NCBI GenBank assembly: GCA_022071965.1
Contig: JAJVIQ010000002.1
Span: 1 to 64,000 of the forward strand
DNA length: 64,000 nt
Origin: Gammaproteobacteria bacterium
GTDB lineage: Bacteria > Pseudomonadota > Gammaproteobacteria > JAJPIJ01
Direction: 5' to 3'
Below the pieces are notes generated by a model, which was not told where the DNA came from, did not search any database, and worked only from the letters and a program-made list of their open reading frames with translations. Position numbers and translations under genes: made by a program. Position 1 is the first letter of the stretch. Each line of letters opens with the position of its first letter. Positions 1 to 64,000 of the stretch are shown here, piece by piece.

Positions 1-1
1 G

Positions 2-811
2 CCCGCGACGCCGGCGGCGGCGGCGGCGGCGGCGGAGGAGGCGGGGCAGGTGACGGCGGTGATTGACGGTCGACAGGCCGAGATGGCTCGGCCGGTCCCC
101 TTGGACGGGCGGGTCGAGGGGACGGCGCCCGCGCCGGTGCCGGCGCGCAAGTCGCAGGCATTGGCCGTGCCCGGCTCCCGGGCGTCGTTCGCCGACGCGC
201 TCGACACCAACGAAGACCTCCCGGTCGACGGCGGCGGCGCGGGGGTCGCGGCCGACATGCCGGCCACGGCGCCGGTGCCCGCCACCGGCAGCACCAGCCG
301 CGCCCCCGTCGCCTATGTACTGCCTGGGCCGCGCTACCAGGTGCAGCCCGGCGACATCCTGCAGATCACGGTCTGGAAGGAGGAGGACCTGCAGCGCGAG
401 GTGCTGGTCCGGCCCGATGGCGGCATCTCCTTCCCGCTGGCCGGTGATGTCCAGGCCGCCGGCCGCACGGTGGACCAGGTGCAGGAGGAACTCGCCGCCA
501 AGATCGAAAGCTACATCCCGGAGCCGGTGGTCACGGTGGCGGTGAAACAGGTGGTGGGCAACCGCGTCTACGTGGTCGGCCGCGTCAACAAGCCCGGGGA
601 GATCATCATGGGGCACGAGCTCACGGTGATGCAGGCGCTGAGTCTCGCCGGCGGCGTGACGCCGTTCGCCGCCCTCAACAGGGTGCACGTGCTGCGCCGT
701 GAGAACGGCGTGGAGCGTTCGATCCCCTTCCGCTACGGCGACGTCGAGAAAGGCCGCAGCCTGTCGCAGAACATCGTCCTGCAGAACGGCGACGTCGTCG
801 TCGTGCCGTAG
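2..811 (+). CDS. XrtA-type polysaccharide export protein (5' end outside window)
   Basis: Outer-membrane/periplasmic exopolysaccharide export protein of the Wza class. The frame is open to the left edge, so the true start and signal peptide or lipobox lie upstream; the first in-window start is GTG at 50. After an Ala/Pro-rich linker comes the Poly_export domain, beginning RYQVQPGDILQITVW about 95 codons after that GTG and including VRPDGGISFPLAGDV. An SLBB-like segment follows (VYVVGRVNKPGEI to QNGDVVVVP). It is first of five co-directional genes matching the export set that accompanies exosortase XrtA. The family call is strong; the XrtA link rests on the neighbours and the PEP-CTERM genes elsewhere in the window. 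Confidence 0.9.
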   Translation, partial: PATPAAAAAAAEEAGQVTAVIDGRQAEMARPVPLDGRVEGTAPAPVPARKSQALAVPGSRASFADALDTNEDLPVDGGGAGVAADMPATAPVPATGSTSRAPVAYVLPGPRYQVQPGDILQITVWKEEDLQREVLVRPDGGISFPLAGDVQAAGRTVDQVQEELAAKIESYIPEPVVTVAVKQVVGNRVYVVGRVNKPGEIIMGHELTVMQALSLAGGVTPFAALNRVHVLRRENGVERSIPFRYGDVEKGRSLSQNIVLQNGDVVVVP

Positions 812-835
812 CGCCCGGGCGGCGAGGCAGGCGCA

Positions 836-2071
836 TTGAAGCGGTCGCGCAGCAGGGTCTGGCAACCGGGAGCGGTCCGGATGACCGTGGCGGTGGCGCT
901 CGGCGCCTGGCTGCACGCCGCCGTGGGCGCGGAATGGTCGGCAACGCCGCGATTGAACGTCTCCACCGAGGTCAACAGCAACATCCGCCTGACCATCGCG
1001 GATCACGACACCGTCTTCGGGCTCATCCCCGAGGTCGGCGCCGTGCTCAGGCGTGCCACCGAGATCAATACCCTGGAATTCGAACCGACCGTGCGCGTGC
1101 CGCGCTACTGGGGCGAGGAGAATCTCGATTACGAGGCCTACGGCTTTCGCTTCGGGGCGCGGCATCAGCTCGAGCGCATGGAGGTGGAGCTCGATGCGAA
1201 CTACCGTCGCGACTCGACCCTGGCGACCGAGCTGGAGACCACGGGCCGCGTGCAGCGGCAGCTCGCGGTCGATTCCGTCCGCGTCGGTCCGTCGCTGACC
1301 TACCTCGTGACGGAACGCGACCGGCTGGACTTCGGCTACGACTACAACCGGGTCACGTATGAGGAGGCGGTCGCATCGGGCCTCCAGGATTACACCTACC
1401 ATGTGGCGGATGCGACCTATACCCACGACCTGTCGGAGACCACCAAGGGCTTCGCCACCTTCTCCTACAGCCGCTTCGACGTGGACGACGATCTCAATCC
1501 GCTCATCGATCCACGCAACGCCATCGACAGCTCCACGGCCACGAATGCCTACGCCCTCATCGGCGGATTCCAGGGACAGAACGAGCGCGCCAGCGGCAGC
1601 GCGTACGCCGGCCTCCGCTATGCCATCACCACCCGGGATCTTTTCGGCGTGGAGCTCGAGGATTCCGGCGTGGGCTCACTGTTCGGGTTCTCCGCCGCCT
1701 ACCAGTTCCTCGACGGACGCATGATCTGGCGCGGGAGCTTCGATCGCAGCGTGGACCCCAGCGGCGACGGCACCCAGCTCTCGCGCGATCAGTGGCGCAC
1801 CGGGTTGACCCATCGGTTCACTGACAGACTGAATGGCGAGCTCGGTTTCCGCCATCTGGAGACCGCGACGGCCCAGACCGGGCGCAACGACCGCACCTAT
1901 CTGGCGGGCGACGCCACGATGCGCTATTTTCTGGACCCGTACTGGTCCGTCTACGTCCGCTATCAGCACGCCGAGCAGTCCTTCGAAAGCGCCATCGACG
2001 ACACCGCCGATCAGGACGTGGTGGCGGCCGGCCTGAGCTTTGGCGGGCGCAAGTGGTCAGTTTCGCGCTAA
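836..2071 (+). CDS. Outer-membrane beta-barrel protein of the exopolysaccharide operon
   Basis: About 411 residues. An N-terminal signal sequence (hydrophobic MTVAVALGAWLHAAVGA) precedes alternating aromatic/polar strands typical of an outer-membrane barrel, such as LDFGYDYNRVTY and YWSVYVRYQHAEQSF. It lies 24 bases after the export gene and before the chain-length determinant. That is the position of the PEP-CTERM-system-associated outer-membrane proteins in XrtA loci, although those are usually somewhat longer. The start is a TTG; an in-frame ATG at 881 would shorten the N-terminus but keep the signal core. Its role in exporting or anchoring the polysaccharide is inferred from context. Confidence 0.75.
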   Translation: MKRSRSRVWQPGAVRMTVAVALGAWLHAAVGAEWSATPRLNVSTEVNSNIRLTIADHDTVFGLIPEVGAVLRRATEINTLEFEPTVRVPRYWGEENLDYEAYGFRFGARHQLERMEVELDANYRRDSTLATELETTGRVQRQLAVDSVRVGPSLTYLVTERDRLDFGYDYNRVTYEEAVASGLQDYTYHVADATYTHDLSETTKGFATFSYSRFDVDDDLNPLIDPRNAIDSSTATNAYALIGGFQGQNERASGSAYAGLRYAITTRDLFGVELEDSGVGSLFGFSAAYQFLDGRMIWRGSFDRSVDPSGDGTQLSRDQWRTGLTHRFTDRLNGELGFRHLETATAQTGRNDRTYLAGDATMRYFLDPYWSVYVRYQHAEQSFESAIDDTADQDVVAAGLSFGGRKWSVSR

Positions 2072-2237
2072 GGGGCTTGCGGCGACGCAGCGAATTGGCG
2101 AAGAATCGCGCCGGGCAGGTCTCGCGCAGGCCGCTTCGGACCGCCCCACCGAGTGCCGTGGCGGGCCGCCGTCACCGAACCCGGGCGGTTCGGCACCCGT
2201 CCATCCCCTGGAGAACCCCCAGCCCGCAACACAGGCC

Positions 2238-3992
2238 ATGGAAGAGCAGGAAAAGACACTGAGCGATTACCTCGCCGCCCTGAGGCGCCGGCGCAGGCTG
2301 ATGACCGCGATCGTCGTCGGGCTGATGCTGCTCGCCCTCGGCGTCACGTTCGGCCTGCCCGCGATCTACCGCTCCAAGGCCGTGATCCTCATCGAGCAGC
2401 AGGAGATCCCCAAGGAACTGGTGACCTCCACGGTGACCAGCTACGCCGACCAGCGCATCCAGGAGATCACGCAGCGGGTGATGACCACGTCGAATCTGCT
2501 AGGCATCATCGAGCGGTACTCGCTCTACGAGAAGAAGCGCAGGAACGCGCCGCTGGAGGTGGTGGTCGAGAAGATGCGCGACGACATCAGCATCGACACG
2601 ATCAGCGCCGACGTCGTCGATCCGATCCGCGGCCAGCCCACCAAGGCGACCATCGCCTTCTCGATCTCCTACGAGAGCCGCTCCCCGGACCTGGCGCAAA
2701 AGGTCGCCAACGAGCTGACCTCGCTGTATCTGAAGGAAAACCTCACGCGCCGCACGGAGGCGGCGACCGAGACCTCCGCCTTTCTCGCCGAGGAGGCCGA
2801 GAAGCTGAAGAACCACATCGCGGAACTGGACCGGCGGCTGGCGGAGTTCAAGGAACAGAACGCGGGCAAATTGCCGGAGATGCAGCAGTTCAACACCCAG
2901 ATGATGGACCGCACGGATCAGCAGATCATCGAACTCGATCGGCAGATACGCTCGCTGGAGGATCGCAGGGTGTACCTGCAGGGACAACTGGCGCTGGTCA
3001 AGCCGGTGACCGCCACCGTGTCGGAGACCGGCGAGCGCATCCTCGGGCCGGCGGACCGGCTGAAGATTCTGCAGACCCAGTACGTCTCGCTGCTGGCCCG
3101 CTACTCGCCCCAGCATCCCGACGTGGTGCGCACCAGGAAGGAGATGGATGCGCTCGAGGCGGAGCTGGGTGGCCGGAGCGACGCCGGCACGATCATCCAG
3201 AAGGAGCTGGAAGGCGCGCGCGCGGAGCTGGCGACGCTGCGCGAGCGCTACTCGCCGAATCATCCGGACGTGGTTCGCGCCCAGCGCACCGTGGCCGGCC
3301 TGGAGGCGGAGCTCGCACGCTCGCGCGCGAGCCGCTCCACGATCATCGATACCCGGGAGCCCGACAACCCCGCCTACATCCAGCTGCGCACGGAGCTGGA
3401 GTCCGCCAACGCCGAGATCGCCTCGATACGCCAGCAGAAGGAGGCAATGCGCGCGAAGCTGGCGGAATTCGAGCAGAAGCTCGCCGATTCCCCGGAGGTG
3501 GAGCGCGTGTATCGCGACCTGATGCGCGACTACGAGACCTCCACGCTCAAGTACCAGGAGATGACGCAGAAACAGATGGCCGCCCAGGTCTCGCAGACGC
3601 TGGAGACCGAGCAGAAGGGCGAGCGCTTCAGCCTCATCGAGCCGCCACTGAAGCCGGAGAAGCCGGCCAAGCCCAACCGGCTGGCCATCGCCCTGCTGGG
3701 CACGATGCTTGCGTTCGCCGGCGGCATAGGATCGACGGCGATCGCCGAGGCGCTGGACCCGGCGATATACGGGCGCAACGCGCTCACGGCCCTGACCGGC
3801 GTGCCGCCGCTGGCGGTGATCCCGGAGATCGTCACTCCCGGGGAGCGACGCACCCGGATGCTGACGCGCATCGTCATGCTGGTGGCCGTGATCGCCGGCC
3901 TGGCGCTCGCGTTGCTGGCGATTCATCTCTTCTACCAGCCGCTGGACGTGCTGTGGTTCCGCACGCTGCGAAGATTCGGTCTCGGCGAATAG
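2238..3992 (+). CDS. Polysaccharide chain-length determinant (Wzz/GumC type, XrtA-associated)
   Basis: Inner-membrane co-polymerase controlling exopolysaccharide chain length, 584 residues. I chose ATG 2238 (MEEQEKTLSDYLAALRRRRR) over an open frame reaching back to 2040, because it starts the usual short cytoplasmic segment before the first membrane helix (about residues 25-45). A long coiled-coil periplasmic region follows. A Pro-rich segment (LIEPPLKPEKPAKPNR) precedes the second membrane helix, and a third hydrophobic stretch lies near the C-terminus. A tandem internal repeat is visible: RYSPQHPDVVRTRKEMDALE and RYSPNHPDVVRAQRTVAGLE lie about 60 residues apart. The next gene, the partner autokinase, starts 9 bases downstream. 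Confidence 0.88.
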   Translation: MEEQEKTLSDYLAALRRRRRLMTAIVVGLMLLALGVTFGLPAIYRSKAVILIEQQEIPKELVTSTVTSYADQRIQEITQRVMTTSNLLGIIERYSLYEKKRRNAPLEVVVEKMRDDISIDTISADVVDPIRGQPTKATIAFSISYESRSPDLAQKVANELTSLYLKENLTRRTEAATETSAFLAEEAEKLKNHIAELDRRLAEFKEQNAGKLPEMQQFNTQMMDRTDQQIIELDRQIRSLEDRRVYLQGQLALVKPVTATVSETGERILGPADRLKILQTQYVSLLARYSPQHPDVVRTRKEMDALEAELGGRSDAGTIIQKELEGARAELATLRERYSPNHPDVVRAQRTVAGLEAELARSRASRSTIIDTREPDNPAYIQLRTELESANAEIASIRQQKEAMRAKLAEFEQKLADSPEVERVYRDLMRDYETSTLKYQEMTQKQMAAQVSQTLETEQKGERFSLIEPPLKPEKPAKPNRLAIALLGTMLAFAGGIGSTAIAEALDPAIYGRNALTALTGVPPLAVIPEIVTPGERRTRMLTRIVMLVAVIAGLALALLAIHLFYQPLDVLWFRTLRRFGLGE

Positions 3993-4001
3993 GCACGGCT
4001 C

Positions 4002-4811
4002 ATGGAACGCATCAAACAGGCGCTCGAGCGCGCGCGCCAGGAACAGGTCCGCAGCCTGGGCAGCGGCGTCGTGCACCCGCTGGCCCCCGTAGAGGCGCCC
4101 GAGAGCCAGATCAGCTACTCCGAGACCCGCGTCACGCCGGTCTCGCCGTCGGCGCTGAGGAAGAACCGCATCATCACCGGCACCGAGACCGACGAGGTGA
4201 CGGCGGCCTACAAGATCCTGCGCACGCAGGTGCTGCAGAGATTGGTGAGCAAGAACTGGAACGCGCTTGCGGTGACCAGCCCGGGCCCGGGGCAGGGCAA
4301 GACCGTCACGGCCATCAATCTCGCGATCAGCCTCGCGCGCGAGGTGCAGCACACCGTGCTGCTGGTCGATCTCGACATGCGCCGCCCGGGCATCCATCGC
4401 TATCTCGGGCTCAATGCGCAGTTCGGCATCAGCGACGTGCTGACCAGGGGCACGCCCGTCAGCCACGCGCTCATCAATCCCGGCATCGACCGGCTGGTGG
4501 TACTGCCCGGCAGGGAGGCGCTGCCGAACTCATCGGAGCTGCTGAAGTCCCCGCGCATGGTGCAGCTGGTGAAGGAACTGAAGTCGCGCTACGTCACCCG
4601 CCTCATCATCTTCGACCTGCCGCCGTTGCTGTCGGTGGACGACGCCATCGCGTTCACACCCTACGTCGACGCGGCGCTGGTGGTCGTCGCCGAAGGCCTC
4701 ACCACGGGCGAGGAGCTCCAGCACGCGAGCAGCCTGCTCGCCAACACGCCGGTCGTCGGTACCGTCCTGAATCGCTCGAGCGAGAAGGCAACCCCGTATT
4801 TCGACGCATGA
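4002..4811 (+). CDS. XrtA-associated tyrosine autokinase (BY-kinase, CpsD/CapB type)
   Basis: Cytoplasmic bacterial tyrosine kinase working with the preceding chain-length determinant. Walker A SPGPGQGKT lies at residues 93-101, Walker A' LLVDLDMRRPG near 120-130, and Walker B LIIFDLPPLLSVDDA near 203-217. It starts with ATG 9 bases after the previous stop. The C-terminus ends in ATPYFDA and so has only one tyrosine, in place of the tyrosine cluster of enterobacterial Wzc-type kinases. Phosphorylation cycles of such kinases regulate polymer assembly (family knowledge). The separate kinase and chain-length proteins follow the two-polypeptide arrangement. Confidence 0.9.
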   Translation: MERIKQALERARQEQVRSLGSGVVHPLAPVEAPESQISYSETRVTPVSPSALRKNRIITGTETDEVTAAYKILRTQVLQRLVSKNWNALAVTSPGPGQGKTVTAINLAISLAREVQHTVLLVDLDMRRPGIHRYLGLNAQFGISDVLTRGTPVSHALINPGIDRLVVLPGREALPNSSELLKSPRMVQLVKELKSRYVTRLIIFDLPPLLSVDDAIAFTPYVDAALVVVAEGLTTGEELQHASSLLANTPVVGTVLNRSSEKATPYFDA

Positions 4812-4898
4812 TGAACCGTTATCACCGGATCCGGCGGACACGAGGGCCAGCCACGGGCGGCGGGCAGCGGGCCATCGCCGTGGGATCGCTCCGCTGAC

Positions 4899-5822
4899 AT
4901 GTACGAAGAGTTCTACGGCCTGAAGGAGCGCCCGTTCACGCTGCAGCCCGACCCGGCGTTCCTCTACCTCAGCCGGCGCCACCGCTCGGCGATCACGCTG
5001 CTCGAATACAGCATCGTCAGCCGCGCCAGCTTCACCGTCGTCTCCGGCGAGATCGGCTCCGGCAAGACGACCCTGGTGCGGCATCTGCTCAATCGCTTGG
5101 ATCGGGACGTGACGGTGGGCCTCATCACAAATACGCATCGCGCGCTCGGCGAGCTGCTGCAGTGGGTTTGCCTCGCCTTCGGCCTGCCCTACTCGGGGCA
5201 GGAGAAGATCACGCTCTACCAGCAGTTCATGGATTTTCTCATCGATCAGTACTCCAAGGGCCGGCGTACGGTGCTCATCGTCGACGAGGCGCACAATCTC
5301 GACGTCAGCACGCTGGAGGAGCTGCGCCTGCTGTCCAACATCAACGTCGACAAGGACCAGGTGCTGCAGATGATCCTCGTCGGCCAGCCGGAGCTGCGCG
5401 AGATGCTCATGCGCCCGGCGCTCACCCAGCTCGCGCAGCGGGTGTCGGTGGCCTGCCACATCGAGCCGCTCAATCCGGATGAGACCGACGAGTACATCCG
5501 TCATCGCATCGACGTGGCGGGCGGCGATCCCGACATCTTCAAGCCGGCCGCCACGCGCTTCATCTACCACCAGACCGGTGGCATACCGCGCATGATCAAC
5601 AAGCTCTGCGACATGTCGCTGGTGTACGGCTTCGCCGAGCAGCGGCCCCAGATCGACGTGAAGCTGGTGTTCGACGTGGTGCGCGAGCAGATCCAGGGCG
5701 GTCTGTCGTTCTACAAGCTGAAGGGTGACAACGAGGGCGACGTGCGCGTCGGCGAGCTGCCGGCAACGCCGGGCGAGGATCCCGACGTCGCCCCGCTGCG
5801 CATGCCCACGCTGACGAAGTAG
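4899..5822 (+). CDS. XrtA/PEP-CTERM-associated AAA ATPase (ExeA/GspA-like)
   Basis: A 307-residue AAA ATPase opening with the family-typical MYEEFYGLKERPFTLQPDP. Walker A is GEIGSGKTT (residues 50-58); Walker B is VLIVDEAHNLD near residue 124. It resembles the ATPase domain of ExeA/GspA and is a regular member of XrtA exopolysaccharide loci. The start lies 87 bases after the autokinase stop, so it is probably co-transcribed. The C-terminal 50 residues are acidic and Pro-rich. It is the last gene of the operon in this window; 209 bases without a recognised feature follow. Confidence 0.88.
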   Translation: MYEEFYGLKERPFTLQPDPAFLYLSRRHRSAITLLEYSIVSRASFTVVSGEIGSGKTTLVRHLLNRLDRDVTVGLITNTHRALGELLQWVCLAFGLPYSGQEKITLYQQFMDFLIDQYSKGRRTVLIVDEAHNLDVSTLEELRLLSNINVDKDQVLQMILVGQPELREMLMRPALTQLAQRVSVACHIEPLNPDETDEYIRHRIDVAGGDPDIFKPAATRFIYHQTGGIPRMINKLCDMSLVYGFAEQRPQIDVKLVFDVVREQIQGGLSFYKLKGDNEGDVRVGELPATPGEDPDVAPLRMPTLTK

Positions 5823-6031
5823 GCCTGACGCGGCATCCGAGGGCCCCGCGGCATCGGCGCGAGGGCCCGCATGGCCGCGATTCCCCGGACAGCGACCGGG
5901 CGGTCGCCGTTCCCGCCTTGACAGGCTCCTCGCGCCGGTCGATTGCGCCGGACAGGAACCGGTAAAGATTGTTCCCCGTCTGCCGACATCCGTATCGGGC
6001 ATCTCATGGCGCGCCCGAGGGGATCGGCATC

Positions 6032-7018
6032 GTGACAAGCAAGAGCGGGGAAAGCGCGCTGTGCGCGGCACTCCTGGGCGTGGTCTGCACGGTCGCGAGC
6101 GGCAATGCGGCGGCCGTCTACGTGCGCCACGACCGCGATGTCTCGGCGTTCGAGGACCTGGCGGCGATGGCACAGTTCGAGGCTGCCGGCTTCTTCACCA
6201 CCGGCTGCTCCGGCGTGCTCATCGGCGCGAGCACCGTGCTCACCGCCGCGCACTGCGCCACGAGCGGGAAGACGAGCTTCGGTTTCGGTGCGGAGCGGGA
6301 CGGCGCGCGGACCTACGAGGTGGCCAGCATGGAGCGCCATCCGTTGTACGCCGCCGGGGCCAACGGCTACCAGTACGATCTGGCCATCGCGAGCCTGCTC
6401 GCGCCGGTCGAGGATGTCATCCCAGCAACCATCACCCCGGTGAACCTCATCGGCCGGCAGGTCACCATGGTCGGGTACGGCGGGCAGGGCACCGGACTCG
6501 GCACCCCATTGAGCGGCGCCACGGACCGCCTGGCCGCCACCAATACCATCGACACCACCGCCTACAATCTCTGGGCGGCGGACTTCGACTCCCCGGCGAG
6601 CAACAAGAGTCTCATTGGCGGGCGGGTCCCGACGGCGTACGAGGGCCAGCTCGCCGGCGGCGACAGCGGCAGTCCGCTGTTCTGGAGCAACTTCCTCGTC
6701 GGCATCGGCGCGTACACCTTCTGCCAGACCGGCGGCTGCAGCTCCACCTCGATTTACGGGACGGCGAGCCTCTGGGTGCGGCTGGATCTGGCCGCCAATC
6801 GCCAGTTCATCGACCAGGCGCTGGCGCGTGCCGCCAGCCACCCCGCGTCGTCCTCGGCGGTGCCGGTGCCGCCGGCCGGCTGGCTGCTCGGTACCGCCCT
6901 GCTCAGCATGCCGTTGCTGCGTCGGGGCGGCCGTGCGGCAGCGGCCGCCGGTGCCCGGTGCGCGGCCCGACGTCCAGCCGATCGCCCCCCGGCCCGCGTG
7001 CAGGCGGGCGTGCCGTAG
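6032..7018 (+). CDS. Secreted trypsin-like serine protease with PEP-CTERM tail
   Basis: S1-family protease, 328 residues from GTG 6032. I chose this start because GAGGGG lies 9 bases upstream and a signal peptide (LCAALLGVVCTVASGNAAA) follows directly. The catalytic triad is visible: LTAAHC (His), YDLAIASL (Asp) and GGDSGSP (Ser). Near the C-terminus VPVPPAGWLLGTALLSMPLL then RR forms a PEP-CTERM-like sorting signal, so the protein is probably processed by exosortase at the cell surface. Oddly, about 30 Ala/Arg-rich residues follow the RR, whereas such proteins normally end within a few residues; this may be a run-on after loss of the original stop. It sits just downstream of the exopolysaccharide operon. 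Confidence 0.82.
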   Translation: MTSKSGESALCAALLGVVCTVASGNAAAVYVRHDRDVSAFEDLAAMAQFEAAGFFTTGCSGVLIGASTVLTAAHCATSGKTSFGFGAERDGARTYEVASMERHPLYAAGANGYQYDLAIASLLAPVEDVIPATITPVNLIGRQVTMVGYGGQGTGLGTPLSGATDRLAATNTIDTTAYNLWAADFDSPASNKSLIGGRVPTAYEGQLAGGDSGSPLFWSNFLVGIGAYTFCQTGGCSSTSIYGTASLWVRLDLAANRQFIDQALARAASHPASSSAVPVPPAGWLLGTALLSMPLLRRGGRAAAAAGARCAARRPADRPPARVQAGVP

Positions 7019-7327
7019 GCCACGCCCACGCATCGCGCGACAGGGCGGGGCGCGATCTCCGAGCCGCCACGCCGCGCCGACACGGCCCGCGGAGACGGGT
7101 CGGGCAATCAGATCCGCGGCTCCCGGGGGTCGCCGCGACGTCAATCCGGCGGCGCGGCAAACTGCGACCATTTCCACGTTTGCACGTGCTCCGAGTCCCT
7201 AATATCAGTCCCGAACGCCTCCTCGCCCGTGACGCGTCCGAGCCGGCCAGCCGCCGGTCCCGAGCGCCAGGGTGTACGCGGGCGGGGATTGATGCTGAAT
7301 GATCAACGTTTGAACGGAGCGAACTAT
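7019..7327. other. Intergenic, no gene seen
   Basis: 309 bases between two PEP-CTERM genes. It is GC-rich up to about 7140 and becomes more AT-rich near 7170-7215 and 7300-7327, where the promoter of the downstream gene should lie. No convincing -35/-10 pair or GG-N10-GC element was found. An imperfect inverted repeat, TTGAT and ATCAA eight bases apart, lies near 7299-7316. Confidence 0.4.
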
Positions 7328-7858
7328 ATGGAATCGCGCAAGTATTCCCTGAAGTGGCTGGCAGGCCTGCTCATGATGGTCGCGGCAGTCGGGAGCGCAC
7401 AGGCCCTTACCGTGACCAACACCGTGAGCGGCTCGGGCACGACCCTCGTGGATTTCAACCTGTCCGCCATCTCGGATGTGACCGTGAGTCTCGAGGATCT
7501 GCATCTCGACGGCAGCCTGGGCCGGGACTTCGAGTTCCTGGCCGTGTCCATCTTCCGCAAGGGTGCACCGGACACCTTCCTCGACGGCGGCGTGGCGGTG
7601 CAGTCCGGCGCGATCAGCGACCCGGTCCCGTTCTCGTTGTTCTCGCTCACCGCGGGCGACTACGTCGCGAAGGTCGACTATTTCACGCCGTTCGCGGGTT
7701 TCCTGCAGGGTTTCGGGCCGGTCTTCTACAACGCCCAGTACGCGCTGGACGTGGCGATCTCGGCAGCCACGGCGCCGGTACCGGTCCCCGCGGCCGTGTG
7801 GTTGCTCGGATCGGCGCTGATCGGGCTGGTGGGCGTCAGCCGCCGCACCCGCGCTTAA
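7328..7858 (+). CDS. PEP-CTERM sorted surface/EPS-matrix protein
   Basis: 176 residues from ATG 7328, preceded by CGGAG at a 9-base spacing. An open frame extends back to 7229 but lacks a signal sequence at its own N-terminus. The signal peptide is KWLAGLLMMVAAVGSAQA. The middle is a small beta-rich domain (VSLEDLHLDGSLGRDFEFLA onward) that I do not recognise beyond PEP-CTERM generalities. The C-terminus VPVPAAVWLLGSALIGLVGV followed by SRRTRA is a textbook PEP-CTERM signal: motif, membrane helix, basic end. A strong terminator follows. Confidence 0.85.
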   Translation: MESRKYSLKWLAGLLMMVAAVGSAQALTVTNTVSGSGTTLVDFNLSAISDVTVSLEDLHLDGSLGRDFEFLAVSIFRKGAPDTFLDGGVAVQSGAISDPVPFSLFSLTAGDYVAKVDYFTPFAGFLQGFGPVFYNAQYALDVAISAATAPVPVPAAVWLLGSALIGLVGVSRRTRA

Positions 7859-7889
7859 GGCCGTCCTCCGGCACCTTCTCCTCACCCTG

Positions 7890-7922
7890 CCCCGCCGGCA
7901 TTCGTGCCGGCGGGGCTTTTTC
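7890..7922 (+). terminator. Rho-independent terminator of the PEP-CTERM gene
   Basis: A perfect 11-bp stem (CCCCGCCGGCA / TGCCGGCGGGG) with a TTCG tetraloop is followed by CTTTTTCTT, 31 bases after the stop codon at 7858. Confidence 0.92.
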
Positions 7923-8200
7923 TTAGTATCCTCGCGACCGGATCCGCCTGCCGGCTCGCCGCATGCCCGTGGGACCCGCGGCGGCGGGCCGCGGGCTTGG
8001 CTTCGGGAGCAAAGCACCGCATTCTCCATCCCGGCCGGCGCTGCGTGGGCCGCGCCGCGGTGGGCCGCACGCAGCCGGCACGCGGGCACGGGCGGACCGC
8101 CGATCGGCGCCAGGTCGCTATCGATCATGCCTGCCGCACTGATCGGCACAGGGCTGCCCGCCCGCGGGCGGCCTCGCAGAGGTGACGGAGGATGGAACGA
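7923..8200. other. Intergenic region before the metal-efflux genes
   Basis: 278 bases after the terminator. It should contain the promoter of the RND adaptor gene. I see no convincing promoter, inverted repeat or metal-regulator box. The only clear signal is the ribosome-binding site GGAGG at 8187-8191. Confidence 0.35.
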
Positions 8201-9562
8201 ATGACACGGGTGTTACGCGTGGCGGCACTGGTGGTCGCCGTGCTCCTGGGCATGTGGCTGCAGCATCGATATCGCCTCGCCGAGCCGCTGGTCGTGCCGA
8301 GCCGCGCGGAGACGGCCGATCGCGATCCCGCGGTGCCGGAGGTGGCCGGCCAGGAGCGCGCGAATCATGACATGACGAATCATGACATGACGATTCAGGA
8401 GATGGCCGGCCACGACCTGACGGCGCGCGGCACGGCGAGCGATGACATGTCGAGTCACGACATGGTCGGGCACGAGGAGGCGGCCGGTCACCCGCCGGGT
8501 CACGACATGGCGCCGCACGACACGGCTGGTTCCGGCGCCGGCAGCACGGACGCGGGTCGTGCCCGCGCGGCCGAGGGCGAACGCGAGATCCTCTACTGGT
8601 GGGATCCGATGATGCCCGACTACAGGAGCGACAAGCCGGGCAGGTCGCCGATGGGAATGGACATGGTCCCGGTCTATGCCGACGCGACGCCTGCAATGGA
8701 CAGGGGCGTGGTCCGGATCGCGCCGGAGATCGTCGACAGCCTCGGGGTCAGGACCGCGCGCGCGGAGAAGGGCAAGCTCGAGCATCGCGTCGTCAGCGGC
8801 GGATTCGTCGCCTACGATGAGTCGCGCATGACGCGCCTGCATGCAACCGCCGCCGGCCGCGTCGGCCGCCTGCGGGTGACCAGCCCGGGGCAGCGCGTGC
8901 AACGCGGCGAGCCCGTCCTCGAGATCGAGGCCGACAACGGACAGACCGTGTCCGTTGCCGCGCCTGTCGACGGACTGGTGGCGGAGGTCGGCGAGGTGTA
9001 CCGCGGCATGGAGATCGGCGCGGGCACGGAGATCATGACGCTGGTCGATGCGGGCACGGTCTGGGTCAAGGGGGAGGTGTTCGAGAGCGACGGCGGATGG
9101 CTCTACATCGGCCAGCCCGTGGAGGCCCGCTTCCCGGAACGACCGGGCGAGGTCTGGAAGGGCGCGGTCGAGATCATCCTTCCGAAGGTGGAGTACGCCA
9201 ATCGCACCATTCGCTACCGCGTGCGTTTCGACAATCCCGACGGCTTCCTGCTCCCGAACATGTTCGCGGAGTTGACGTTCTACGGGAAATCCGGGAAAGA
9301 GGTCGTCCACATCCCGCGCCAGGCGCTGATACGCGAGGGCGAGGTCGAGCGGGTCATCGTCGCACTCGGCAACGGCCGCTTCGCGCCGCGCACGGTGACG
9401 GCCGGCGCGGAGTTCGGCGAGCGCCTGGCGATCCTCTCCGGGCTGGAGGCCGGGGAGGAGGTCGTGGCCTCGGCGCAGTTCCTCATCGACTCCGAGGCAA
9501 GCCTGCAGGCGAGCATGAGCCGGCTGGATGCCGGCGCGCCGTCCACGCACCACCATCATTGA
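8201..9562 (+). CDS. Heavy-metal RND efflux periplasmic adaptor with His/Met-rich domain
   Basis: CusB/CzcB-type membrane-fusion protein, 453 residues. GGAGG ends one base before an ATG at 8192 but stands 9 bases before ATG 8201, so I take 8201. A membrane or signal helix (VLRVAALVVAVLLGMWL) comes first. Residues about 55-107 are a His/Asp/Met-rich stretch with repeated HDM units. A heavy-metal-binding domain (YWWDPMMPDY, then SPMGMDMVPVY) lies at about 131-160, followed by barrel-sandwich and beta-barrel adaptor domains. The protein ends in HHHH. It links the downstream pump to an outer-membrane channel, but no TolC/CusC-like gene is nearby. The substrate is not fixed by sequence; Cu/Ag or Zn/Co/Cd are possible. 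Confidence 0.9.
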   Translation: MTRVLRVAALVVAVLLGMWLQHRYRLAEPLVVPSRAETADRDPAVPEVAGQERANHDMTNHDMTIQEMAGHDLTARGTASDDMSSHDMVGHEEAAGHPPGHDMAPHDTAGSGAGSTDAGRARAAEGEREILYWWDPMMPDYRSDKPGRSPMGMDMVPVYADATPAMDRGVVRIAPEIVDSLGVRTARAEKGKLEHRVVSGGFVAYDESRMTRLHATAAGRVGRLRVTSPGQRVQRGEPVLEIEADNGQTVSVAAPVDGLVAEVGEVYRGMEIGAGTEIMTLVDAGTVWVKGEVFESDGGWLYIGQPVEARFPERPGEVWKGAVEIILPKVEYANRTIRYRVRFDNPDGFLLPNMFAELTFYGKSGKEVVHIPRQALIREGEVERVIVALGNGRFAPRTVTAGAEFGERLAILSGLEAGEEVVASAQFLIDSEASLQASMSRLDAGAPSTHHHH

Positions 9563-9622
9563 CATGCCGGTCATGGCCGGGCGCGCGGGTAAGGACGGGC
9601 ACGCAGGGCGGAGGCGCCTCGC

Positions 9623-12600
9623 ATGATCGAGGCGGTGATCTCCTGGTCGGTACGCCGGCGTTTCGCCATCCTCGCGCTCACCGTGCTGCTGCTGGGCGGG
9701 GGCGTCTATGTCCTGCAGCGCATGCCGGTGGACGCCATCCCCGATCTCTCCGACGTGCAGGTCATCATCAAGACCACCTACCCGGGACAGGCGCCGCAGG
9801 TGGTCGAGGACCAGGTGACCTTTCCGCTCACCACCTCGATGCTGGCGGTGCCCGGCGCCACGGCGGTGCGCGGGATCTCCAACTTCGGCGACTCCTATGT
9901 GCACGTCCTGTTCACCGAGGACACGGATCTCTACTGGGCCCGCTCACGGGTGCTCGAGCGGCTGACGCTGGTACAGCCCCGCCTGCCGCCCTCGGCACGC
10001 ACCGCGCTCGGGCCGGACGCCACCGGTGTGGGCTGGGTCTACACCTACGCGCTGGTGGATCGCACGGGCAATCACGACCTCGCGCAATTGCGCTCCATCC
10101 AGGACTGGTTCCTCAAGTACGAGCTGCAGGCGGTGGAGGGCGTCGCCGAGGTCGCAACCGTCGGCGGCATGGTCAAGGAGTACGAGGTCGTCGTCGATCC
10201 CGAGCGGCTGTGGGCCTACGGCTACAGCATCGAGGAACTGAAGCTCGCCATCGAGCGCGGCAATCAGGAGACGGGCGCCTCGGTCATCGAGCAGGGCGAG
10301 GCGGACCTCGTGGTGCGGGCGACCGGCTACATCCGGGGCGTGGACGATCTGCGGCAGACCGTCCTGGACGCGAGCTACATGGGCACGCCGACGCTGCTCG
10401 GCGACCTCGCGGAGGTGCGCGAGGGCCCCGCGGCGCGGCTCGGGGTCGGCGAGCTGGACGGGGAGGGCGAGGCGGTCGGCGGCATCGTCGTGATGCGCTT
10501 CGGCGAGAACGCGCTGCAGACGATACAGGCGGTGAAGCAGCGGCTCGCGGAGCTCAGGGCGTCGCTGCCAGCGGGCGTGGAGATCGTCGAGACCTACGAT
10601 CGCTCGGACCTGGTCAAGCGCGCGATCGATACGCTCACGAACGCGCTCGTCGAGGAGTTCGTCATCGTCTCGCTGGTGTGCGTCGTCTTCCTGTTCCATT
10701 TCCGCTCGAGCCTGGTGGTGATGCTGAGCCTGCCGCTCGGCATCGCGATCGCATTCATCGTCATGTACCGCCAGGGCATCAACGCCAACATCATGTCCCT
10801 GGGGGGTATCGCCATCGCCATCGGCGCGATGGTCGACGCCGCCATCGTCATGATCGAAAACGCGCACAAGCAGCTCGAGCTGTCCCGGCAAGAGGAGCCG
10901 CGTGGACAGGTGATCCTGCGGGCGGCGCGGCAGGTCGGGCCGGCACTGTTCTTCTCGCTGCTGATCATCACGCTGAGCTTCCTGCCGGTGTTCGCGCTCG
11001 AGGCGCAGGAGGGCATGATGTTCAAGCCGCTGGCGTACACCAAGACCTATGCCATGGCCGCGGCCGCCGGGCTGGCCGTGACGCTGGTGCCGGTGCTGAT
11101 GACCATGTTCATACGCGGCCGCGTCCTCGCGGAGCACCGCAACCCGGTGAACCGCTGGCTGATGTCGATCTATCGCCCGGCACTGGGCCTGGCACTGCGC
11201 CGGCCGGGCCTGCTCATCGCCGCGGCGATACTCGTCACCGTTGCCGGCCTGTGGCCGCTGCGGCATCTCGGCACCGAGTTCATGCCCGAGCTGGACGAGG
11301 GCGACTACCTGTACATGCCGACCACGCTGCCTTCGATCTCGATCGGCAAGGCGGCGCAGTTGCTGCAGCAGACCGACAAGCTCATACGTACCGTGCCGGA
11401 GGTGCAGACCGTGTATGGCAAGATCGGGCGCGCCGACACCGCCACGGATCCGGCGCCGATCAACATGATCGAGACCCTGGTGCGGCTGAAACCCCGCGGG
11501 CAGTGGCGTGCGGGCGTGACGCCGGAGGGCCTCAGGCGGGAGTTGAACGAGGTCGTCCGCCTGCCCGGCGTGGCCAACACCTGGGTCATGCCGATCAAGG
11601 CGCGCATCGACATGGTCGCCACGGGCTTCAAGACGCCGGTGGGCATCAAGATCGCCGGACCGGACCTGAAGGTCATCGAGCGGCTCGGCCGCGAGATCGA
11701 AGGCATACTGCGCGAGATGCCCGGGACCGCGTCGGTCTACTCGGATCGGGCGACCGGCGGGCGGTACATCACCATCGACATCGATCGGCGGCGCGCCGCC
11801 AGGCACGCGCTCAACATCGCCGACATACAGGAAACCATCGCCACGGCCGTCGGCGGGATGCCGATCGGCGAATCGGTGGAGGGCCGCGAGCGCTACCCGA
11901 TCAGCCTGCGCTACGCGCGCGAGACCCGTGATTCCGTGGAACGGCTGCGGCGCGTCCCGATCGGCGGCTCGGAATCGCGGGTCCCGCTGGGGGAGGTGGC
12001 CACCATCCGGGTGGAGAGCGGTCCGGACATGATCCGCAGCGAGAACGGCCGGCCCAACGCCTGGGTGTACATCGACACCATCTCTACCGACTACAAGGGC
12101 TACGTCGAGAAGGCGCGCGCCCTCGTGGAGGCGCGCGTCAGGCTGCCGGCGGGCTATTCCATGAAATGGTCGGGGCAGTACGAGTCCATCCTGCGCGCCA
12201 CGGAACGACTGAGCTACGTCGTTCCGGCCACCCTCATCCTCATCGTGCTGCTGCTGTATCTGAACTTCGGCAACTTCACCGAGGCGTTGATCATCATGGC
12301 GAGCCTGCCTTTCGCCATGATCGGCAGCCTCTGGCTGGTCTACCTGATGGGCTACCACCTCTCGGTCGCGGTGGTGATCGGATTCATCGCGCTGGCGGGC
12401 GTGGCCGCCGAGACCGGTGTGGTGATGCTGGTGTTCCTCGACGACGCGTACGGGCGCTATGCGCAGATGGCCGCCGCGCAGGGACGGAGCATGACGCGGG
12501 CGGAACTGCGGGAGGCGGTTGTCGAAGGCGCACTGCTCAGGCTGCGGCCGAAGGTCATGACGGTCTGCGCCATCATCGGTGGCCTGCTGCCGATCATGTA

Positions 12601-12739
12601 TGCCACGGGCACCGGCAGCGAGGTGATGCGCCGCATCGCCGCGCCGATGGTCGGAGGCATGATCACGGCGGCGATCCTGACGTTGCTCATCATCCCCGCG
12701 ATCTATCTGCTCTGGCGGCAGCGCTCACTCACCGCCTGA
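9623..12739 (+). CDS. Heavy-metal efflux RND transporter (CzcA/CusA family)
   Basis: Inner-membrane proton-driven HME-RND pump of 1038 residues, the usual family length. Visible features are the N-terminal helix FAILALTVLLLGGGVYV, the family motif MPVDAIPDLSDVQV, the membrane motif GAMVDAAIVMIENAHKQLE with its proton-relay Asp, and the closing helix block near residues 1000-1030. It exports metal ions from periplasm or cytoplasm together with the adaptor 60 bases upstream. In the loop where, from memory, CusA carries a metal-binding Met (TPMKQQ), this protein reads GGSESRV, so a CusA-like Met triad is uncertain and metal specificity is left open. Confidence 0.93.
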   Translation: MIEAVISWSVRRRFAILALTVLLLGGGVYVLQRMPVDAIPDLSDVQVIIKTTYPGQAPQVVEDQVTFPLTTSMLAVPGATAVRGISNFGDSYVHVLFTEDTDLYWARSRVLERLTLVQPRLPPSARTALGPDATGVGWVYTYALVDRTGNHDLAQLRSIQDWFLKYELQAVEGVAEVATVGGMVKEYEVVVDPERLWAYGYSIEELKLAIERGNQETGASVIEQGEADLVVRATGYIRGVDDLRQTVLDASYMGTPTLLGDLAEVREGPAARLGVGELDGEGEAVGGIVVMRFGENALQTIQAVKQRLAELRASLPAGVEIVETYDRSDLVKRAIDTLTNALVEEFVIVSLVCVVFLFHFRSSLVVMLSLPLGIAIAFIVMYRQGINANIMSLGGIAIAIGAMVDAAIVMIENAHKQLELSRQEEPRGQVILRAARQVGPALFFSLLIITLSFLPVFALEAQEGMMFKPLAYTKTYAMAAAAGLAVTLVPVLMTMFIRGRVLAEHRNPVNRWLMSIYRPALGLALRRPGLLIAAAILVTVAGLWPLRHLGTEFMPELDEGDYLYMPTTLPSISIGKAAQLLQQTDKLIRTVPEVQTVYGKIGRADTATDPAPINMIETLVRLKPRGQWRAGVTPEGLRRELNEVVRLPGVANTWVMPIKARIDMVATGFKTPVGIKIAGPDLKVIERLGREIEGILREMPGTASVYSDRATGGRYITIDIDRRRAARHALNIADIQETIATAVGGMPIGESVEGRERYPISLRYARETRDSVERLRRVPIGGSESRVPLGEVATIRVESGPDMIRSENGRPNAWVYIDTISTDYKGYVEKARALVEARVRLPAGYSMKWSGQYESILRATERLSYVVPATLILIVLLLYLNFGNFTEALIIMASLPFAMIGSLWLVYLMGYHLSVAVVIGFIALAGVAAETGVVMLVFLDDAYGRYAQMAAAQGRSMTRAELREAVVEGALLRLRPKVMTVCAIIGGLLPIMYATGTGSEVMRRIAAPMVGGMITAAILTLLIIPAIYLLWRQRSLTA

Positions 12740-12754
12740 CGCCCGCCCTGGGCC

Positions 12755-12880
12755 CCGCCTACTTCCACCACGAAATCGCCGCTGAAGAATCCGTCGAAAC
12801 CATGAGGGCCGGTGCCGGCGTTGATGGAGTCCCCGGCATCGCGCACGTTGATGGCGGTCGCGGATGAGGCATGCCGGTGC
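12755..12880 (-). pseudogene. Possible remnant of a coding sequence
   Basis: Read on the minus strand, one frame gives a natural-looking segment containing INVRDAGDSINAGTGPHG and FDGFFSGDFVVEVG, with third codon positions mostly G or C. It has no start and no matching downstream part. The open frame running into it from the tRNA side is not protein-like. I see a gene fragment, not a functional gene, and cannot name the family. It occupies part of the 550-base gap between the efflux pump and the next minus-strand gene. Confidence 0.3.
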
Positions 12881-13092
12881 TGTGACGTGCTTTGCTGTTT
12901 GCCGCCCCGGACGCGGTGGATGGCAGGGTGGCCGGTATCCGCGAACGAGGCTCGCGGTGTCGCGCAGGGCGATTGCCGGGGCCCGGGAAGGGCGGGCGTC
13001 AGAGAGTTGTCGAACCGCAGGCGGATCAAGCGTCGAAGGCTACTCGCAGGCTCTCGCCGGGGGCGAGGCGAGACCAGGCGGGACGGGAGGGA

Positions 13093-13166
13093 TGGAGCGG
13101 GCGGCAGGGATCGAACCTGCATCGCCAGGTTGGAAACCTGGCGTTCTACCATTGAACTACACCCGC
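13093..13166 (-). tRNA. tRNA-Gly (anticodon TCC)
   Basis: The complement folds as a standard cloverleaf. The acceptor stem is GCGGGTG paired with CGCCCGC (one G-U), the T-arm is AGGTTCGATCCCT, and the anticodon stem CCAGG/CCTGG carries loop TTTCCAA with anticodon TCC. The discriminator base is T, followed by a genome-encoded CCA. It reads glycine codons GGA/GGG. It stands alone, with no adjacent tRNA. Confidence 0.95.
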
Positions 13167-13292
13167 AAACCGAGGCTAGCCGACGCGGCCATGGCTGCAC
13201 TGCAGCGCGCGCCGCTGTCACGTCGGGTAACGGCCGCCGTCAGAAAATCTTCAGCGCCCGATTCAATCCCGGCGCGGACCGCGGCGCGGCGC

Positions 13293-13940
13293 TCACCGTG
13301 GGCGGGCCCTCAGCTCCGCGGCGATGAGGCGCAACCTGTTGGCGCTGGTGACGGCGGCGCCGAGACAGATCACGGCGAGCGTGATCGCGATGACCCGCTC
13401 GGGAGCGAGGCCCAGCCGATCGGCGGGCGGCAGCACCAGCAGCATGACGGTGAGCAGCCCCATGCGGTGCTGCTTGGCCATCGGTCCGGCGTAATACTGC
13501 CGGGTCCCCACGCTCGCACCCAGGACGCGCGTGTAGGCGGTCAGCGCGGCGAAGAAGCTCGCCGCCCAGCCGAGCGCGTGGATGGCCGGCAGTCCGGGCA
13601 CCGAGTAGGCAATGCCCAGCAGGACGATCGTGTCGCTGAGGCGATCGGGATACTCGTTATAGAGGTCCCCGAGCGGCCCCTTCTTCGCACCCTCGATCGC
13701 CACCATGCCGTCGAGCAGGTTGCAGAGCAGCCGCAGCTGTATCCCCGCGGCAGCGAGGAGCACGCCCGTCCAGCGATCGTTGCCGAGGAACGTGAGGCCG
13801 AGCGGCACCAGCAGCGACGCCGCGACACTGAAGGCGGAGATCTGGTTCGGCGTCACGCTCGATGCGGCGAGCAGCGCCGCGGCGCGATTGACCCATCCGA
13901 GCGATCGGGCCTTGATCGGACGGCGATTGCCGGCGTCCAC
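13293..13940 (-). CDS. CDP-alcohol phosphatidyltransferase family membrane protein
   Basis: Integral membrane enzyme that moves a phospho-alcohol group from a CDP-alcohol onto a second alcohol. The signature region reads LLDGMVAIEGAKKGPLGD and then NEYPDRLSD. This is the DG...A...G...D...D motif with a lengthened spacing and Ile where most members have Arg, so it belongs to a divergent subgroup. Several hydrophobic helices follow. I take GTG 13940, two bases after the stop of the upstream gene; a longer start at 14021 would overlap that gene by 79 bases. Substrate unknown. Confidence 0.75.
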   Translation of the reverse strand: MDAGNRRPIKARSLGWVNRAAALLAASSVTPNQISAFSVAASLLVPLGLTFLGNDRWTGVLLAAAGIQLRLLCNLLDGMVAIEGAKKGPLGDLYNEYPDRLSDTIVLLGIAYSVPGLPAIHALGWAASFFAALTAYTRVLGASVGTRQYYAGPMAKQHRMGLLTVMLLVLPPADRLGLAPERVIAITLAVICLGAAVTSANRLRLIAAELRARPR

Positions 13941-13942
13941 GA

Positions 13943-14278
13943 TCAGGTCCGCACGTGCGCGGCGATCACCGCCAGGCCGGTCAGGATCAGCGCAAGGCCG
14001 AGCAGGTACCAGTTCGACCACGGCTCACGCTCGAGGAACACGCCGATGAGCGCGCCCCAGAGGAAGGTCGTGGCATAGAACGGATACACGATGGAGATGC
14101 GGCCGCCCTGCCGGTAGGCGAGCACGAACAGCCCCATCACGCCGATGAACATGACCACGCCGATGCCGATGGCCGCGAGGCTCGATTTCTGCGCCCCTGT
14201 CTTGTAGAAATATTGTCCGAACGCGCCGAGGAGGCCGGCGACCAGATTGAGCGCGATCGGTACGGATTGCCCTGCCAT
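13943..14278 (-). CDS. Small EamA/DMT-type membrane protein
   Basis: 111 residues with four hydrophobic helices: ALNLVAGLLGAFGQYF, IGIGVVMFIGVMGLFVLAY, FYATTFLWGALIGVFL and YLLGLALILTGLAVIAA. It resembles half-size drug/metabolite transporters (SMR, ArnE/F-like). ATG 14278 starts directly on the first helix. It sits immediately upstream of the CDP-alcohol phosphotransferase and is probably co-transcribed, hinting at lipid-linked substrate handling; that is inference. It probably acts as a dimer, as half-size members do. Confidence 0.72.
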   Translation of the reverse strand: MAGQSVPIALNLVAGLLGAFGQYFYKTGAQKSSLAAIGIGVVMFIGVMGLFVLAYRQGGRISIVYPFYATTFLWGALIGVFLEREPWSNWYLLGLALILTGLAVIAAHVRT

Positions 14279-14588
14279 GCGCGGCCGCTCCCGTACTTGA
14301 GACACTGGTGAACCGCCGGCGGATGCGCGGATTGCCGGCGCCGCGGCAGGATGCCGGAGGCCGCGCGCGAAGTCTACGTGGCAGGAGGTGAGCGGGCCGA
14401 GCCCGCATGCCATCCATGGCCGGCGTTTGTCCTAGGGCAGGATCGGCACGCCGCCGATGCGCCGGCGCGGGGCGCGGCCGATACCGTTCGTAGGAGGCCC
14501 ACACCGCGCCATGGGCACGGGCAGGGCGATGAACGGACCCGGAAGCGAGACCGGGCAATAATCGGGAGCGACACGAGGTCTGCGCGCC
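14279..14588. other. Divergent intergenic region
   Basis: 310 bases between the minus-strand membrane-protein pair and the plus-strand diguanylate cyclase. It should carry promoters for both directions. I see no strong -35/-10 pair, hairpin or repeat; the open frames here are Arg/Ala-rich and not protein-like. Confidence 0.35.
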
Positions 14589-15644
14589 ATGACCAGGAAA
14601 TACGAGGAAACCAAGGCGGCCAGCGGCGAGATCCTGCGGATGGTGGTGCCCGCGATGGCCGGGCACAATGCCGCCTGTCATCCGATCAGCTACACCGTGT
14701 GGTACGAATATTTCTCCGGCCGCAATCCGCGGCTGCGCGCGGAGCTCGATCCGCGGTTGCAGCGAGGGGAGATCCTGGAGGAGGGGGATATCGCGCAGCT
14801 GTTCGAGCGCCACCTCACCGGTCCGCACGAGACCACCGTGCGGCGCCTGTGCGAGGAGCTTCGCCAGCTCGCGGGCGAGATCTCGGCATCGGCCCGCCAG
14901 GCCGGCGCCGAGGCGGGTGAGTACGCCCAATCGCTGGATGCCGCGGGGCAGCGGCTGGAGACGCTCGGCGAGCATCCGGAGCTGGAGCCGCTCATCCGTG
15001 AGCTGCTCGAGGGGGCAGCCCGCATGCGCCGCTCGGTGGGCACGCTGGAGGATCGGCTCGCGGCGAGCGGTCGGCAGATCAACGAGCTGCGCGAGGCCCT
15101 GGCGCAGGCGCAGAACGAGGCCCTGATCGATCCGCTCACCGGCCTGGTGAATCGCCGCGGCTTCGACAGCGCCCTGCACGATCTCATCGAGTCGCCGCGG
15201 ACGGGGGAGGCGGGGACCTGCCTGCTCATGGTGGACATCGATCACTTCAAGCGCATCAACGACGCCCATGGCCACCTGGTCGGCGACAAGGTCATTCGCG
15301 CGGTGGCTCAGGTGCTGAAGAATGGCGTGAAGGGCAGGGACACGGTCGCGCGCTACGGCGGCGAGGAGTTCTCGGTGCTGCTGCCGGCCACCCCGCTGGC
15401 GGGCGCCTGCGCGCTCGCCGAGCAGTTGCGGGTCACCGTGGAGCGCGGCCGCATCCGGCGCGCCGACAATGGCGAGGCGGTGGCCTCGGTCACGATCTCC
15501 ATCGGCGTGACCGCCCTGCACGCCGGCGAGCCGTTCGAGGAATTCGTGCAGCGCGCCGACGCGGCCCTCTACGCCTCCAAGCAGAACGGCAGGAACCGGG
15601 TGACGGCCCGGCCGTTCGGCGCCTCCTCCGCCGCCGTCGCCTGA
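14589..15644 (+). CDS. Diguanylate cyclase (GGDEF domain)
   Basis: 351 residues. The N-terminal 180 residues are helical (VVPAMAGHNAACHPISYTVW and a coiled coil to about 175), a cytoplasmic sensor/dimerisation region without membrane helices. The GGDEF domain follows: DPLTGLVNRRGFD, LLMVDIDHFKRINDAHGH, and active-site signature ARYGGEEFSVLLP. It makes cyclic di-GMP. The inhibitory I-site position five residues before the signature reads KGRD instead of RxxD, so product inhibition through that site is probably absent. There is no EAL domain. It may regulate the exopolysaccharide output of the left-hand operon, which is inference only. Confidence 0.92.
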   Translation: MTRKYEETKAASGEILRMVVPAMAGHNAACHPISYTVWYEYFSGRNPRLRAELDPRLQRGEILEEGDIAQLFERHLTGPHETTVRRLCEELRQLAGEISASARQAGAEAGEYAQSLDAAGQRLETLGEHPELEPLIRELLEGAARMRRSVGTLEDRLAASGRQINELREALAQAQNEALIDPLTGLVNRRGFDSALHDLIESPRTGEAGTCLLMVDIDHFKRINDAHGHLVGDKVIRAVAQVLKNGVKGRDTVARYGGEEFSVLLPATPLAGACALAEQLRVTVERGRIRRADNGEAVASVTISIGVTALHAGEPFEEFVQRADAALYASKQNGRNRVTARPFGASSAAVA

Positions 15645-15747
15645 GCTCGCCCCCGCCGGTTCCCCGTCCACGGATCGAGGCGATCACGGCGCAGCGATTG
15701 CGGCGCGGGCATTGAAGGCGGCGGGCGGCGCCCCCACCTTCACCTGC

Positions 15748-16794
15748 ATGGCCTCCGCAAATCCTCTGCAATGGCAGCACGGGCAGGGCGAACGGCCGGG
15801 CTCGTCGGACCTGCCACGTCGAAATACCGGACTCGCTGCACCGGTATCCGAGGGACAGACCGATGACGACCTGCTCGACGCGTACTCGCGCACGGTCAGC
15901 CAGGTGGCGCGGCGCGCGCGGCCGTCGGTGGCGCATGTCACCGTCCGCAAGGACGGGCGCGAGGCCGGCGCCGGTTCCGGCTTCGTCTTCACGCCCGACG
16001 GCTTTCTGCTGACCAACGCCCACGTCGTGCATGGCGCCAGGGAGATCCACGCCGCCTTCGCCGACGGGGCGGAGTACGGCGCGCGGCTCATCGGCGAGGA
16101 CGCCGACACCGACACCGCGGTGCTCCGGCTGGAGGGCGGCAGCAGCGTCGCGCTGCCGCTGGGCGACGCGCGTCGCCTGCGGCCGGGACAGATCGCCGTG
16201 GCCGTCGGCTCGCCGCTCGGCTTCGGGTTCACCGTCACCGCCGGCATCGTGAGCGCGCTCGGACGCAGCCTGCCCGGCTTCGGCGGCCGCCTCATCGAGG
16301 ACGTCATCCAGACCGACGCGGCGCTGAATCCCGGCAACTCCGGCGGGCCGCTGCTCGACAGTGCCGGGCAGGCGATCGGCGTGAACACCGCGGCCATCGC
16401 CTCCGCCCACGGCCTGGCGTTCGCGGTGTCCATCAACACCGCGCAATGGGTGGCCATGGAGCTGATGCGGCACGGCCGAGTGCGCCGCGCAAGTCTCGGC
16501 GTCGCGGGAGGCATCGCGCCGCTGCCGCGCCGCTGGGTGCGCGAGAACGACTGGCCGGCGTCCACCGCGATGCGGGTACAGCAGGTGATCCCCGGCTCCC
16601 CGGCCGCCGGCGCCGGCCTGCGCGCGGGCGACTGGATCATCGGCGCGCAGGGCGAGCCGGTCTCGCAACTCTCCGATCTCATGCACTGGCTGGGCGGCAA
16701 TGCGGCCGGTCAGGTGCTGCCGCTGAAAATTCTGCGTCCGCGCGCCGGCGTGCTCGAGGTGCTGCACGTGCTGGTGACGCCGACCGTGCGCTGA
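15748..16794 (+). CDS. HtrA/DegP-like serine protease (S1C) with one PDZ domain
   Basis: 348 residues from ATG 15748 (MASANPLQW); a TTG at 15712 in the same frame is an alternative. Catalytic triad: TNAHVVHG (His), DADTDTAVLRL (Asp), NPGNSGGPLL (Ser). One C-terminal PDZ domain follows, including IPGSPAAGAGLRAGDWIIGA. No signal peptide or N-terminal membrane helix is visible, unusual for a family that usually works in the periplasm. Either the start is still wrong or this is one of the cytoplasmic trypsin-like members. It stands alone, about 100 bases after the diguanylate cyclase. Confidence 0.85.
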   Translation: MASANPLQWQHGQGERPGSSDLPRRNTGLAAPVSEGQTDDDLLDAYSRTVSQVARRARPSVAHVTVRKDGREAGAGSGFVFTPDGFLLTNAHVVHGAREIHAAFADGAEYGARLIGEDADTDTAVLRLEGGSSVALPLGDARRLRPGQIAVAVGSPLGFGFTVTAGIVSALGRSLPGFGGRLIEDVIQTDAALNPGNSGGPLLDSAGQAIGVNTAAIASAHGLAFAVSINTAQWVAMELMRHGRVRRASLGVAGGIAPLPRRWVRENDWPASTAMRVQQVIPGSPAAGAGLRAGDWIIGAQGEPVSQLSDLMHWLGGNAAGQVLPLKILRPRAGVLEVLHVLVTPTVR

Positions 16795-17035
16795 GCCGCG
16801 GCGTGGCCCCCGGGGCCGCGCACCGCGGGCGGAACGGAGGCCCGCGGCGGAGCCCTCGCTTCCGCCCGTGCGATGGATATCGTCCCCGCCGCGAGAATGC
16901 CGCGGCTGATACCGTTACATACTGGGACGCCCCGCGGCCGTTTGCCATCCTCTCACCAAGCCGCGGGCGTGCGGGGCTCGCCACGCGCACGCGGCAGACG
17001 CTTCGACTCACACCACCTGCAAAGGAGGGATCCCG

Positions 17036-17428
17036 ATGAGAACCACGCTGATACTACTGACTGCAGCCCTGTGCGTTGTCCCGGCGGCCGCCCGGGCGGG
17101 CGAGCAGGAACCGCAGAGCGCCGACGCGGTGCGCGCCGCGCTGGTCGGCAACACCGATTGCGGCAAGAACGCCGACGGGCTGGACACCTGCATCTACTTC
17201 GGCGCCGACGGCAGCATGTCCGGCCGCGCCGGGGCCTACACGAGCAAGGGCAGGTACGAGATCAAGGATGACGGCAGTATCTGCATGAACTGGGAGAACC
17301 GGCAGTGGAAGAGCTATTGCACCAGGCGCTACCCGGATGTCTCCGGCGAGATCCTCGCCGTCGACAACGGCGGTCAGGTCCAGTTTCGTGTCAAGGAAAA
17401 CCTGGCCGGCAATCCGAAGGGACTCTGA
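17036..17428 (+). CDS. Small secreted protein of unknown function
   Basis: 130 residues after a strong ribosome-binding site (AAAGGAGGG, 7 bases before ATG). The signal peptide is MRTTLILLTAALCVVPAAARA, cut before GEQE. The mature part has four cysteines and a C-terminal region, SICMNWENRQWKSYCTRRY, that suggests a compact disulfide-bonded beta fold. It is reminiscent in style of DUF995-type periplasmic proteins, but I cannot confirm that. The next gene starts 57 bases downstream in the same direction. Confidence 0.75.
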   Translation: MRTTLILLTAALCVVPAAARAGEQEPQSADAVRAALVGNTDCGKNADGLDTCIYFGADGSMSGRAGAYTSKGRYEIKDDGSICMNWENRQWKSYCTRRYPDVSGEILAVDNGGQVQFRVKENLAGNPKGL

Positions 17429-17485
17429 GTCATTGTCCCGTGCAAGGTATCGCCGCTGCGTCATCCCGATGAGGCGTCGCCGCTC

Positions 17486-19246
17486 ATGAGCTCACCCGCC
17501 GCACGCATGGCCGGGGCGCGGTTGCCAGGCGATGACCCCGGGTTCGAATCACCGCCGCCCACGTCGCAGCCGGAGATGGACGCGGCGGTCCGCAGGCTGC
17601 GCGACGGCGCACAGGTGTTCGCGCGTCTGAGCGTGGCGGAGCGCATCCGGCTGTGCGAGGCGATGCAGCGGGGCTACCTGCGCATGGCCGGACGCAGCGT
17701 CCTGGCGGGATGCCGCGCCAAGGGCATCGAACCGGGCACGCCGGCGGAGGCCGAGGAGTGGGCCACGGGAACGTGGGGTGCGGTACGGCAACTGCGCCTG
17801 GTGCGGGAGTCGCTGCAGGCGATCAGGGCCGAGGGCAACACGCGCGTGGGGCCCCTCGCGCGCACGGCAGACGGACGATTGTCGGTGCGCGTGTTTCCTG
17901 GCAACGCCATCGATGCCCTGCTGTTCAAGAACGTGACGGTCGACGTGCGCATGCAGGCCGGCGTCACCGAGGAGAGGCTCGCCGATACCCGCGCCAGCTT
18001 CTACAAGCGGCCGCCGCAGGATGGTGCAGTGGTGCTGGTGCTGGGCGCCGGCAACATCGCGGCGATCCCGTCGATGGACGTGATCACCAAGATGTTCAAC
18101 GAGGGCAGGGTCTGCCTGCTGAAGATGAGCCCGGTCAATGCCTACATCGGGCCATTCATCGAGGCGGCGTTCGCCGAGCCGATACGGCGCGGTTTCCTCG
18201 CCGTCGTCTACGGCGGCGCCGAGGAGGGCGGCTATCTCACCCGGCATGCGGGCGTCGACGAGGTGCATATCACCGGATCGGACAAGACCCACGACGCCAT
18301 AGTCTGGGGACGGCAGGGAGGCCCGCATGCATCGGTCGCGCCGGGATCGCGGCCACTGCTCGACAAGCCGATCACCTCCGAACTCGGGAACATCTCGCCG
18401 GTGATCATCGTTCCCGGACCGTACACCGAGAGGGAGCTTCAGTACCAGGGCGAGGACGCCGCGAGCTACATCGTGATGAATGCCTCGTTCTTCTGCAACG
18501 CCGCCAAGATGCTGGTGCTGCCGACGGGCTGGCGCGGCAGCGACACGTTCGTGCAGGCGGTGAAGGAAGCCTGCCGTGCCGTTCCGCCTCGCCGCGCGTA
18601 TTATCCGGGCGCGCAGGAACGCTGGCGCGCGCTCACCGCCGGCCGCGCACAGGTGGAGACCCTCGGCGCGGCCGTACCGGGCACGCTGCCCTGGACATTC
18701 GTCGCCGGGCTCGATGCCGAGGATCGCAGTGATCCGCTCTTCAAGGTGGAGCCGTTCTGCTCGCTGGTCTCCGAGGTGCGCGTGGGCACCGCCGACCCGA
18801 TCGAGTTTCTGAACCGTGCCGTGGACTTCGTGAACGAGGGCTTGTGGGGCACGTTGTCAGCGACACTGGTGGTGCATCCAAGCTCCATGCGCGATCCGGT
18901 CGTCGGGCCGGCCGTCGAGCAGGCGATCGCGCGGCTGCGCTATGGATTCGTCAGCGTCAACGGGTTCTCGGGGCTGGGGTTCGTCTTTGCCGCCCCGCCG
19001 TGGGGCGCGTACCCGGGCTCCACCCTCGACGACATCCAGAGCGGCCGCGGCTTCGTGCACAATACCGCCATGCTGGAAGGCGTCGAAAAGGTGATCATGC
19101 GCCACCCGCTCACCGCCTTCCCCAAGCCCGGCTATTTCGTCACACACCGCACCGCGCACAAGCTCCTGCCGCGCCTCGTAGCCATGGAGGAGAGGGGAAG
19201 CTGGCGTCAGGTCCCCGGCATCGTTTTCAACGCGATGTGCGGCTAG
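17486..19246 (+). CDS. Aldehyde dehydrogenase family protein
   Basis: 586 residues, longer than the usual 480-500 because of an N-terminal extension of about 100 residues. NAD(P)-binding features include VVLVLGAGNIAAIPSMDV. The general-base region is TSELGNISPVII (Glu about 299), and the catalytic Cys is in NASFFCNAAKMLV (Cys about 337). It should oxidise an aldehyde to an acid or acyl derivative in the cytoplasm; the substrate is unknown. The divergent spacing suggests a subgroup distant from the classical betaine/lactaldehyde enzymes. ATG 17486 is the first good start. Confidence 0.88.
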   Translation: MSSPAARMAGARLPGDDPGFESPPPTSQPEMDAAVRRLRDGAQVFARLSVAERIRLCEAMQRGYLRMAGRSVLAGCRAKGIEPGTPAEAEEWATGTWGAVRQLRLVRESLQAIRAEGNTRVGPLARTADGRLSVRVFPGNAIDALLFKNVTVDVRMQAGVTEERLADTRASFYKRPPQDGAVVLVLGAGNIAAIPSMDVITKMFNEGRVCLLKMSPVNAYIGPFIEAAFAEPIRRGFLAVVYGGAEEGGYLTRHAGVDEVHITGSDKTHDAIVWGRQGGPHASVAPGSRPLLDKPITSELGNISPVIIVPGPYTERELQYQGEDAASYIVMNASFFCNAAKMLVLPTGWRGSDTFVQAVKEACRAVPPRRAYYPGAQERWRALTAGRAQVETLGAAVPGTLPWTFVAGLDAEDRSDPLFKVEPFCSLVSEVRVGTADPIEFLNRAVDFVNEGLWGTLSATLVVHPSSMRDPVVGPAVEQAIARLRYGFVSVNGFSGLGFVFAAPPWGAYPGSTLDDIQSGRGFVHNTAMLEGVEKVIMRHPLTAFPKPGYFVTHRTAHKLLPRLVAMEERGSWRQVPGIVFNAMCG

Positions 19247-19313
19247 CCCGGCGTGTGCCGCAGCGGCGTTGCGCCGTCCTTCACAACGAGACGGTCCGCG
19301 GAGGCGGCGTCGA

Positions 19314-20183
19314 TCACCAGTACGAGATCACAGGAGGGAATCCGGCGCCGCAGCGGCAGCGGCCGCCGGCCGCCTCGCGATCCGAGACCGCGTTGCAGGC
19401 CTCGCAGCGCTGCCAATAGGAGAGGCGCGTCGGCGTACAGACGCTGGTCATGACGCTGGTGGCCCAGCCGGCCTGAAACAGCCGCTGCGTGGCCTCGCGA
19501 TGCGCGGGGTGATGGACCATCTGCCGCGGACCCTCGGTATCCTCCCAGGCCGCGGCGGTGAACAGGCGATCGCCCGCGCCGCCGGCAAAGATGCCGATGA
19601 AGCCCGGCATGCCGCTCATGTCCACGTACATGCGGCGGGCGTACTGGCGCACCTCCTCGAACTCCTCCGGCGAGCGCACCTGCATGGTGGTGAGCGCGAA
19701 GGCACCGGGGCGCGCGGCGTTGCCGGTTCGCAGGTTGACGCCGTAGCCGAACACCGATTGCCCGATGCTGCGCGGCTGTACCATCACCTGCATGCCGAGC
19801 TGCTCCGGGATCGAGCGCGAATCGAAATACACGCGCGCCGAGCACAGGTGATCGCCCTCGATCTCGAGGATGCTGGCCCCCTCGAGTGCCACCTTCCTGC
19901 CCGTCGGCGGGATGTTGCGGAACGGTCCCTCATGCGTGCCGCACATGCGCCAGTGCGCGGCGACGGTGCGTACCCCGATTTCTCCGACCGCCAACGGCTC
20001 CAGGGTGATATCGGGAAAACCGGCGAACAGGGCACCCGCATGTTCGCCGATGGCGGAGCCCCTCAGCTCCCCGGCCGAAGGATCCCAGTAGGTGCCGTCA
20101 ACACCGAATACATCGATGAGCCCGGGGACATCGCGGCCCGCCCAGGCGTTGAGATAGGTGTCCGCCGTTTCTCGAATGTTCAT
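19314..20183 (-). CDS. NTF2/SnoaL-like domain fused to an ABM-like domain and zinc ribbon
   Basis: 289 residues. Residues 1-130 are a SnoaL/NTF2-like cup (ETADTYLNAWAGRDVPGLID to ILEIEGDHLCSARVYFD). Residues about 155-240 look like a ferredoxin-like ABM or DUF4188-type domain (FALTTMQVRSPEEFEEVRQY, FIGIFAGGAGDRLFTAAAWED). The C-terminal 25 residues hold CEACN and CRCG, a probable zinc ribbon or rubredoxin-like knuckle. No signal peptide. The combination suggests a cytoplasmic enzyme or binding protein, function unknown. It is followed, converging, by the aldehyde dehydrogenase. Confidence 0.7.
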   Translation of the reverse strand: MNIRETADTYLNAWAGRDVPGLIDVFGVDGTYWDPSAGELRGSAIGEHAGALFAGFPDITLEPLAVGEIGVRTVAAHWRMCGTHEGPFRNIPPTGRKVALEGASILEIEGDHLCSARVYFDSRSIPEQLGMQVMVQPRSIGQSVFGYGVNLRTGNAARPGAFALTTMQVRSPEEFEEVRQYARRMYVDMSGMPGFIGIFAGGAGDRLFTAAAWEDTEGPRQMVHHPAHREATQRLFQAGWATSVMTSVCTPTRLSYWQRCEACNAVSDREAAGGRCRCGAGFPPVISYW

Positions 20184-20289
20184 CGATGGTATCGACCCCC
20201 GTTTACGAATCCGTTCCCCGCCGGTGGTTGCGTCCGTCCGATGGCCAGGTGCTGTTCAAGCCCGACCGATCCCGCCATAACCCCGGGTG

Positions 20290-21972
20290 TCATTCACGTC
20301 GGGCACAGGGCCGCTCGGATTCCAGCCAGTAGTTCATGTCCATGCCTATCTGCTCGCGCGCCTCCAGGTAGCGCTTGTAGAATTCCGGCTGGTAACGGAA
20401 CAGCAATCCATTCGGCCACCCCGCGGCGGCCTGTCCTGCCCGCGCCACCTGCGCGCGCGCCTCTTCGCGATTCCCTGCCATCTCGTACAGCACGGCAAGA
20501 CCGACCTGATTCGGCATGAAGTGCGGATTGATCCCGATGCCGCGTGTCATGGCGGCGATTGCCTCCTGGAATCGGCCGAGCATCTGGAAGCAGAGTCCAA
20601 GCGCGTAGAAATAGAAGCTGGAGGGATGCGGGTTGAGTCGCAGCCCCTTTTCGATGCAGCGCAGGCCGTCGCCGGGCCGATCGGTCACGGCCAGCGTGAT
20701 GGACAGGAAGAGATGGGCATCGGCGTTGTTCGGGTCGAGCGCGCACGCGCGCTGGCCGGCGAGCTGCGCACCCCTGGGATCGCCCGACCAGAGCAACGCC
20801 CATCCGAGGATCGCGTGGGCGAACGGGAGGAGATCATCCAGCTCCGCGGCACGCCGGGCGTGCTCGAGTCCCGTCGCCAGATCCGCTGCCGGGTCGGACG
20901 CCCAGTTCATCGAGAACTGAAACAGATGGGTCCGGGCGAGCCACGCATGCGCGCCTGCGTACCGGGGGTCGCATTCGACCGCCCGGCGAAAATGCCGCTG
21001 CGCCTCGGCGCACGAGGCCTCCGTGTATTCCCAGAAATGTTCCAGCCCGCGCAGTACGGCATCGTGTGCCTCCGCGCTTCCCGTCCCCATGTACCCGAGG
21101 CGATCGGCCTCGAGCGGCGTCAACCTGACCTTCAGCGCCTCGACGATGTTGCGCGAGAGCTCGTCCTGCACGCTGAAGACGTCGCTCGCGTCGCGGTCGT
21201 AGCGGTCCGCCCACAGACAATGATCTGATATCGGGTCCACGAGATTGGCCGAAACGCGGATGTGCTCCCGCGAGCGGCGCACGCTGCCTTCCACGAGGTA
21301 GCGCACGCCCACGGCGCGCGAGATCTCCGCCAGCGGCATCTGCGTGGCCTTGTAGGCGAAGGAGGTGTGCCGGGAGATGACGAAGAGCCCGGATACCTTG
21401 GAGAGATCGGTGATGAGATTGTCGGTCAGCCCGTCGGCGAAGTATTCCTGGTCCGGCTCGCTGCTCATGTTGACGAAGGGGAGCACGGCCAGCGAGGGCA
21501 CTTCGGCCGCATGCGGCGGCGAGCGCGGTGCAGCGTGAGCGACGGCCGGATCGAGACGCTCGCCATTTACCAGGGTCAGGGCCGCGGGACGGCTGACCTC
21601 CGGGGTCGGCGGCCCGGCGCGCACGTGGACCTGCAGGGCATAGGACCCCTTCGGCAGCTCGATGTGGACGGGATCGTCGCGCCCGGCGCCCTCGTAGAAC
21701 TCGCGCAGCTTGTCGCGCAGCCGCCCGGCCTCGATGCGCACCGCCGGGTCGATATTGGGATCGAAGGAGGGTGGCTTGCCGAAGACTTCCACGCCGACCG
21801 TGTATCCCTTCAGCTGCGCGCCGTGGCCCGCCAGGGTTTCCTCGAGCAGGTAGCGCAGGAACCGCTGGCGGCGGTCGGAGAGGGCGAACTGCGGGCTGGC
21901 GAGGATGCGAGACAGTTGCTCCTGGATGGCCTGGCGGTCCGACTCGCTCCAGTCTTTGCGTCTCTTTTCCAT
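20290..21972 (-). CDS. TolB-like/TPR regulatory protein
   Basis: 560 residues from ATG 21972 (MEKRRKDWSESDRQAIQEQL). The N-terminal 110 residues (RQRFLRYLLEETLAGHGAQL, IEAGRLRDKLREFYE, LPKGSYAL) form the winged-helix-like module often found at the head of this family. Residues about 165-290 are a TolB/FlgO-like domain (SLAVLPFVNMSSEPDQEYFA, VEGSVRR). The rest is TPR repeats (AVECDPRYAGAHAWLA, CALDPNNADAHLFLS). Such proteins are often paired with adenylate-cyclase-like domains, but none is present. No membrane helix. Role unknown, probably signalling or scaffolding. Confidence 0.75.
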   Translation of the reverse strand: MEKRRKDWSESDRQAIQEQLSRILASPQFALSDRRQRFLRYLLEETLAGHGAQLKGYTVGVEVFGKPPSFDPNIDPAVRIEAGRLRDKLREFYEGAGRDDPVHIELPKGSYALQVHVRAGPPTPEVSRPAALTLVNGERLDPAVAHAAPRSPPHAAEVPSLAVLPFVNMSSEPDQEYFADGLTDNLITDLSKVSGLFVISRHTSFAYKATQMPLAEISRAVGVRYLVEGSVRRSREHIRVSANLVDPISDHCLWADRYDRDASDVFSVQDELSRNIVEALKVRLTPLEADRLGYMGTGSAEAHDAVLRGLEHFWEYTEASCAEAQRHFRRAVECDPRYAGAHAWLARTHLFQFSMNWASDPAADLATGLEHARRAAELDDLLPFAHAILGWALLWSGDPRGAQLAGQRACALDPNNADAHLFLSITLAVTDRPGDGLRCIEKGLRLNPHPSSFYFYALGLCFQMLGRFQEAIAAMTRGIGINPHFMPNQVGLAVLYEMAGNREEARAQVARAGQAAAGWPNGLLFRYQPEFYKRYLEAREQIGMDMNYWLESERPCARRE

Positions 21973-22119
21973 AAGGACGTTCCGTGACTTCGATGCCGCG
22001 CCGAACCCGGATTGTCGGTCGGGCAGGCACGCCCGGAGCGGCGTTTCCGAACGATGCCGGCTGGCAACCCCCCTCTTCGCCCGGGTGATCGATTTCGGAG
22101 GCAATCCGTTCCCAGAGTA

Positions 22120-22440
22120 TAGACGCGATCCAGAAGCGCGCCCGGCGGGCTGCCAGTCAGTCTCCGTCCCGGGGGTGCCCTGTCCCAGTGCCGAACGTCC
22201 TGTGGCATGGCACCAATGGCCGGCAACCACGGCGGGACCGTGGCTTCGATCGAATGGACGATGGCTTCCGCCAGGTTGGTGGTGACGATGTGGCGGGAGA
22301 CGGTGCCCCACTCATGGACGATCGGAGCGTACGTATCAGGCACGCCGTTACCGTATGTAACTGCAAGACCCGCCCGGCCTCTTCGATACTTCCTCGCAGG
22401 AAACGGAAGGCCACGGACGGCCGCACCGTTCCGGACGCGA
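22120..22440 (-). pseudogene. Decayed coding sequence, family not recognised
   Basis: In the 520-base gap upstream of the TolB-like gene, the minus strand gives two natural-looking segments in different frames: SVAFRFLRGSIEEAGRVLQL, then YAPIVHEWGTVSRHIVTTN and LAEAIVHSIEATVPPWLP. Third codon positions are mostly G/C by eye, as in real genes here. There is no start codon with a ribosome-binding site, and the frames do not join. I read this as a frameshifted remnant. The plus-strand frame over the same bases has poorer codon bias. Confidence 0.35.
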
Positions 22441-22493
22441 CTCATATGGCATGGATGACGAAATAGGAACCAGGCGCGAAGCAGGGGGCGGAA

Positions 22494-23021
22494 ATGAATA
22501 CCGTGAGGCAGAGGATGTATTCGAAGTTGTTGGCCGGCATGCTGGCGTTCGCCGTCGGCGCATACGCGGACGAGGCGACCAGCGTCAAGGGCACGTTCAC
22601 GGCCAAGTATGTCAAGCAGGAGATGGTGCCGATCGCGCCCGATCAGGGCACGATGATGTGGCTGGGCGAGGCGCAGGGCAGCAACCGGAACACCGGGCGC
22701 GGCAGCTTCATGGACGGCGCCAAGGTCGTCAACCGCGACGTCGTGGATGTTGTCAATGGCAACGGTCCCCACCGTGGCTACGCCACGCTCAGCAAGGACG
22801 ACGGCGAGGTCGTGGTGAAGTGGAGCGGCGACGTCGCGACGATGATGGCCAAGGACAGGCCGCCGCTCATCAGCTTCCGCGGCACCTGGCAGTACGTCAG
22901 CGGCACCGGCAAGTACCAGGGCATACAGGGCCGCGGTACCTACTCCGGGCATTTCACCAGCCAGACGGAGTACGTCGCCGACTGGATCGGCCAGTACACG
23001 CTGCCGGTGGCGGGCCGGTAA
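22494..23021 (+). CDS. Secreted protein of unknown function
   Basis: 175 residues with a signal peptide (KLLAGMLAFAVGAYA, cut before DEAT). The mature protein is beta-rich and ends with a glycine-rich motif, GTGKYQGIQGRGTYSGHF, typical of small barrel or lipocalin-like secreted domains. The family is not identified. ATG 22494 follows a weak purine stretch (GGGGGCGGAA). It lies 63 bases before a PEP-CTERM pseudogene in the same orientation. Confidence 0.7.
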   Translation: MNTVRQRMYSKLLAGMLAFAVGAYADEATSVKGTFTAKYVKQEMVPIAPDQGTMMWLGEAQGSNRNTGRGSFMDGAKVVNRDVVDVVNGNGPHRGYATLSKDDGEVVVKWSGDVATMMAKDRPPLISFRGTWQYVSGTGKYQGIQGRGTYSGHFTSQTEYVADWIGQYTLPVAGR

Positions 23022-23084
23022 GGGAAACGTCGGCAGGCCATGGAGGGCCAAACTCACGCTTGGCCCACTTGGGGGAGGCGCATC

Positions 23085-23857
23085 ATGAGCCAGATTGCCA
23101 GAACCGGACCCCTGGGATTGCCGGCTGTAGTGCTTCTAACCGCCGGTGCGCTGACGGCCGCCAGTACCGCCGACGCGGCGCTTCTCGGGCGCGATCTGGA
23201 TGGCAATGCCGGCAACGGATACGAGGCCTACTACGACACGTTCCTCGACATCATGTGGCAGACGAATTCCAACCTCGCGGCGACCAACACCTTTCGCGTC
23301 GACGGCATCAATACCTACGGAACGATGACCTGGGACAAGGCGGGCGAGTGGATATCGGCGATGAACGTTGCGAACTATCTCGGCTACAGCGACTGGCGCC
23401 TGCCGACCCTGAGACCGGTGAACGATACGACGATGTTCGACACTGCCTTTGGCAACAACGGCACGACCGATTATGGCTATGGCGCCACCGGCATCGGTTG
23501 GGGCGAAGACTCGGAGATGGGCTGGATGTATTACGGGAATCTCGGAAACCTTGGAGCTTGTGCTCCGACCGCCAGTGGCGCGGGTTGCTCCGCGCAGCCG
23601 GGATCGGATCTCAGGAATCTCGGCCCCTTCCAGAACCTGCAGAGATGGGTGTACTGGGCGAACGTAGAGCTCACGTCTGATGACGCCTGGTATTTCCATT
23701 TCAATGTCGGTAGTCAGGGCGTCCTGAACAAGAGCCGCAGCGACTTCCATGCATGGGCGGTACGTTCCGGCGATTCAGGGCCGTGCCGATACCGGGGACG
23801 TTGTGGTTTCTGGGCAGCGCCGCGCTCGGCCTCTTGAGTATTGCACGCCGGCAATGA
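23085..23857 (+). pseudogene. DUF1566-type PEP-CTERM gene with frameshifted sorting signal
   Basis: ATG 23085 follows GGGGGAGG by 6 bases. Signal peptide (VVLLTAGALTAASTADA), then a DUF1566/Lcl-C-like domain with WDKAGEWISAMNVANYLGYS, DWRLPTLRPVND and a C-terminal FHAWAVRSGDS. In this frame the protein then runs into GPCRYRGRCGFW and stops at 23837. From 23783 another frame reads VPIPGTLWFLGSAALGLLSI followed by ARRQ and a stop at 23857, a complete PEP-CTERM signal. One base is missing between about 23774 and 23783. This could be a real mutation, a sequencing error or programmed frameshifting. As written, the protein would be secreted without a sorting tail. Confidence 0.75.
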
Positions 23858-23931
23858 GTGACACGAGTTGACGAAGATTGGTGTCCGCTAGGGGGCGACT
23901 TTTCTGAACATCGATGTATGGACGAGCGACC

Positions 23932-24267
23932 ATGGAACACTCAAGAAAACTCAAATGCCTCGGTGCCGCGTTCGCGGTCATGACTCTTTGCAATGTTGCG
24001 GCTCCGACAGCGGCGGACATCGTCGCCACGAACTTCGCGGACGACACCCTAATCGGATGGGCACCGTTTCTTCAAGACGGTGGACTTCTCTATTTCACAT
24101 TGCACAGCGTCGGTGAACGTAACGCGCGGCTGTTATTACCGCACAGCCTCACTGCCGTGTCGTCCGTGCCGATCCCTGCGGCGACGTGGCTGCTTGGCAG
24201 CGCCCTGGTTGGATTGGCGGCCATCGGCCGCCGCCGGCGGTCGTCGCCGATGAAACGAGAATCATGA
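23932..24267 (+). CDS. Very short PEP-CTERM protein
   Basis: 111 residues: signal peptide (CLGAAFAVMTLCNVAAPTAA), about 50 residues of mature sequence, then VPIPAATWLLGSALVGLAAI and a basic tail RRRRSS. The mature part is much shorter than in most PEP-CTERM proteins, and the segment between ADDTLIGW and FTLHSVGERN may mark an internal deletion. The ribosome-binding site is weak. It is either a minimal surface peptide or a decaying gene; it directly follows the frameshifted PEP-CTERM gene. Confidence 0.55.
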   Translation: MEHSRKLKCLGAAFAVMTLCNVAAPTAADIVATNFADDTLIGWAPFLQDGGLLYFTLHSVGERNARLLLPHSLTAVSSVPIPAATWLLGSALVGLAAIGRRRRSSPMKRES

Positions 24268-24353
24268 CTCTCGACCTGAAACAATGACATGCGAGTTGAC
24301 TGCCGAATCACGCAAGTGCGGATCCTGAAAGAGCAGAGAACAGCAGGTGACCC

Positions 24354-25319
24354 GTGAACACAGCAACGTCTGCCCGCGCAACGTCATCCCTGAACGGGTG
24401 CCTGGCCGCAACAATGCTGTGTATCGCGTCGGCGGCCGCGGCGGATAAGCCGGATGGCAGATGGGCAGTCTCGAGCGAATACTCGATCGCGATTGTCAGC
24501 GCGAACGGTGAGGTCCACGCCGTCACCAGCAGCGGCGCCGACCACAAGCCTTCGTGGTCTGCGGACGGCAAGCGTTTCACCTTTTTCCGCGCCCTCCGTT
24601 ACGGCAGCGGCTTCGAGAAATGGCGGACAAAGATCGGCGTCGTCGATGTCGACGGGAAGGGCGAGCGGCTACTGACCTCCGGCCAGTATCCGGACTTCAA
24701 TCCGACGTGGATGCGCGATGGCAGCAACCGCATTGTTTTCAACCGCTATCTGGGCGGAAGCACCTGGAAAAACCGGGTGTATCTCACCACGCCCGACGCG
24801 AATCCCGGTCAGGAAGTGCTGATTTCTGACCCGCGCTATGCGTTCTTCGAGTGGGCGAACGGCACGCTCAAGGACGGCCGTATCGTCGTCGATCGTATCG
24901 ACAACATCCCGACGCGTACGACGTATCTGCTCACGCCCGCCCCGGGCGGCAGGCCGAAATATGAGAAGCTGAAGCGGCCGACCGGCAATGCCTGGCATAA
25001 ACTCAGCGTGTCGCCCAGCGAGACCAAGGTGACGTACATGCTGGATCACGACGGATGGGTGCACACGTATGAGGACGCGGTGATCGCCTGGGCGGAGCTC
25101 GACGTCGCCGAGAGGCGAATCGTCAACCAGAGGATCGTTACCGAGCGCCACACGGGCTATATCGACGAATACCCTCGCTGGAGCCGTGACGAGAAGTTCA
25201 TACTCTTCGATTCAAATCGTTCAGGGCAGTATCAGGTATACGCCTTCAGCGTGGAGCCAGGGGCAGCAGCGGTGGTATCGCCCGGACAATATCCGAACGC
25301 CGAGGCGACGCCGTATTAG
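24354..25319 (+). CDS. Periplasmic PD40/TolB-type beta-propeller protein
   Basis: 321 residues starting at GTG 24354. The signal peptide is LAATMLCIASAAAA. Repeated propeller blades are visible: HKPSWSADGKRFTFFR, FNPTWMRDGSNRIVFNRY, HKLSVSPSETKVTYML and EYPRWSRDEKFILFDSNRSG. Each matches the WD40-like PD40 pattern (P.WSPDG..I.F). The role is probably binding in the periplasm or at the cell surface; no catalytic motif is visible. It stands apart from its neighbours. Confidence 0.8.
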   Translation: MNTATSARATSSLNGCLAATMLCIASAAAADKPDGRWAVSSEYSIAIVSANGEVHAVTSSGADHKPSWSADGKRFTFFRALRYGSGFEKWRTKIGVVDVDGKGERLLTSGQYPDFNPTWMRDGSNRIVFNRYLGGSTWKNRVYLTTPDANPGQEVLISDPRYAFFEWANGTLKDGRIVVDRIDNIPTRTTYLLTPAPGGRPKYEKLKRPTGNAWHKLSVSPSETKVTYMLDHDGWVHTYEDAVIAWAELDVAERRIVNQRIVTERHTGYIDEYPRWSRDEKFILFDSNRSGQYQVYAFSVEPGAAAVVSPGQYPNAEATPY

Positions 25320-25403
25320 CCGCCAAGGGCTCGCCAGGCCGGCTATCCTTCCCGTGAGGTCGGTCGGTAGCCGACTGCCAGCCGCTACTTCGCCGTGCCT
25401 GCC

Positions 25404-25600
25404 TTACGGGAACCACTCACGCATATTGTGGCCGGTGCGTTCCATCGCCTCGGGCGTGATGTAGGACATCATCGCTGCCGCCTGGGTGGCCACGGGCACG
25501 CCGGCGTCGCTCGTGCAGCCGGCGATCGGCGCGCTGCTGACGGATCGCTGTATCCTGATCCGCGAAAGGGGGAAGGCCGCTTGACGCCATCACCGGTTCG
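25404..25600 (-). pseudogene. Possible C-terminal gene remnant in intergenic DNA
   Basis: In the 281-base gap before the OPT gene, one minus-strand frame reads SSAPIAGCTSDAG, VPVATQAAAMMSYITPEA, MERTGHNMREWFP and then TAA (25404-25406). It is protein-like with GC-rich third positions, but it has no credible start before it runs into the 5' end of the OPT gene. It is probably the tail of a lost gene. Family not recognised; IAGC resembles a lipobox but lacks a hydrophobic stretch before it. Confidence 0.3.
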
Positions 25601-27592
25601 ATGCGACTAGATTCGGGGAGACCGATCGGTCATCCGCCGACCGGCGGCGAGCTGACGGTGCGCGCCGTCGTCCTGGGCGCGGCCATCACGCTGATATTCA
25701 CCGCCGCCAACGTCTATATCGGCCTGCGCGCGGGACTCACCTTCGCCTCCTCGATCCCGGCGGCCGTGATCTCCATGGCGGTGCTGCGTGCCTTCAACAC
25801 CGGCAGCCTCCTGGAGAACAACATCGTGCAGACCGTCGCCTCGGCGGCCGGCACGCTGTCCTCGATCATCTTCGTGCTGCCGGCGCTGGTCATGGTCGGC
25901 TGGTGGTCGGGCTTCCCGTTCTGGTCCACGTTCGCGATCTGCGCCTTCGGCGGGATCCTCGGGGTGATGTACTCCATCCCGCTGCGACGCGCGCTGGTGG
26001 CGCGCTCGGCGTTGCCTTACCCGGAGGGTGTGGCCGCCGCGGAGGTGCTGAAGGTCGGCGCGGCGCGCGGTGCGGCTGACGCGGCCACCCGCCGCAGCGT
26101 CCGGGTACTGACGGCGGGCGCGTTCGCGGCCGCGGCGTATGCGGTGCTGGCGGCGATGCGGCTCGCGGCGACGGAGGTCGCGGGCTTCGTGCGCCTCGGC
26201 AACTCGGCCACGGGGGTAAGCGTGGGCATGTCGCTCGCGCTGCTGGGCGCGGGCCACCTCGTCGGCCTGTCCGTGGGGCTCGCGATGCTGGCGGGCATCA
26301 TCATCGCCTGGGGCGCGGCCACTCCGATCCTGACCGCGATCACGCCCTGGGACGGCCCGGCCGCCGAGGTCGCGCAGACGGTCTGGCGCACGCAGGTGCG
26401 GCTGATCGGGGCCGGAGCCATCGCGGTGGCGGCGATCTGGTCGCTGCTGCGGCTCGGATCGAGCGCATTCGGCGGAGTTGCCGCGGCCGCGCGCGCGCAG
26501 CCGGAAGCCGCCGCGGTGGCGGCGCAAGGCGAGGGCCGCGCCGGGAGCGACATCCCGCGCGCGGCCGTGCTCGCCATCGGCGCGCTGTGCCTGCTGCCGC
26601 TCGCATGGCTGCTCGCCGCCTTCATCGGGGACGGTCCGCTCGTTGCTCTGCGCCTGCCGCTGCTGCTCGGCGCGCTCGTCTTCGTCCTGATCGCGGGCTG
26701 GTTCGTCGCAGCGGTGAGCGGGTACATGGCCGGCCTCATCGGCTCCTCGAACTCACCGCTTTCGGGCGTGGGCATCCTGGCGGCGATCGCCGCCTCGCTG
26801 CTCGCGGTGCTCGCTCTGCATCGCCTCGGTGCGCAGTCCGCGCCGGCCCTGGCGGCCTACACGCTGCTGGTGGTGGCGATCGTCTTCGCGGTGGCGACGA
26901 TCTCCAACGACAACCTCCAGGACCTGAAGACCGGCCAGCTCGTCGGTGCCACCCCGTGGCGGCAGCAGATCGCCCTCATTTTCGGCGTGCTCGCCGGCGC
27001 CGCCGTGATCCCGCCGGTGCTCGATCTGCTGAACCAGGCCTATGGCTTTGCGGGCGGGCCTCCGGGTCGGGCGAATGCCGGGCAGGCGCTGCCGGCACCG
27101 CAGGCCACCCTCATCGCCGCGCTCACCGAGGGGGTGCTCGGGGGCGAGCTGCAATGGGACCTCGTCGTCGCGGGTGCGCTGCTCGGCCTCGCGCTGGTGG
27201 CGCTCGACGAATCGCTCGGCGCGGCCGGGCGCCGGCGCCTGCCCCCGCTTGGCGTGGCCATGGGCATCTATCTGCCGATGGCGACGACCACGCCGATCGT
27301 CCTCGGCGCGCTGCTCGGCTGGCTGTACGAACGTCGCGCCGCGCGCGCCGGCGACCCGGCAGGCGCGAAGCGGCCGGGCGTGCTGCTCGCCTCGGGTCTC
27401 ATCGTCGGGGAGAGCCTCTTCGGCGTGCTGCTCGCCGGTCTCATCGTCGGCACCGGACGGCAGGCGCCGCTCGCGCTGGCCGGCGAGGACTTCCACACGC
27501 AGGCCCTCGCCATCGGCGCCGCGGCCTACGCCGCCCTCATCGCCGGTCTGTACGCCTGGATCGCGCGCCAGGGGCGGAGCGCGGCGCGGTAA
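25601..27592 (+). CDS. OPT family oligopeptide/metal-chelate transporter
   Basis: Polytopic inner-membrane protein of 663 residues, in the normal range for bacterial OPT proteins. It starts MRLDSGRPIGHPPTGGELTV, and the first helix carries the family-typical FTAANVYIGLRAGLTFASSIPAAVISM. Other typical motifs are NNIVQTVASAAGT, the loop SNSPLSGVGI, and ISNDNLQDLKTGQLVGATPW. It takes up peptides or metal chelates by proton symport (family knowledge); the substrate is unknown. No partner genes are adjacent. Confidence 0.92.
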   Translation: MRLDSGRPIGHPPTGGELTVRAVVLGAAITLIFTAANVYIGLRAGLTFASSIPAAVISMAVLRAFNTGSLLENNIVQTVASAAGTLSSIIFVLPALVMVGWWSGFPFWSTFAICAFGGILGVMYSIPLRRALVARSALPYPEGVAAAEVLKVGAARGAADAATRRSVRVLTAGAFAAAAYAVLAAMRLAATEVAGFVRLGNSATGVSVGMSLALLGAGHLVGLSVGLAMLAGIIIAWGAATPILTAITPWDGPAAEVAQTVWRTQVRLIGAGAIAVAAIWSLLRLGSSAFGGVAAAARAQPEAAAVAAQGEGRAGSDIPRAAVLAIGALCLLPLAWLLAAFIGDGPLVALRLPLLLGALVFVLIAGWFVAAVSGYMAGLIGSSNSPLSGVGILAAIAASLLAVLALHRLGAQSAPALAAYTLLVVAIVFAVATISNDNLQDLKTGQLVGATPWRQQIALIFGVLAGAAVIPPVLDLLNQAYGFAGGPPGRANAGQALPAPQATLIAALTEGVLGGELQWDLVVAGALLGLALVALDESLGAAGRRRLPPLGVAMGIYLPMATTTPIVLGALLGWLYERRAARAGDPAGAKRPGVLLASGLIVGESLFGVLLAGLIVGTGRQAPLALAGEDFHTQALAIGAAAYAALIAGLYAWIARQGRSAAR

Positions 27593-27690
27593 TCCGGGCG
27601 CATCGCCGGGCGGCATGCTTGGATCGGCCATGACGCGCCCCCACATACAGGGTATCTTCTCCCGGGCAGCGAAGGGGTCGGGGATCGGCT

Positions 27691-28665
27691 ATGGATTACA
27701 AGGACTACTACCAGATCATGGGCGTGGCGCGCGGCGCCAGCCAGGAGGAGATCAAGCGCGCCTACCGCAAGCTGGCGCGCAAATACCACCCCGACGTCAG
27801 CAAGGAGCCGAACGCCGAGGAGCGCTTCAAGGAGCTGCAGGAGGCCAACGAGGTGCTCAAGGACCCGGAGAAGCGCGCCGCCTACGACCAGCTCGGTGCG
27901 CGCTGGAAGGCGGGAGAGGAATTCCGGCCGCCGCCGGACTGGGGGCGTGACTTCGAGTTCTCCGGCGGGTTCGCGGGCGGCGGCGAGGAGTCGGATTTCA
28001 GCGACTTCTTCGCCTCGCTGTTCGGCGCCGGCAGCCCCTTCGGGCGGGCCGGTCGCGCGGGCGGCGGGCCGCGCCCGGGCCATGCCCCGGGCGGGCAGGA
28101 TCACTTCGCGCGCATCGAGATCTCGCTCGAGGACGCCTACCGCGGCGGCGTGCACACCATCGAACTGAAGGCGCCGGAGCTGCAGGCCGACGGCCACGTC
28201 GTCGTCCGGTCGCGCGCCTTGCGCGTCACGATCCCGGCCGGGATCGTCGAAGGCCAGCAGATCCGTCTCGCCGGCCAGGGCAGCGGCGCCGTCGCCGGGG
28301 GGCGCACCGGGGACCTGTATCTCGAGGTGGCATTCCGGCCGCACCCGCTGTTTCACGTCGAGGGGCGCGACGTCACGCTCACCCTGCCGGTCGCGCCCTG
28401 GGAAGCCGCGCTGGGCGCGAGCGTGCCGGTGCGGACGCTGGGCGGCCCGGTGGACATGCGCATACCGCCGGGGGCGAGAGCGGGGCAGAGGTTGCGCCTG
28501 AAGGGTCGTGGGCTGCCGGGACCCGGTGGCAACGCGGGCGATCAGTACGTGGTCCTGAAGGTCGTGCTGCCGCCCGCCGACTCGCCGCGCGCGCGGGAGC
28601 TGTACGAACAGATGAGACGAGAGCTCGCGTTCAATCCGCGCGCCGATCTGGAGAGAGGCCGATGA
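27691..28665 (+). CDS. cbpA: CbpA: DnaJ-like co-chaperone / curved-DNA-binding protein
   Basis: 324 residues. The N-terminal J domain starts [20 protein letters not shown], has HPD in [10 protein letters not shown], and ends near AYDQLG. A Gly/Phe-rich linker follows. The C-terminal DnaJ substrate domains ([40 protein letters not shown]) come without the cysteine-rich zinc finger, which marks CbpA rather than DnaJ. It stimulates DnaK, and in E. coli it also binds curved DNA. The stop overlaps the start of cbpM (ATGA), supporting the assignment. Confidence 0.93.
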
Positions 28666-28985
28666 ACGTTCAGGAGATCACCGTAATCGAGATCGTCGAC
28701 GAGACCCGGACGCTCGGCATCGTCGAGCTGGCCGCCTGCGTGCATGTGGATGAGGCGCGCGTCGTCGAGATGGTGGAGGCCGGGCTGCTGGAACCGCTGG
28801 GCGCGGCGATCGAGCAGTGGCGATTTGCCAGCCGCGACCTGCGCAGGCTGCGCGCGGCGAAGCGACTGGTGGAGGATCTCGGCGTGAATCTGGCCGGCGC
28901 CGTCCTGATCCTGGATCTGATCGAGGAGCGCGACACGCTGGCGCGGCGACTGCACCAGCTGAGTGCGCTGCTCGCCGACACCTGA
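28662..28985 (+). CDS. cbpM: CbpM: modulator of CbpA
   Basis: 107 residues, overlapping the end of cbpA by four bases. It has a MerR-like helical fold, including [40 protein letters not shown] and [16 protein letters not shown]. CbpM binds the J domain of CbpA and blocks its DnaK-stimulating and DNA-binding activities (known in E. coli). Size and position match. Confidence 0.9.
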
Positions 28986-29009
28986 CGCGATCGGCGACCC
29001 CGAAATCAC

Positions 29010-29033
29010 GCCTGCCCCGGTGACGGGGCAGGC
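29010..29033. terminator. Hairpin between convergent genes
   Basis: A perfect 10-bp stem (GCCTGCCCCG / CGGGGCAGGC) with loop GTGA lies in the 74 bases between cbpM and the convergent gene at 29060-29542. No T-run follows on either strand, so termination may be weak or Rho-assisted. Confidence 0.6.
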
Positions 29034-29059
29034 GTTGATACCGACAGACTGCTGTTTGC

Positions 29060-29542
29060 TTACAACTGCGAGATGCGCGCGTCTCTTGCAGCTGCCCCGG
29101 CCGGCTCCCACGATTCCATGCGGATCTTCCAGCTCCCATCCTCCTGCCGGTCGAGGATGCGCATGAAGTTGCCGCCGCCGTAGGCGCGCTCACCATAGGG
29201 GTTGGTCACCTCCACCGACCAGACGCCCGACTGGATGAGGGCATTGCCGCGGACGTCCGCCGATTCGACGCGGACGTAGATCTGCTGGCCGTCGGCGATG
29301 CGCTGCGCCCAGTAGTCCTTGATGGCGGCATGGCCCTCGATCGGGGCGGCAGCCGGCGGCACGACCAGCGCGGAGTCGGTGTAGCCCGCGGCCACGGCGC
29401 CCGCATCGCCCAGGCCGAAGCTGTGCGCCCAGACCGCGTTGGACCTGTTGGCCAACGCATAGGCATCCATCACCGTTGGCGTCTCCGCCATCGCCACGCT
29501 CACCGACAGGGGCATCATCAACATCATCGTTACCATTCTCAT
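29060..29542 (-). CDS. Secreted SnoaL-like (DUF4440-type) protein
   Basis: 160 residues from ATG 29542. The signal peptide is MVTMMLMMPLSVSVAMA, cut before ETPT. The NTF2-like fold shows ALANRSNAVWAHSFGLGDAG and AVAAGYTDSALVVPPAAAPI, then GHAAIKDYWAQRI and a C-terminal MRILDRQEDGSWKIRMESWE. Such domains bind small ligands or act as isomerases; export to the periplasm is predicted here. It converges with cbpAM. Confidence 0.75.
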   Translation of the reverse strand: MRMVTMMLMMPLSVSVAMAETPTVMDAYALANRSNAVWAHSFGLGDAGAVAAGYTDSALVVPPAAAPIEGHAAIKDYWAQRIADGQQIYVRVESADVRGNALIQSGVWSVEVTNPYGERAYGGGNFMRILDRQEDGSWKIRMESWEPAGAAARDARISQL

Positions 29543-29891
29543 GGCTCTTCTCCCAAGGTTGTCGACTCTGGATTCCTGCCGGGACGCCATACCTCGTGCG
29601 CTGTCCCGACTGTTGGATTCAATCTAGTGCGCTGCAACATGTGATGCAACGGGGCCCGCGTGCACAGACTGTTGCCTGTACGGGTGCAAAGGGATTGCGC
29701 TGTGATCGGGCCACGCGCGGGCGGGCGCGATGGCGCGCCGCGGGGAACAGTGATCGCCCCCATGGAATTGCGCTGATCCGGCACGGCGTCGCGGCCGATG
29801 CGGCCCGCGGATCGAAGTGGCGCTGGCGCGTGGTGTCGGACCTTCTGGCCTCGGGAGTGACGGGGGCGGCGTGACGATGGGAGGGCGTTCG
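29543..29891. other. Intergenic, no gene seen
   Basis: 349 bases between the secreted SnoaL-like gene and the GGDEF-EAL remnant. Both neighbours are on the minus strand, so this holds the promoter of the former and the end of the latter. Open frames on the plus strand are Arg-rich and show no family features. Confidence 0.35.
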
Positions 29892-31043
29892 CTAGGCGCT
29901 GCTCACCGCACCGCCGGCGGTGGACAGTCCGGCGGCGAGCAGTTCATCGAGCCTCTCCGGCGCCATGGGTCTGGCGAAGGGGTATCCCTGTCCGTACTCG
30001 CAACCGATGCCGAGGAGCAGCGCCCGCTGCTCCTCGGTCTCCACCATCATGCCCTCGCCTGGCACCTGCTGCTCCCGCAGCACCTCGCGCCAGGCCTCGC
30101 GGTGGTTGGCGCCCTCCGCCCGGAACTGCACGGGCGATTCGTTGACGCTCACCTGGAATCCCTCCGGCACCAACTCGTGCCAGCGCTTCGCCCAGCGCGC
30201 GGCCTCCCGGAACGCCCACTCGCCAATGGGGCCGATGAGGCCGCTGTGCTCGGCCAGCGGCACGAATTCCACGGGACTGACCGCGCCGCGGACGGGATGC
30301 GTTCAGCGCAGCAGCGCCTCGGCCTTGCGAATGCGCCCGCTCGCCAGCTCGACGATCGGCTGGAACTGCAGCGCAAGCTGGTTCTCCGCCATCGCATGGC
30401 GCAGGTCGTTGAGGAGCCTCAGCCGGTGCAGGGCGGCCTCCTGCTGTGCCGGGGTGAAGTAGCAGAACCGGTTGCGGCCCCGCTCCTTGGCCGCGTACAT
30501 GGCCTGGTCCGCGTTGCGGATCAGCTCGTCAATGTCCTTCGCGTCGCTGGGATACAGCGTGATCCCGATGCTGGCGGTCACGTACGCCTGCTCGCCCTCG
30601 AGCTGGAGCGGCTCGGCGAGCGCGTCGACGATCTTCTGCGCCGCGGTCTCCACATGGCTGCCGTCGTGCGAGTTGCCGAGCACGACCGTGAACTCGTCGC
30701 CTCCCAGCCGCGCGACCGCATCGGACTGGCGCACGCAGGCGACCAGCCGGCGCGCCGCCTGCCGCAGCAGCGCATCGCCGAGTGCGTGGCCGAGCGTGTC
30801 GTTGACCTCCTTGAAGCGATCCAGGTCGATGAGAAACAGAGCCACCCGCGTGCCGGAGCGGATGGATTTCCGCACCGCCTGCTCGAGCCGATCACGGAAC
30901 ATGGGCCGGTTCGGAAGCCCGGTGAGCATGTCGAAGTTGGCCTGCTTCCAGATGGTCTCGTCCGAGCGCTTCTTTTCGGTGATGTCCGAGTACAGCGCGA
31001 CATGGCGCTGCACCGCGCCATCCTCGCTGGTGTTGACGTAAGC
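29892..31043 (-). pseudogene. Decayed PAS-GGDEF-EAL cyclic-di-GMP protein
   Basis: The minus-strand frame, open from 31043, starts inside the tail of a PAS domain (VNTSEDGAVQRHVALYSDIT). It continues through an intact GGDEF domain (DMLTGLPNRPMFRDRL, RQSDAVARLGGDEF with the RxxD I-site) and enters an EAL domain at KAEALLR. There a TGA (about 30303) replaces the Trp codon. The same frame continues THPVRGAVSPVEFVPLAEHS to the end, but about 85 residues are missing after VSVNESPVQFR, including the usual DDFGTGYSSL and catalytic lysine region. So the N-terminus is truncated, the EAL is broken twice, and only a GGDEF fragment (30303-31013, GTG start) could still be expressed. Confidence 0.82.
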
Positions 31044-31152
31044 TCAAGCCCTGGCGCGGGCCCGTGGCGAATCCGGCGTGGCCGGGGACGGCGGCGGGGG
31101 ACGGCCCCGCGCCCGCGAGCGGCTCGCGCAGGGCGGCGTTTACAATGCGGCC

Positions 31153-32355
31153 ATGGAGGCGACCGCGGACTTTCTCATCATCGGTGCCGGCATCATCGGC
31201 GTGACACTGGCTCTGGAGCTGCGCCGACGCCACGCCGCTGCGCGCATCGTCCTCATCGACAAGGAAGAGCGGCCCGGTCTGCATGCCAGCGGCCGCAACA
31301 GCGGCGTGCTGCACGCCGGCTTCTATTACACGGCCGATTCCCTGAAGGCCCGCTACTGCCGCGACGGCAACCGCGCGCTCACCGAGTACTGCCTGGAGCG
31401 CGGCCTGCCCATCAACCGCTGCGGCAAGCTGGTCGTCGCACGCGACGCGAGCGAGCTCGATCGGCTGGAGGAACTGCTGCGCCGCGGCCGTGCGAATGAC
31501 GTGCCGGTGCAGGGGATCTCCGCGGCGGAGGCGCGCGCGATCGAACCGCGCGCGAAGACCTGCGAACGCGCGCTCTGGTCGCCCACGACGGCCTCCGTCG
31601 ACCCGGTGCGTGTCATGACGTCTCTCACCGCCGATGCGGAGCGCGCCGGCATCCGGGTGCTGTGCGCGACCGGCTACATGGGTCGCAGCCCGCGCGGGAT
31701 CCGCACGAACCAGGGCGAGATGCGGGCCGGCTACGTCATCAACGCCGCCGGCCTGTACGCCGATCGGCTCGCGCGCGACTTCGGCTACGCGCGCGAGCAC
31801 CGCATCCTGCCGTTCAAGGGGCTGTATCTTTACTCCTCCGAGGAGCCCGGGGCGTTGCGTACGCAGATCTACCCCGTGCCCGATCTGCGCAATCCGTTCC
31901 TGGGTGTGCACTTTACGGTCACGGTCGATGCGCGTGTAAAGATCGGTCCCACCGCCATCCCGGCATTCTGGCGCGAGCACTACGAGGGCGTGGAGCGCTT
32001 TCGCCTGCGCGAGCTCGCGGAGATCCTCTCGTTGCAGGCGCGGCTGATGGTGAACAGCCGCTTCGGATTCGCGCGCCTGGCCTTGCAGGAGTTCCCGAAA
32101 TACTGGCGCCGGCGGCTCGTCCGCCTCGCCGCGGAGCTCGTGGATGGCGTACGCGTCGATCAGTACCGCAAATGGGGGAGTCCCGGCCTGCGCGCACAGT
32201 TGGTGAACGTGCGCGAGCGGCGGCTGGCAATGGATTTCCTGTATGAGGGCGACGATCGTTCCTTCCACGTCCTCAATGCAGTATCGCCGGCCTTCACCTG
32301 TTCGATCCCGTTCAGCCGCCATCTCGCTGACGAGATCCAGCGGCTGCGTCGCTGA
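31153..32355 (+). CDS. lhgO: L-2-hydroxyglutarate oxidase
   Basis: FAD-dependent oxidoreductase of the DAO/LhgO family, 400 residues from ATG 31153. The dinucleotide-binding start is ADFLIIGAGIIGVTLALELR. The family hallmark RPGLHASGRNSGVLHAGFYY and the later GLYADRLARDFGY and LPFKGLYLY segments match L-2-hydroxyglutarate dehydrogenases. It oxidises L-2-hydroxyglutarate to 2-oxoglutarate and passes electrons to the respiratory chain or oxygen. It is a single gene reading away from the decayed cyclic-di-GMP gene, whose remnant ends about 110 bases upstream. Confidence 0.9.
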   Translation: MEATADFLIIGAGIIGVTLALELRRRHAAARIVLIDKEERPGLHASGRNSGVLHAGFYYTADSLKARYCRDGNRALTEYCLERGLPINRCGKLVVARDASELDRLEELLRRGRANDVPVQGISAAEARAIEPRAKTCERALWSPTTASVDPVRVMTSLTADAERAGIRVLCATGYMGRSPRGIRTNQGEMRAGYVINAAGLYADRLARDFGYAREHRILPFKGLYLYSSEEPGALRTQIYPVPDLRNPFLGVHFTVTVDARVKIGPTAIPAFWREHYEGVERFRLRELAEILSLQARLMVNSRFGFARLALQEFPKYWRRRLVRLAAELVDGVRVDQYRKWGSPGLRAQLVNVRERRLAMDFLYEGDDRSFHVLNAVSPAFTCSIPFSRHLADEIQRLRR

Positions 32356-32376
32356 ACGGAAGGTGGGTCCACGCCG

Positions 32377-32550
32377 GTGATCGGTTGCGCATCCGCACCC
32401 GACGGCTTCGAGGCGGACGTCAGGTTTCAGGACAAGGAGGACGCATTCGGCAGGCGGATCTGGGAGCGGATCTGCCACATCGAGAGCCACCGGCAGCAGG
32501 TGTCGAGCCGGGAAGGGCGCGTCCTGGCCCCGGAGCCGGCGGCCGCGTGA
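32377..32550 (+). CDS. Possible small protein (57 residues)
   Basis: GTG 32377 opens a 57-residue frame including DGFEADVRFQDKEDAFGRRI and WERICHIESHRQQVSSREGR, with GC-rich third positions and a soluble, charged composition. It lies 21 bases after lhgO, and a purine run (GGAAGG) is 14-19 bases upstream, far for a ribosome-binding site. It overlaps the next tiny frame by four bases (GTGA). Not recognised; it could be the remnant of a longer gene. Confidence 0.35.
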   Translation: MIGCASAPDGFEADVRFQDKEDAFGRRIWERICHIESHRQQVSSREGRVLAPEPAAA

Positions 32551-32618
32551 AGTGGAACGAGAGGCACGCCGCGCGGTTCTACAGTCCCGACGAGACACTG
32601 ACGCGCCGGATCTTCTGA
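32547..32618 (+). CDS. Possible 23-residue peptide overlapping the preceding small frame
   Basis: GTG 32547 overlaps the previous stop codon. The product includes KWNERHAARFYSPDETLTRR and ends in IF. Its composition is protein-like, but it is too short to classify. Either a translationally coupled micropeptide or, joined with the preceding frame, a fragment of one frameshifted gene. Confidence 0.25.
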   Translation: MKWNERHAARFYSPDETLTRRIF

Positions 32619-32784
32619 TCCCGGGCACGGCGGCCCCCGCCGTCACCGGCGGAGGTGCGAAGCCCGGTACGCGGCGACTCACCACCCCCGGCCCGGTGCG
32701 CCATACACCTCGCCGCGCCGCCCGCCACCAAAGGGCGAGCGGCGCTACCGGGCGGGATCGAGGCCGCCGGCCGCAGTGGGGGCC

Positions 32785-33237
32785 TCAGGCCACGTCCATC
32801 TCCGAGTTCTCCTGACGGCGGCTGGCAATGGCGATCTGCTCGAGCGTCACGTCGCCGAGCTCAATCGCCGATTCGTTGCCCGCATGGTTGTAGACCTTGC
32901 GCAGGCGCCCGTAGCCCTCACTGCCGACGGCAGTGCCGTGCTCGGTGATGCCCACCGCGGCCAACCATTCCGCGACCTGGGGTCTTGCGTTGACCAGGCG
33001 TACGCTCACGCCCGCCTCCTCGGCCCAGCGCAGGAACATCGACAGCCACGCCACCGCATCCTCCGGCAACTCCGTCACCTCGGCGAGGTCGACATAGTAA
33101 AGCTGACACCGAAACGTCTGCGGGTGGCACAGCTTCCAGATGGCAAGCCCTTCCTTGAAGCAGAAACGGCCGCGCAGGCGCATGCGGCAGCCGTTTACCC
33201 TGCCATTACCACCGAATCGCTCAATATCGAACGGCAT
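32785..33237 (-). CDS. STAS-like domain protein
   Basis: 150 residues from ATG 33237, which has a strong upstream GGAGGGG. The N-terminal 110 residues resemble a STAS fold: RLRGRFCFKEGLAIWKLCHP, YYVDLAEVTELPEDAVAWL, GVSVRLVNARPQVAEWLAAV. This is the beta-alpha pattern of anti-sigma-factor antagonists and MlaB-like proteins, with Asp-Leu-Ala in place of the usual D-S/T phosphorylation motif. The C-terminal 35 residues are helical. No partner kinase or sigma factor is adjacent, so the role is open. Confidence 0.6.
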   Translation of the reverse strand: MPFDIERFGGNGRVNGCRMRLRGRFCFKEGLAIWKLCHPQTFRCQLYYVDLAEVTELPEDAVAWLSMFLRWAEEAGVSVRLVNARPQVAEWLAAVGITEHGTAVGSEGYGRLRKVYNHAGNESAIELGDVTLEQIAIASRRQENSEMDVA

Positions 33238-33875
33238 GGAAGCCCCTCCTTCGTTGAAGGAACATCGCATCGATCACCGCGTGTGCACACCACGTGCGTA
33301 ACTGCCGACTCGCGCCACCGGAAAAAGGAGCCGGGGGCGCTACTCCCGCGAAGCAAGGGTCTGGCGTGCGGGTGGTCGCTCCGACCGGAATGCCGCCGCC
33401 ATGTGGGACACCAATTCTGTTCGCGTCCTGACGAAGCGCTGGTGTTGATAAGAAAAGATAGCTCACGAAGACGACGAAATCCCGACAACCGCAGTCGTGG
33501 AGGCGGCAATAGCGTGCCTGCTTCACAAGATTGTGTATGCAGCCGTCTGCTGCACTGCGATTTGGACAAGTTCTCACCAGCGGCATCGGCGTGTGATGGC
33601 GTCTGCGTGGTGTCTTCGCAATAGCACGCGACGATGCACGCACTTCGTGCGAGGCGTCGCGCAGCGAGATCTTCCCGTCAGTATGGCAATGCCTCGAGGC
33701 GTCGCGGCATTGAAGTACCGCCACACATCCCGTGCCGGCATCCCCCCGTGACAGTGCAAGGAAATTTTGGCACCTTGCATTGCATTCATCGCGATAGCGC
33801 AACGGGGGGGTGGGGATGTTGGCGCGAAACAAGCGCGCGGCGGCGTCGAGCGGCTTATCGGCGGACTCGCCTCCA
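33238..33875. other. Long intergenic region, no gene recognised
   Basis: 638 bases with lower GC than its surroundings in places. Open frames on both strands are short and without family features. It separates divergent genes (STAS-like on minus, secreted orphan on plus), so both promoters should be here. A plus-strand start at 33810 would extend the downstream protein but adds no signal sequence. Confidence 0.4.
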
Positions 33876-35462
33876 ATGCGGCCTTTCGCGGTGCCGGTCG
33901 TGATTGTCCTGCTCTCCGCCCTCCCGGGTTCGCGGAGCGTGGACGCGCTGGATTGCTCGCGCGCGGTGACGGCCACCGAGCAGTTGTTGTGCCGCGAACG
34001 GCGCGAGTCTGCCGGTGCCGGCCGCGATGCCAGGGGCCAGAAGGCGCCGCCGGCGCGATTGGATGCACCGCCGCCGACGAAGACCCCGGAGATGCCGGGC
34101 ATGCCACGCGCCATTTCCGTCAGGGACGTGTGGCTTCCGCACGACGCCGGTGCGTGGCTCGGCACGCTCATCCAGTGCGACTGGAAGGACCCCTGCGTTT
34201 CGAACGCCATGGCGGCGGCCGGGGCCTCGCCCGGGGCCATCGCGATCGCCCGGGCGCAGCGCTTCAACGGCTACCTGAGCGAATTCGAGGAAAGCGGCCG
34301 GGTGGATATCGGACGCGTGCGGCTGGAGTACACCGCGCGACCCGGGGTCGCCTGCTACGCTTTGAACGGCACGCCGCCCGCCATTGATCTCGGCGCCGAG
34401 CTGGCGCAGGACGCCGGGCTCATGGCGGCGATCAGGGCCCATCCACAGTTCAACCCGCTGCAGTGGCGCTACCAGGACGCGCACCCGCAGTACCGGGGCG
34501 CCTTTCGCATTCTTCCGCAGCAGGTGACCGCCTGCGCGGCGAGCGGCACCGCGCGGGGTCAGGAGCTTCACGTCGAGCTCGAAATGGGGGGCTGCGAGGA
34601 GTGCGGGCCGGGCGGCCACGCGCGGTTCGCGGTCGATATCGATCGGAATGGCAGACTGGTGGGCAAGCGCGTGCTCGGGTTGAGCGGGGAGCGGTCCGCA
34701 ACCCGGGTGCCCGCGACCGCGAACGCGCCGGAGACCCGGCAGTTGAGATTTCCCGACGGTCGGCCGGCCGTGCAATCGCGGCAGGATGTCGCGCCCGAAC
34801 CGCTGCAGCGGCTGTTGCGGCGGGTGACAGCGGAAAAGGCGCTGGAGAAGGAGGGCGGCGAAGCCTGCGAGCTGGCCACGCTGCGCGCGCTCGGGGCGAC
34901 CGATGGGCAGGCGGCGGCCGCCAGGGATCGGCGCGCGCTGGTCGACGGGATCCTTCGATCCGCGCAAGGAAACGTTGCCGCGGAGAGCGGTGTCGGCGAC
35001 TTCCTGCTCGCGCTCGGCAGGCAGGCCGCCGACTCCGCCCTGCCGGGCGTAGCGGTGAGCGCGGCGCTCGCGCGCGCGACTGCCGAGGGGATCGGGGGTT
35101 ACGTGGCGGCGAAGGCGCTGGCCGAGTACCTCGCCGGCGCGAGCGGAGACTTCGACGAGGCGCTGGTCACGCGTTTGCTGCGGAATGACGGGTTGAGCGT
35201 GTGGACCCTGAACGGCGCGGACACGGCGATGGGCATCCAGCGCGCCGCGGACGCCCCGGGTGCGAGCGTGACGGCGCAGCTCTACTACAACCCCTACACG
35301 CGTTACATCACGGCAGTGGCAGGCTCGATCTGCACGGCCGCGGTAGACGGGAGGGACCACCGCCTCTACCGCCTGCACTACGAGGTCGTCGCCGACGCCG
35401 CACAGTCCGCCGACTACGCGCCGGGCACCGTGACGTGGCAGGAGATCATCGCCGGCCCGTGA
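33876..35462 (+). CDS. Large secreted protein of unknown function
   Basis: 528 residues from ATG 33876, chosen because it starts a signal peptide (MRPFAVPVVIVLLSALPGSR). The mature N-terminus LDCSRAVTATEQLLCRERRE resembles the Cys-framed head of LprI/DUF1311 proteins. The middle has paired cysteines (CDWKDPC, GGCEECG), and the C-terminal third is alpha-helical, then beta (SVTAQLYYNPYTRYITAVAG). No catalytic motif recognised. It is the largest orphan in the window. Confidence 0.65.
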   Translation: MRPFAVPVVIVLLSALPGSRSVDALDCSRAVTATEQLLCRERRESAGAGRDARGQKAPPARLDAPPPTKTPEMPGMPRAISVRDVWLPHDAGAWLGTLIQCDWKDPCVSNAMAAAGASPGAIAIARAQRFNGYLSEFEESGRVDIGRVRLEYTARPGVACYALNGTPPAIDLGAELAQDAGLMAAIRAHPQFNPLQWRYQDAHPQYRGAFRILPQQVTACAASGTARGQELHVELEMGGCEECGPGGHARFAVDIDRNGRLVGKRVLGLSGERSATRVPATANAPETRQLRFPDGRPAVQSRQDVAPEPLQRLLRRVTAEKALEKEGGEACELATLRALGATDGQAAAARDRRALVDGILRSAQGNVAAESGVGDFLLALGRQAADSALPGVAVSAALARATAEGIGGYVAAKALAEYLAGASGDFDEALVTRLLRNDGLSVWTLNGADTAMGIQRAADAPGASVTAQLYYNPYTRYITAVAGSICTAAVDGRDHRLYRLHYEVVADAAQSADYAPGTVTWQEIIAGP

Positions 35463-35576
35463 TCCACATCGCCGGGCGCGGCACGTCCGCGAAGTGGGTG
35501 CCGTGCGACGCCGGGGGCAGCGGCCCGTGCCGCGATGCCGCTGTCTCGGCCGATGGCGGGGCGATCCCCCGCGCCA

Positions 35577-35726
35577 TCAGGGCGAGAGCTGGCTCAGCGC
35601 GCTCTCGTCGTTGTAGTTGCCGATACCGTAGATGGCGACAGGATTGTAGGCACTGACGGCGGCAAGCAGCGCCACGCCCAGCGACAACATCGCCGCGATC
35701 GATCGGAAGCTCAGGTTTTTCGTCAT
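35577..35726 (-). CDS. 49-residue secreted or membrane peptide downstream of the chemoreceptor
   Basis: Short gene on the minus strand: ATG at 35724-35726, stop TGA at 35577-35579. The product starts MTKNLSFRSIAAMLSLGVAL and continues LLAAVSAYNPV, AIYGIGNYNDESALSQLSP. It has a classic basic N-region, hydrophobic core and a possible AxA-like cleavage near AVSA, leaving about 22 residues, or it stays as a membrane peptide. GGAG lies 6-7 bases before the ATG. It begins 21 bases after the chemoreceptor stop, so it is probably co-transcribed. Not recognised. Confidence 0.65.
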   Translation of the reverse strand: MTKNLSFRSIAAMLSLGVALLAAVSAYNPVAIYGIGNYNDESALSQLSP

Positions 35727-35747
35727 GGCTGTCTCCGCCGTCAGGAT

Positions 35748-37799
35748 TCAGTTGATCTTGAAGTTGGCGACCAGGTTCTGCAGGCGCGCCGCGATGGTGC
35801 TCAGTTCGGTGACCGCCGTCAGCGATTCCTCGGTGCCGGTGACGAACTGCTCGGCCACGTCGCGGACGTTCGCCACGTTGCAGTCGATGTCGGAGGCCAC
35901 GGTGCCCTGCTGGCCGGCCGCGGCGGCGATCTGCGCGCTCATGTCGTTGATGCGTGCCACGCTCTGGACGATCTCTGCGAGCGCGTCGCCGGCGAGGCTG
36001 GCCTTCGCCACCGTCTCGCGGCTGCGGCCGCAGCCCTTCTCCATGTGGGCGACCGCCTCGGCCGCGCCGTGCTGCACGCGCTCGATGATCTTCACGATCT
36101 CCGCCGTGGACTCCCCGCAGCGCCTCGCCAGGGTGCGCACCTCGTCGGCCACCACCGCGAAGCCGCGGCCCTGCTCTCCGGCGCGCGCGGCCTCGATCGC
36201 CGCGTTCAGCGCCAGCAGGTTGGTCTGATCGGCGATGTTGCGGATCACCTCGAGTACCGAGCCGATCGCGTGTGTGTCCGCGCGCAGCCGACCGGCCACC
36301 GAGGCCGCCTCCTCGATCTCGCCGGCCAGGCCCCGGATCGCCGAGAGCGACTCGCTGACGACGCCCTGACCGCTACGGGCGACCGAGTCGGTCTGGCGGG
36401 TCTCCTCCGAGGTCGACCGCGCGTGATTCGCGACCTCATGCGCCGAGGCCGTCATCTCGTGCACGGCCGTGGCGATCTGGACGGTCGTCGAGCGCTGCTG
36501 GCCCGCCGCCTGCGCGCTGCGCGCACTCAGGGCGCCGAGTTGCTGACAGGCGCTGGCCATCTCCGCGGCTGCCCGCGACATGTCCACCACCATCGGGCGA
36601 ACGCGCGCGACCATCTCGTCGATGCCTCGGGCAACCGAGGCGATCTCGTTCCTCGTCTCGATCTTCTCCTCGACGCCGATCGCCGAACTGGCGTGCACGG
36701 TCAGGTCGCCATCGCCGACCTTCTTCAGCGCGCCCAGCAGGTCGCGCAGCGGGCGGAAGCTGTAGCCGAGGAGCATGTAGATGAGCGCGGTCAACAGCGC
36801 ACAGGAGACCAGCATCCCGATCACCATCGCGTTGCGCAGCCGCGCGCTGACTGCCGTCATCTCCCGGGAGTCGGCATCAGCGACGACCACCCACTGCCAG
36901 GGCGCGAAGGCCTTGTAGGCAACGGCACGCGGCGGGCCGCCGTCGGCGGAGACATAGCGCAGCCGGCCGGCGTCGCCCGCGAACACCTTGCCGAACGGTC
37001 TGTTGCCGTCGGCGTCGGCAAACTGCAGGTAGTTGGTGTCCTGCAGCCGGCGGTGCGCGACCAGCCTGCCGCGCGCCTCGCCCGCGTGCGCATCGAGTAT
37101 GAAGGCGCTGCCGTTCTGTCCGAAGTCGATGTTGACGATCGTGTCCTTCAGCGCGCGCATGCCGTCGGTGCAATCGAAGCCGACGAACAGGGCACCGATC
37201 ACCTCGCCGCTCCCGGAGCGGATCGGCGCATATTCGGTCATGTAATCGCGGCCGAACAGGTGTGCCGGCCCAATGAACGTCTCGCCCTGCACCAGCTTCG
37301 CGTAGGCCGGGTGCGTGGTGCCGAGCAGGGTGCCGATCGCGCGCTCCCCGTTGTCTTTCTGCACCGACGTCGCCACGCGCAGGAAATTGTCCCCGTAGCG
37401 CACGAAGATCGTCGCCACACTGCCGGTCATGGCGGTGAACTCGTCCATGCGCGCCGTGGCGAGATTCAGGGATTCCTCGCCGTGACGCAGCGTCGGGCTG
37501 TCGTGCTCGCCGATCCGGACCGTGGCGCCGGTGTCGAGGCTGAAAGGTTGGGTGAACTGTGCGCGGAACACCCCGCCGACCCGCTCGGTGTTGCTGCGCA
37601 GGGTGCGGTCGTAGAACTCGAGCAGCGTCACGGCGAGGTCGACGTCCTTCGTCAGCCGCTTCTCGGCCTGCGTGAGCAATACCTTGTGGCTGTCGCGCAC
37701 CGCCAGCCCGGTCTGTGCCGCCAGCACGATCAGTGTGGCGGCGAGGATCATCAGCGCAGTCTGCTGAACGATGGATTTACTGCGCAAGGCGGTCATCAT
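35748..37799 (-). CDS. Methyl-accepting chemotaxis protein with periplasmic Cache domain
   Basis: 683 residues. The first membrane helix ([20 protein letters not shown]) lies near the N-terminus. A large periplasmic sensor of the Cache_3/Cache_2 type follows (about residues 40-310; [40 protein letters not shown]). Then come a second helix ([20 protein letters not shown]), HAMP ([20 protein letters not shown]) and the signalling domain with hairpin tip [20 protein letters not shown] followed by [15 protein letters not shown]. It senses a small ligand and controls CheA. No C-terminal pentapeptide for CheR docking. No che genes are in the window. Confidence 0.93.
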
Positions 37800-37984
37800 G
37801 GTCTCGGTGTCCCCTGTCTGGGGCTGTGCGCCGCATGCGACGCGCCCTCCTGGACGGGCCAGGTGTTGACCCGCACCGAGCTCTTAGCGGCAACCCCCTG
37901 CCCTGGCTTTAGGGGACGCGGATGATCGGTCGGCGCGGTGCTGCTAGGATGCGCATAACACACGACGGCTCAAGGAGATAGACG

Positions 37985-38215
37985 ATGACCGGGTATGACC
38001 ACGATAAGGGGATCTACACCTTCGCGTTGGAGGAGGCGCGCCGCTTCCACACCGGCGGCGACCGGCCCGATCAGCCCCCTCCGATGCAGCATTACGCCGA
38101 GAAGCTGCGGCAGCACGGGTTCGAGATAGTTTCGGAGTCCGGTGCGTCGGTGGCGGTCAGGGCCTCCCCGGATGCGGTCTGGGAGGTGCTGAGCGGGCAG
38201 ATCCCCTTCCTCTAG
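37985..38215 (+). CDS. Small soluble protein of unknown function
   Basis: 76 residues with a good ribosome-binding site (AAGGAGA, 7 bases before ATG). It starts MTGYDHDKGIYTFALEEARR and ends EVLSGQIPFL; no signal peptide, charged and probably globular. It lies 48 bases before the CapK-like gene and reads in the same direction, so the two may be co-transcribed. Family not recognised. Confidence 0.6.
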   Translation: MTGYDHDKGIYTFALEEARRFHTGGDRPDQPPPMQHYAEKLRQHGFEIVSESGASVAVRASPDAVWEVLSGQIPFL

Positions 38216-38263
38216 CGGCCGTTACCGGTACCCCGCACTCCGGACGGGAGACGGCTTGACGAA

Positions 38264-39727
38264 ATGATTCAGCATCTGTTCGAAGCCGGTCCATGGGCGA
38301 ATCCGCCGGCCGGGAATATGGATCCGTGGGCGCCGATGCGTGCCTGGGCCACCTGCATGGATTTGTCGGCGCGGATGGCGGCGATCCGGTGGGTCCGGGC
38401 CGGAGGCGGGCCGGCCATCGAGGCGGTGCGCCGCGAGCGGCTCAGGGCCCTCGTCGAATTCGCGCGCGCGCATTCCGCCTTCTACCGCAAGGCCCTGCGC
38501 GGGGTCGCCCCGGCCGTGCACGACGTGGAGAGTCTGCCGATCGTCGGCAAGCGCGAGTTGATGGCGCATTTCGACGACTGGGTGACGGATCCGCGGATCA
38601 CCCGCGGTCTCCTCGAGGCCTTCCTGGCGGATCGCGGTCACATCGGCGAACATTTCCTCGGCCGTTACGTGGTATGGAAGAGCTCGGGCACCAGCGGGGA
38701 ACCCGGTTTGTTCGTCCAGGATCCGAACGCGCTGGCCACCTACGACGCGATCGCCGGCCTGCAGCGGCAGACGATGGGCATGGCGATGCGCTACGGCTGG
38801 GGCCTGTTCGCGCAAGGCGGCCGCGCGGCGCTCGTCACGGCCACGGGCGATCACTATGCCGGCATCGCCTCGTGGCGCCGCACCCACCGGCAGTTCCCCT
38901 GGATCGAGGCGCGCAGCTTCTCGGTACTGGATCCCCTGACCAGCCTCGTGAACGAGTTGAACGCGTACCAGCCGGCGTTTCTGGCGAGCTATCCGACCGC
39001 GCTGCTGCTGCTCGCGGGCGAGCGCAAGGCCGGGCACCTGCGGATCAATCCCGCGACCCTCTGGTCGTATGGCGAGTGCCTCACCGCCGCGGCGCAGGCG
39101 GAGATCGAGACCGCATTCGGCTGTCCCGTGGAGAATGAGTACGGCGCCTCGGAGTGCCTGAGCATCGCCTGCGGCTGCCGCGAGGGCTGGCTGCACGTCA
39201 ATGCCGACTGGGTGTTGGTGGAGCCGGTGGATGACAGCTACCGCCCCACGGCGCCCGGCGAACCCTCGCACACCGTCCTGCTGACGAATCTCGCCAACCT
39301 CGTGCAACCGGTGATCCGCTACGACCTCGGCGACAGCGTGGTCGCCAGGGCCGGCCCCTGCGCCTGCGGCAATGCCCTGCCGGCCATCCGCGTGGAGGGC
39401 CGGCGCGACGATCTGCTCACGCTGCGCGCGGCCGACGGAAGCGTCGTGACGCTGCTGCCTGCGGCGATCACGGCGGTCATCGAGGAAGCCGTGGGGCTGC
39501 GCCGTTTTCAAATCGTGCAGAAGGGCGCCGATCTGCTGCTCCTGCGGCTCGGGGAGCGCGACGCCGGAGATCGGCAGGCGATCTGGCGCCGGCTGTCCGG
39601 CGCGCTTGGCCAGTATCTCTCGAATCAATCGCTGGGCAACGTGCGGATCGAGCTGCAGGATGCTCCGCCGGCGGCCGATGTCCGCAGCGGAAAGGTGAGG
39701 CAGGTCATCCTGGAGCGCCGCGACTGA
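38264..39727 (+). CDS. Phenylacetate-CoA ligase/CapK-like adenylate-forming enzyme
   Basis: 487 residues. The ATP-binding motif is WKSSGTSGEPGLFVQDP. The family-typical YGASECLSIACGC and, near the C-terminus, RYDLGDSVV and VEGRRDDLLTLRAADGSVV match PaaK/CapK enzymes. The C-terminal lid ends DVRSGKVRQVILERRD. It activates a carboxylate as an acyl-adenylate. CapK-type members are frequent in capsule/exopolysaccharide clusters, but the substrate here is unknown. The start is ATG 38264 with a weak ribosome-binding site. Confidence 0.82.
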   Translation: MIQHLFEAGPWANPPAGNMDPWAPMRAWATCMDLSARMAAIRWVRAGGGPAIEAVRRERLRALVEFARAHSAFYRKALRGVAPAVHDVESLPIVGKRELMAHFDDWVTDPRITRGLLEAFLADRGHIGEHFLGRYVVWKSSGTSGEPGLFVQDPNALATYDAIAGLQRQTMGMAMRYGWGLFAQGGRAALVTATGDHYAGIASWRRTHRQFPWIEARSFSVLDPLTSLVNELNAYQPAFLASYPTALLLLAGERKAGHLRINPATLWSYGECLTAAAQAEIETAFGCPVENEYGASECLSIACGCREGWLHVNADWVLVEPVDDSYRPTAPGEPSHTVLLTNLANLVQPVIRYDLGDSVVARAGPCACGNALPAIRVEGRRDDLLTLRAADGSVVTLLPAAITAVIEEAVGLRRFQIVQKGADLLLLRLGERDAGDRQAIWRRLSGALGQYLSNQSLGNVRIELQDAPPAADVRSGKVRQVILERRD

Positions 39728-39814
39728 TGCCGCCGCATTCCTGACCCGAGTCAAACCACGGGGAGTTTCCCCGTGCTATGCAGGCGATGTCCATCTTCGC
39801 CGGAGGCACGCGCC

Positions 39815-40369
39815 ATGAGCGGCATGCTCGATCGGTTGCACGCGGATCACGTCAACGTCGCCCGGCTGCTCGATCTGCTGGAGGAGCAGTGCGAACTGCT
39901 CCAGAAGGGCGAGCCGGTCGACACGCGGATGCTGCAGGACATCTTCAGCTACATCGCCCACCATCCCGATCTCTACCATCATCCCAGCGAGGAACTGCTG
40001 TTCGCGGTGCTGCGCGGCTGCGATCCGTCCAGCGCCGAGAGCGTGGAGGCGTTGGCGCGCGAGCACGCGACGCTGACGAAGGCCGCCAACGAGATCCTCG
40101 CGACCCTTTCGGCCGTCAGCGGACAGGCCATGATCCCGCGCGAGCGACTGGTCGGCATGCTGCTGGATTACGTCGCACGCTCGCGGCGCCACATGTCGTT
40201 CGAGGAGAGCACCGTCTTCCCCCGTGCCCGCGCGCTCGTCAGCGAGGCGGACTGGCAGGCCATCGAGCGCGGCATCCCGCACAAGGAGGATCCCCTCTTC
40301 GGCACCACGGTCAGCGAACAGTATCGCGCCCTCTTTCGCTTGATCATGCGCGAGAGCAGCGACCCGTGA
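39815..40369 (+). CDS. Hemerythrin-like diiron protein
   Basis: 184 residues from ATG 39815, preceded by GGAGG. It is a four-helix hemerythrin-HxxxE fold with ligand-rich motifs in order: LHADHVNVARLLDLLEEQ, IAHHPDLYHHPSEE, AREHATL and SRRHMSFEESTVFP. It binds a non-haem diiron centre and may sense or carry O2 or NO (family knowledge). The next genes are a cytochrome c' and, on the other strand, a catalase-type peroxidase, so an oxygen/NO stress cluster is plausible. Confidence 0.85.
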   Translation: MSGMLDRLHADHVNVARLLDLLEEQCELLQKGEPVDTRMLQDIFSYIAHHPDLYHHPSEELLFAVLRGCDPSSAESVEALAREHATLTKAANEILATLSAVSGQAMIPRERLVGMLLDYVARSRRHMSFEESTVFPRARALVSEADWQAIERGIPHKEDPLFGTTVSEQYRALFRLIMRESSDP

Positions 40370-40505
40370 TCCGGCGGCCGGATCGACGTCCGTCGAAAGG
40401 AGGCAAGCACGGCAGTGCGCCCCGCGTTGGTCTGCCTTACCGGCTGCCGGCGAGTTCGCGTATCCTTGAGGGCAGTTGCACTGAAGGCCATGGGAGGTTG
40501 TGGAC

Positions 40506-41054
40506 ATGACGCGTAGGAATATTCTCGGGATGAGCCTGTGGCTCGTGTCGGCCCTTGGGTGGTTCGCGGCCGGCGCAGTCCGCGCGCAGGGGTCTCACGC
40601 CGGCGCCGCGCAGGAAGAGCGTGCCGCAGCCGCGACGGTGCCCGCGCAGGCGCTCGCGATCTCCCCGGAACTGCGGGAGCTGCTGCGCGAGGAGATGCGG
40701 GGGATTTCAAAGGGCATGGAGGCGCTGGTCACCGCGATTGCGACCGGCGACTGGAAGATGGTCACAGACACCAGCGCGCGGATCCGGGCGAGCTACATCA
40801 TGGAGCAGAGGCTCACCGCCGCGCAGAAGGACGAACTCGAGACCGAGCTGCCCGAGGTCTTCAAGCTCATGGACGCGAACTTCCACCGCGAGGCGGGGAA
40901 CCTCGGCCACGCCGCCGAGGTTCGCGATGCGGAGCTGACCAGCTTTTATTTCTACCGCATGGTGGAGAGCTGCGTCGCCTGCCATTCGGCATACGCGACG
41001 ACTCGCTTTCCCAACCTCGTGACGGACGCCCCCCCCGAGGCCAGGGAGCACTAG
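40506..41054 (+). CDS. Cytochrome c'-like periplasmic haem protein
   Basis: 182 residues. GGGAGG lies 8 bases before ATG 40506, which I prefer over a GTG six bases upstream. The signal peptide is ILGMSLWLVSALGWFAAGAV, cut after RAQ. A helical body follows with one C-terminal haem motif, CVACH (Cys156, Cys159, His160), typical of the cytochrome c' four-helix family that binds NO or protects against it. The distal Met/Leu position cannot be assigned by eye. Confidence 0.78.
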   Translation: MTRRNILGMSLWLVSALGWFAAGAVRAQGSHAGAAQEERAAAATVPAQALAISPELRELLREEMRGISKGMEALVTAIATGDWKMVTDTSARIRASYIMEQRLTAAQKDELETELPEVFKLMDANFHREAGNLGHAAEVRDAELTSFYFYRMVESCVACHSAYATTRFPNLVTDAPPEAREH

Positions 41055-41240
41055 CGAACGTGACTTGCGCCTGCCTGCCTCACGCTCCCGCCGGACCGCG
41101 GGGGCGGCGGCCCGTGGTGCGGGAATGAATGCGGGCGGATCGAGGCCCTTCGCAAGCCGGATCGGGCGGCGCGCGCCTCGCCGCCGACTCGCCCCGGTGC
41201 GCGGGGGCGAGGCGGGGACGAGGGCGTGGCCCGGCGGCGA

Positions 41241-42221
41241 CTACTTCTGCTGTCGCCTCAGCAAGGACTCGGCGTAGACCGCTGGCCGGATCGCGAGGAT
41301 CGGATCCTCCGACGGCTCGATCCCCGTCGGCAGCGCGAGCGGATTGAACATAATGCCGTCGCAATCCTGGCCGGTGACCTTGCTCACCGAGATCGTGCCC
41401 ACGTGCACACGCTCGCGCGTGGCTGGCCATTCGACGGTGGGATCGGTAATGGGATCGCCCTCGCCGGCGATCTGGACGTGCACCTGGAAGTCTGCCGCGC
41501 CGGCGGCCAGGCGCTTCTCGAGGTCCTCGGTGAGGAAGTCGTCCGACACCGACTCCGCCTCCTCCTCCGTCAGGCCGACCACGCCCCCGGCCGGCTCGAT
41601 GTACCAGCGGCCGAATACGGACTGCCCGCCGTCATTGGTGAATTTGAAGGCGTTGACGGCGTAGAACGGCGTGGTGAGGTAGCTGTTGGGCACCGGGTGC
41701 GCCTTCAGCCACGCGCCCTGCAGCGTGGTCTCCGGGTGTGCCTTGCTGAACTCCGCCACCTTCGCCGCATCCGGCTTGCCGGTGGCCGGGTCGGCCTTGC
41801 GCACGAGCAGGAACTGCAGCGCCTCCTCGGGCGTGCGCGCGAAGAACACCGGCGCGGAAATTGTCACCAGGTCCGCGACCGACTCATCGGGCAGGGTGAA
41901 ACGGATCGCCATGCCGCGGGTGACGTTGGTCTTGTCGGGGATCGCCGGATTGCCGCCGCCCATCGAGAAGCGGATGGTCACCGGCACGGGATCACCGGCG
42001 AAATGCGGCGCCCTGGAGAGCCGGGCGGCCTCGCCGGCAGGCTTGAATTCCCCGGCCGCGCAAATGCCCTTGGCGTGCGATGCCCGTTTGCCCGCGTGCT
42101 GCCCGAAGATGCCGTTCAGGCCATCGACCAGGTCCTTCGGTGCGGTCTCGGCTGTGGCGGGCGCACCCGCCATGGCGAGCGAGAGTACGCAGCACGAACC
42201 GGCCAGTTTCAACTTTTTCAT
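41241..42221 (-). CDS. Periplasmic catalase-family peroxidase
   Basis: 326 residues. The signal peptide is MKKLKLAGSCCVLSLAMAGA, with PATA before the cut. It is a minimal catalase core (SrpA-like): distal His in KRASHAKGICAAGEF, Asn region NPAIPDKTNVTRGMAIRF, and the proximal haem-ligand Tyr in RPAVYAESLLRRQQK at the extreme C-terminus. These mini-catalases act mainly as peroxidases on organic substrates. GGGAG stands 8 bases before ATG. It reads divergently from the ECF sigma factor across 160 bases. Confidence 0.9.
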   Translation of the reverse strand: MKKLKLAGSCCVLSLAMAGAPATAETAPKDLVDGLNGIFGQHAGKRASHAKGICAAGEFKPAGEAARLSRAPHFAGDPVPVTIRFSMGGGNPAIPDKTNVTRGMAIRFTLPDESVADLVTISAPVFFARTPEEALQFLLVRKADPATGKPDAAKVAEFSKAHPETTLQGAWLKAHPVPNSYLTTPFYAVNAFKFTNDGGQSVFGRWYIEPAGGVVGLTEEEAESVSDDFLTEDLEKRLAAGAADFQVHVQIAGEGDPITDPTVEWPATRERVHVGTISVSKVTGQDCDGIMFNPLALPTGIEPSEDPILAIRPAVYAESLLRRQQK

Positions 42222-42381
42222 GGACTTTCTCCCTCGAGGGTTCCGTTTGTGGGTGCCGGACAGTCACCGCGCGCACGACGCCGTGTCGGCGCGTGTCGCC
42301 ATGGCTGCCGATTGCCCTGATTAGTCGGACGGGACCGCCACTTTGTTATATGCTCCGCGCACACGTGACCGCCCATTCTCC

Positions 42382-43008
42382 ATGCTCGAAAGCCCGACCA
42401 CACGCGACGCGGACACCGAGTCCCTGCACGACGAGTGCGAACGCTGCCGTACGACGCTCTACCGCATCGCCCTGCTGCAGTTGCGCGATCACGACGCGGC
42501 CGAGGACGCCGTGCAGGAGACGCTGGTCGCGGCCTTCGCGGGACGAGCAGGGTTCCGGGGCCAGTCCTCGATCAAGACCTGGCTGCTCGCCATCCTGCGC
42601 TTCAAGATCATCGACAGTCTGCGGGAGCGCGCCGCCGGTGCGCTGTCGCGCGGCATGGCGGCGGAAGCCGATGACGGCGACTTTGACGCCCTCTTCGACG
42701 ATGACGGAAGCTGGGCCGAGCCGAAATCGCACTGGCGCGGACCGGAAGGGGATTACGAGGAGATCGAGTTCTTCCGCGTGCTCGAGACCTGCATGGAGCG
42801 GCTGCCGGAGGCCACGGCGCGCGTGTTCATGATGCGTGAATTCCTCGAGCTGGATACTCCGGAGATCTGCGAGCGCGCCCAGGTCTCCGCCGGCAACGCG
42901 CGCGCCCTGCTCTACCGGGCGCGCATGAGCCTGCGGCTCTGCCTGGGCAAGAGCTGGTACGAGGGCGGAGACGTCGCCGCGGCCCGCACGCGAGGCCGTA
43001 CGCGATGA
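42382..43008 (+). CDS. ECF-type RNA polymerase sigma factor
   Basis: 208 residues from ATG 42382. Region 2 is visible in LYRIALLQLRDHDAAEDAVQ and ETLVAAFAGRAGFRGQSSIK followed by TWLLAILRFKIID. Region 4 is FFRVLETCMERLPEATARVF and LELDTPEICERAQVSAGNAR. An acidic insert (DDGDFDALFDDDGSW) joins them. Its stop overlaps the anti-sigma start by four bases (ATGA). It probably answers an envelope or oxidative signal together with that partner. Confidence 0.9.
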   Translation: MLESPTTRDADTESLHDECERCRTTLYRIALLQLRDHDAAEDAVQETLVAAFAGRAGFRGQSSIKTWLLAILRFKIIDSLRERAAGALSRGMAAEADDGDFDALFDDDGSWAEPKSHWRGPEGDYEEIEFFRVLETCMERLPEATARVFMMREFLELDTPEICERAQVSAGNARALLYRARMSLRLCLGKSWYEGGDVAAARTRGRTR

Positions 43009-43226
43009 GCCGCACCCTGTCGTGCCGCGACACCACCGTGCTGGTCAGCGACGGGCGCGATCGGCGCCTGAGCCTCGAGGAACTTGCCGACCTGCGCGGG
43101 CATCTAACCGGCTGCGTGCGCTGCCAGGCGGCGCGCGAGCAGTTCGAGATCCTGTTTCGTGGCATCGAGCGCTATCTGCACGGCGACACGCCGGACGCGC
43201 CGATCGGCCGGGGAACGGATGTTTGA
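43005..43226 (+). CDS. Zinc-finger anti-sigma factor (zf-HC2 type)
   Basis: 73 residues, translationally coupled to the sigma gene. The anti-sigma zinc motif is LRGHLTGCVRCQAAREQF (H-x3-C-x2-C), with an earlier Cys near residue 7. There is no membrane helix, so it would be a soluble, possibly redox-sensitive anti-sigma. It is expected to hold the ECF sigma inactive until zinc loss or thiol oxidation. Confidence 0.82.
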   Translation: MSRTLSCRDTTVLVSDGRDRRLSLEELADLRGHLTGCVRCQAAREQFEILFRGIERYLHGDTPDAPIGRGTDV

Positions 43227-43259
43227 CCTTGTCCGTGAGACGTCCATGAGGCCCTGCAA

Positions 43260-43634
43260 ATGAGCCGAGTACTGCTGTCGCTGGCCGCCGCCGCCTTCAA
43301 CCTCTCGGCCATGGCTGCCGACACGTCCGAGGCACCGGAGTCGCTATCCGATGCAAGCATCGGCGTGATGCAGGCCGACGCGAAGCGCTACGACGATTGC
43401 CTGCAGATCCGGACCACCGATTATCTCTCGGCATACGAGGACGTACGGGCCGTGGCGGACGCGGCAATGAAGCAGTGCGACGCCGTTCTGCAGCATCTGG
43501 ACAGTGAGCTCGCGGCCACCGGCATGCCGCAGGCCGCGCGCGCCGGCCACATCGCCCGCATCAGGGATACGGTGGTCCGCAAGCTCATGCCGGCGCTGGC
43601 GGCGCGGCAGGCCGACGGGCCGGCGAGCGAATAG
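43260..43634 (+). CDS. Small secreted protein in the sigma/anti-sigma operon
   Basis: 124 residues, 33 bases after the anti-sigma gene. The signal peptide is VLLSLAAAAFNLSAMA, cut before ADTS. The mature protein is helical with two cysteines (YDDCLQ, MKQCDAVLQ), probably disulfide-linked. Unknown family. Co-transcription suggests a periplasmic sensor or target in the same stress pathway (inference). Confidence 0.7.
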   Translation: MSRVLLSLAAAAFNLSAMAADTSEAPESLSDASIGVMQADAKRYDDCLQIRTTDYLSAYEDVRAVADAAMKQCDAVLQHLDSELAATGMPQAARAGHIARIRDTVVRKLMPALAARQADGPASE

Positions 43635-43877
43635 CCGCGGTCATCCCGCCTCCCGCTCGGCCGTCATTCCGGCGCAGCCCGGATCCGTTCCCGGGATCCG
43701 CACGGATTTCAAATGGATGGCAGCCTCCGCCGGCACCACGGGACAGGCGGGAGTTGCGCGCACCGACCTGCTGCCGTGATGCGCCAGGTCAATTCCGCGC
43801 GGGCCGTGATGCAGTATTCTCTTTGAACCAGACCGGACCCCCCGAACTGACCGCGCCCCGGCAGGAGGAGTACGAAC
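43635..43877. repeat. Intergenic repeat-like sequence (not matched elsewhere here)
   Basis: The segment CGTCATTCCGGCGCAGCCCG (from about 43661) with the nearby inverted TTCCCGGGATCCG looks like the CGTCATTCC-type dispersed intergenic elements found in many proteobacteria. Only this copy was seen in the window, so the assignment is tentative. The promoter of the coiled-coil gene at 43878 should lie in the right half. Confidence 0.3.
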
Positions 43878-44528
43878 ATGATGAGCCTGGAGCAGATACG
43901 CGCATCGGTAAAATCGCAGATGGACGCCTGGCAGGCCATGGCCCAGGCCTTCGAGGTGCAGATGAATCTCGGCAGGCGCGAGGCCATCGACCGCCTCGAG
44001 CAGCAGAAGCAGATGTTCCGCGAAGGGCTCGACCGCCTGAAGGCGGAGGCAGGGCGATCGCGCGGCATGGTCGAGGGCCAGCGACAGGCCCTGACCACGG
44101 CTTTCGACGAGCTGAAGGTGCAGCTCTCGCTGGGCCGTGCCGAGACGCGGGATCTCCTCACCGCGCAGCAGAAGACGGTGCAGGACTCCATCTCCCGGCT
44201 CGACCGGGAGCTCAATCGCAACCTCGATACGCTCACCGACACGGTGGGGGAGGGATACGTGCGCTGGGTGGATACCGTCAAGGCGGAGTACGAGGCCGCC
44301 TCCGCGCATTTCGCCGAGACGCAGGCGCGCCAGAAAGAGAACTGGCAGGCCGCGCGCCAGAGCTTCGAGAAGCAGCTGGAGCACTATCACAGGCAGTTGT
44401 CGGAGGCGCAGAAACAGGCCGTGGAGCAGGCACACCAGATCCAGAGCACGCTCGCCACAGGCATGGATAACCTGCGCGAATCCTTCACCCGGCTGTTCCA
44501 GATCTCCGGCAAGGACGGCGAAAAATAG
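43878..44528 (+). CDS. Cytoplasmic coiled-coil protein (phasin-like)
   Basis: 216 residues, almost entirely alpha-helical heptads (SLEQIRASVKSQMDAWQAMA, DRLEQQKQMFREGLDRLKAE, QARQKENWQAARQSFEKQLE). No signal peptide or membrane helix. GGAGGAG precedes the ATG. Composition and length resemble phasins or other granule/surface-coating helix proteins, but no diagnostic motif is visible. It converges with the HPF-like gene. Confidence 0.65.
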   Translation: MMSLEQIRASVKSQMDAWQAMAQAFEVQMNLGRREAIDRLEQQKQMFREGLDRLKAEAGRSRGMVEGQRQALTTAFDELKVQLSLGRAETRDLLTAQQKTVQDSISRLDRELNRNLDTLTDTVGEGYVRWVDTVKAEYEAASAHFAETQARQKENWQAARQSFEKQLEHYHRQLSEAQKQAVEQAHQIQSTLATGMDNLRESFTRLFQISGKDGEK

Positions 44529-44567
44529 CGCGACGTCGGCCGCAGCCGGCCTGCTCGCGGATCGCGT

Positions 44568-44924
44568 TCAGGCAGGCGCGGGCAACAACGGCCTGAAGGG
44601 CTGCCGCGATCCTCTGCGCGACCTGCCCGCAGCGCGAGCGAGCAACGCGCGCAGGCGGGCGACGAGCGCCGCGGTCGCGGCGTGCAGGCCATCGGCCATG
44701 CGCGGCAGGGTCATCACGCGATACTTTCCGCCGTCGACCATCGCGCGCACGGAGAGCATACGCGATCCACTGCGGCCCGGGGAGCCCTGTTCCGCCTCCA
44801 GGATCACCGTGATGCGATGTTCCCTCAGATCGGGGAATCTCTTCACCAATGGCTCGAAGCGCTCGTGCACGAGCGCCCTCGCGTGTTCGGCCTCCTCGAC
44901 GTTCCTGAGGATGATGTTCAGCAT
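44568..44924 (-). CDS. HPF/RaiA-like ribosome-associated protein
   Basis: 118 residues from ATG 44924, with GGAG 6 bases upstream. The pattern MLNIILRNVEEAEHARALVH, EHRITVILEAEQG and YRVMTLPRMADGLHAATAAL fits the beta-alpha-beta core of the sigma54-modulation/HPF family. It has a basic C-terminus (GRSRRGSRQPFRPLL). It would stabilise inactive ribosomes in stationary phase. The match is moderate, as the canonical VDMY-type segment is not clear. Confidence 0.6.
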   Translation of the reverse strand: MLNIILRNVEEAEHARALVHERFEPLVKRFPDLREHRITVILEAEQGSPGRSGSRMLSVRAMVDGGKYRVMTLPRMADGLHAATAALVARLRALLARAAGRSRRGSRQPFRPLLPAPA

Positions 44925-45184
44925 CGCTGTCTCCGCGTGTGTCGGATGCGGGAACGAAGGCGCTTCGTCCCCTGCAACAATGTCACCTACCCGGAAGACC
45001 CGCCCGAAGCCCGGAAGTTTCCGGAACAAGCATGAACAAGCTTCGAAAAAGCCGATGTCTGGATGGATGGCGGCTTTCCGGGAGCCACGATCGTTTTCGC
45101 GGGGGACGTGGTGCTGCACGCGGTGCGAAGACGTGAGGCAGGCGCCAGGCGGGCCGGGAGCGCCCACGGCCACGCGCGCATAAA

Positions 45185-46384
45185 ATGCCGTTCGATGCAC
45201 GCATCCTCCCACCGCGCACGGCGTCCCTGAGGCCGGCATACACGCGCGGCAACGGGCTGGCGCTGCTCGTCTGCGGCGCGCAGTACTTTCCGGCGCTCGA
45301 ATCCGCGATCGCCGCCGCGCGGCGTGAGATCTTTCTCGAGACCTACATCTTCGAAGCCGACGCCACCGGGCGGCGCATCGCGGCGGCACTCGCGCAGGCC
45401 GCGCGCAGGGGCGTGGCCGTGCACCTGATGGTCGACGGGTTTGGCTCGCGCAACCTGCCGGCGGCATTGCGCGAGTCGCTGCGCGAAGCCGGCGTGAAGC
45501 CGCTGGTGTTCAGACCGCAGGTCTCCCCGTTCACACTGCGCCGCGAGCGCCTGCGGCGCCTGCATCGCAAGCTCGCGACGATCGACGGTGGCGTGGCCTT
45601 CGTCGGCGGCATCAACATCATCGACGACAACGACGATCGGGCACCTGGGCCGTTCTTCGACTATGCAGTGCGCATCGAAGGGCCGCTGGTCTTCGAGGTG
45701 CGCACGGTCATGGCGCGGCTGTGGCGGCGTGTGGCGCGTCTTCATCTCGATCGGCAGGCGCAGTCGATCCCGGCCGCGCCCGTCGTCAGTGCGGAGCGGG
45801 GCGACGTGGCCGCGGCACTCCTGACGCGCGACAATCTGCTGCATCGCAAGGACATCGAGAAGGCCTATCTCGCCGCGATTGGATCGGCGCGCGAGGAGAT
45901 CCTGCTCGCGTGCGCCTATTTCCTCCCGGGGCGGCACTTCCGCCACGCGCTCATCGCCGCCGCCCGACGCGGCGTGCGCGTGGTGCTGCTGCTGCAGGGG
46001 CGCACCGATCATCCGCTGTCGCTCTACGCGTCGCGCGCCCTCTACGGCAGCCTGCTCGATGCCGCCATGGAGATCCACGAGTACGAGGCGGGAATGCTGC
46101 ACGCGAAGGTGGCGGTGATCGACCGGCGCTGGGTCACCGTCGGCTCTTCGAACCTCGATCCTTTCAGTCTCCTGCTGGCTCGGGAGGCGAACGTGGTGGC
46201 GGAGGATCCGCGCTTCGCAGCCGGCCTGCGCGCCTCGCTGCGGCAGGCGATCGAGCAGGGAGCGCGCCGCATTGCGCCGATGCACTGGCGGGAGCAGCCG
46301 TGGCACAGACGCGCGCGCATCTGGATCGCCTATGGCATGGTACGCCTGCTCATGATCATCGCCGGCGCGAGCGGGGAGCAGTGA
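45185..46384 (+). CDS. clsB: Cardiolipin synthase B-type phospholipase-D family enzyme
   Basis: 399 residues with two HKD motifs: LHRKLATIDGGVAFVGGIN and LHAKVAVIDRRWVTVGSSNL. Other conserved parts are IFLETYIFEADATGRRIAAA and the C-terminal membrane-associating RIWIAYGMVRLLMIIAGA. No N-terminal membrane helices, as in ClsB. It joins phosphatidylglycerol molecules, or PG with another alcohol, to make cardiolipin at the inner membrane. Monocistronic, divergent from the HPF-like gene. Confidence 0.9.
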   Translation: MPFDARILPPRTASLRPAYTRGNGLALLVCGAQYFPALESAIAAARREIFLETYIFEADATGRRIAAALAQAARRGVAVHLMVDGFGSRNLPAALRESLREAGVKPLVFRPQVSPFTLRRERLRRLHRKLATIDGGVAFVGGINIIDDNDDRAPGPFFDYAVRIEGPLVFEVRTVMARLWRRVARLHLDRQAQSIPAAPVVSAERGDVAAALLTRDNLLHRKDIEKAYLAAIGSAREEILLACAYFLPGRHFRHALIAAARRGVRVVLLLQGRTDHPLSLYASRALYGSLLDAAMEIHEYEAGMLHAKVAVIDRRWVTVGSSNLDPFSLLLAREANVVAEDPRFAAGLRASLRQAIEQGARRIAPMHWREQPWHRRARIWIAYGMVRLLMIIAGASGEQ

Positions 46385-46451
46385 CGCGTGCTCGACGGCC
46401 CTGACCTGCCGGTACTGGTGTGCCGACGTGACATCGGGCGCTCCCACCGGA

Positions 46452-46485
46452 CAACAAAAACCCCGTCGCAGCGCATGCGGCGGGG
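46452..46485 (-). terminator. Rho-independent terminator of the PEP-CTERM gene at 46516
   Basis: On the minus strand ACCCCGCCGCA / TGCGACGGGGT form an 11-bp stem with one G-T pair and loop TGCGC, followed by TTTTTGTT. It lies 31 bases beyond the stop. Confidence 0.88.
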
Positions 46486-46515
46486 TCTCGTGGCCCTACG
46501 CCACGGGTGTGGATA

Positions 46516-47178
46516 TCAGGCGGCTGTGCGACGCCGGATCATGCCCAGACCGAGCAGGGCGGAACCGAGCAACCAGACTGCAGCGGGCACCGGCACCGCG
46601 TTGACCGCGACATTGTCGAGGGCCGGGCCGAAGGAAAAGACCCGCTCGATTGGCGGGGCCGCCGGGAAGTCGAAGGTGAGACTCTGGAACATCAGCGTCG
46701 TCAGCACATCGGTGGCCGTGAAGACGAGCGAGTGGGTGATCCATCCCATCGCGCCGTGGGATCGCCCCGTCGAATCGAAGCTGAACAGTTGCGCGACCGA
46801 GTCGATTTGCACGAGAAGCGACTTCACGCTGCCGAAATCGGGATTGCCGGCCATGTCGAACGTGAGCTCGTACGGTTGACCGACAGTCGTCGCGAACGTC
46901 TGCGAGATCGTGCCCACGAGCCCGAAGCCGTTCAGGTCGATGCTCTGCGCGCCTTCGGACGGCACCCAATAATCGCGGATGTGGTCGACCGAACCGAGTA
47001 TCGTCCAGCCGGTCAGGGCAGGACTGCCAGCGCCCAGCGTGACGAAGCTCGTTCCCGTGGGCAGAACTACATCCTCGAAACCACCATTGGTGACCAGGTT
47101 TGCATTTGCCGGTGCGATCGCTGACAAACCGAGGCACGCGGCAACGAGGAACTTCCCCGCCACATTGCGAATTCTCAT
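46516..47178 (-). CDS. PEP-CTERM protein, choice-of-anchor C (DUF642-like) family
   Basis: 220 residues from ATG 47178, which follows GAAGGAG. Signal peptide FLVAACLGLSAIAPANA. The mature domain starts NLVTNGGFEDVVLPTGTSFV and carries the family-typical TISQTFATTVGQPYELTFDM and FGPALDNVAVNAV. The C-terminus VPVPAAVWLLGSALLGLGMI then RRRTAA is a perfect sorting signal. It is paralogous to the gene at 49726, with matching motifs in the same order. Probably an extracellular matrix protein. Confidence 0.88.
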   Translation of the reverse strand: MRIRNVAGKFLVAACLGLSAIAPANANLVTNGGFEDVVLPTGTSFVTLGAGSPALTGWTILGSVDHIRDYWVPSEGAQSIDLNGFGLVGTISQTFATTVGQPYELTFDMAGNPDFGSVKSLLVQIDSVAQLFSFDSTGRSHGAMGWITHSLVFTATDVLTTLMFQSLTFDFPAAPPIERVFSFGPALDNVAVNAVPVPAAVWLLGSALLGLGMIRRRTAA

Positions 47179-47777
47179 CCTGCAGTCTCCTTCACGTCCT
47201 GCGTTCAACGACACATCCAGCCTGACCGTCCTGATTGCACCCTGCACGCCTCGTGCTCGAGCTTCCGGTGCGCCGACCTGGTCGCCAACTCAGCCGCTTC
47301 CTCTGTCCCGCATGCCGTGGCTGCGATGGGCAAACTACCTGGGGCAATCTAAGAAAAAATCCCTGCCGGGGCAAACGTTGGCGCGTGTTCGTCAACTGGC
47401 CGTCGCAAGGCGAAGTGAATCGTATCGTGACCGTCTCGGTGGTTGTCCGAGTCGAAGAAATTAATTCCTTGAATCAATGTATTGACGAATTCAAAGCGTG
47501 GGGGGATGAAGTGGTTGCGTCAATTTCACGTCAGAGATCCGGCCCAATCGTGACATACGTAAGACGTTCACCATCGGCGGCCGCGCTACTGATGCAGGCG
47601 GCTGGGCGCAGTTCGGGGATGGGGGCCGCCGCCGGCGCAGTGATGGGGGCGCGAGGGATCACGGTGCCCGGCTTCGGATCCCGCTCGCCCTGTGCAGGCG
47701 TGTCGATTGCCGACGTCACTTGGCCGCACCCGGGAGGTCAGGCGCGGCTTCGAATCGTTGCCGGGGATCGGGGCTGT
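47179..47777. other. Intergenic region with an AT-rich core
   Basis: 599 bases upstream of the PEP-CTERM gene and downstream of DGC gene copy 1. An AT-rich stretch at about 47440-47530 stands out against the GC-rich genome. On the minus strand ATTTTTTCTTAG (47350-47361) repeats the T-run tail of the terminator at 7916, beside a weak 3-4 bp stem, perhaps a relic terminator. A minus-strand AGGCGTGCAGGGTGCA (about 47237-47252) loosely fits a sigma54 GG-N10-GC element. No gene recognised. Confidence 0.35.
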
Positions 47778-48239
47778 CTACGCGTACTCTGCGGCGTCTT
47801 CGCCGACCGGCGCCGTCTTCCGGGCATGCGGGGCAGCGGCGCGCAGCGGCACCACGACGGTCTCGGCCTCTGGCGGCTGCGGCATCTCGGCGGCGATGCG
47901 CTCGACCAGCTCCTCCACCTGCGCCTTGTCGAACATCTCGTGGTAGCGCTTCTTCACGCCGTAGTCGCTGAGCACGTGGTGCACGGCGGGCTCGACGCCA
48001 TGTCGCGCCAGGGAGCTCTTCACGCAGTACAGGTTGCAGCCGTCCAGCGCGACGATGGGGCGGCCGGACTTGGCGACCTTCACGAGACTCGGGACGTCGC
48101 CCCCGACGCCGGCGATGCAGGACATCTCGGCCTTGCCGCGATGATCCAGGGCCAGCGCGATGTAATTGGCCGCCTGCGCGGCGCTGGAGCAACCGGAACA
48201 GCTGTAAACCAGGGGCTTGGACTTGTCGTTTCGTGCCAT
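47778..48239 (-). CDS. DGC-domain (putative zinc-binding) protein, copy 1
   Basis: 153 residues from ATG 48239; GGAGGG lies 7 bases upstream. Conserved cysteines occur in the order VYSCSGCSSAAQAANYIALA, GKAEMSCIAGVGGDVPSLV and VALDGCNLYCVKSSLARHGV, the DGC-domain pattern. A C-terminal part LSDYGVKKRYHEMFDKAQ precedes an Ala/Pro tail. Likely a small cytoplasmic metal- or thiol-active protein of unknown function. The promoter has an FNR box centred 100 bases upstream of the start and an 18-bp palindrome centred 51 bases upstream. The first 129 codons are identical at DNA level to copy 2, and the tail differs. Confidence 0.85.
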   Translation of the reverse strand: MARNDKSKPLVYSCSGCSSAAQAANYIALALDHRGKAEMSCIAGVGGDVPSLVKVAKSGRPIVALDGCNLYCVKSSLARHGVEPAVHHVLSDYGVKKRYHEMFDKAQVEELVERIAAEMPQPPEAETVVVPLRAAAPHARKTAPVGEDAAEYA

Positions 48240-48316
48240 GCGAAAACCCTCCACGGTGAGTGCCGACATAGCGTGAATACAATGAAACAAATGTTTCATA
48301 CGGAGAAATACTGTAG
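47853..48316 (-). repeat. 464-bp direct repeat, copy 1
   Basis: Identical base for base to 48693-49156, an exact offset of 840. It covers the first 129 codons of the DGC gene plus 77 bases of leader including the palindrome. Outside the block similarity falls off abruptly, except for the FNR box at the same offset. Confidence 0.97.
48282..48299. promoter_or_regulatory. 18-bp palindrome in DGC copy 1 promoter
   Basis: ATGAAACAAATGTTTCAT: 8-bp perfect arms around AA, centred 51 bases before the start codon. Probably an operator for a dimeric regulator, family not recognised. Confidence 0.65.
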
Positions 48317-48332
48317 AGGAGGGCTCTATTCC

Positions 48333-48346
48333 TTGATCTCGATCAA
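48333..48346. promoter_or_regulatory. FNR/ANR box of DGC copy 1
   Basis: TTGATCTCGATCAA is a perfect match to the FNR consensus TTGAT-N4-ATCAA. It is centred 100 bases upstream of the start codon, with a -10-like TACAGT (minus strand, about 48310-48315) placed for class II activation. This predicts anaerobic induction. Confidence 0.75.
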
Positions 48347-48445
48347 CCAACTGCGCCTGCGCGCTCGATCCCGGGCGCCCGCCCCCCATCTCCGTGCCGA
48401 TACTGCATTGCAATAAATTAGAGTGACTGCCTCCTCCTCAATAGA

Positions 48446-48457
48446 GGTGACGGACAC
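48446..48457 (+). repeat. GTGACGGACAC-type short repeat
   Basis: GGTGACGGACAC, one of the dispersed copies discussed for the right end of the window. Confidence 0.45.
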
Positions 48458-48477
48458 TATAGGTTATGCCCTGCAAA

Positions 48478-48500
48478 AGAAAACCCCGCACCGGGCGGGG
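48478..48500 (-). terminator. Terminator downstream of DGC copy 2 / PEP-CTERM remnant
   Basis: On the minus strand CCCCGC-CCGGT-GCGGGG is followed by TTTTCTTT. It ends the unit containing DGC copy 2 and the fused PEP-CTERM remnant. Confidence 0.8.
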
Positions 48501-48544
48501 CTCCGTCAGCGATGAGTCGGGCGACCCAGGGCGGGGTGGACTTG

Positions 48545-48692
48545 GATCCTGCCGGCACGGGCAGGGCAACGATGCTGCCGGCGACGAGCCACCCCGCTCA
48601 CGGAAGCGGCACGGCGCTCACGCCGACATGGCACACGACGGCGCCGTTGTTGAAGATCCGCGTCGATCCGAATCTGAAGCTGGCAGTTGCGT
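48545..48692 (-). pseudogene. 3' remnant of a PEP-CTERM gene fused to DGC copy 2
   Basis: In the minus-strand frame next to the DGC frame the sequence reads TASFRFGSTRIFNNGAVVCH, VGVSAVPLP, stop (TGA), AGWLVAGSIVALPVPAG. This is the end of a PEP-CTERM protein, with a nonsense codon inside the sorting signal and the basic tail lost. It begins exactly where the 464-bp repeat ends (48693), so the duplicated DGC segment has replaced or interrupted the front of this gene. Confidence 0.65.
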
Positions 48693-49079
48693 CACGACGG
48701 TCTCGGCCTCTGGCGGCTGCGGCATCTCGGCGGCGATGCGCTCGACCAGCTCCTCCACCTGCGCCTTGTCGAACATCTCGTGGTAGCGCTTCTTCACGCC
48801 GTAGTCGCTGAGCACGTGGTGCACGGCGGGCTCGACGCCATGTCGCGCCAGGGAGCTCTTCACGCAGTACAGGTTGCAGCCGTCCAGCGCGACGATGGGG
48901 CGGCCGGACTTGGCGACCTTCACGAGACTCGGGACGTCGCCCCCGACGCCGGCGATGCAGGACATCTCGGCCTTGCCGCGATGATCCAGGGCCAGCGCGA
49001 TGTAATTGGCCGCCTGCGCGGCGCTGGAGCAACCGGAACAGCTGTAAACCAGGGGCTTGGACTTGTCGTTTCGTGCCAT
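48618..49079 (-). CDS. DGC-domain protein, copy 2, with chimeric C-terminus
   Basis: 153 residues from ATG 49079. The first 129 codons are identical to copy 1, keeping all DGC cysteines, and the start has the same GGAGGG site. After 48693 the frame runs into a PEP-CTERM remnant read out of frame, giving the tail TQLPASDSDRRGSSTTAPSC then AMSA. The core domain is intact, so the protein may work. It has its own FNR box and palindrome. Confidence 0.75.
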   Translation of the reverse strand: MARNDKSKPLVYSCSGCSSAAQAANYIALALDHRGKAEMSCIAGVGGDVPSLVKVAKSGRPIVALDGCNLYCVKSSLARHGVEPAVHHVLSDYGVKKRYHEMFDKAQVEELVERIAAEMPQPPEAETVVTQLPASDSDRRGSSTTAPSCAMSA

Positions 49080-49156
49080 GCGAAAACCCTCCACGGTGAG
49101 TGCCGACATAGCGTGAATACAATGAAACAAATGTTTCATACGGAGAAATACTGTAG
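48693..49156 (-). repeat. 464-bp direct repeat, copy 2
   Basis: Perfectly identical to 47853-48316. No terminal inverted repeats or transposase were seen, so this is a tandem duplication or gene-conversion tract, not an insertion sequence. Confidence 0.97.
49122..49139. promoter_or_regulatory. 18-bp palindrome in DGC copy 2 promoter
   Basis: Same ATGAAACAAATGTTTCAT operator-like element as copy 1, inside the identical block. Confidence 0.65.
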
Positions 49157-49172
49157 CAATGGCGCACGTTCT

Positions 49173-49186
49173 TTGATCTGGATCAA
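49173..49186. promoter_or_regulatory. FNR/ANR box of DGC copy 2
   Basis: TTGATCTGGATCAA, a perfect FNR consensus. It lies at the same 840-bp offset as the copy 1 box but outside the identical block and in diverged flanks, which suggests selection on the site. Confidence 0.75.
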
Positions 49187-49290
49187 CTTCGCCTAAAAAA
49201 GACCATTTTCGAGCAACCGCTCCTACCCCGTGGTGATGCTGCACCGCGCAAATCCGGTGGCAGACCTTTTCCAGAGGATGTGGCGAGAAG

Positions 49291-49312
49291 AAAAACCTCG
49301 CACCGGGCGGGG
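49291..49312 (-). terminator. Degenerate terminator of PEP-CTERM remnant
   Basis: On the minus strand CCCCGC-CCGGT-GCGAGG (one mismatch-type pair) is followed by TTTTTCTTC. It is nearly the same element as at 48478-48500 and sits just after the PEP-CTERM-like remnant at 49325-49590. Confidence 0.6.
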
Positions 49313-49324
49313 CGGATCTGCGCC

Positions 49325-49590
49325 CTGCAGGCCTGGCCAGGCCAGCGATGCTGCCGATGATGAACCGCGTCGCCGGCGGCCCCGGGCGTCGAGGGCGTAG
49401 AGGTTCTGGAAGGCAGAGCCCGGATCCGGCGCGCCGGCGAGACCGATGGCGAACAGGCCTTCGCGATCCGCTCAGGCCCATCTCACCCCGTCGCTGCCGG
49501 CGTCGCCGGCGCTGCCCGGAGTCGGGGTCGTGCCGTGGATAGTGCTGCCGCTGTGCACGGCATTGCCATTGACCCGAGAGGATCACTTGC
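49325..49590 (-). pseudogene. Eroded PEP-CTERM gene
   Basis: One minus-strand frame reads NGNAVHSGSTIHGTTPTPGS, then GVRWA, a stop, then EGLFAIGLAGAPDPGSAFQN and LYALDA. A neighbouring frame continues PGPPATRFIIGSIAGLARP, recognisable as a damaged sorting signal, and a terminator follows. At least one stop and one frameshift interrupt it. Confidence 0.5.
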
Positions 49591-49666
49591 TGCCGATGAA
49601 CCCGATGCTGGAGGTCATCCGGGCATTTTTCCGCGAGTTTGTGATGCATTCCCGCCGCGCCGACCG

Positions 49667-49685
49667 TTGGTCTGCGGCTTGCAAT
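49667..49685 (+). promoter_or_regulatory. Candidate sigma54 promoter of the PEP-CTERM gene at 49726
   Basis: TTGGTCTGCGGCTTGCAAT has GG (49669-49670), N10, GC (49681-49682), and TTGC at -12. The predicted start near 49694 leaves a 32-base leader with GGAGG. PEP-CTERM genes are known to be controlled by the sigma54-dependent PrsK/PrsR (EpsR) system, but the -24 half lacks the usual GGCAC. Confidence 0.45.
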
Positions 49686-49725
49686 GTTCATACGGCAGCC
49701 ATGCATTGCGGATATCGGAGGGACC

Positions 49726-50376
49726 ATGAGACACGGCATCATCAAACTGGCGGCGGCGACGACGCTGCTCCTCGGCGCGACGGGGGCCGGCGCCAACCTG
49801 ATCACCAACGGCGACTTCGAGGTCGGTGCGGACCCCGGATCGTTCACGACCATCATCGCACCGGGTGCTCTGGGGGACTGGAGCGTCGACAGCGGCTCGA
49901 TCGATTACATCGGATCCTACTGGCAGGATGCCAGCGCCGCGGGCACTCGTAGCGTCGATCTCAGCGGCAATGGCGCCGGCAGCATCAGCCAGTCCTTCGC
50001 GACAACGGCAAACGGCCTGTATGAAGTGAAGTTCGGCCTCTCCGGCAATCCCGACGGCACTCGCGGGAACAAGACACTGCAAGTATCACTGACCGACTCC
50101 ACGTCGGGCCTGATACTGCAGCAGGAATTCACCTTCGACACGCTCGCGGCGAACAACGACCACGACAACATGGGATGGGTAACGCGGTCGCTGGTCTTCC
50201 AGGCCTCCGGCAGCCAGACCACGCTGCGCTTCCTCAGCCTCACGAGCGGCGGCTGGGGTCCTGCGCTCGATGACGTGAGCGTCAATGCCGTCCCCGTCCC
50301 GGCCGCCGTCTGGCTGCTCGGTTCGGCGCTCCTGGGCGTAGGACTGATAGCGCGGAAGCGCGGCGGCAACGCCTGA
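49726..50376 (+). CDS. PEP-CTERM protein, choice-of-anchor C (DUF642-like) family
   Basis: 216 residues; CGGAGGG lies just before ATG 49726. Signal peptide LAAATTLLLGATGAGA. The mature domain NLITNGDFEVGADPGSFTTI, SISQSFATTANGLYEVKFGL and WGPALDDVSVNAV parallels the protein encoded at 46516-47178. The C-terminus VPVPAAVWLLGSALLGVGLI then ARKRGGNA is a full sorting signal. It is read toward the PEP-CTERM gene at 50513. Confidence 0.88.
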   Translation: MRHGIIKLAAATTLLLGATGAGANLITNGDFEVGADPGSFTTIIAPGALGDWSVDSGSIDYIGSYWQDASAAGTRSVDLSGNGAGSISQSFATTANGLYEVKFGLSGNPDGTRGNKTLQVSLTDSTSGLILQQEFTFDTLAANNDHDNMGWVTRSLVFQASGSQTTLRFLSLTSGGWGPALDDVSVNAVPVPAAVWLLGSALLGVGLIARKRGGNA

Positions 50377-50430
50377 CGGTCATTGCTCGGTCGGCGAGCC
50401 GAACGACGTGAATAACGAAGACTACCTCAA

Positions 50431-50446
50431 CCCCGCACCCGCGGGG
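50431..50446. terminator. Hairpin between convergent PEP-CTERM genes
   Basis: CCCCGC-ACCC-GCGGGG lies in the 136 bases between the two stop codons. T-runs are poor on both sides (CTGTTCATC on plus), so it may act weakly in both directions. Confidence 0.5.
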
Positions 50447-50512
50447 CTGTTCATCTCCGCGCTCGACAGGGCGACGGCCACCTTCACGGCCATGACAACC
50501 TCGCACGAGCGC

Positions 50513-51214
50513 TCAGGGCTGTCTGCGGCGCGAAATGCCGACGAGGCCGAGTAGCGCGCCGCCGAGCAGCCATACAGCCGCCGGCAGCGGCACCACCACG
50601 CCTTCGAGCCGGAAGTTGTCCACGTTCCACGGCTGCACGTTCGCCAAGGCGCCGGATGCGCCCGAGGCGAACAGGTCCACGAAAAAGCTGCCCGTCAAGC
50701 CCGTGACCGGACCGAAGCCGACGGTGCGCGAGGTCCAGCCGAAGGCATTGTTGGTGGGATCCGTCGACTGACCCGATAGCACCGAAGTGCCGTTGATGGA
50801 GAGGCTCCACGATGACGGGCCAGTATTGCCCGCAATATCGAACCGCTGGTCATCGAACGACACCGAGTTCAAGTTCAGCGAGAACCCCGGCGCAACGGTG
50901 ATCTGGAAGCGGAAACGATTGCCTGCGGGGTCGAGGCCGAACGCTCCGTCCCAGCTGCCACCCACGATGGCCCGGCCCGGATTACCTAATATCTCCGTGA
51001 AAACGCCGTCGCGAATCGACCATGCACCAGCGCTGATATTCGGTGCCGTCGAATCCGGTGCATTCTGAAAATCGAATAGCGGCGGCGGTGGCGGATCAGG
51101 CTCATCGAAATCGTAGAACACGATTGTCGCCGCCTGTCCCGCGGGGACCATCCCAAGAGAAACGACCGTCGCGGCAAGTAGCGCCTTCCAAGAGCCTGCG
51201 AATTTCCGATACAT
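50513..51214 (-). CDS. PEP-CTERM surface protein
   Basis: 233 residues from ATG 51214 with a GGAGGGAAA site upstream. Signal peptide ALLAATVVSLGMVPAGQAA. The mature part includes TIVFYDFDEPDPPPPPLFDF and later SLNLNSVSFDDQRFDIAGNT, a jelly-roll-like beta domain of the type common in PEP-CTERM proteins. The C-terminus VVPLPAAVWLLGGALLGLVG then ISRRRQP is the sorting signal. It converges with the choice-of-anchor gene and is followed upstream by the BTAD-type regulator, also on the minus strand. Confidence 0.86.
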   Translation of the reverse strand: MYRKFAGSWKALLAATVVSLGMVPAGQAATIVFYDFDEPDPPPPPLFDFQNAPDSTAPNISAGAWSIRDGVFTEILGNPGRAIVGGSWDGAFGLDPAGNRFRFQITVAPGFSLNLNSVSFDDQRFDIAGNTGPSSWSLSINGTSVLSGQSTDPTNNAFGWTSRTVGFGPVTGLTGSFFVDLFASGASGALANVQPWNVDNFRLEGVVVPLPAAVWLLGGALLGLVGISRRRQP

Positions 51215-51308
51215 GAGCTTTCCCTCCCGATTCCTGGAAAGCCCATCATGCTGACGACGGCGCACAATGGGCACTTCCCACGTAGTTGTTACGTTACGCC
51301 GCAGGCAC

Positions 51309-52532
51309 TTACAAACCGCTTACAGATCTGAGGGTCCGCTCGCCGGCGAGCGAGCCGACGCCGCCCGGGCCCGAGGTCGCGCCTTCGCCGTATGCAAACC
51401 GTTCGGCGGCCGCCTCGGCGCCGCCACGCGTCGCCGCCTGCAACTTGCGCTGTATGGCAGCGTAGAGCTCGCGGGTTTCGACGGCGGGCATCACGCCCAG
51501 CAGCCGGCCGAGCATCAGCCCGCAACGCCGGTAGAGGGCCACGGCATCCGCGGTCAGGCCGAGCCTGTCGTACTCGGCCATCAGCCGGCGATAGAGCTCC
51601 TCGGCCAGCGGATCGATCTCGATGGCGCGCCGGTACACCGCTATCGACAGGTCGTGCTGGCCGAGCCGATCGCAGCGCTCGGCGTAGGCACCCACCGCGC
51701 GCACGAACTTGCTGCGCAGACGCTCGCGCAACACCGTCGCCCACGGCGCGTCGTGCATTGGAAGAAAGGCGCCCTGGTACAGGTCGAGCGCCGCATCGAA
51801 GCGCTCCACGCTGGCATCGGACTGCCCGGGCTGTGCCTCATGGTGGCCGTCCATATGGGCAATCGCCTGTTCGAACACCAGTGCGTCGACCCAGAACGTG
51901 GCCGGGTCCAGGCTCAGGCGGCCGCCGCGCACGCACAGCGCCTCCCTCGCATCCAGGAGTTTGCGTAGCCGGTGCAGCGTGACGTTGAACGACTGCATCG
52001 CCGTCGCGCCGTCGGCATCCAGCCAGAGATCCGCGCAGATCGTCGTCACCGCCACGTTGCGGCCGCCGCGCGCGACGATGGCCGTCAACAGGTCCAGCGG
52101 CTTGCGCGGCACCCGGCCGGAGAAGTCGAGCGGCCAGCCGTCGATCTCGATGGCGAATCGCCCGAGCGTGTGAATGCGGATGCGCGGCGCGCCCATCGGC
52201 TGCGTGCTCGTCGCCGTTGGCACCACGCCGTCCAGGCTGCGGGCAAGTGCGAGGATCAGCGCGCGCATCTGCGCGTGAGGCAGGTGCCCGATGCAGGGCA
52301 ACTGTTCGGCGAGCGAGCGCGTCTCCGCCATCCAGCGCTCGAGGCGTTCTCGCGTCCAGGTGATCCCGGATTCGCAGGCCGTTGCGTGCCTGCTGTGGCT
52401 TGGCTTCCTCATGGCCCTCGCCGCGTGCCGCCTTTTTGCAGTCGGCTTTGATTGCGGCGCCTCTGGGTGACCCCGAAGCAGCCGCCATGCCAGCGGATCG
52501 CGCGATGAAGCCGTCTTGCACGCAGCTTCCAT
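51309..52532 (-). CDS. BTAD/SARP-like transcriptional regulator
   Basis: 407 residues from ATG 52532, which has GGAGG 5 bases upstream. The first 115 residues are a basic/helical extension. An OmpR-like winged helix follows: RIHTLGRFAIEIDGWPLDF, RKPLDLLTAIVARGGRNVAV, SFNVTLHRLRKLLDA. The bacterial transcriptional activation domain comes next (FDAALDLYQGAFLPMHDAPW, AVYRRAIEIDPLAEELYRRL). No AAA or sensor domain is attached. It lies 95 bases upstream of the PEP-CTERM gene on the same strand and could regulate the PEP-CTERM cluster (inference). Confidence 0.82.
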   Translation of the reverse strand: MEAACKTASSRDPLAWRLLRGHPEAPQSKPTAKRRHAARAMRKPSHSRHATACESGITWTRERLERWMAETRSLAEQLPCIGHLPHAQMRALILALARSLDGVVPTATSTQPMGAPRIRIHTLGRFAIEIDGWPLDFSGRVPRKPLDLLTAIVARGGRNVAVTTICADLWLDADGATAMQSFNVTLHRLRKLLDAREALCVRGGRLSLDPATFWVDALVFEQAIAHMDGHHEAQPGQSDASVERFDAALDLYQGAFLPMHDAPWATVLRERLRSKFVRAVGAYAERCDRLGQHDLSIAVYRRAIEIDPLAEELYRRLMAEYDRLGLTADAVALYRRCGLMLGRLLGVMPAVETRELYAAIQRKLQAATRGGAEAAAERFAYGEGATSGPGGVGSLAGERTLRSVSGL

Positions 52533-52959
52533 GGCGGCCTCCGCACTTTTTTGGACGTGCCATTACGATCTTCGGTGGTAACCGCCGGGCGTAAGCAGTT
52601 GTTTTCAAGAAGTCGCCGATGCGCATGGCCGCGGTTCGTCGTTGCGGGCAACGCGACGGTGGGCGGCCGATTGGCTCTGCGCGCGATCGTTGCGAATTGT
52701 GGACTACCGCGCACCGGCTTGTGCACTGCGTTACGAGCCGACGATCCGCGCGCCATGCGCCCTGGCCAAGAATTGTCCAGCCCCTGCGTTTCCCGTCACA
52801 TACCGGCGACGGTCTGTCACCTTTCTGTTCGTGCGGGTGGGAAAAAGGGGTGGCTGACAATGCCCGGGCTCTGGTTGGCTCGTCGCAACCGCGATCCCAC
52901 CGTTGGAATCCGGATGGCGAGACAGTCCACAACGCTTTTTTTGACAGGGGTTTCGTACC
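52533..52959. other. Intergenic, no intact gene seen
   Basis: 427 bases upstream of the BTAD regulator. It contains one GGTCTGTCACC element (52811-52821) of the dispersed short repeat family. No gene or clear promoter recognised. Confidence 0.35.
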
Positions 52960-53211
52960 ATGAGGATTCGATACTTCGAGGAAACCGACACGTTGTACAT
53001 CGAGTTCAAGCCGGCGGATGTGGCTGAGACACGCGACCTTGATGAGAACACGGATGCATTGCCGTGCGGTTCTCCCTGGACAAATTCGCCGGGAGCGAAT
53101 TTGGACGCCCGTAGGGCGGCCCCGAAGGGGCGAGCCTCCGGAACGAGGCAAGCAAAGGGCGGGGTGGGGCCGAACCGGCAAGTATGGGGCGCGCCTATTC
53201 CCGCGATATAG
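52960..53211 (+). pseudogene. Truncated DUF2283 gene fragment
   Basis: ATG 52960 opens MRIRYFEETDTLYIEFKPAD and VAETRDLDENT, the first half of a DUF2283 protein. From about 53053 the frame loses all similarity and passes through repeat-like DNA (GCCCGTAGGGC and GCCCCGAAGGGGC) to a stop at 53211. The second half of the domain is missing, so this is a broken gene. It lies directly upstream of the AAA/PspA cluster. Confidence 0.6.
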
Positions 53212-53222
53212 AATAGCTGCGC

Positions 53223-54083
53223 ATGAGGCGGGGCTTTCTCGACTATCTGAGCGCGGCGTTCAACGCGCGCCCGTTCGGCATGCCGGTCCCGCCGAACTGG
53301 CTCGGCCTGGCCGGCTTCGGGCTGGCGGGCCTCGTCAACCCCGGCTTCTGGATCATCGGCGCCGGTGTCGAGCTCGGCTATCTCTTCCTGCTCGGCACCA
53401 ATGCCCGCTTCCAGCGCCTGGTGGATGGCCGCGACGCCGCCCGCGAGCAGGCCGAGTGGCGGGCGCGCATGGAGAAGATGGCCGGCTATCTCGATCGCGG
53501 CGAGCAGCGCCACTTCCTCGATCTGCAGACGCGCTGCAAGGCGATACTCGATGCACGCACCGGCGCCGGGGAGACCCCGGCCGCCGGCCTGGAGACCACC
53601 GCGGCTGGCCTTGCCAGCCTGCTGTGGTTCTACCTGCGCCTGCTCCTCACGCGGCGCGGCATACGGCGCGTGGTGGCGGGCACCGGCGGCAGCGAGCCGC
53701 TGGAGGAGATCGAGCAGAGCATCGATGAGGCCCGGAAACGCCTCGAGGACGGCACGCTTGCCGGGAACCTGCGCGAGAGCCTGCAGGGGCAGCTCGCCAT
53801 CCTCGAGCAGCGGCTGGAGAAGCGCAGCGAGGCCGCCACCAAGCTCGAATTCATCGACTCCGAGCTCGAGCGCATCGAGCACCAGATCGGCCTGATTCAC
53901 GATCAGTCGGCGCTGTCGACCAACCCCGAGGCGATGACGCATCATATCAACGAGGTCGCCGCGACCATGGACAGCACCAACCAGTGGATCCGCGACCAGC
54001 AGCGCATCTACGGCGACCTGGGCGATCTCATGGCCGAGCCGCCATCCAGCATCCTCCAGGCGCCGCAGAAGGAGAGCGCATGA
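53223..54083 (+). CDS. Membrane/coiled-coil protein, first gene of the AAA-PspA cluster
   Basis: 286 residues. Two adjacent hydrophobic segments (GLAGFGLAGLVNPGFWIIGA and GVELGYLFLLG, residues about 27-57) are followed by a helical cytoplasmic part with a further hydrophobic stretch (ASLLWFYLRLLL near 130). A long coiled coil runs at about 155-230 (LEEIEQSIDEARKRLEDGTL). The family is not recognised. An in-frame TAG at 53214 bars an upstream start, and there is no ribosome-binding site before ATG 53223, only TATAGAAT at 53207-53214, so the mRNA may be nearly leaderless. The stop overlaps the AAA gene by four bases (ATGA). It probably anchors the AAA/PspA machinery to the inner membrane (inference). 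Confidence 0.8.
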   Translation: MRRGFLDYLSAAFNARPFGMPVPPNWLGLAGFGLAGLVNPGFWIIGAGVELGYLFLLGTNARFQRLVDGRDAAREQAEWRARMEKMAGYLDRGEQRHFLDLQTRCKAILDARTGAGETPAAGLETTAAGLASLLWFYLRLLLTRRGIRRVVAGTGGSEPLEEIEQSIDEARKRLEDGTLAGNLRESLQGQLAILEQRLEKRSEAATKLEFIDSELERIEHQIGLIHDQSALSTNPEAMTHHINEVAATMDSTNQWIRDQQRIYGDLGDLMAEPPSSILQAPQKESA

Positions 54084-55888
54084 GCGCGACACTGCCGGAA
54101 TGGGCCGAGCGCATGCGCGAACTGTTCCGCTCCGGCGCGGTCTCGCAGTTCATCCTGCACGGCAACGTCTTCGATGTGGTCTCGCACGCGGGCGCGGGCA
54201 CGACGCCGGGCCTCAATCCGGGCGCCGGCGCGAGCACGAAATCAGGCGCAGGCGCCACTGCCGTCGAGAAGGCCGCCGCCGCACCCGCTGACCACCGTCT
54301 GCCGCAGTCGCTGAAGCAGTTCCTCAACGACGTTATGTTCGGGGCCTACGACGTGGTGCTGCACTACGATCGCGGCCACGGCATCCGCGCGCTGAAGGGC
54401 GGGGAGGACTGGGGCGAGTGGCTGCAGCAGCTCGGTGCCGGCGCGAGCATCGATCAGACCCGCCCGCCGGCGGCGGCGCTGGAGCTCATCGATCGCTACC
54501 TGCTGCGCTCGCTGCACCTGCAGGCCATGCGCGGGACCAGCCGCCGCATCGCGGTGATGATCGAGTTCGCCGAGTTCGTCGTGCCGAACGGCGATCCGCT
54601 GCAGCTCGGCGGGGACTTCAGCGCCAACGTGGTGAAGGTGCTGAGCTGGGCCAACGACCCGGCGATCCTGCAGGCCAACATCGTCACCGTGCTCATCGCC
54701 GAGGCGCTGAACGACGTCAACGATCTCGTCACCCGCAACCCGCACGCCGCCGCGCTGCACGTGGCGCTGCCCAACGAGGCGGAGATGCGCGCGCACATCG
54801 ACGCCCTCATCGCCGGGGAGTGGAAGGACCTGCCCGCGAGGTGCGAGGTCAGCATCGAGACGCTGGCGCGCCGCCTCACGGGCCTGAGCCGCGTGGGTGC
54901 GCGCACCGCGGTGAACCTCGCGCTGCGCAACGAGCAGAAGATCACCTCCGTGTGGCTCTCCCGCATCAAGAAGGAGACGATCGAACGGGAGTGCCAGGGG
55001 CTCATCGAGTTCCTGGAGTCGCCCTACACGCTGGAGAGCGTCGCCGGCCACGACGCCGTGAAGGCGTGGCTGCGCGAGGACGCGGAGCTGCTGAAGCGCG
55101 GCGCGCTGCAGGCCCTGCCCATGGGCTATCTCATCGCCGGGCGCATCGGCACCGGCAAGACCTTCATCGTGAGCTGCTGGGCAGGCGAGCTCGGCATCCC
55201 CTGCGTGGTGCTGAAGAACTTCCGCGACCGCTGGGTGGGCGCCACGGAATCCAACCTCGAGAAGATCTTCGCCATCCTGCGCGCGCTTGGCCAGGTGGTG
55301 GTGTTCGTCGACGAGGCCGACCAGGCCGCCGGCAAGCGCGAGGGCGGCAGCAGCGACAGCGGGCTCTCGGGCCGCGTCTACGGCATGCTCGCCAAGGAGA
55401 TGTCCGACACGCGCAACCGCGGCCGCATCCTGTGGGTGTTCGCGACCTCGCGGCCGGACCTGCTCGAGGTGGATCTGAAGCGCCAGGGGCGGCTCGACGT
55501 CCACATCCCGCTCTTCCCGCCGGAGACGGCCGGGGAGGTGCGCGTGATGCTGATGGCCATGGCGCGCAAGTTGAAGGCGCCGATGACCGAGGCGGACATC
55601 CCGTCGATCGACGACCCGGGCCGGTTCGCGGGCAGCGAGCTGGAAGGCGTGCTGGTGCGCGCCCTGCGCGCGCACACGCTCGCCCCGCCGCCCGCGCCGC
55701 CGTTCAAGGACACGCTCGCCGCCGTGCTCGCCGAGGTGCGGCCCAACGCCAACACCCGCAAGCTCGAGTACATGGACATGGTGGCGGTCAAGGAATGCAC
55801 CGACGCGCGCTTCCTGCCGGCGCGCTACCGCGATCTGAGCCTGGAGGAGATCGAGCGGCGCATCGAGGATCTGCGCCCGTACATATAG
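54080..55888 (+). CDS. Classical AAA ATPase with degenerate N-terminal module (Ycf46/Vps4-like)
   Basis: 602 residues. The N-terminal 250 residues look like an inactive ATPase-type module (FILHGNVFDVV, then RRIAVMIEFAEFVVP in the Walker B position) broken by an Ala/Gly-rich insert. The C-terminal AAA domain has Walker A GRIGTGKT (354-361, Lys 360), Walker B VVVFVDEAD (Asp 411, Glu 412), sensor region FATSRPDLLEVDLKRQGRLD with the arginine-finger RQGR, and PLFPPE. This is the classical AAA clade that includes Vps4, FtsH and Cdc48, with an architecture like Ycf46. It is translationally coupled to the membrane protein before it and precedes pspA, so it may remodel PspA polymers as Vps4 does ESCRT-III (inference). 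Confidence 0.85.
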   Translation: MSATLPEWAERMRELFRSGAVSQFILHGNVFDVVSHAGAGTTPGLNPGAGASTKSGAGATAVEKAAAAPADHRLPQSLKQFLNDVMFGAYDVVLHYDRGHGIRALKGGEDWGEWLQQLGAGASIDQTRPPAAALELIDRYLLRSLHLQAMRGTSRRIAVMIEFAEFVVPNGDPLQLGGDFSANVVKVLSWANDPAILQANIVTVLIAEALNDVNDLVTRNPHAAALHVALPNEAEMRAHIDALIAGEWKDLPARCEVSIETLARRLTGLSRVGARTAVNLALRNEQKITSVWLSRIKKETIERECQGLIEFLESPYTLESVAGHDAVKAWLREDAELLKRGALQALPMGYLIAGRIGTGKTFIVSCWAGELGIPCVVLKNFRDRWVGATESNLEKIFAILRALGQVVVFVDEADQAAGKREGGSSDSGLSGRVYGMLAKEMSDTRNRGRILWVFATSRPDLLEVDLKRQGRLDVHIPLFPPETAGEVRVMLMAMARKLKAPMTEADIPSIDDPGRFAGSELEGVLVRALRAHTLAPPPAPPFKDTLAAVLAEVRPNANTRKLEYMDMVAVKECTDARFLPARYRDLSLEEIERRIEDLRPYI

Positions 55889-56004
55889 AGGCGGGCAGGG
55901 CGGCGCGCCTCATGCATGGCCGTTTCGCGGCCGTGAAGCTTAGAATGGGCGCGCGTGCCGCGCGTCCTACAGAGTTCGCGGCCGATGCGGTGGGTTTCGA
56001 CGGG

Positions 56005-56024
56005 ACACCGGCGCGCGCCGGTGT
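56005..56024. promoter_or_regulatory. 20-bp perfect palindrome upstream of pspA
   Basis: ACACCGGCGCGCGCCGGTGT equals its own reverse complement. It lies in the 211-base gap between the AAA gene and pspA, without a T-run, so it is either an operator, an mRNA hairpin or an attenuator. A -10-like TTAGAAT at about 55939-55945 suggests a second promoter for pspA. Confidence 0.5.
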
Positions 56025-56099
56025 GACGGGGCGCAGAGCGGCGTCGTGAGCCGACCGCTGGCCCGGGATCGTGGATGACACAAGAGGGGAGATAGCCGC

Positions 56100-56837
56100 A
56101 TGGCCTTGATGTCGCGTATCGCCAGACTGTTCCGGGGGTTCCTGAGCCTGTTCATCAGCGGGCTCGAGGAGGCCAATCCCGAGGCCCTGATGGAGGCCGC
56201 GCGCCAGGAGTTCCGCGAGCGCATGGCGCAGTACAACCTCGCGCTGGCGCGCATGGCCGGCGTGGCCGAGCGTCTCAAGAGCCAGATCAAGGCCAAGACC
56301 ACGCGCGCCAAGGATCTGGAAAGGCGCATCCTCGCCAACCACCAGGCCGGCAACCTCGAGCTCGCCGGCGCGCTCGCGCGCGAGCTGCAGGAGCTGAAGG
56401 GCGATCTGGCCAACGACAGCGGCGAGCTCACCGACACCGAGGAGGCCTACCAGACCAACCTGCGCCAGGCCAAGGTGGTGCAGAAGGAGTTCGAGGACAA
56501 GGTCAAGGCGCTGGAGAAGCAGATGTCGCAGATCAAGATCAAGGAGGCGCAGGCCGAGGCCGCCGCCGCGCTCACCAGCACGACCTTCCGGGTGGGCGAT
56601 CTTGGCGACACGATGAAATCGGTGGAGGAGATCCTGCAGAAGCGCTACGAGACCTCCGCCGGCAAGGTGCGGCTGGCCAAGGACCTGGTCGACATGGACA
56701 AGGTGCGCGAGAAGGAGAACGAGAGCAAGGCGCTGGAGCAGGCGGCGCTCGCGGAGTTCCTGGCCAGCCAGGGCGTGCAGGCCGCCGCACCCGCGGCCGC
56801 GACGCCGACGGGCGTGAAGGAGATCGGCCCGCAGTAA
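56100..56837 (+). CDS. pspA: PspA/IM30 family membrane-remodelling protein
   Basis: 245 residues. The N-terminal amphipathic helix (MSRIARLFRGFLSLFISGLE) is followed by the long alpha-helical hairpin (EANPEALMEAARQEFRERMA, ARMAGVAERLKSQIKAKTTR, RILANHQAGNLELAGALARE) and further helices to about 215. An Ala/Pro-rich tail ends VKEIGPQ. PspA is the bacterial relative of ESCRT-III and Vipp1. It polymerises on stressed inner membranes and keeps the proton-motive force. A good site (GAGGGGAGA) precedes the ATG. No pspF, pspB or pspC is nearby; the partners here are the AAA ATPase and the SBP-OmpA fusion. Confidence 0.88.
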   Translation: MALMSRIARLFRGFLSLFISGLEEANPEALMEAARQEFRERMAQYNLALARMAGVAERLKSQIKAKTTRAKDLERRILANHQAGNLELAGALARELQELKGDLANDSGELTDTEEAYQTNLRQAKVVQKEFEDKVKALEKQMSQIKIKEAQAEAAAALTSTTFRVGDLGDTMKSVEEILQKRYETSAGKVRLAKDLVDMDKVREKENESKALEQAALAEFLASQGVQAAAPAAATPTGVKEIGPQ

Positions 56838-56885
56838 CGCGCTGCCTCATCCGAGCACACACCACCTCGCGGAGACACCGACATC

Positions 56886-58565
56886 ATGGAGAAGCAGCGG
56901 CCCCGGCCCACGTTCCTCGGATCGCTGTTGTCGATCCTGATCATCGGCGGCCTCATCGCCTTCGGCAGCTACGTGGTGATGCAGAAGCGGCAGGCGCCGC
57001 CTTCGACCGACACGCAGACCAGCACTGCCCAGACCGCCGCGACCGAGGAGGCCGCCGCGCCCGCGACCACCGCGGAGCTGCAGCAGACCGTGCCGGTGCT
57101 CGCGCCGCCGGCGGCGTACGAGCCCAAGGACAACACCGTCGCGGTCGAGCTCAGCGAATACGCCGGTTACGCCGGCCTCATCGCCGCCAACGGCGGGCTC
57201 GCGCCGAGCGAGGACTCGGTGTTCTTCAGGAAGCACGGCTTCAAGGTGAAGCTCACGCTGAGCGAGGAGGAGAGCTGGTCGGCGCTCAACAGCGGCGAGA
57301 TCGGCGCCTCGGCGACCACTGTAGACGTGCTGGCGGTGTACGGGCGGCAGTTCCAGGTGACGGTGCCGGCGCAGATCGGCTACTCGCGCGGCGCCGACGG
57401 TCTCGTCGTGCGCAACGACGTCAAGCGCATCAACGATCTGCGCGGCAAGGTGATCGCGGCGGCGCAGTTCACGGAGGCGGAGTTCTTCATCCGCTTCCTG
57501 GCGCAGGAGGCGGGGCTCGCGATCCACCTCCTCCCGGATCTCGACGCCGCGCCCGATCCGGGCAAGGTGAACCTCGTGTTCACCGACGACGGCTTCGCCG
57601 CCGGGGATCTCTTCCTCGATGATCTGAAGTCCGGCAACCGCCTCGCGGGCTGCGTGACCTGGGAGCCGAAGACCTCCGAGGTGGCCGCCGCCAGCGCCGG
57701 CAAGGCGCGCGTGCTCACCACCAACCGCAACCTGCTCATCATCGCCGACATCCTGGTGGTCAACCGCGGGCTCGCCGAGAAGCATCCGCAGATCGTCGCG
57801 GGGCTGGTCGAGGGCCTCATCGAGGGCAACCGGCGCATGCGCGACGAGCCGGATCGCCATGCCGAGACCGTGGCCAGGGCCTTCGGCTGGAGCGTCGCGG
57901 ATCTGAAGGACGAGCTCAAGCGCGTGCACCTCTCGAACCTGCCGGAGAATCTGGCCTTCTTCTCGGGCGCCATCGACGCGGCCGGCAGCTTCGGCGGCAT
58001 CTATCAGTCCGCCGTGCTCGCCTACGGCCCGCAGCTCATCCGCGATCCGGTCGACAGCGATCGCTTCGCGAACCTCACCGCGCTGAAGGCCCTGGAGCAG
58101 TCCGGTCAGTACAAGGATCAGGTGGTGCTGATCGCGCCCATCAAGACCACCGGCGCCGGCGCGATCGAGGAGGACCCGCTGCTCAGCAAGGACATCCGCT
58201 TCTTCTTCGAGCCCAATTCGGCGGTGCTCGACATGACGAAGGAGGAGAACCTGAAGGACCTCGACGGCATCCGCAACCTGCTGCAGGTGAGCCCCGGCTC
58301 CACCGTGCTGCTGCGCGGCCACGTCGACAACGCGCTGGTGGAGGAATTCCGCCGCGAGGGCGGCGAGCCGTTCGTGCGGCAGATGGCCCTGCGCGCGCTG
58401 GAGCTCTCGAAGAACCGCGCCGCGGAGATCAAGCGGCTGCTGGTGGAGCGCTACCGCGTGGCCGACGCGCGCATCGACGTGGTCGGCCGCGGGTGGGAGG
58501 AACCCGCGGGCACCGACTCCGATCTGAACCGCCGCGTCGAGGTGCAGTGGTACACCATCGAATAA
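56886..58565 (+). CDS. Membrane-anchored solute-binding domain fused to OmpA peptidoglycan-binding domain
   Basis: 559 residues, 48 bases after pspA. One membrane helix (FLGSLLSILIIGGLIAFGSY, residues about 10-30) and an Ala/Thr/Pro linker lead to a periplasmic type-2 solute-binding domain of the NMT1/TauA class (about 82-395: VAVELSEYAGYAGLIAANGG, NDVKRINDLRGKVIAAAQF). The C-terminal OmpA domain (about 432-559) has RFFFEPNSAVLD, LLRGHVDNALVEEF with the conserved Asp, LSKNRAAEIKRLL and NRRVEVQW with the conserved Arg. It therefore tethers a ligand-sensing module between inner membrane and cell wall. No ABC permease or ATPase is present, so transport is unlikely; sensing is inferred. Confidence 0.85.
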   Translation: MEKQRPRPTFLGSLLSILIIGGLIAFGSYVVMQKRQAPPSTDTQTSTAQTAATEEAAAPATTAELQQTVPVLAPPAAYEPKDNTVAVELSEYAGYAGLIAANGGLAPSEDSVFFRKHGFKVKLTLSEEESWSALNSGEIGASATTVDVLAVYGRQFQVTVPAQIGYSRGADGLVVRNDVKRINDLRGKVIAAAQFTEAEFFIRFLAQEAGLAIHLLPDLDAAPDPGKVNLVFTDDGFAAGDLFLDDLKSGNRLAGCVTWEPKTSEVAAASAGKARVLTTNRNLLIIADILVVNRGLAEKHPQIVAGLVEGLIEGNRRMRDEPDRHAETVARAFGWSVADLKDELKRVHLSNLPENLAFFSGAIDAAGSFGGIYQSAVLAYGPQLIRDPVDSDRFANLTALKALEQSGQYKDQVVLIAPIKTTGAGAIEEDPLLSKDIRFFFEPNSAVLDMTKEENLKDLDGIRNLLQVSPGSTVLLRGHVDNALVEEFRREGGEPFVRQMALRALELSKNRAAEIKRLLVERYRVADARIDVVGRGWEEPAGTDSDLNRRVEVQWYTIE

Positions 58566-58647
58566 GAGGTTCCGCAAGACTCATGCAGGGTCCCTTCACC
58601 TGCGCCTGTCTCCCTGTTTCTGATCCACTATTCGTGGGGACGGCTCA

Positions 58648-58659
58648 GTGACAGACACC
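58648..58659 (+). repeat. GTGACRGACACC short repeat
   Basis: GTGACAGACACC followed by TTTTCCG. It is one of several intergenic copies on both strands between 48 and 64 kb. Confidence 0.5.
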
Positions 58660-58760
58660 TTTTCCGCTCACCGCGATTTGTGGCGGCCGCGGTATCCTCG
58701 CCAGAACAGGAAATCCGCCCATCCGCAAGATAGAATAGTTTTCCATATTGGAGGTGACCA

Positions 58761-58994
58761 ATGGCTGCCAATCTACGTGATGAACTGCGTGAGCTGGCCG
58801 ACCGATTGCCGGCCGATGCGACGTGGAAGGACGTGCTTTACGAAGCCTACGTTCGCCAGGAGATTGAAGCGGGACTGGAAGAGGCCCGGCGCGGGGAGTT
58901 CGCCACGGATGACGAAGTAAAATCTGCGTTCGCCAGATGGGGCGTGCAAATTGAAACTGAGATGGACACGTCGAGCCCTGAGTCAGCTCGCTGA
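58761..58994 (+). CDS. Antitoxin of a ParE/RelE-type module
   Basis: 77 residues, mostly helical: MAANLRDELRELADRLPADA, TWKDVLYEAYVRQEIEAGLE and EEARRGEFATDDEVKSAFAR. The GEFATDDEV segment with W at the end resembles short antitoxins that pair with ParE toxins. GGAGG lies 6 bases before the ATG, and a -10-like TAGAAT lies about 30 bases upstream. Its 3' end overlaps the toxin by 44 bases. It is expected to neutralise the toxin and repress the promoter. Confidence 0.78.
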   Translation: MAANLRDELRELADRLPADATWKDVLYEAYVRQEIEAGLEEARRGEFATDDEVKSAFARWGVQIETEMDTSSPESAR

Positions 58995-59241
58995 CGCACA
59001 AGAGTTCATTGCACAGGATAATCCCATCGCTGCCAAACAGATCGCCGAGCGCATCGCGCGGTCTGCCGAACTGTTGCTATCACAGCCCGGCATTGGGCGC
59101 GTCACTGGCACGCGTGAATGGGTGATCAGCGGAACGCCCTATTTTCTTGTTTACGTCATTCATGACGACACATTACAAGTGCTACGCCTGATTCACGGCA
59201 AGCAGAACTGGCCGGTATCCGCCCATTCGAAGAGATCCTGA
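58951..59241 (+). CDS. ParE/RelE superfamily toxin
   Basis: 96 residues starting at TTG 58951 inside the antitoxin gene. Typical ParE pattern: LRWTRRALSQLADAQEFIAQ, DNPIAAKQIAERIARSAELL, PGIGRVTGTREWVISGTPYF and LVYVIHDDTLQVLRLIHGKQ. This class poisons gyrase or cuts mRNA; this sequence looks more like ParE. Translation is coupled to the antitoxin. Confidence 0.85.
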   Translation: MKLRWTRRALSQLADAQEFIAQDNPIAAKQIAERIARSAELLLSQPGIGRVTGTREWVISGTPYFLVYVIHDDTLQVLRLIHGKQNWPVSAHSKRS

Positions 59242-59392
59242 TGCTTTGCTGTTCCCTGTGTCCCTACCCAGTCTTGCGCACTAAGGCGACAGCCAGTGTT
59301 GCGCACCCCCGGAGGGGATCTTCGGTCTTGAATGAAGGGATAGAAAGGGAGATGCCGGCGTTCGGCGACGCCGGGATCGGTGGGTGAGCTCA

Positions 59393-59404
59393 GTGACTGA
59401 CACC
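59393..59404 (+). repeat. GTGACRGACACC short repeat
   Basis: GTGACTGACACC followed by TTTCCG, matching the 58648 copy in motif and flank (CTCAGTGAC and TTTCCG). Confidence 0.5.
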
Positions 59405-59559
59405 TTTCCGAGGAGGGCGGGGATGGGTGTGGAGGCCCCACCGCGGGCTTGGAACAAGGCCCCCACACTCACCCCCTGTCGTCTGGCTGCTGGAAGAACA
59501 GGGATGGCCGCAGTGATTTGGCGCCGCCTGTCCGTCCACTCACCCCCTGTCATACGAGA

Positions 59560-59598
59560 GGTGACGGATACCCGCGTCCCGGACGGATTTCCGTCACC
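59560..59598. repeat. Inverted repeat GGTGACGGA / TCCGTCACC
   Basis: Nine-bp perfect arms separated by 21 bases, beginning six bases beyond the stop of the outer-membrane gene. It could form a terminator-like hairpin, but no T-run follows. The arms are the same short repeat in opposite orientation. Confidence 0.55.
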
Positions 59599-59604
59599 AC
59601 ATCT

Positions 59605-60306
59605 CTAAAAGAACTTGATGCCGACCTCGAAGTTGTGGGTGGCGTATTCGGTGTCGAACGTCGCGCCCGTGGTGTCGGTGAACTCCGGATCGCCCGTGGC
59701 GAAATAGCGATAGCCGACCGTCAGGTCCGCGTTCGGATTGACCGGAAACGCCCAGCCGGCGCCGATCTGGTAGGCGCCCACCCATTCGTCGTCGTCGTCC
59801 ACCGCCACCGGCGTGCCGCCGATCGAGAGATCGTCGATCGAGATGTTCGCGCCGCCGCCGCCGCCCACCACGTAGAACTTGCCGTTGAACATCGGGGTTT
59901 CGCAGCGGACGTTCGCCATCACGCTCAGCGCCGAGACGTCGCCATCGAGATCGGCCGTGCCGACCGGTCCGAAGGGCGCCACGCCCGCCAGGCTGACGTT
60001 GTTGACCGTGATCTCGTCGAGGCCGTTGTTCCGGTAGCCGCCTTCGATCTCCCCACCCAGCGTGTTGCACACCTGCTGGCCGGTGTCCAGGCCGAGGCCG
60101 GCCGCGCCGGTCACGCCCCAGCCGAAGTCGGCCTCGGTCGTGTAGTCGACGCCATTGCCCAAGCCGTCGCTCGCCCGACCGTCGGCATCGTCGAGGTAAG
60201 TGCCGTAGCCCGAGATGACGCCGTAGGGCAGCAGGCCCCCCGCCGCCGCAATCCCCGGCGCCGCCATCAGGCCGGCGGCCACGAGTCTCATGCATCTGGT
60301 ATTCAT
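59605..60306 (-). CDS. Outer-membrane beta-barrel protein (porin/opacity-like)
   Basis: 233 residues from ATG 60306; GGGAGG lies just upstream. Signal peptide MRLVAAGLMAAPGIAAA, then amphipathic strands such as AYQIGAGWAFPVNPNADLTV and GYRYFATGDPEF. It ends with THNFEVGIKFF, the terminal aromatic signature of barrels inserted by the BAM complex. Acidic loops and a Gly-rich stretch are present. Two cysteines (QQVCN, VRCET) may pair. A strong sigma70-like promoter lies upstream in AT-rich DNA. Confidence 0.85.
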   Translation of the reverse strand: MNTRCMRLVAAGLMAAPGIAAAGGLLPYGVISGYGTYLDDADGRASDGLGNGVDYTTEADFGWGVTGAAGLGLDTGQQVCNTLGGEIEGGYRNNGLDEITVNNVSLAGVAPFGPVGTADLDGDVSALSVMANVRCETPMFNGKFYVVGGGGGANISIDDLSIGGTPVAVDDDDEWVGAYQIGAGWAFPVNPNADLTVGYRYFATGDPEFTDTTGATFDTEYATHNFEVGIKFF

Positions 60307-60356
60307 CGATCCTCCCGATTCGCTCTGATCAAAAATTCGCTGCGTCACATGAGTCT

Positions 60357-60385
60357 TATATAGACAATCTGATTTAATATTTCAA
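60357..60385 (-). promoter_or_regulatory. Sigma70-type promoter of the outer-membrane protein gene
   Basis: On the minus strand: -35 TTGAAA (60380-60385), 17-base spacer, -10 TATATA (60357-60362). It lies in a markedly AT-rich stretch (about 60340-60430) of an otherwise GC-rich region and about 50 bases before the ATG at 60306. Confidence 0.7.
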
Positions 60386-60513
60386 CTATACTATATAACT
60401 TATTGATCATAAGATGATTGATGATGCACGTGACGACCGGAGTTTTGCGGTCCTCCTGAGGAACAAGCGGAGGAAAAGGAGCCGGACGATTGATTTCCCG
60501 TGGTACGCGCGGA

Positions 60514-60543
60514 CAAAAAAACCCCGCTGTCTGCACAGCGGGG
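60514..60543 (-). terminator. Rho-independent terminator of the PEP-CTERM gene at 60580
   Basis: On the minus strand CCCCGCTGT-GCAG-ACAGCGGGG, a perfect 9-bp stem, is followed by TTTTTTTGT. Confidence 0.92.
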
Positions 60544-60579
60544 TCGGACGAGGCCCTGAGTGACTGAGGAGGAGGGGTA

Positions 60580-61176
60580 CTACCTTGCCCGGCGGCGCAT
60601 CAGCCCCAGCGCGGCCAACGCGCCGCCCAACAACACGATCGGAGCCGGGAGCGGCACGGCGGCGACGTCGAGCGAGATGCCGCCGCTGTTGTCGCTGAAG
60701 ATGTCGTCGAACCAGAAGAACTGCACGTCGGTGGTCGAAAGCAGCGTGAAACCGGTGGCGACTCCCGCACCGAAGGCGCCGGCCGCGGTGGAGTAGTACG
60801 CGCCGCCGCCAAGCGGCCCTATGCCGCCGCCCTCGCCGAATTTCAGCGGCGCATCCGCGCCGAGCTGAACGTAATAGCTGTGTTCGTAGCCCTGTCTACA
60901 GTTGGTCGTGCCGCCCGCGCACACGCTGACGCCGCTGAATCGCAGCGCCGCGGTGAAGAGTGCGCCGGGCGTGCTCGTATCGACGGGCGTCACCGTGTAG
61001 CTGCCGGGGCCGAGGCTGAGTGTGACCAGGCCCGCCTTGAAAGCCGAAGAGCCCAGGGTGACGGGTTGGCCGGAATTGGACGTGGCGTCCAGGTTCACGA
61101 TGGCGGCCTGCGCCGGCGCCATCGCCGAGACCATCAGCGCCACCCCTCCCAACATCGATGCGAATCGTTTCCTCAC
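60580..61176 (-). CDS. PEP-CTERM-like surface protein
   Basis: 198 residues from GTG 61176, chosen for GGGGGAG 5 bases upstream and the basic start VRKRFASM of its signal peptide (GGVALMVSAMAPAQA). The mature part is beta-rich (VTLSLGPGSYTVTPVDTSTP, FFWFDDIFSDNSGGISLDV) with a Cys pair in SVCAGGTTNCRQG. The C-terminus VPLPAPIVLLGGALAALGLM then RRRAR is a variant sorting signal with Pro-Ile-Val in place of Ala-Val-Trp. A strong terminator follows. Confidence 0.82.
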   Translation of the reverse strand: MRKRFASMLGGVALMVSAMAPAQAAIVNLDATSNSGQPVTLGSSAFKAGLVTLSLGPGSYTVTPVDTSTPGALFTAALRFSGVSVCAGGTTNCRQGYEHSYYVQLGADAPLKFGEGGGIGPLGGGAYYSTAAGAFGAGVATGFTLLSTTDVQFFWFDDIFSDNSGGISLDVAAVPLPAPIVLLGGALAALGLMRRRAR

Positions 61177-61763
61177 GCCGGCTCCCCCGTTTTCGTTGCA
61201 GTGCCGATTGTATTGGCAGGCAATCGGCATTCCAATCCGGGACAGTCCCCCTTGGGCTTCGCGGCGCGCCGCAGGTCATCCTCGCGGCGGCCCCGATGTA
61301 TTCGCAGGTCCGCGCCGGGCACGCCCGCCCCAGCTGAGCTAGTCTCCTGTTAAATGACGGGAAAAGGAGCGGCGTCGCGATCGCATCACGCATCGCGCCG
61401 CGGGCGGGATCACGGGCGTCCGCGGCCGGGGGGGTGCTCGACCTGCCGCGATCGCCGGCCACCATCGTCGCCGGGGCGCTGGAACTGTCGGCGGCGCACG
61501 ACACCGGGAACGGGTAGCCGTCCATCGAGACAACGGCACGCCGGCCTCGGCCGGCAGGAGGCGAGCGGCGCGCGAACGACAGGAGGGCTGCTCGTCGCCG
61601 GCCGAACGGGCATGCCTGCCGGGCGCATGCGGCACGGCGCGCGGGCAGGAGGCCGGGGACCCGGTGGCGCCGCGTGACGATCCCGGAACGCGGTTGCAGG
61701 CCGGCCCGCGCGTTTGCGAAGAGGTCTCCGTCGCCCGCGATCGATACGCGGAGCCACGAATGC
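61177..61763. other. Divergent intergenic region, no gene recognised
   Basis: 587 bases between the PEP-CTERM gene (minus) and the hydrolase (plus). Very GC-rich from about 61380. Open frames on both strands are Arg/Ala/Pro-rich without family features. It must hold both promoters. An inverted repeat with arms GCCGATTG / CAATCGGC lies at about 61204-61229. Confidence 0.4.
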
Positions 61764-62705
61764 ATGATCATCACGAATGTGCTGTTCCAGCCGCCCGCCC
61801 TGCAGCCGCGCATCGTCGGGGGAAGACCTCGGTCACCTCGACGACGAAGGCCGGCGGCCATCCTTTCCTGCCTGCTCGCCGTCGTTCTCGCGACGAGTGC
61901 CGCCCCGGGCGCGCGCGGAAATGCCGTCATGGCCGCCGATGACGGCGGCACCGATCTCGAGCAGAGCCTCTGCGGGCGGATCAGGGAGCCGTTCGCCTTC
62001 TGGTCCTTCCGCCGCGTGGCCGGTCGCCCCGACGCTTCCCGCCTCGCCGGCATCCGCGACATCGAGCCGATCTCCTTCCTCACCAGAGACGACCGCACCC
62101 TGCGCGGCTACAAACTGCGCGCCGAGCGCCCCTGGGGCTACCTGCTCGTCGCGCAGGGCAATGCGATGCTGGCCGATCAGGTCATCGGGGAGTTCGCGAC
62201 CTTCCGCGACCTGGGCCTGGACGTTTATCTCTACGACTACCGCGGCTACGGCCTCTCGAACGGGAAGAGCCGGCTGAAGGCCATCGTCGCGGACTATCGC
62301 GCGCTCGTCGCGCACCTCGACACGCAGGGTTACAGGCGCCGCCTGGTCTACGGGCTGTCGATGGGCGGGGTGATGCTGCTGAACGCGGTGGGCTCCTCAG
62401 CCGATTACGACGCGGCGGTGATCGATTCCTCGCCCGGCCGCATCACGCCGTTCGGCTGCCCCGAGGCCTGCGATCCGGTGCGTCACCTGCCGCGGAACGG
62501 CGCGCGCCTGATGATCATCCTGGGCGATCGCGACACGGTGGTCCCCGCCGCCGACGTCGAGGAGCTCGCGTCCGCCGCGCGGTCCCGCGGCGCGACGGTG
62601 CTGCACGACGCGGAGTTCGCGCATCCTTTCATGGACGCCTCCTACGAGACACACCGCCGCCGCTTCCGCGCCATCGCCGAGTTCCTCGCGCGCTTCCGCC
62701 CCTGA
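61764..62705 (+). CDS. Secreted alpha/beta hydrolase
   Basis: 313 residues from ATG 61764. A basic N-terminus (PRSPRRRRPAA) leads to a signal helix (ILSCLLAVVLATSAAPGARG). The hydrolase core is GYLLVAQGNAMLADQVIGEF, DVYLYDYRGYGLSNGKSR, nucleophile elbow YGLSMGGVML (Ser), acid GDRDTVVPAADV (Asp) and EFAHPFMD (His). This is the BAAT/BEM46-like fold. Substrate unknown; probably an esterase in the periplasm. Confidence 0.82.
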   Translation: MIITNVLFQPPALQPRIVGGRPRSPRRRRPAAILSCLLAVVLATSAAPGARGNAVMAADDGGTDLEQSLCGRIREPFAFWSFRRVAGRPDASRLAGIRDIEPISFLTRDDRTLRGYKLRAERPWGYLLVAQGNAMLADQVIGEFATFRDLGLDVYLYDYRGYGLSNGKSRLKAIVADYRALVAHLDTQGYRRRLVYGLSMGGVMLLNAVGSSADYDAAVIDSSPGRITPFGCPEACDPVRHLPRNGARLMIILGDRDTVVPAADVEELASAARSRGATVLHDAEFAHPFMDASYETHRRRFRAIAEFLARFRP

Positions 62706-62795
62706 TCGCCCCGCCCCCTCACCCAGTCCATACACCCACGTGGGGAGAGGGGACCGACTCGTCGAGTCCGTGCCGGCGCGCTGCTTGGGAAGAAA

Positions 62796-62875
62796 GGTGA
62801 CGGACAGTTTCACGAAGGGAGAAAGGCGGCCAGCTTCCGCTGGCATGACGGCCGTGTGAAAAGGTGTCCGTCACC
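62796..62875. repeat. Inverted pair of GTGACGGACA repeats
   Basis: GGTGACGGACA (62796-62806) and GGTGTCCGTCACC (62863-62875) stand in opposite orientation, each preceded by a short A-run, with a TTCCGCTGG-containing hairpin between. It lies in the 240-base gap before the Uma2 gene. Confidence 0.5.
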
Positions 62876-62945
62876 TTCATTGCTCATGACAGTGCCGCGC
62901 GGGCGGAGCTAAACTGGCACGGAACACGCGCAAGGAAGGATCGAC

Positions 62946-63515
62946 ATGACCGCTTCACGGCCGCGCATCCCGTACACCTACGAGGACTACCGCACGCTGC
63001 CGGAGGACATGTCGCGGCGCTACGAACTGCTGCATGGAGAGCTCTACATGGTTCCGGCCCCCACGACCCGTCATCAAAGGATCTCGCGCAGGCTCGTGAC
63101 GATACTCGACCGACACGTCACGGACCACGGACTGGGCGAGGTGTTCGATGCCCCGGTGGACGTCATTCTTGGCGACGGCAAAGAGCGCGAAGTGGCGCAA
63201 CCCGACATCCTCTTCATCGCCCAGGCGCGGAGCGAGATCATCAAGCTGCACGGCATCGAGGGCGCGCCGGACCTCGTGGTGGAGATCCTTTCGGAAGGCA
63301 GCGCCGAGCGCGATCGCGGCTACAAGCGCACGCTGTACGCCCGTAGCGGCGTATCGGAGTACTGGATCGTCGATCCCGACGCCAGGACCGTGGAGGTCTA
63401 CGTCAGGAGCGGGGAAGATCTCGCCGGTGCGACGATATTCCCCGCCGGCGCCACGCTCACCACGGCGCTGCTTCCCGCCCTCGCCATCGCGCTCGCGGAG
63501 ATCCTCGCCGACTGA
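62946..63515 (+). CDS. Uma2 family endonuclease-fold protein
   Basis: 189 residues after a good GGAAGGA site. The PD-(D/E)XK Uma2 (DUF820) pattern is clear: YTYEDYRTLPEDMSRRYELL, HGELYMVPAPTTRHQRISRR, AQPDILFIAQARSEI, GAPDLVVEILSEGSAERDRG (active-site Asp and Glu), YKRTLYARSGVSEYWIVDP. The fold suggests a nuclease, but cellular roles are unknown; copies multiply in cyanobacteria and some proteobacteria. Confidence 0.9.
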   Translation: MTASRPRIPYTYEDYRTLPEDMSRRYELLHGELYMVPAPTTRHQRISRRLVTILDRHVTDHGLGEVFDAPVDVILGDGKEREVAQPDILFIAQARSEIIKLHGIEGAPDLVVEILSEGSAERDRGYKRTLYARSGVSEYWIVDPDARTVEVYVRSGEDLAGATIFPAGATLTTALLPALAIALAEILAD

Positions 63516-64000
63516 CCCGCGATGGCGATTGGCCACCTTTCCCATGAAGCGGCCTGTCCCCTGCTTCACATCGGATTGGCCCGGGAAGGTGTCTGTCGTC
63601 GCCCTCGCATCTGACCGATCAACAACGAAGCCTGTCACTTCTCTCACCGCCGGTCTGACCCCTCCCGCAGGAGAAGCGGCCCCAGCCGCGAACAGGCGCG
63701 TCCCTCGGCAGGGGCGGGCCATGCACGCTGCCGCCACGCGCCGCTCCGAAATTGCCATCAAGACGGCCCGGCACACTCCCCCGGACAACTATTTTCGACG
63801 GATTTGTGATCCATTACCGCCTCGCACCGGCGGGGAATGGCGCTTGCAATGCCATCGGGAGATGCGGCTCGAGCGCGATCGCGCGTATCGGCGTCATGAA
63901 GTTGACGGCTACGCTCCAGGTGACTGACAACGCCGTGGGCAAAACGGCTGAACTTGTCGTGAGTTGAGTCGGGGTGAACAGCAAACGATGCCGATCAGCG
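63516..64000. other. Right-end region, no gene recognised
   Basis: 485 bases. It holds another short repeat (GGTGTCTGTC, 63588-63597). A plus-strand frame ending at 63967 reads VMKLTATLQVTDNAVGKTAE just before its stop but has no ribosome-binding site or recognisable family; it may be part of a decayed gene. Confidence 0.4.

Follow-up and report, generated by a model that had tools for sequence, protein, structure and literature searches.

The window analysed here, a 64,000-nucleotide stretch of a genome labelled Gammaproteobacteria bacterium (contig JAJVIQ010000002.1, positions 1 to 64,000), carries four open reading frames (ORFs) on the plus strand between positions 53223 and 58565. Read in order, they code for MCC, a coiled-coil protein of 286 aa (53223..54083), a tandem AAA protein of 602 aa (54080..55888), a PspA/IM30 homologue of 245 aa (56100..56837), and SBPO, a predicted fusion of an N-terminal membrane anchor, a solute-binding domain of the NMT1/SsuA class and a C-terminal OmpA domain (56886..58565). 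The MCC and AAA genes share an ATGA start/stop overlap (54080..54083), read directly and suggestive of translational coupling. The ORFs, coordinates and families of this same-strand cluster are those of the original prediction. The AAA and PspA genes are separated by a gap of 211 bp that contains a perfect 20-bp palindrome (ACACCGGCGCGCGCCGGTGT, 56005..56024), present as a single copy within the window, and given this gap and its palindrome AAA and PspA may be expressed separately. Upstream, no pspA-like sigma-54 site rose above chance, and no sigma-70 promoter was matched, neither result being decisive. The cluster resembles the phage-shock system pspFABC of E. coli in having a PspA/IM30 effector, but no pspB, pspC or pspF partner was recognised among the ORFs around it, as had been predicted, and its AAA protein is a classical motor rather than the sigma-54 activator PspF. 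PspA operates without any AAA protein in most bacteria. A role in anti-phage defence was considered and discarded, as the PADLOC matches reflected generic IetA-type AAA similarity only.

The motor features of the AAA protein reside in its second half (D2), which matches PF00004 at 6.5e-22 (Pfam). In a 26-sequence alignment, Walker A (GRIGTGKT, 55139..55162), Walker B (D411-E412, 55310..55315) and the arginine-finger positions R468 and R471 are invariant or nearly so; both Walker B residues are invariant, and E412 is the Walker B glutamate, as proposed. Pore loop 1 (NFRDRWVG, 55217..55240) follows the consensus NFR(D/E)(R/K)W(V/M)G, with W385 as its invariant aromatic residue, and aligns with SKWVGESE of an archaeal VCP-like ATPase. 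D2 thus contains all features of a classical AAA motor (Walker A and B, arginine fingers and an aromatic pore loop 1). The first half (D1, 54080..54997) is a degenerate AAA-like domain, and no P-loop is found there in any of the 26 homologues. The top fold matches of the AF2 model (pLDDT 78.5) are the tandem AAA proteins Rix7, VCP/Cdc48 and DRG1, which align over nearly the full length (~580-650 columns, E about 1e-15 to 1e-13) at about 15-18% identity; since the global TM-scores are low (0.3-0.4), these matches back a tandem AAA architecture and not a specific domain arrangement. Alignment and model together indicate that the protein is of a tandem, Cdc48/p97-like architecture, with an inactive first domain and an intact second one.

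The original prediction had likened this protein to Vps4, and in that respect it has to be corrected. The locus is similar to eukaryotic and archaeal ESCRT-III with Vps4 (CdvB/CdvC) in that a protein of the ESCRT-III superfamily lies beside a classical AAA protein with an aromatic pore loop. However, the window AAA is tandem rather than single, a Pfam scan of it gave no match to MIT or Vps4_C, and its CdvC score is 32.2 bits against a cut-off of 650; membership of the Vps4/CdvC group was rejected on these grounds. Its best NCBIfam matches are CDC48 and FtsH, with CdvC much weaker. Cdc48/p97 and Rix7, the best matches in sequence and fold, likewise have two AAA domains in tandem, but the window protein differs from Cdc48/p97 in its P-loop-less first domain and reaches 59 bits against a CDC48 cut-off of 802.65. 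When the AAA proteins of relatives were examined, D1 was matched weakly, and solely, by Ycf46-like proteins (4.6e-5 and 1.6e-4), a label that we assign from their motifs. These proteins share with the window AAA a degenerate N-terminal AAA-like domain and a weak profile match, but the two fall into different clades in a tree of AAA domains. The quality of this tree is modest, as several mis-extracted rows stand on very long branches, and its coarse grouping alone was used.

MCC belongs to no Pfam or NCBIfam family. Its AF2 model (pLDDT 78; 17 homologues aligned) is all helical. At its N-terminus a hairpin with a turn at NPG (roughly residues 26-59) probably inserts into the membrane, and a long coiled coil comes after it. 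The coiled coil had been predicted and is borne out; the membrane part of that prediction is probable and not certain, since the hydropathy peak is just 1.56. A Foldseek search returned nothing at E<=0.001, and its top matches were BAR and SMC coiled coils at chance level. The idea that MCC is a PspA/Snf7 paralogue was rejected, as Snf7 is absent from the Pfam families of the 17 members and hhalign against the PspA alignment gave a probability of 0.25%.

A scan of one-per-species genome contigs yielded 30 loci with AAA relatives at 40-88% identity. The metagenome-assembled genomes concerned are labelled Gammaproteobacteria, Acidobacteria/Thermoanaerobaculia, Aminicenantes, Gemmatimonadetes, Planctomycetota, candidate division CSSED10-310, Eremiobacterota, BRC1, Deltaproteobacteria and Desulfonema. 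Two main gene orders were found, MCC-AAA-PspA-SBPO as in the window, and PspA-SBPO-permease-ABC ATPase-MCC-AAA. Sets of these two orders are present in Gammaproteobacteria, Acidobacteriota, Aminicenantes, Gemmatimonadetes, BRC1 and other groups. The common form is one of six genes, and the window has a compact version of it minus the ABC pair. The six-gene order holds even with very divergent AAA and MCC proteins (at L224, and at L217 and L218, where the ORF calls overlap), and smaller forms occur as PspA-MCC-AAA (two loci, L222 and L223) and PspA-AAA (three loci, L048, L050 and L059). Because it recurs across phyla, the arrangement is far beyond chance. Outside the genus of the window, the nearest homologues are those of Acidobacteria, Gemmatimonadetes and Planctomycetota (65-69% identity for AAA and 70-77% for PspA), while both AAA and PspA are absent from the two sampled members of the family outside the genus. 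Homologues in such distant phyla, together with this absence from family members, suggest that the genus acquired the cassette horizontally.

SBPO matches SsuA_fam at 1.6e-12 and OmpA (PF00691) at 4.1e-10, and its hydropathy peaks at 2.3 over residues 14-32, in agreement with the membrane-anchored solute-binding and OmpA fusion that had been described. A curious parallel to SBPO is found in archaea, where one ESCRT locus type also encodes a solute-binding protein, ProX (PMC11188069). In the OmpA domain of SBPO (58203..58535), D481 (58326-58328) and R511 (58416-58418) are invariant in 15 homologues. These are positions known to bind diaminopimelate (DAP) in OmpA-family proteins. The domain keeps both residues expected for peptidoglycan (DAP) binding, in line with the wall binding that the original prediction named for OmpA domains.

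A permease (BPD_transp_1) and an ABC ATPase lie within the operon in most relatives, and a link between membrane remodelling and solute transport is suggested in the section on PspA operons by Ravi et al. 2024 (mSystems, PMC11237479). Both points would suit an account in which SBPO joins the permease and the ATPase in an importer anchored to the wall, and PspA, AAA and MCC do no more than stabilise or organise the patch of membrane around it. We regard this as quite unlikely. No ABC pair lies beside the cluster in the window, in the sister genome or at L032, L034, L035 and L037; the PspA-MCC-AAA and PspA-AAA loci have no adjoining SBPO; and the only full-length permease relative in the genome, at 34% identity, sits in a complete set with an ABC ATPase and a binding protein of its own. 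This SsuABC-like transporter (contig C13) was considered as the missing partner of SBPO and judged unlikely because it has its own binding protein. As the window lineage has no ABC pair beside the cluster, SBPO probably works there without a dedicated transporter, and sensing or tethering is a likelier role for it than that of a transport subunit. That it senses wall spacing, as had been suggested, is speculation.

The window PspA is the sole PF04012 match in a 98.7%-complete genome (PspA_IM30, 3.7e-9; 37.0 bits against a gathering cut-off of 33.9). Its C-terminal end reads KEIGPQ, of which K-E-I-G-P (56817..56831) is a putative tag for docking of the AAA protein. In all 19 PspAs aligned, the window's included, an invariant Gly-Pro in the consensus [KR]x[MLI]GP lies no more than about 12 residues from the C-terminus, and the linker that leads up to it varies in length and composition. 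Among the 30 genomes found by AAA homology, the strict motif is present in the PspA of 23, in five of which (L071, L077, L079, L086 and L101) that PspA is on a different contig from the AAA gene. Four Eremiobacterota genomes have one PspA ending in RELGGG and one ending in RPLQI or similar, and lack the strict motif; the remaining genomes have no readable PspA end. Canonical PspAs in these AAA-positive genomes lack the motif, save that of L091 (RAIGPAS), where the resemblance is probably due to chance.

The motif was sought as well in PspAs from genomes without the motor. It was found in none of 22 PspA_IM30 proteins of class relatives that lack the AAA protein, and in none of 30 Desulfobacterota control PspAs. 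The latter include the canonical PspA of the AAA-positive genome G110, whose AAA-associated PspA ends in KELGPQ. Over AAA-negative genomes only, in three groups, the count is 0 of 84 (22, 33 and 29 proteins). The tail is kept where PspA and AAA lie far apart (G219, G245 and G286) and where they are on different contigs (G175, G187, G103, G110, G117 and G121). In having a short C-terminal motif that tracks a motor, the window PspA resembles the MIM-bearing ESCRT-III proteins. A difference is that MIM motifs are recognised by MIT domains. The match between a PspA C-terminal tag and the presence of the AAA protein appears to be new: the section on PspA operons in Ravi et al. 2024 (PMC11237479) makes no mention of such a tail, and the papers found on Ycf46 and on PspA with MIM contain nothing that bears on it.

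Co-occurrence was counted in 199 evenly drawn Acidobacteriota, of which seven have close AAA homologues, seven a partner-type PspA and six both (Fisher p = 6e-10), and together with the recurrence of the cluster across phyla this supports the co-occurrence beyond close relatives on which the original prediction depended. Among 21 AAA-positive Acidobacteriota with a readable PspA end, 15 carry the strict motif, five end in QKT[ML]-COOH and one (G190) has neither, while neither tail was found in 30 AAA-negative Acidobacteriota (contig-end fragments, G154 and G289, were checked by a looser search). A conserved tail is therefore present in 20 of 21 against 0 of 30 (Fisher p 2.7e-13), or, for the strict motif alone, at Fisher p 1.7e-8, neither value being corrected for kinship. 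The QKT[ML] variant was picked out post hoc from the same data. All five PspAs with this variant share a contig with a divergent AAA subfamily. Counting against the pairing, no PspA was detected in five genomes of Desulfobacterota that carry a distant AAA relative. Overall, the counts support a link in evolution between PspA and AAA that extends well beyond close relatives and exists both in operons and between unlinked genes.

Kinship bears directly on how these counts are read. On a tree of the PspA core, with the tail excluded, AAA presence changes about four times and tail presence about three, and pairs that differ in both always do so in the same direction; three or four independent changes in AAA presence are too few for significance. 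Since tailed PspAs cluster on the tree and the independent changes are few, the tail may be an inherited trait of one PspA lineage, serving for instance as a membrane or self-assembly contact, with AAA and PspA travelling together by operon transfer and making no contact. We find this very unlikely in view of three observations. The motif is conserved although the linker preceding it is not. In a clade of 20 PspAs (SH-aLRT 98), which shows the clearest change on the tree, all seven AAA-positive members are tailed, whereas 13 members that form a nested clade lack both tail and AAA while their closest kin have the two together. Finally, the association of tail and AAA outlasts the loss of gene linkage.

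A further question is which of the two proteins acts upon the other. PspA might be the regulator and AAA its client, the PspA polymer or its tail inhibiting or localising the AAA protein, whose real substrate would be a membrane or wall protein such as MCC, SBPO or the ABC transporter. Inhibition of the AAA+ activator PspF by PspA is established in E. coli, as cited in PMC9239133; the MCC gene overlaps the AAA gene here and adjoins it in most loci; and the AAA pore loop is of the generic threading type. Nonetheless, the features of a sigma-54 activator are absent from the window AAA, and the pairing can exist without recognisable MCC: in two genomes (G111 and G122) a tailed PspA is adjacent to AAA and no MCC homologue was found, and in Eremiobacterota AAA and PspA are present and MCC is undetectable. 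We consider this account unlikely.

Our preferred reading is that PspA is probably an ESCRT-III-like polymer with a dedicated AAA remodelling motor, which would grip the PspA tail to extract or remodel the polymer. As is known for PspA generally, the window PspA would polymerise on the cytoplasmic side of the inner membrane, where its flexible C-terminal linker would present the [KR]x[MLI]GP tag. The tandem AAA protein would form a hexamer, whose inactive first ring would serve recognition and assembly and whose second ring would pull in an ATP-dependent manner via its aromatic pore loop; by capturing the tag, the motor would extract or remodel subunits of the membrane-bound polymer. MCC, as a cytoplasmic coiled coil on a membrane hairpin, would probably concentrate the motor at the membrane, and SBPO, anchored in the inner membrane, may bind a periplasmic ligand and grip peptidoglycan, so as to tie the site to the wall. 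SBPO would partner the ABC transporter in most relatives, a transporter presumably dropped in the window lineage. Beyond the observed gene content, co-occurrence, motif conservation, domain make-up and integrity of the motor, we infer docking, threading and depolymerisation, as well as the part of MCC as a membrane platform and that of SBPO, which would sense a ligand or act as a tether while anchored to the wall. Somewhat more tentatively, some bacteria may have a complete ESCRT-like cycle of two parts, equivalent in function to ESCRT-III with Vps4, in which the tag of a PspA polymer is read by a dedicated tandem AAA unfoldase from the Cdc48-like side and the whole is coupled to a peptidoglycan-anchored periplasmic sensor; polymer tag and AAA motor would then have arisen independently of the Vps4-MIT/MIM pairing.

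The section on PspA operons in Ravi et al. 2024 (PMC11237479) describes PspA operons with a double-AAA protein (its N-terminal copy inactive), an ABC transporter and PBPB-OmpA, with OGG56892.1 as an example, and proposes a Vps4-like remodelling for them. The window resembles this class in its PspA, its double-AAA protein with an inactive N-terminal copy and its linked PBPB-OmpA; it differs from the examples given there in having no ABC ATPase and permease, which according to that section "may occur" and are thus optional. The same section mentions a TM-bearing Snf7 homologue, whereas neither Pfam nor hhalign shows any likeness of MCC to Snf7 or PspA. The gene association is therefore already published and the operon class already described. 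The original prediction, which stated that AAA partners of PspA had been noted in comparative genomics, was right in this, and in so doing half acknowledged that its own central inference was in print. Of its proposal that a Vps4-like AAA protein recycles PspA, the evolutionary link is supported, through co-occurrence and a tail that tracks the AAA protein, and the Vps4 likeness of the motor is corrected. What is new here is the association of tail and motor, the correction to a tandem Cdc48-like motor, a measured distribution, and the compact form without a transporter.

With a tag that tracks the motor, a published guess from gene neighbourhoods becomes reducible to a single test of peptide binding together with a point mutant. 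The finding bears on how bacterial ESCRT-III polymers are disassembled. If the proposed mechanism is true, the combination of polymer, motor and tag would have evolved at least twice.

Between the gene for the tandem AAA protein and pspA lies a perfect 20-bp palindrome (56005-56024), which occurs only once within the window and is a possible operator or folded RNA element. Directly downstream of SBPO, the gene for the membrane-anchored solute-binding/OmpA fusion, two small overlapping ORFs on the plus strand (58761-58994 and 58951-59241) look, by eye, like a candidate ParD/RelE-type toxin-antitoxin pair.

On the upstream side, a short, apparently truncated remnant of a DUF2283 protein (52960-53067; PF10049, 4e-9) immediately precedes MCC, the gene for the probable membrane hairpin and coiled-coil protein. 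The closest large gene upstream of the cluster, in divergent orientation, codes for a BTAD/SARP-type transcriptional activator (51309-52532, minus strand; PF03704, 7.3e-23). Farther out, also on the minus strand, the stretches 47781-48413 and 48598-49167 are notable for a DGC-domain protein gene (PF08859, 1.3e-33) with a repeated segment. A 300-bp segment of this gene is present twice, at 47843-48142 and 48683-48982, the copies being 99% identical, 840 bp apart and set in different reading contexts. Either part of the gene was duplicated recently or the repeat arose as an artefact of assembly.

Further observations concern loci in other genomes; the tail mentioned below is the C-terminal [KR]x[MLI]GP motif of PspA, proposed as an AAA-docking tag. 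At four Eremiobacterota loci (L049, L052, L057 and L061), the neighbours of AAA are Ser/Thr-kinase proteins and a PilZ protein rather than PspA, and the PspA paralogues of these genomes end in RELGGG and RPLQI. At another locus (L229, genome G309), tandem ORFs for partner-type PspA, the AAA-paired kind, adjoin AAA (4562-5317 and 5398-6411). The AAA-proximal ORF lacks the tail and continues into a different C-terminus, possibly through a frameshift. In a CSSED10-310 genome (G113, contig C13, 21399-22880; L070), an MCC homologue adjoins a second PspA, which is tailless, while AAA adjoins the tailed one.
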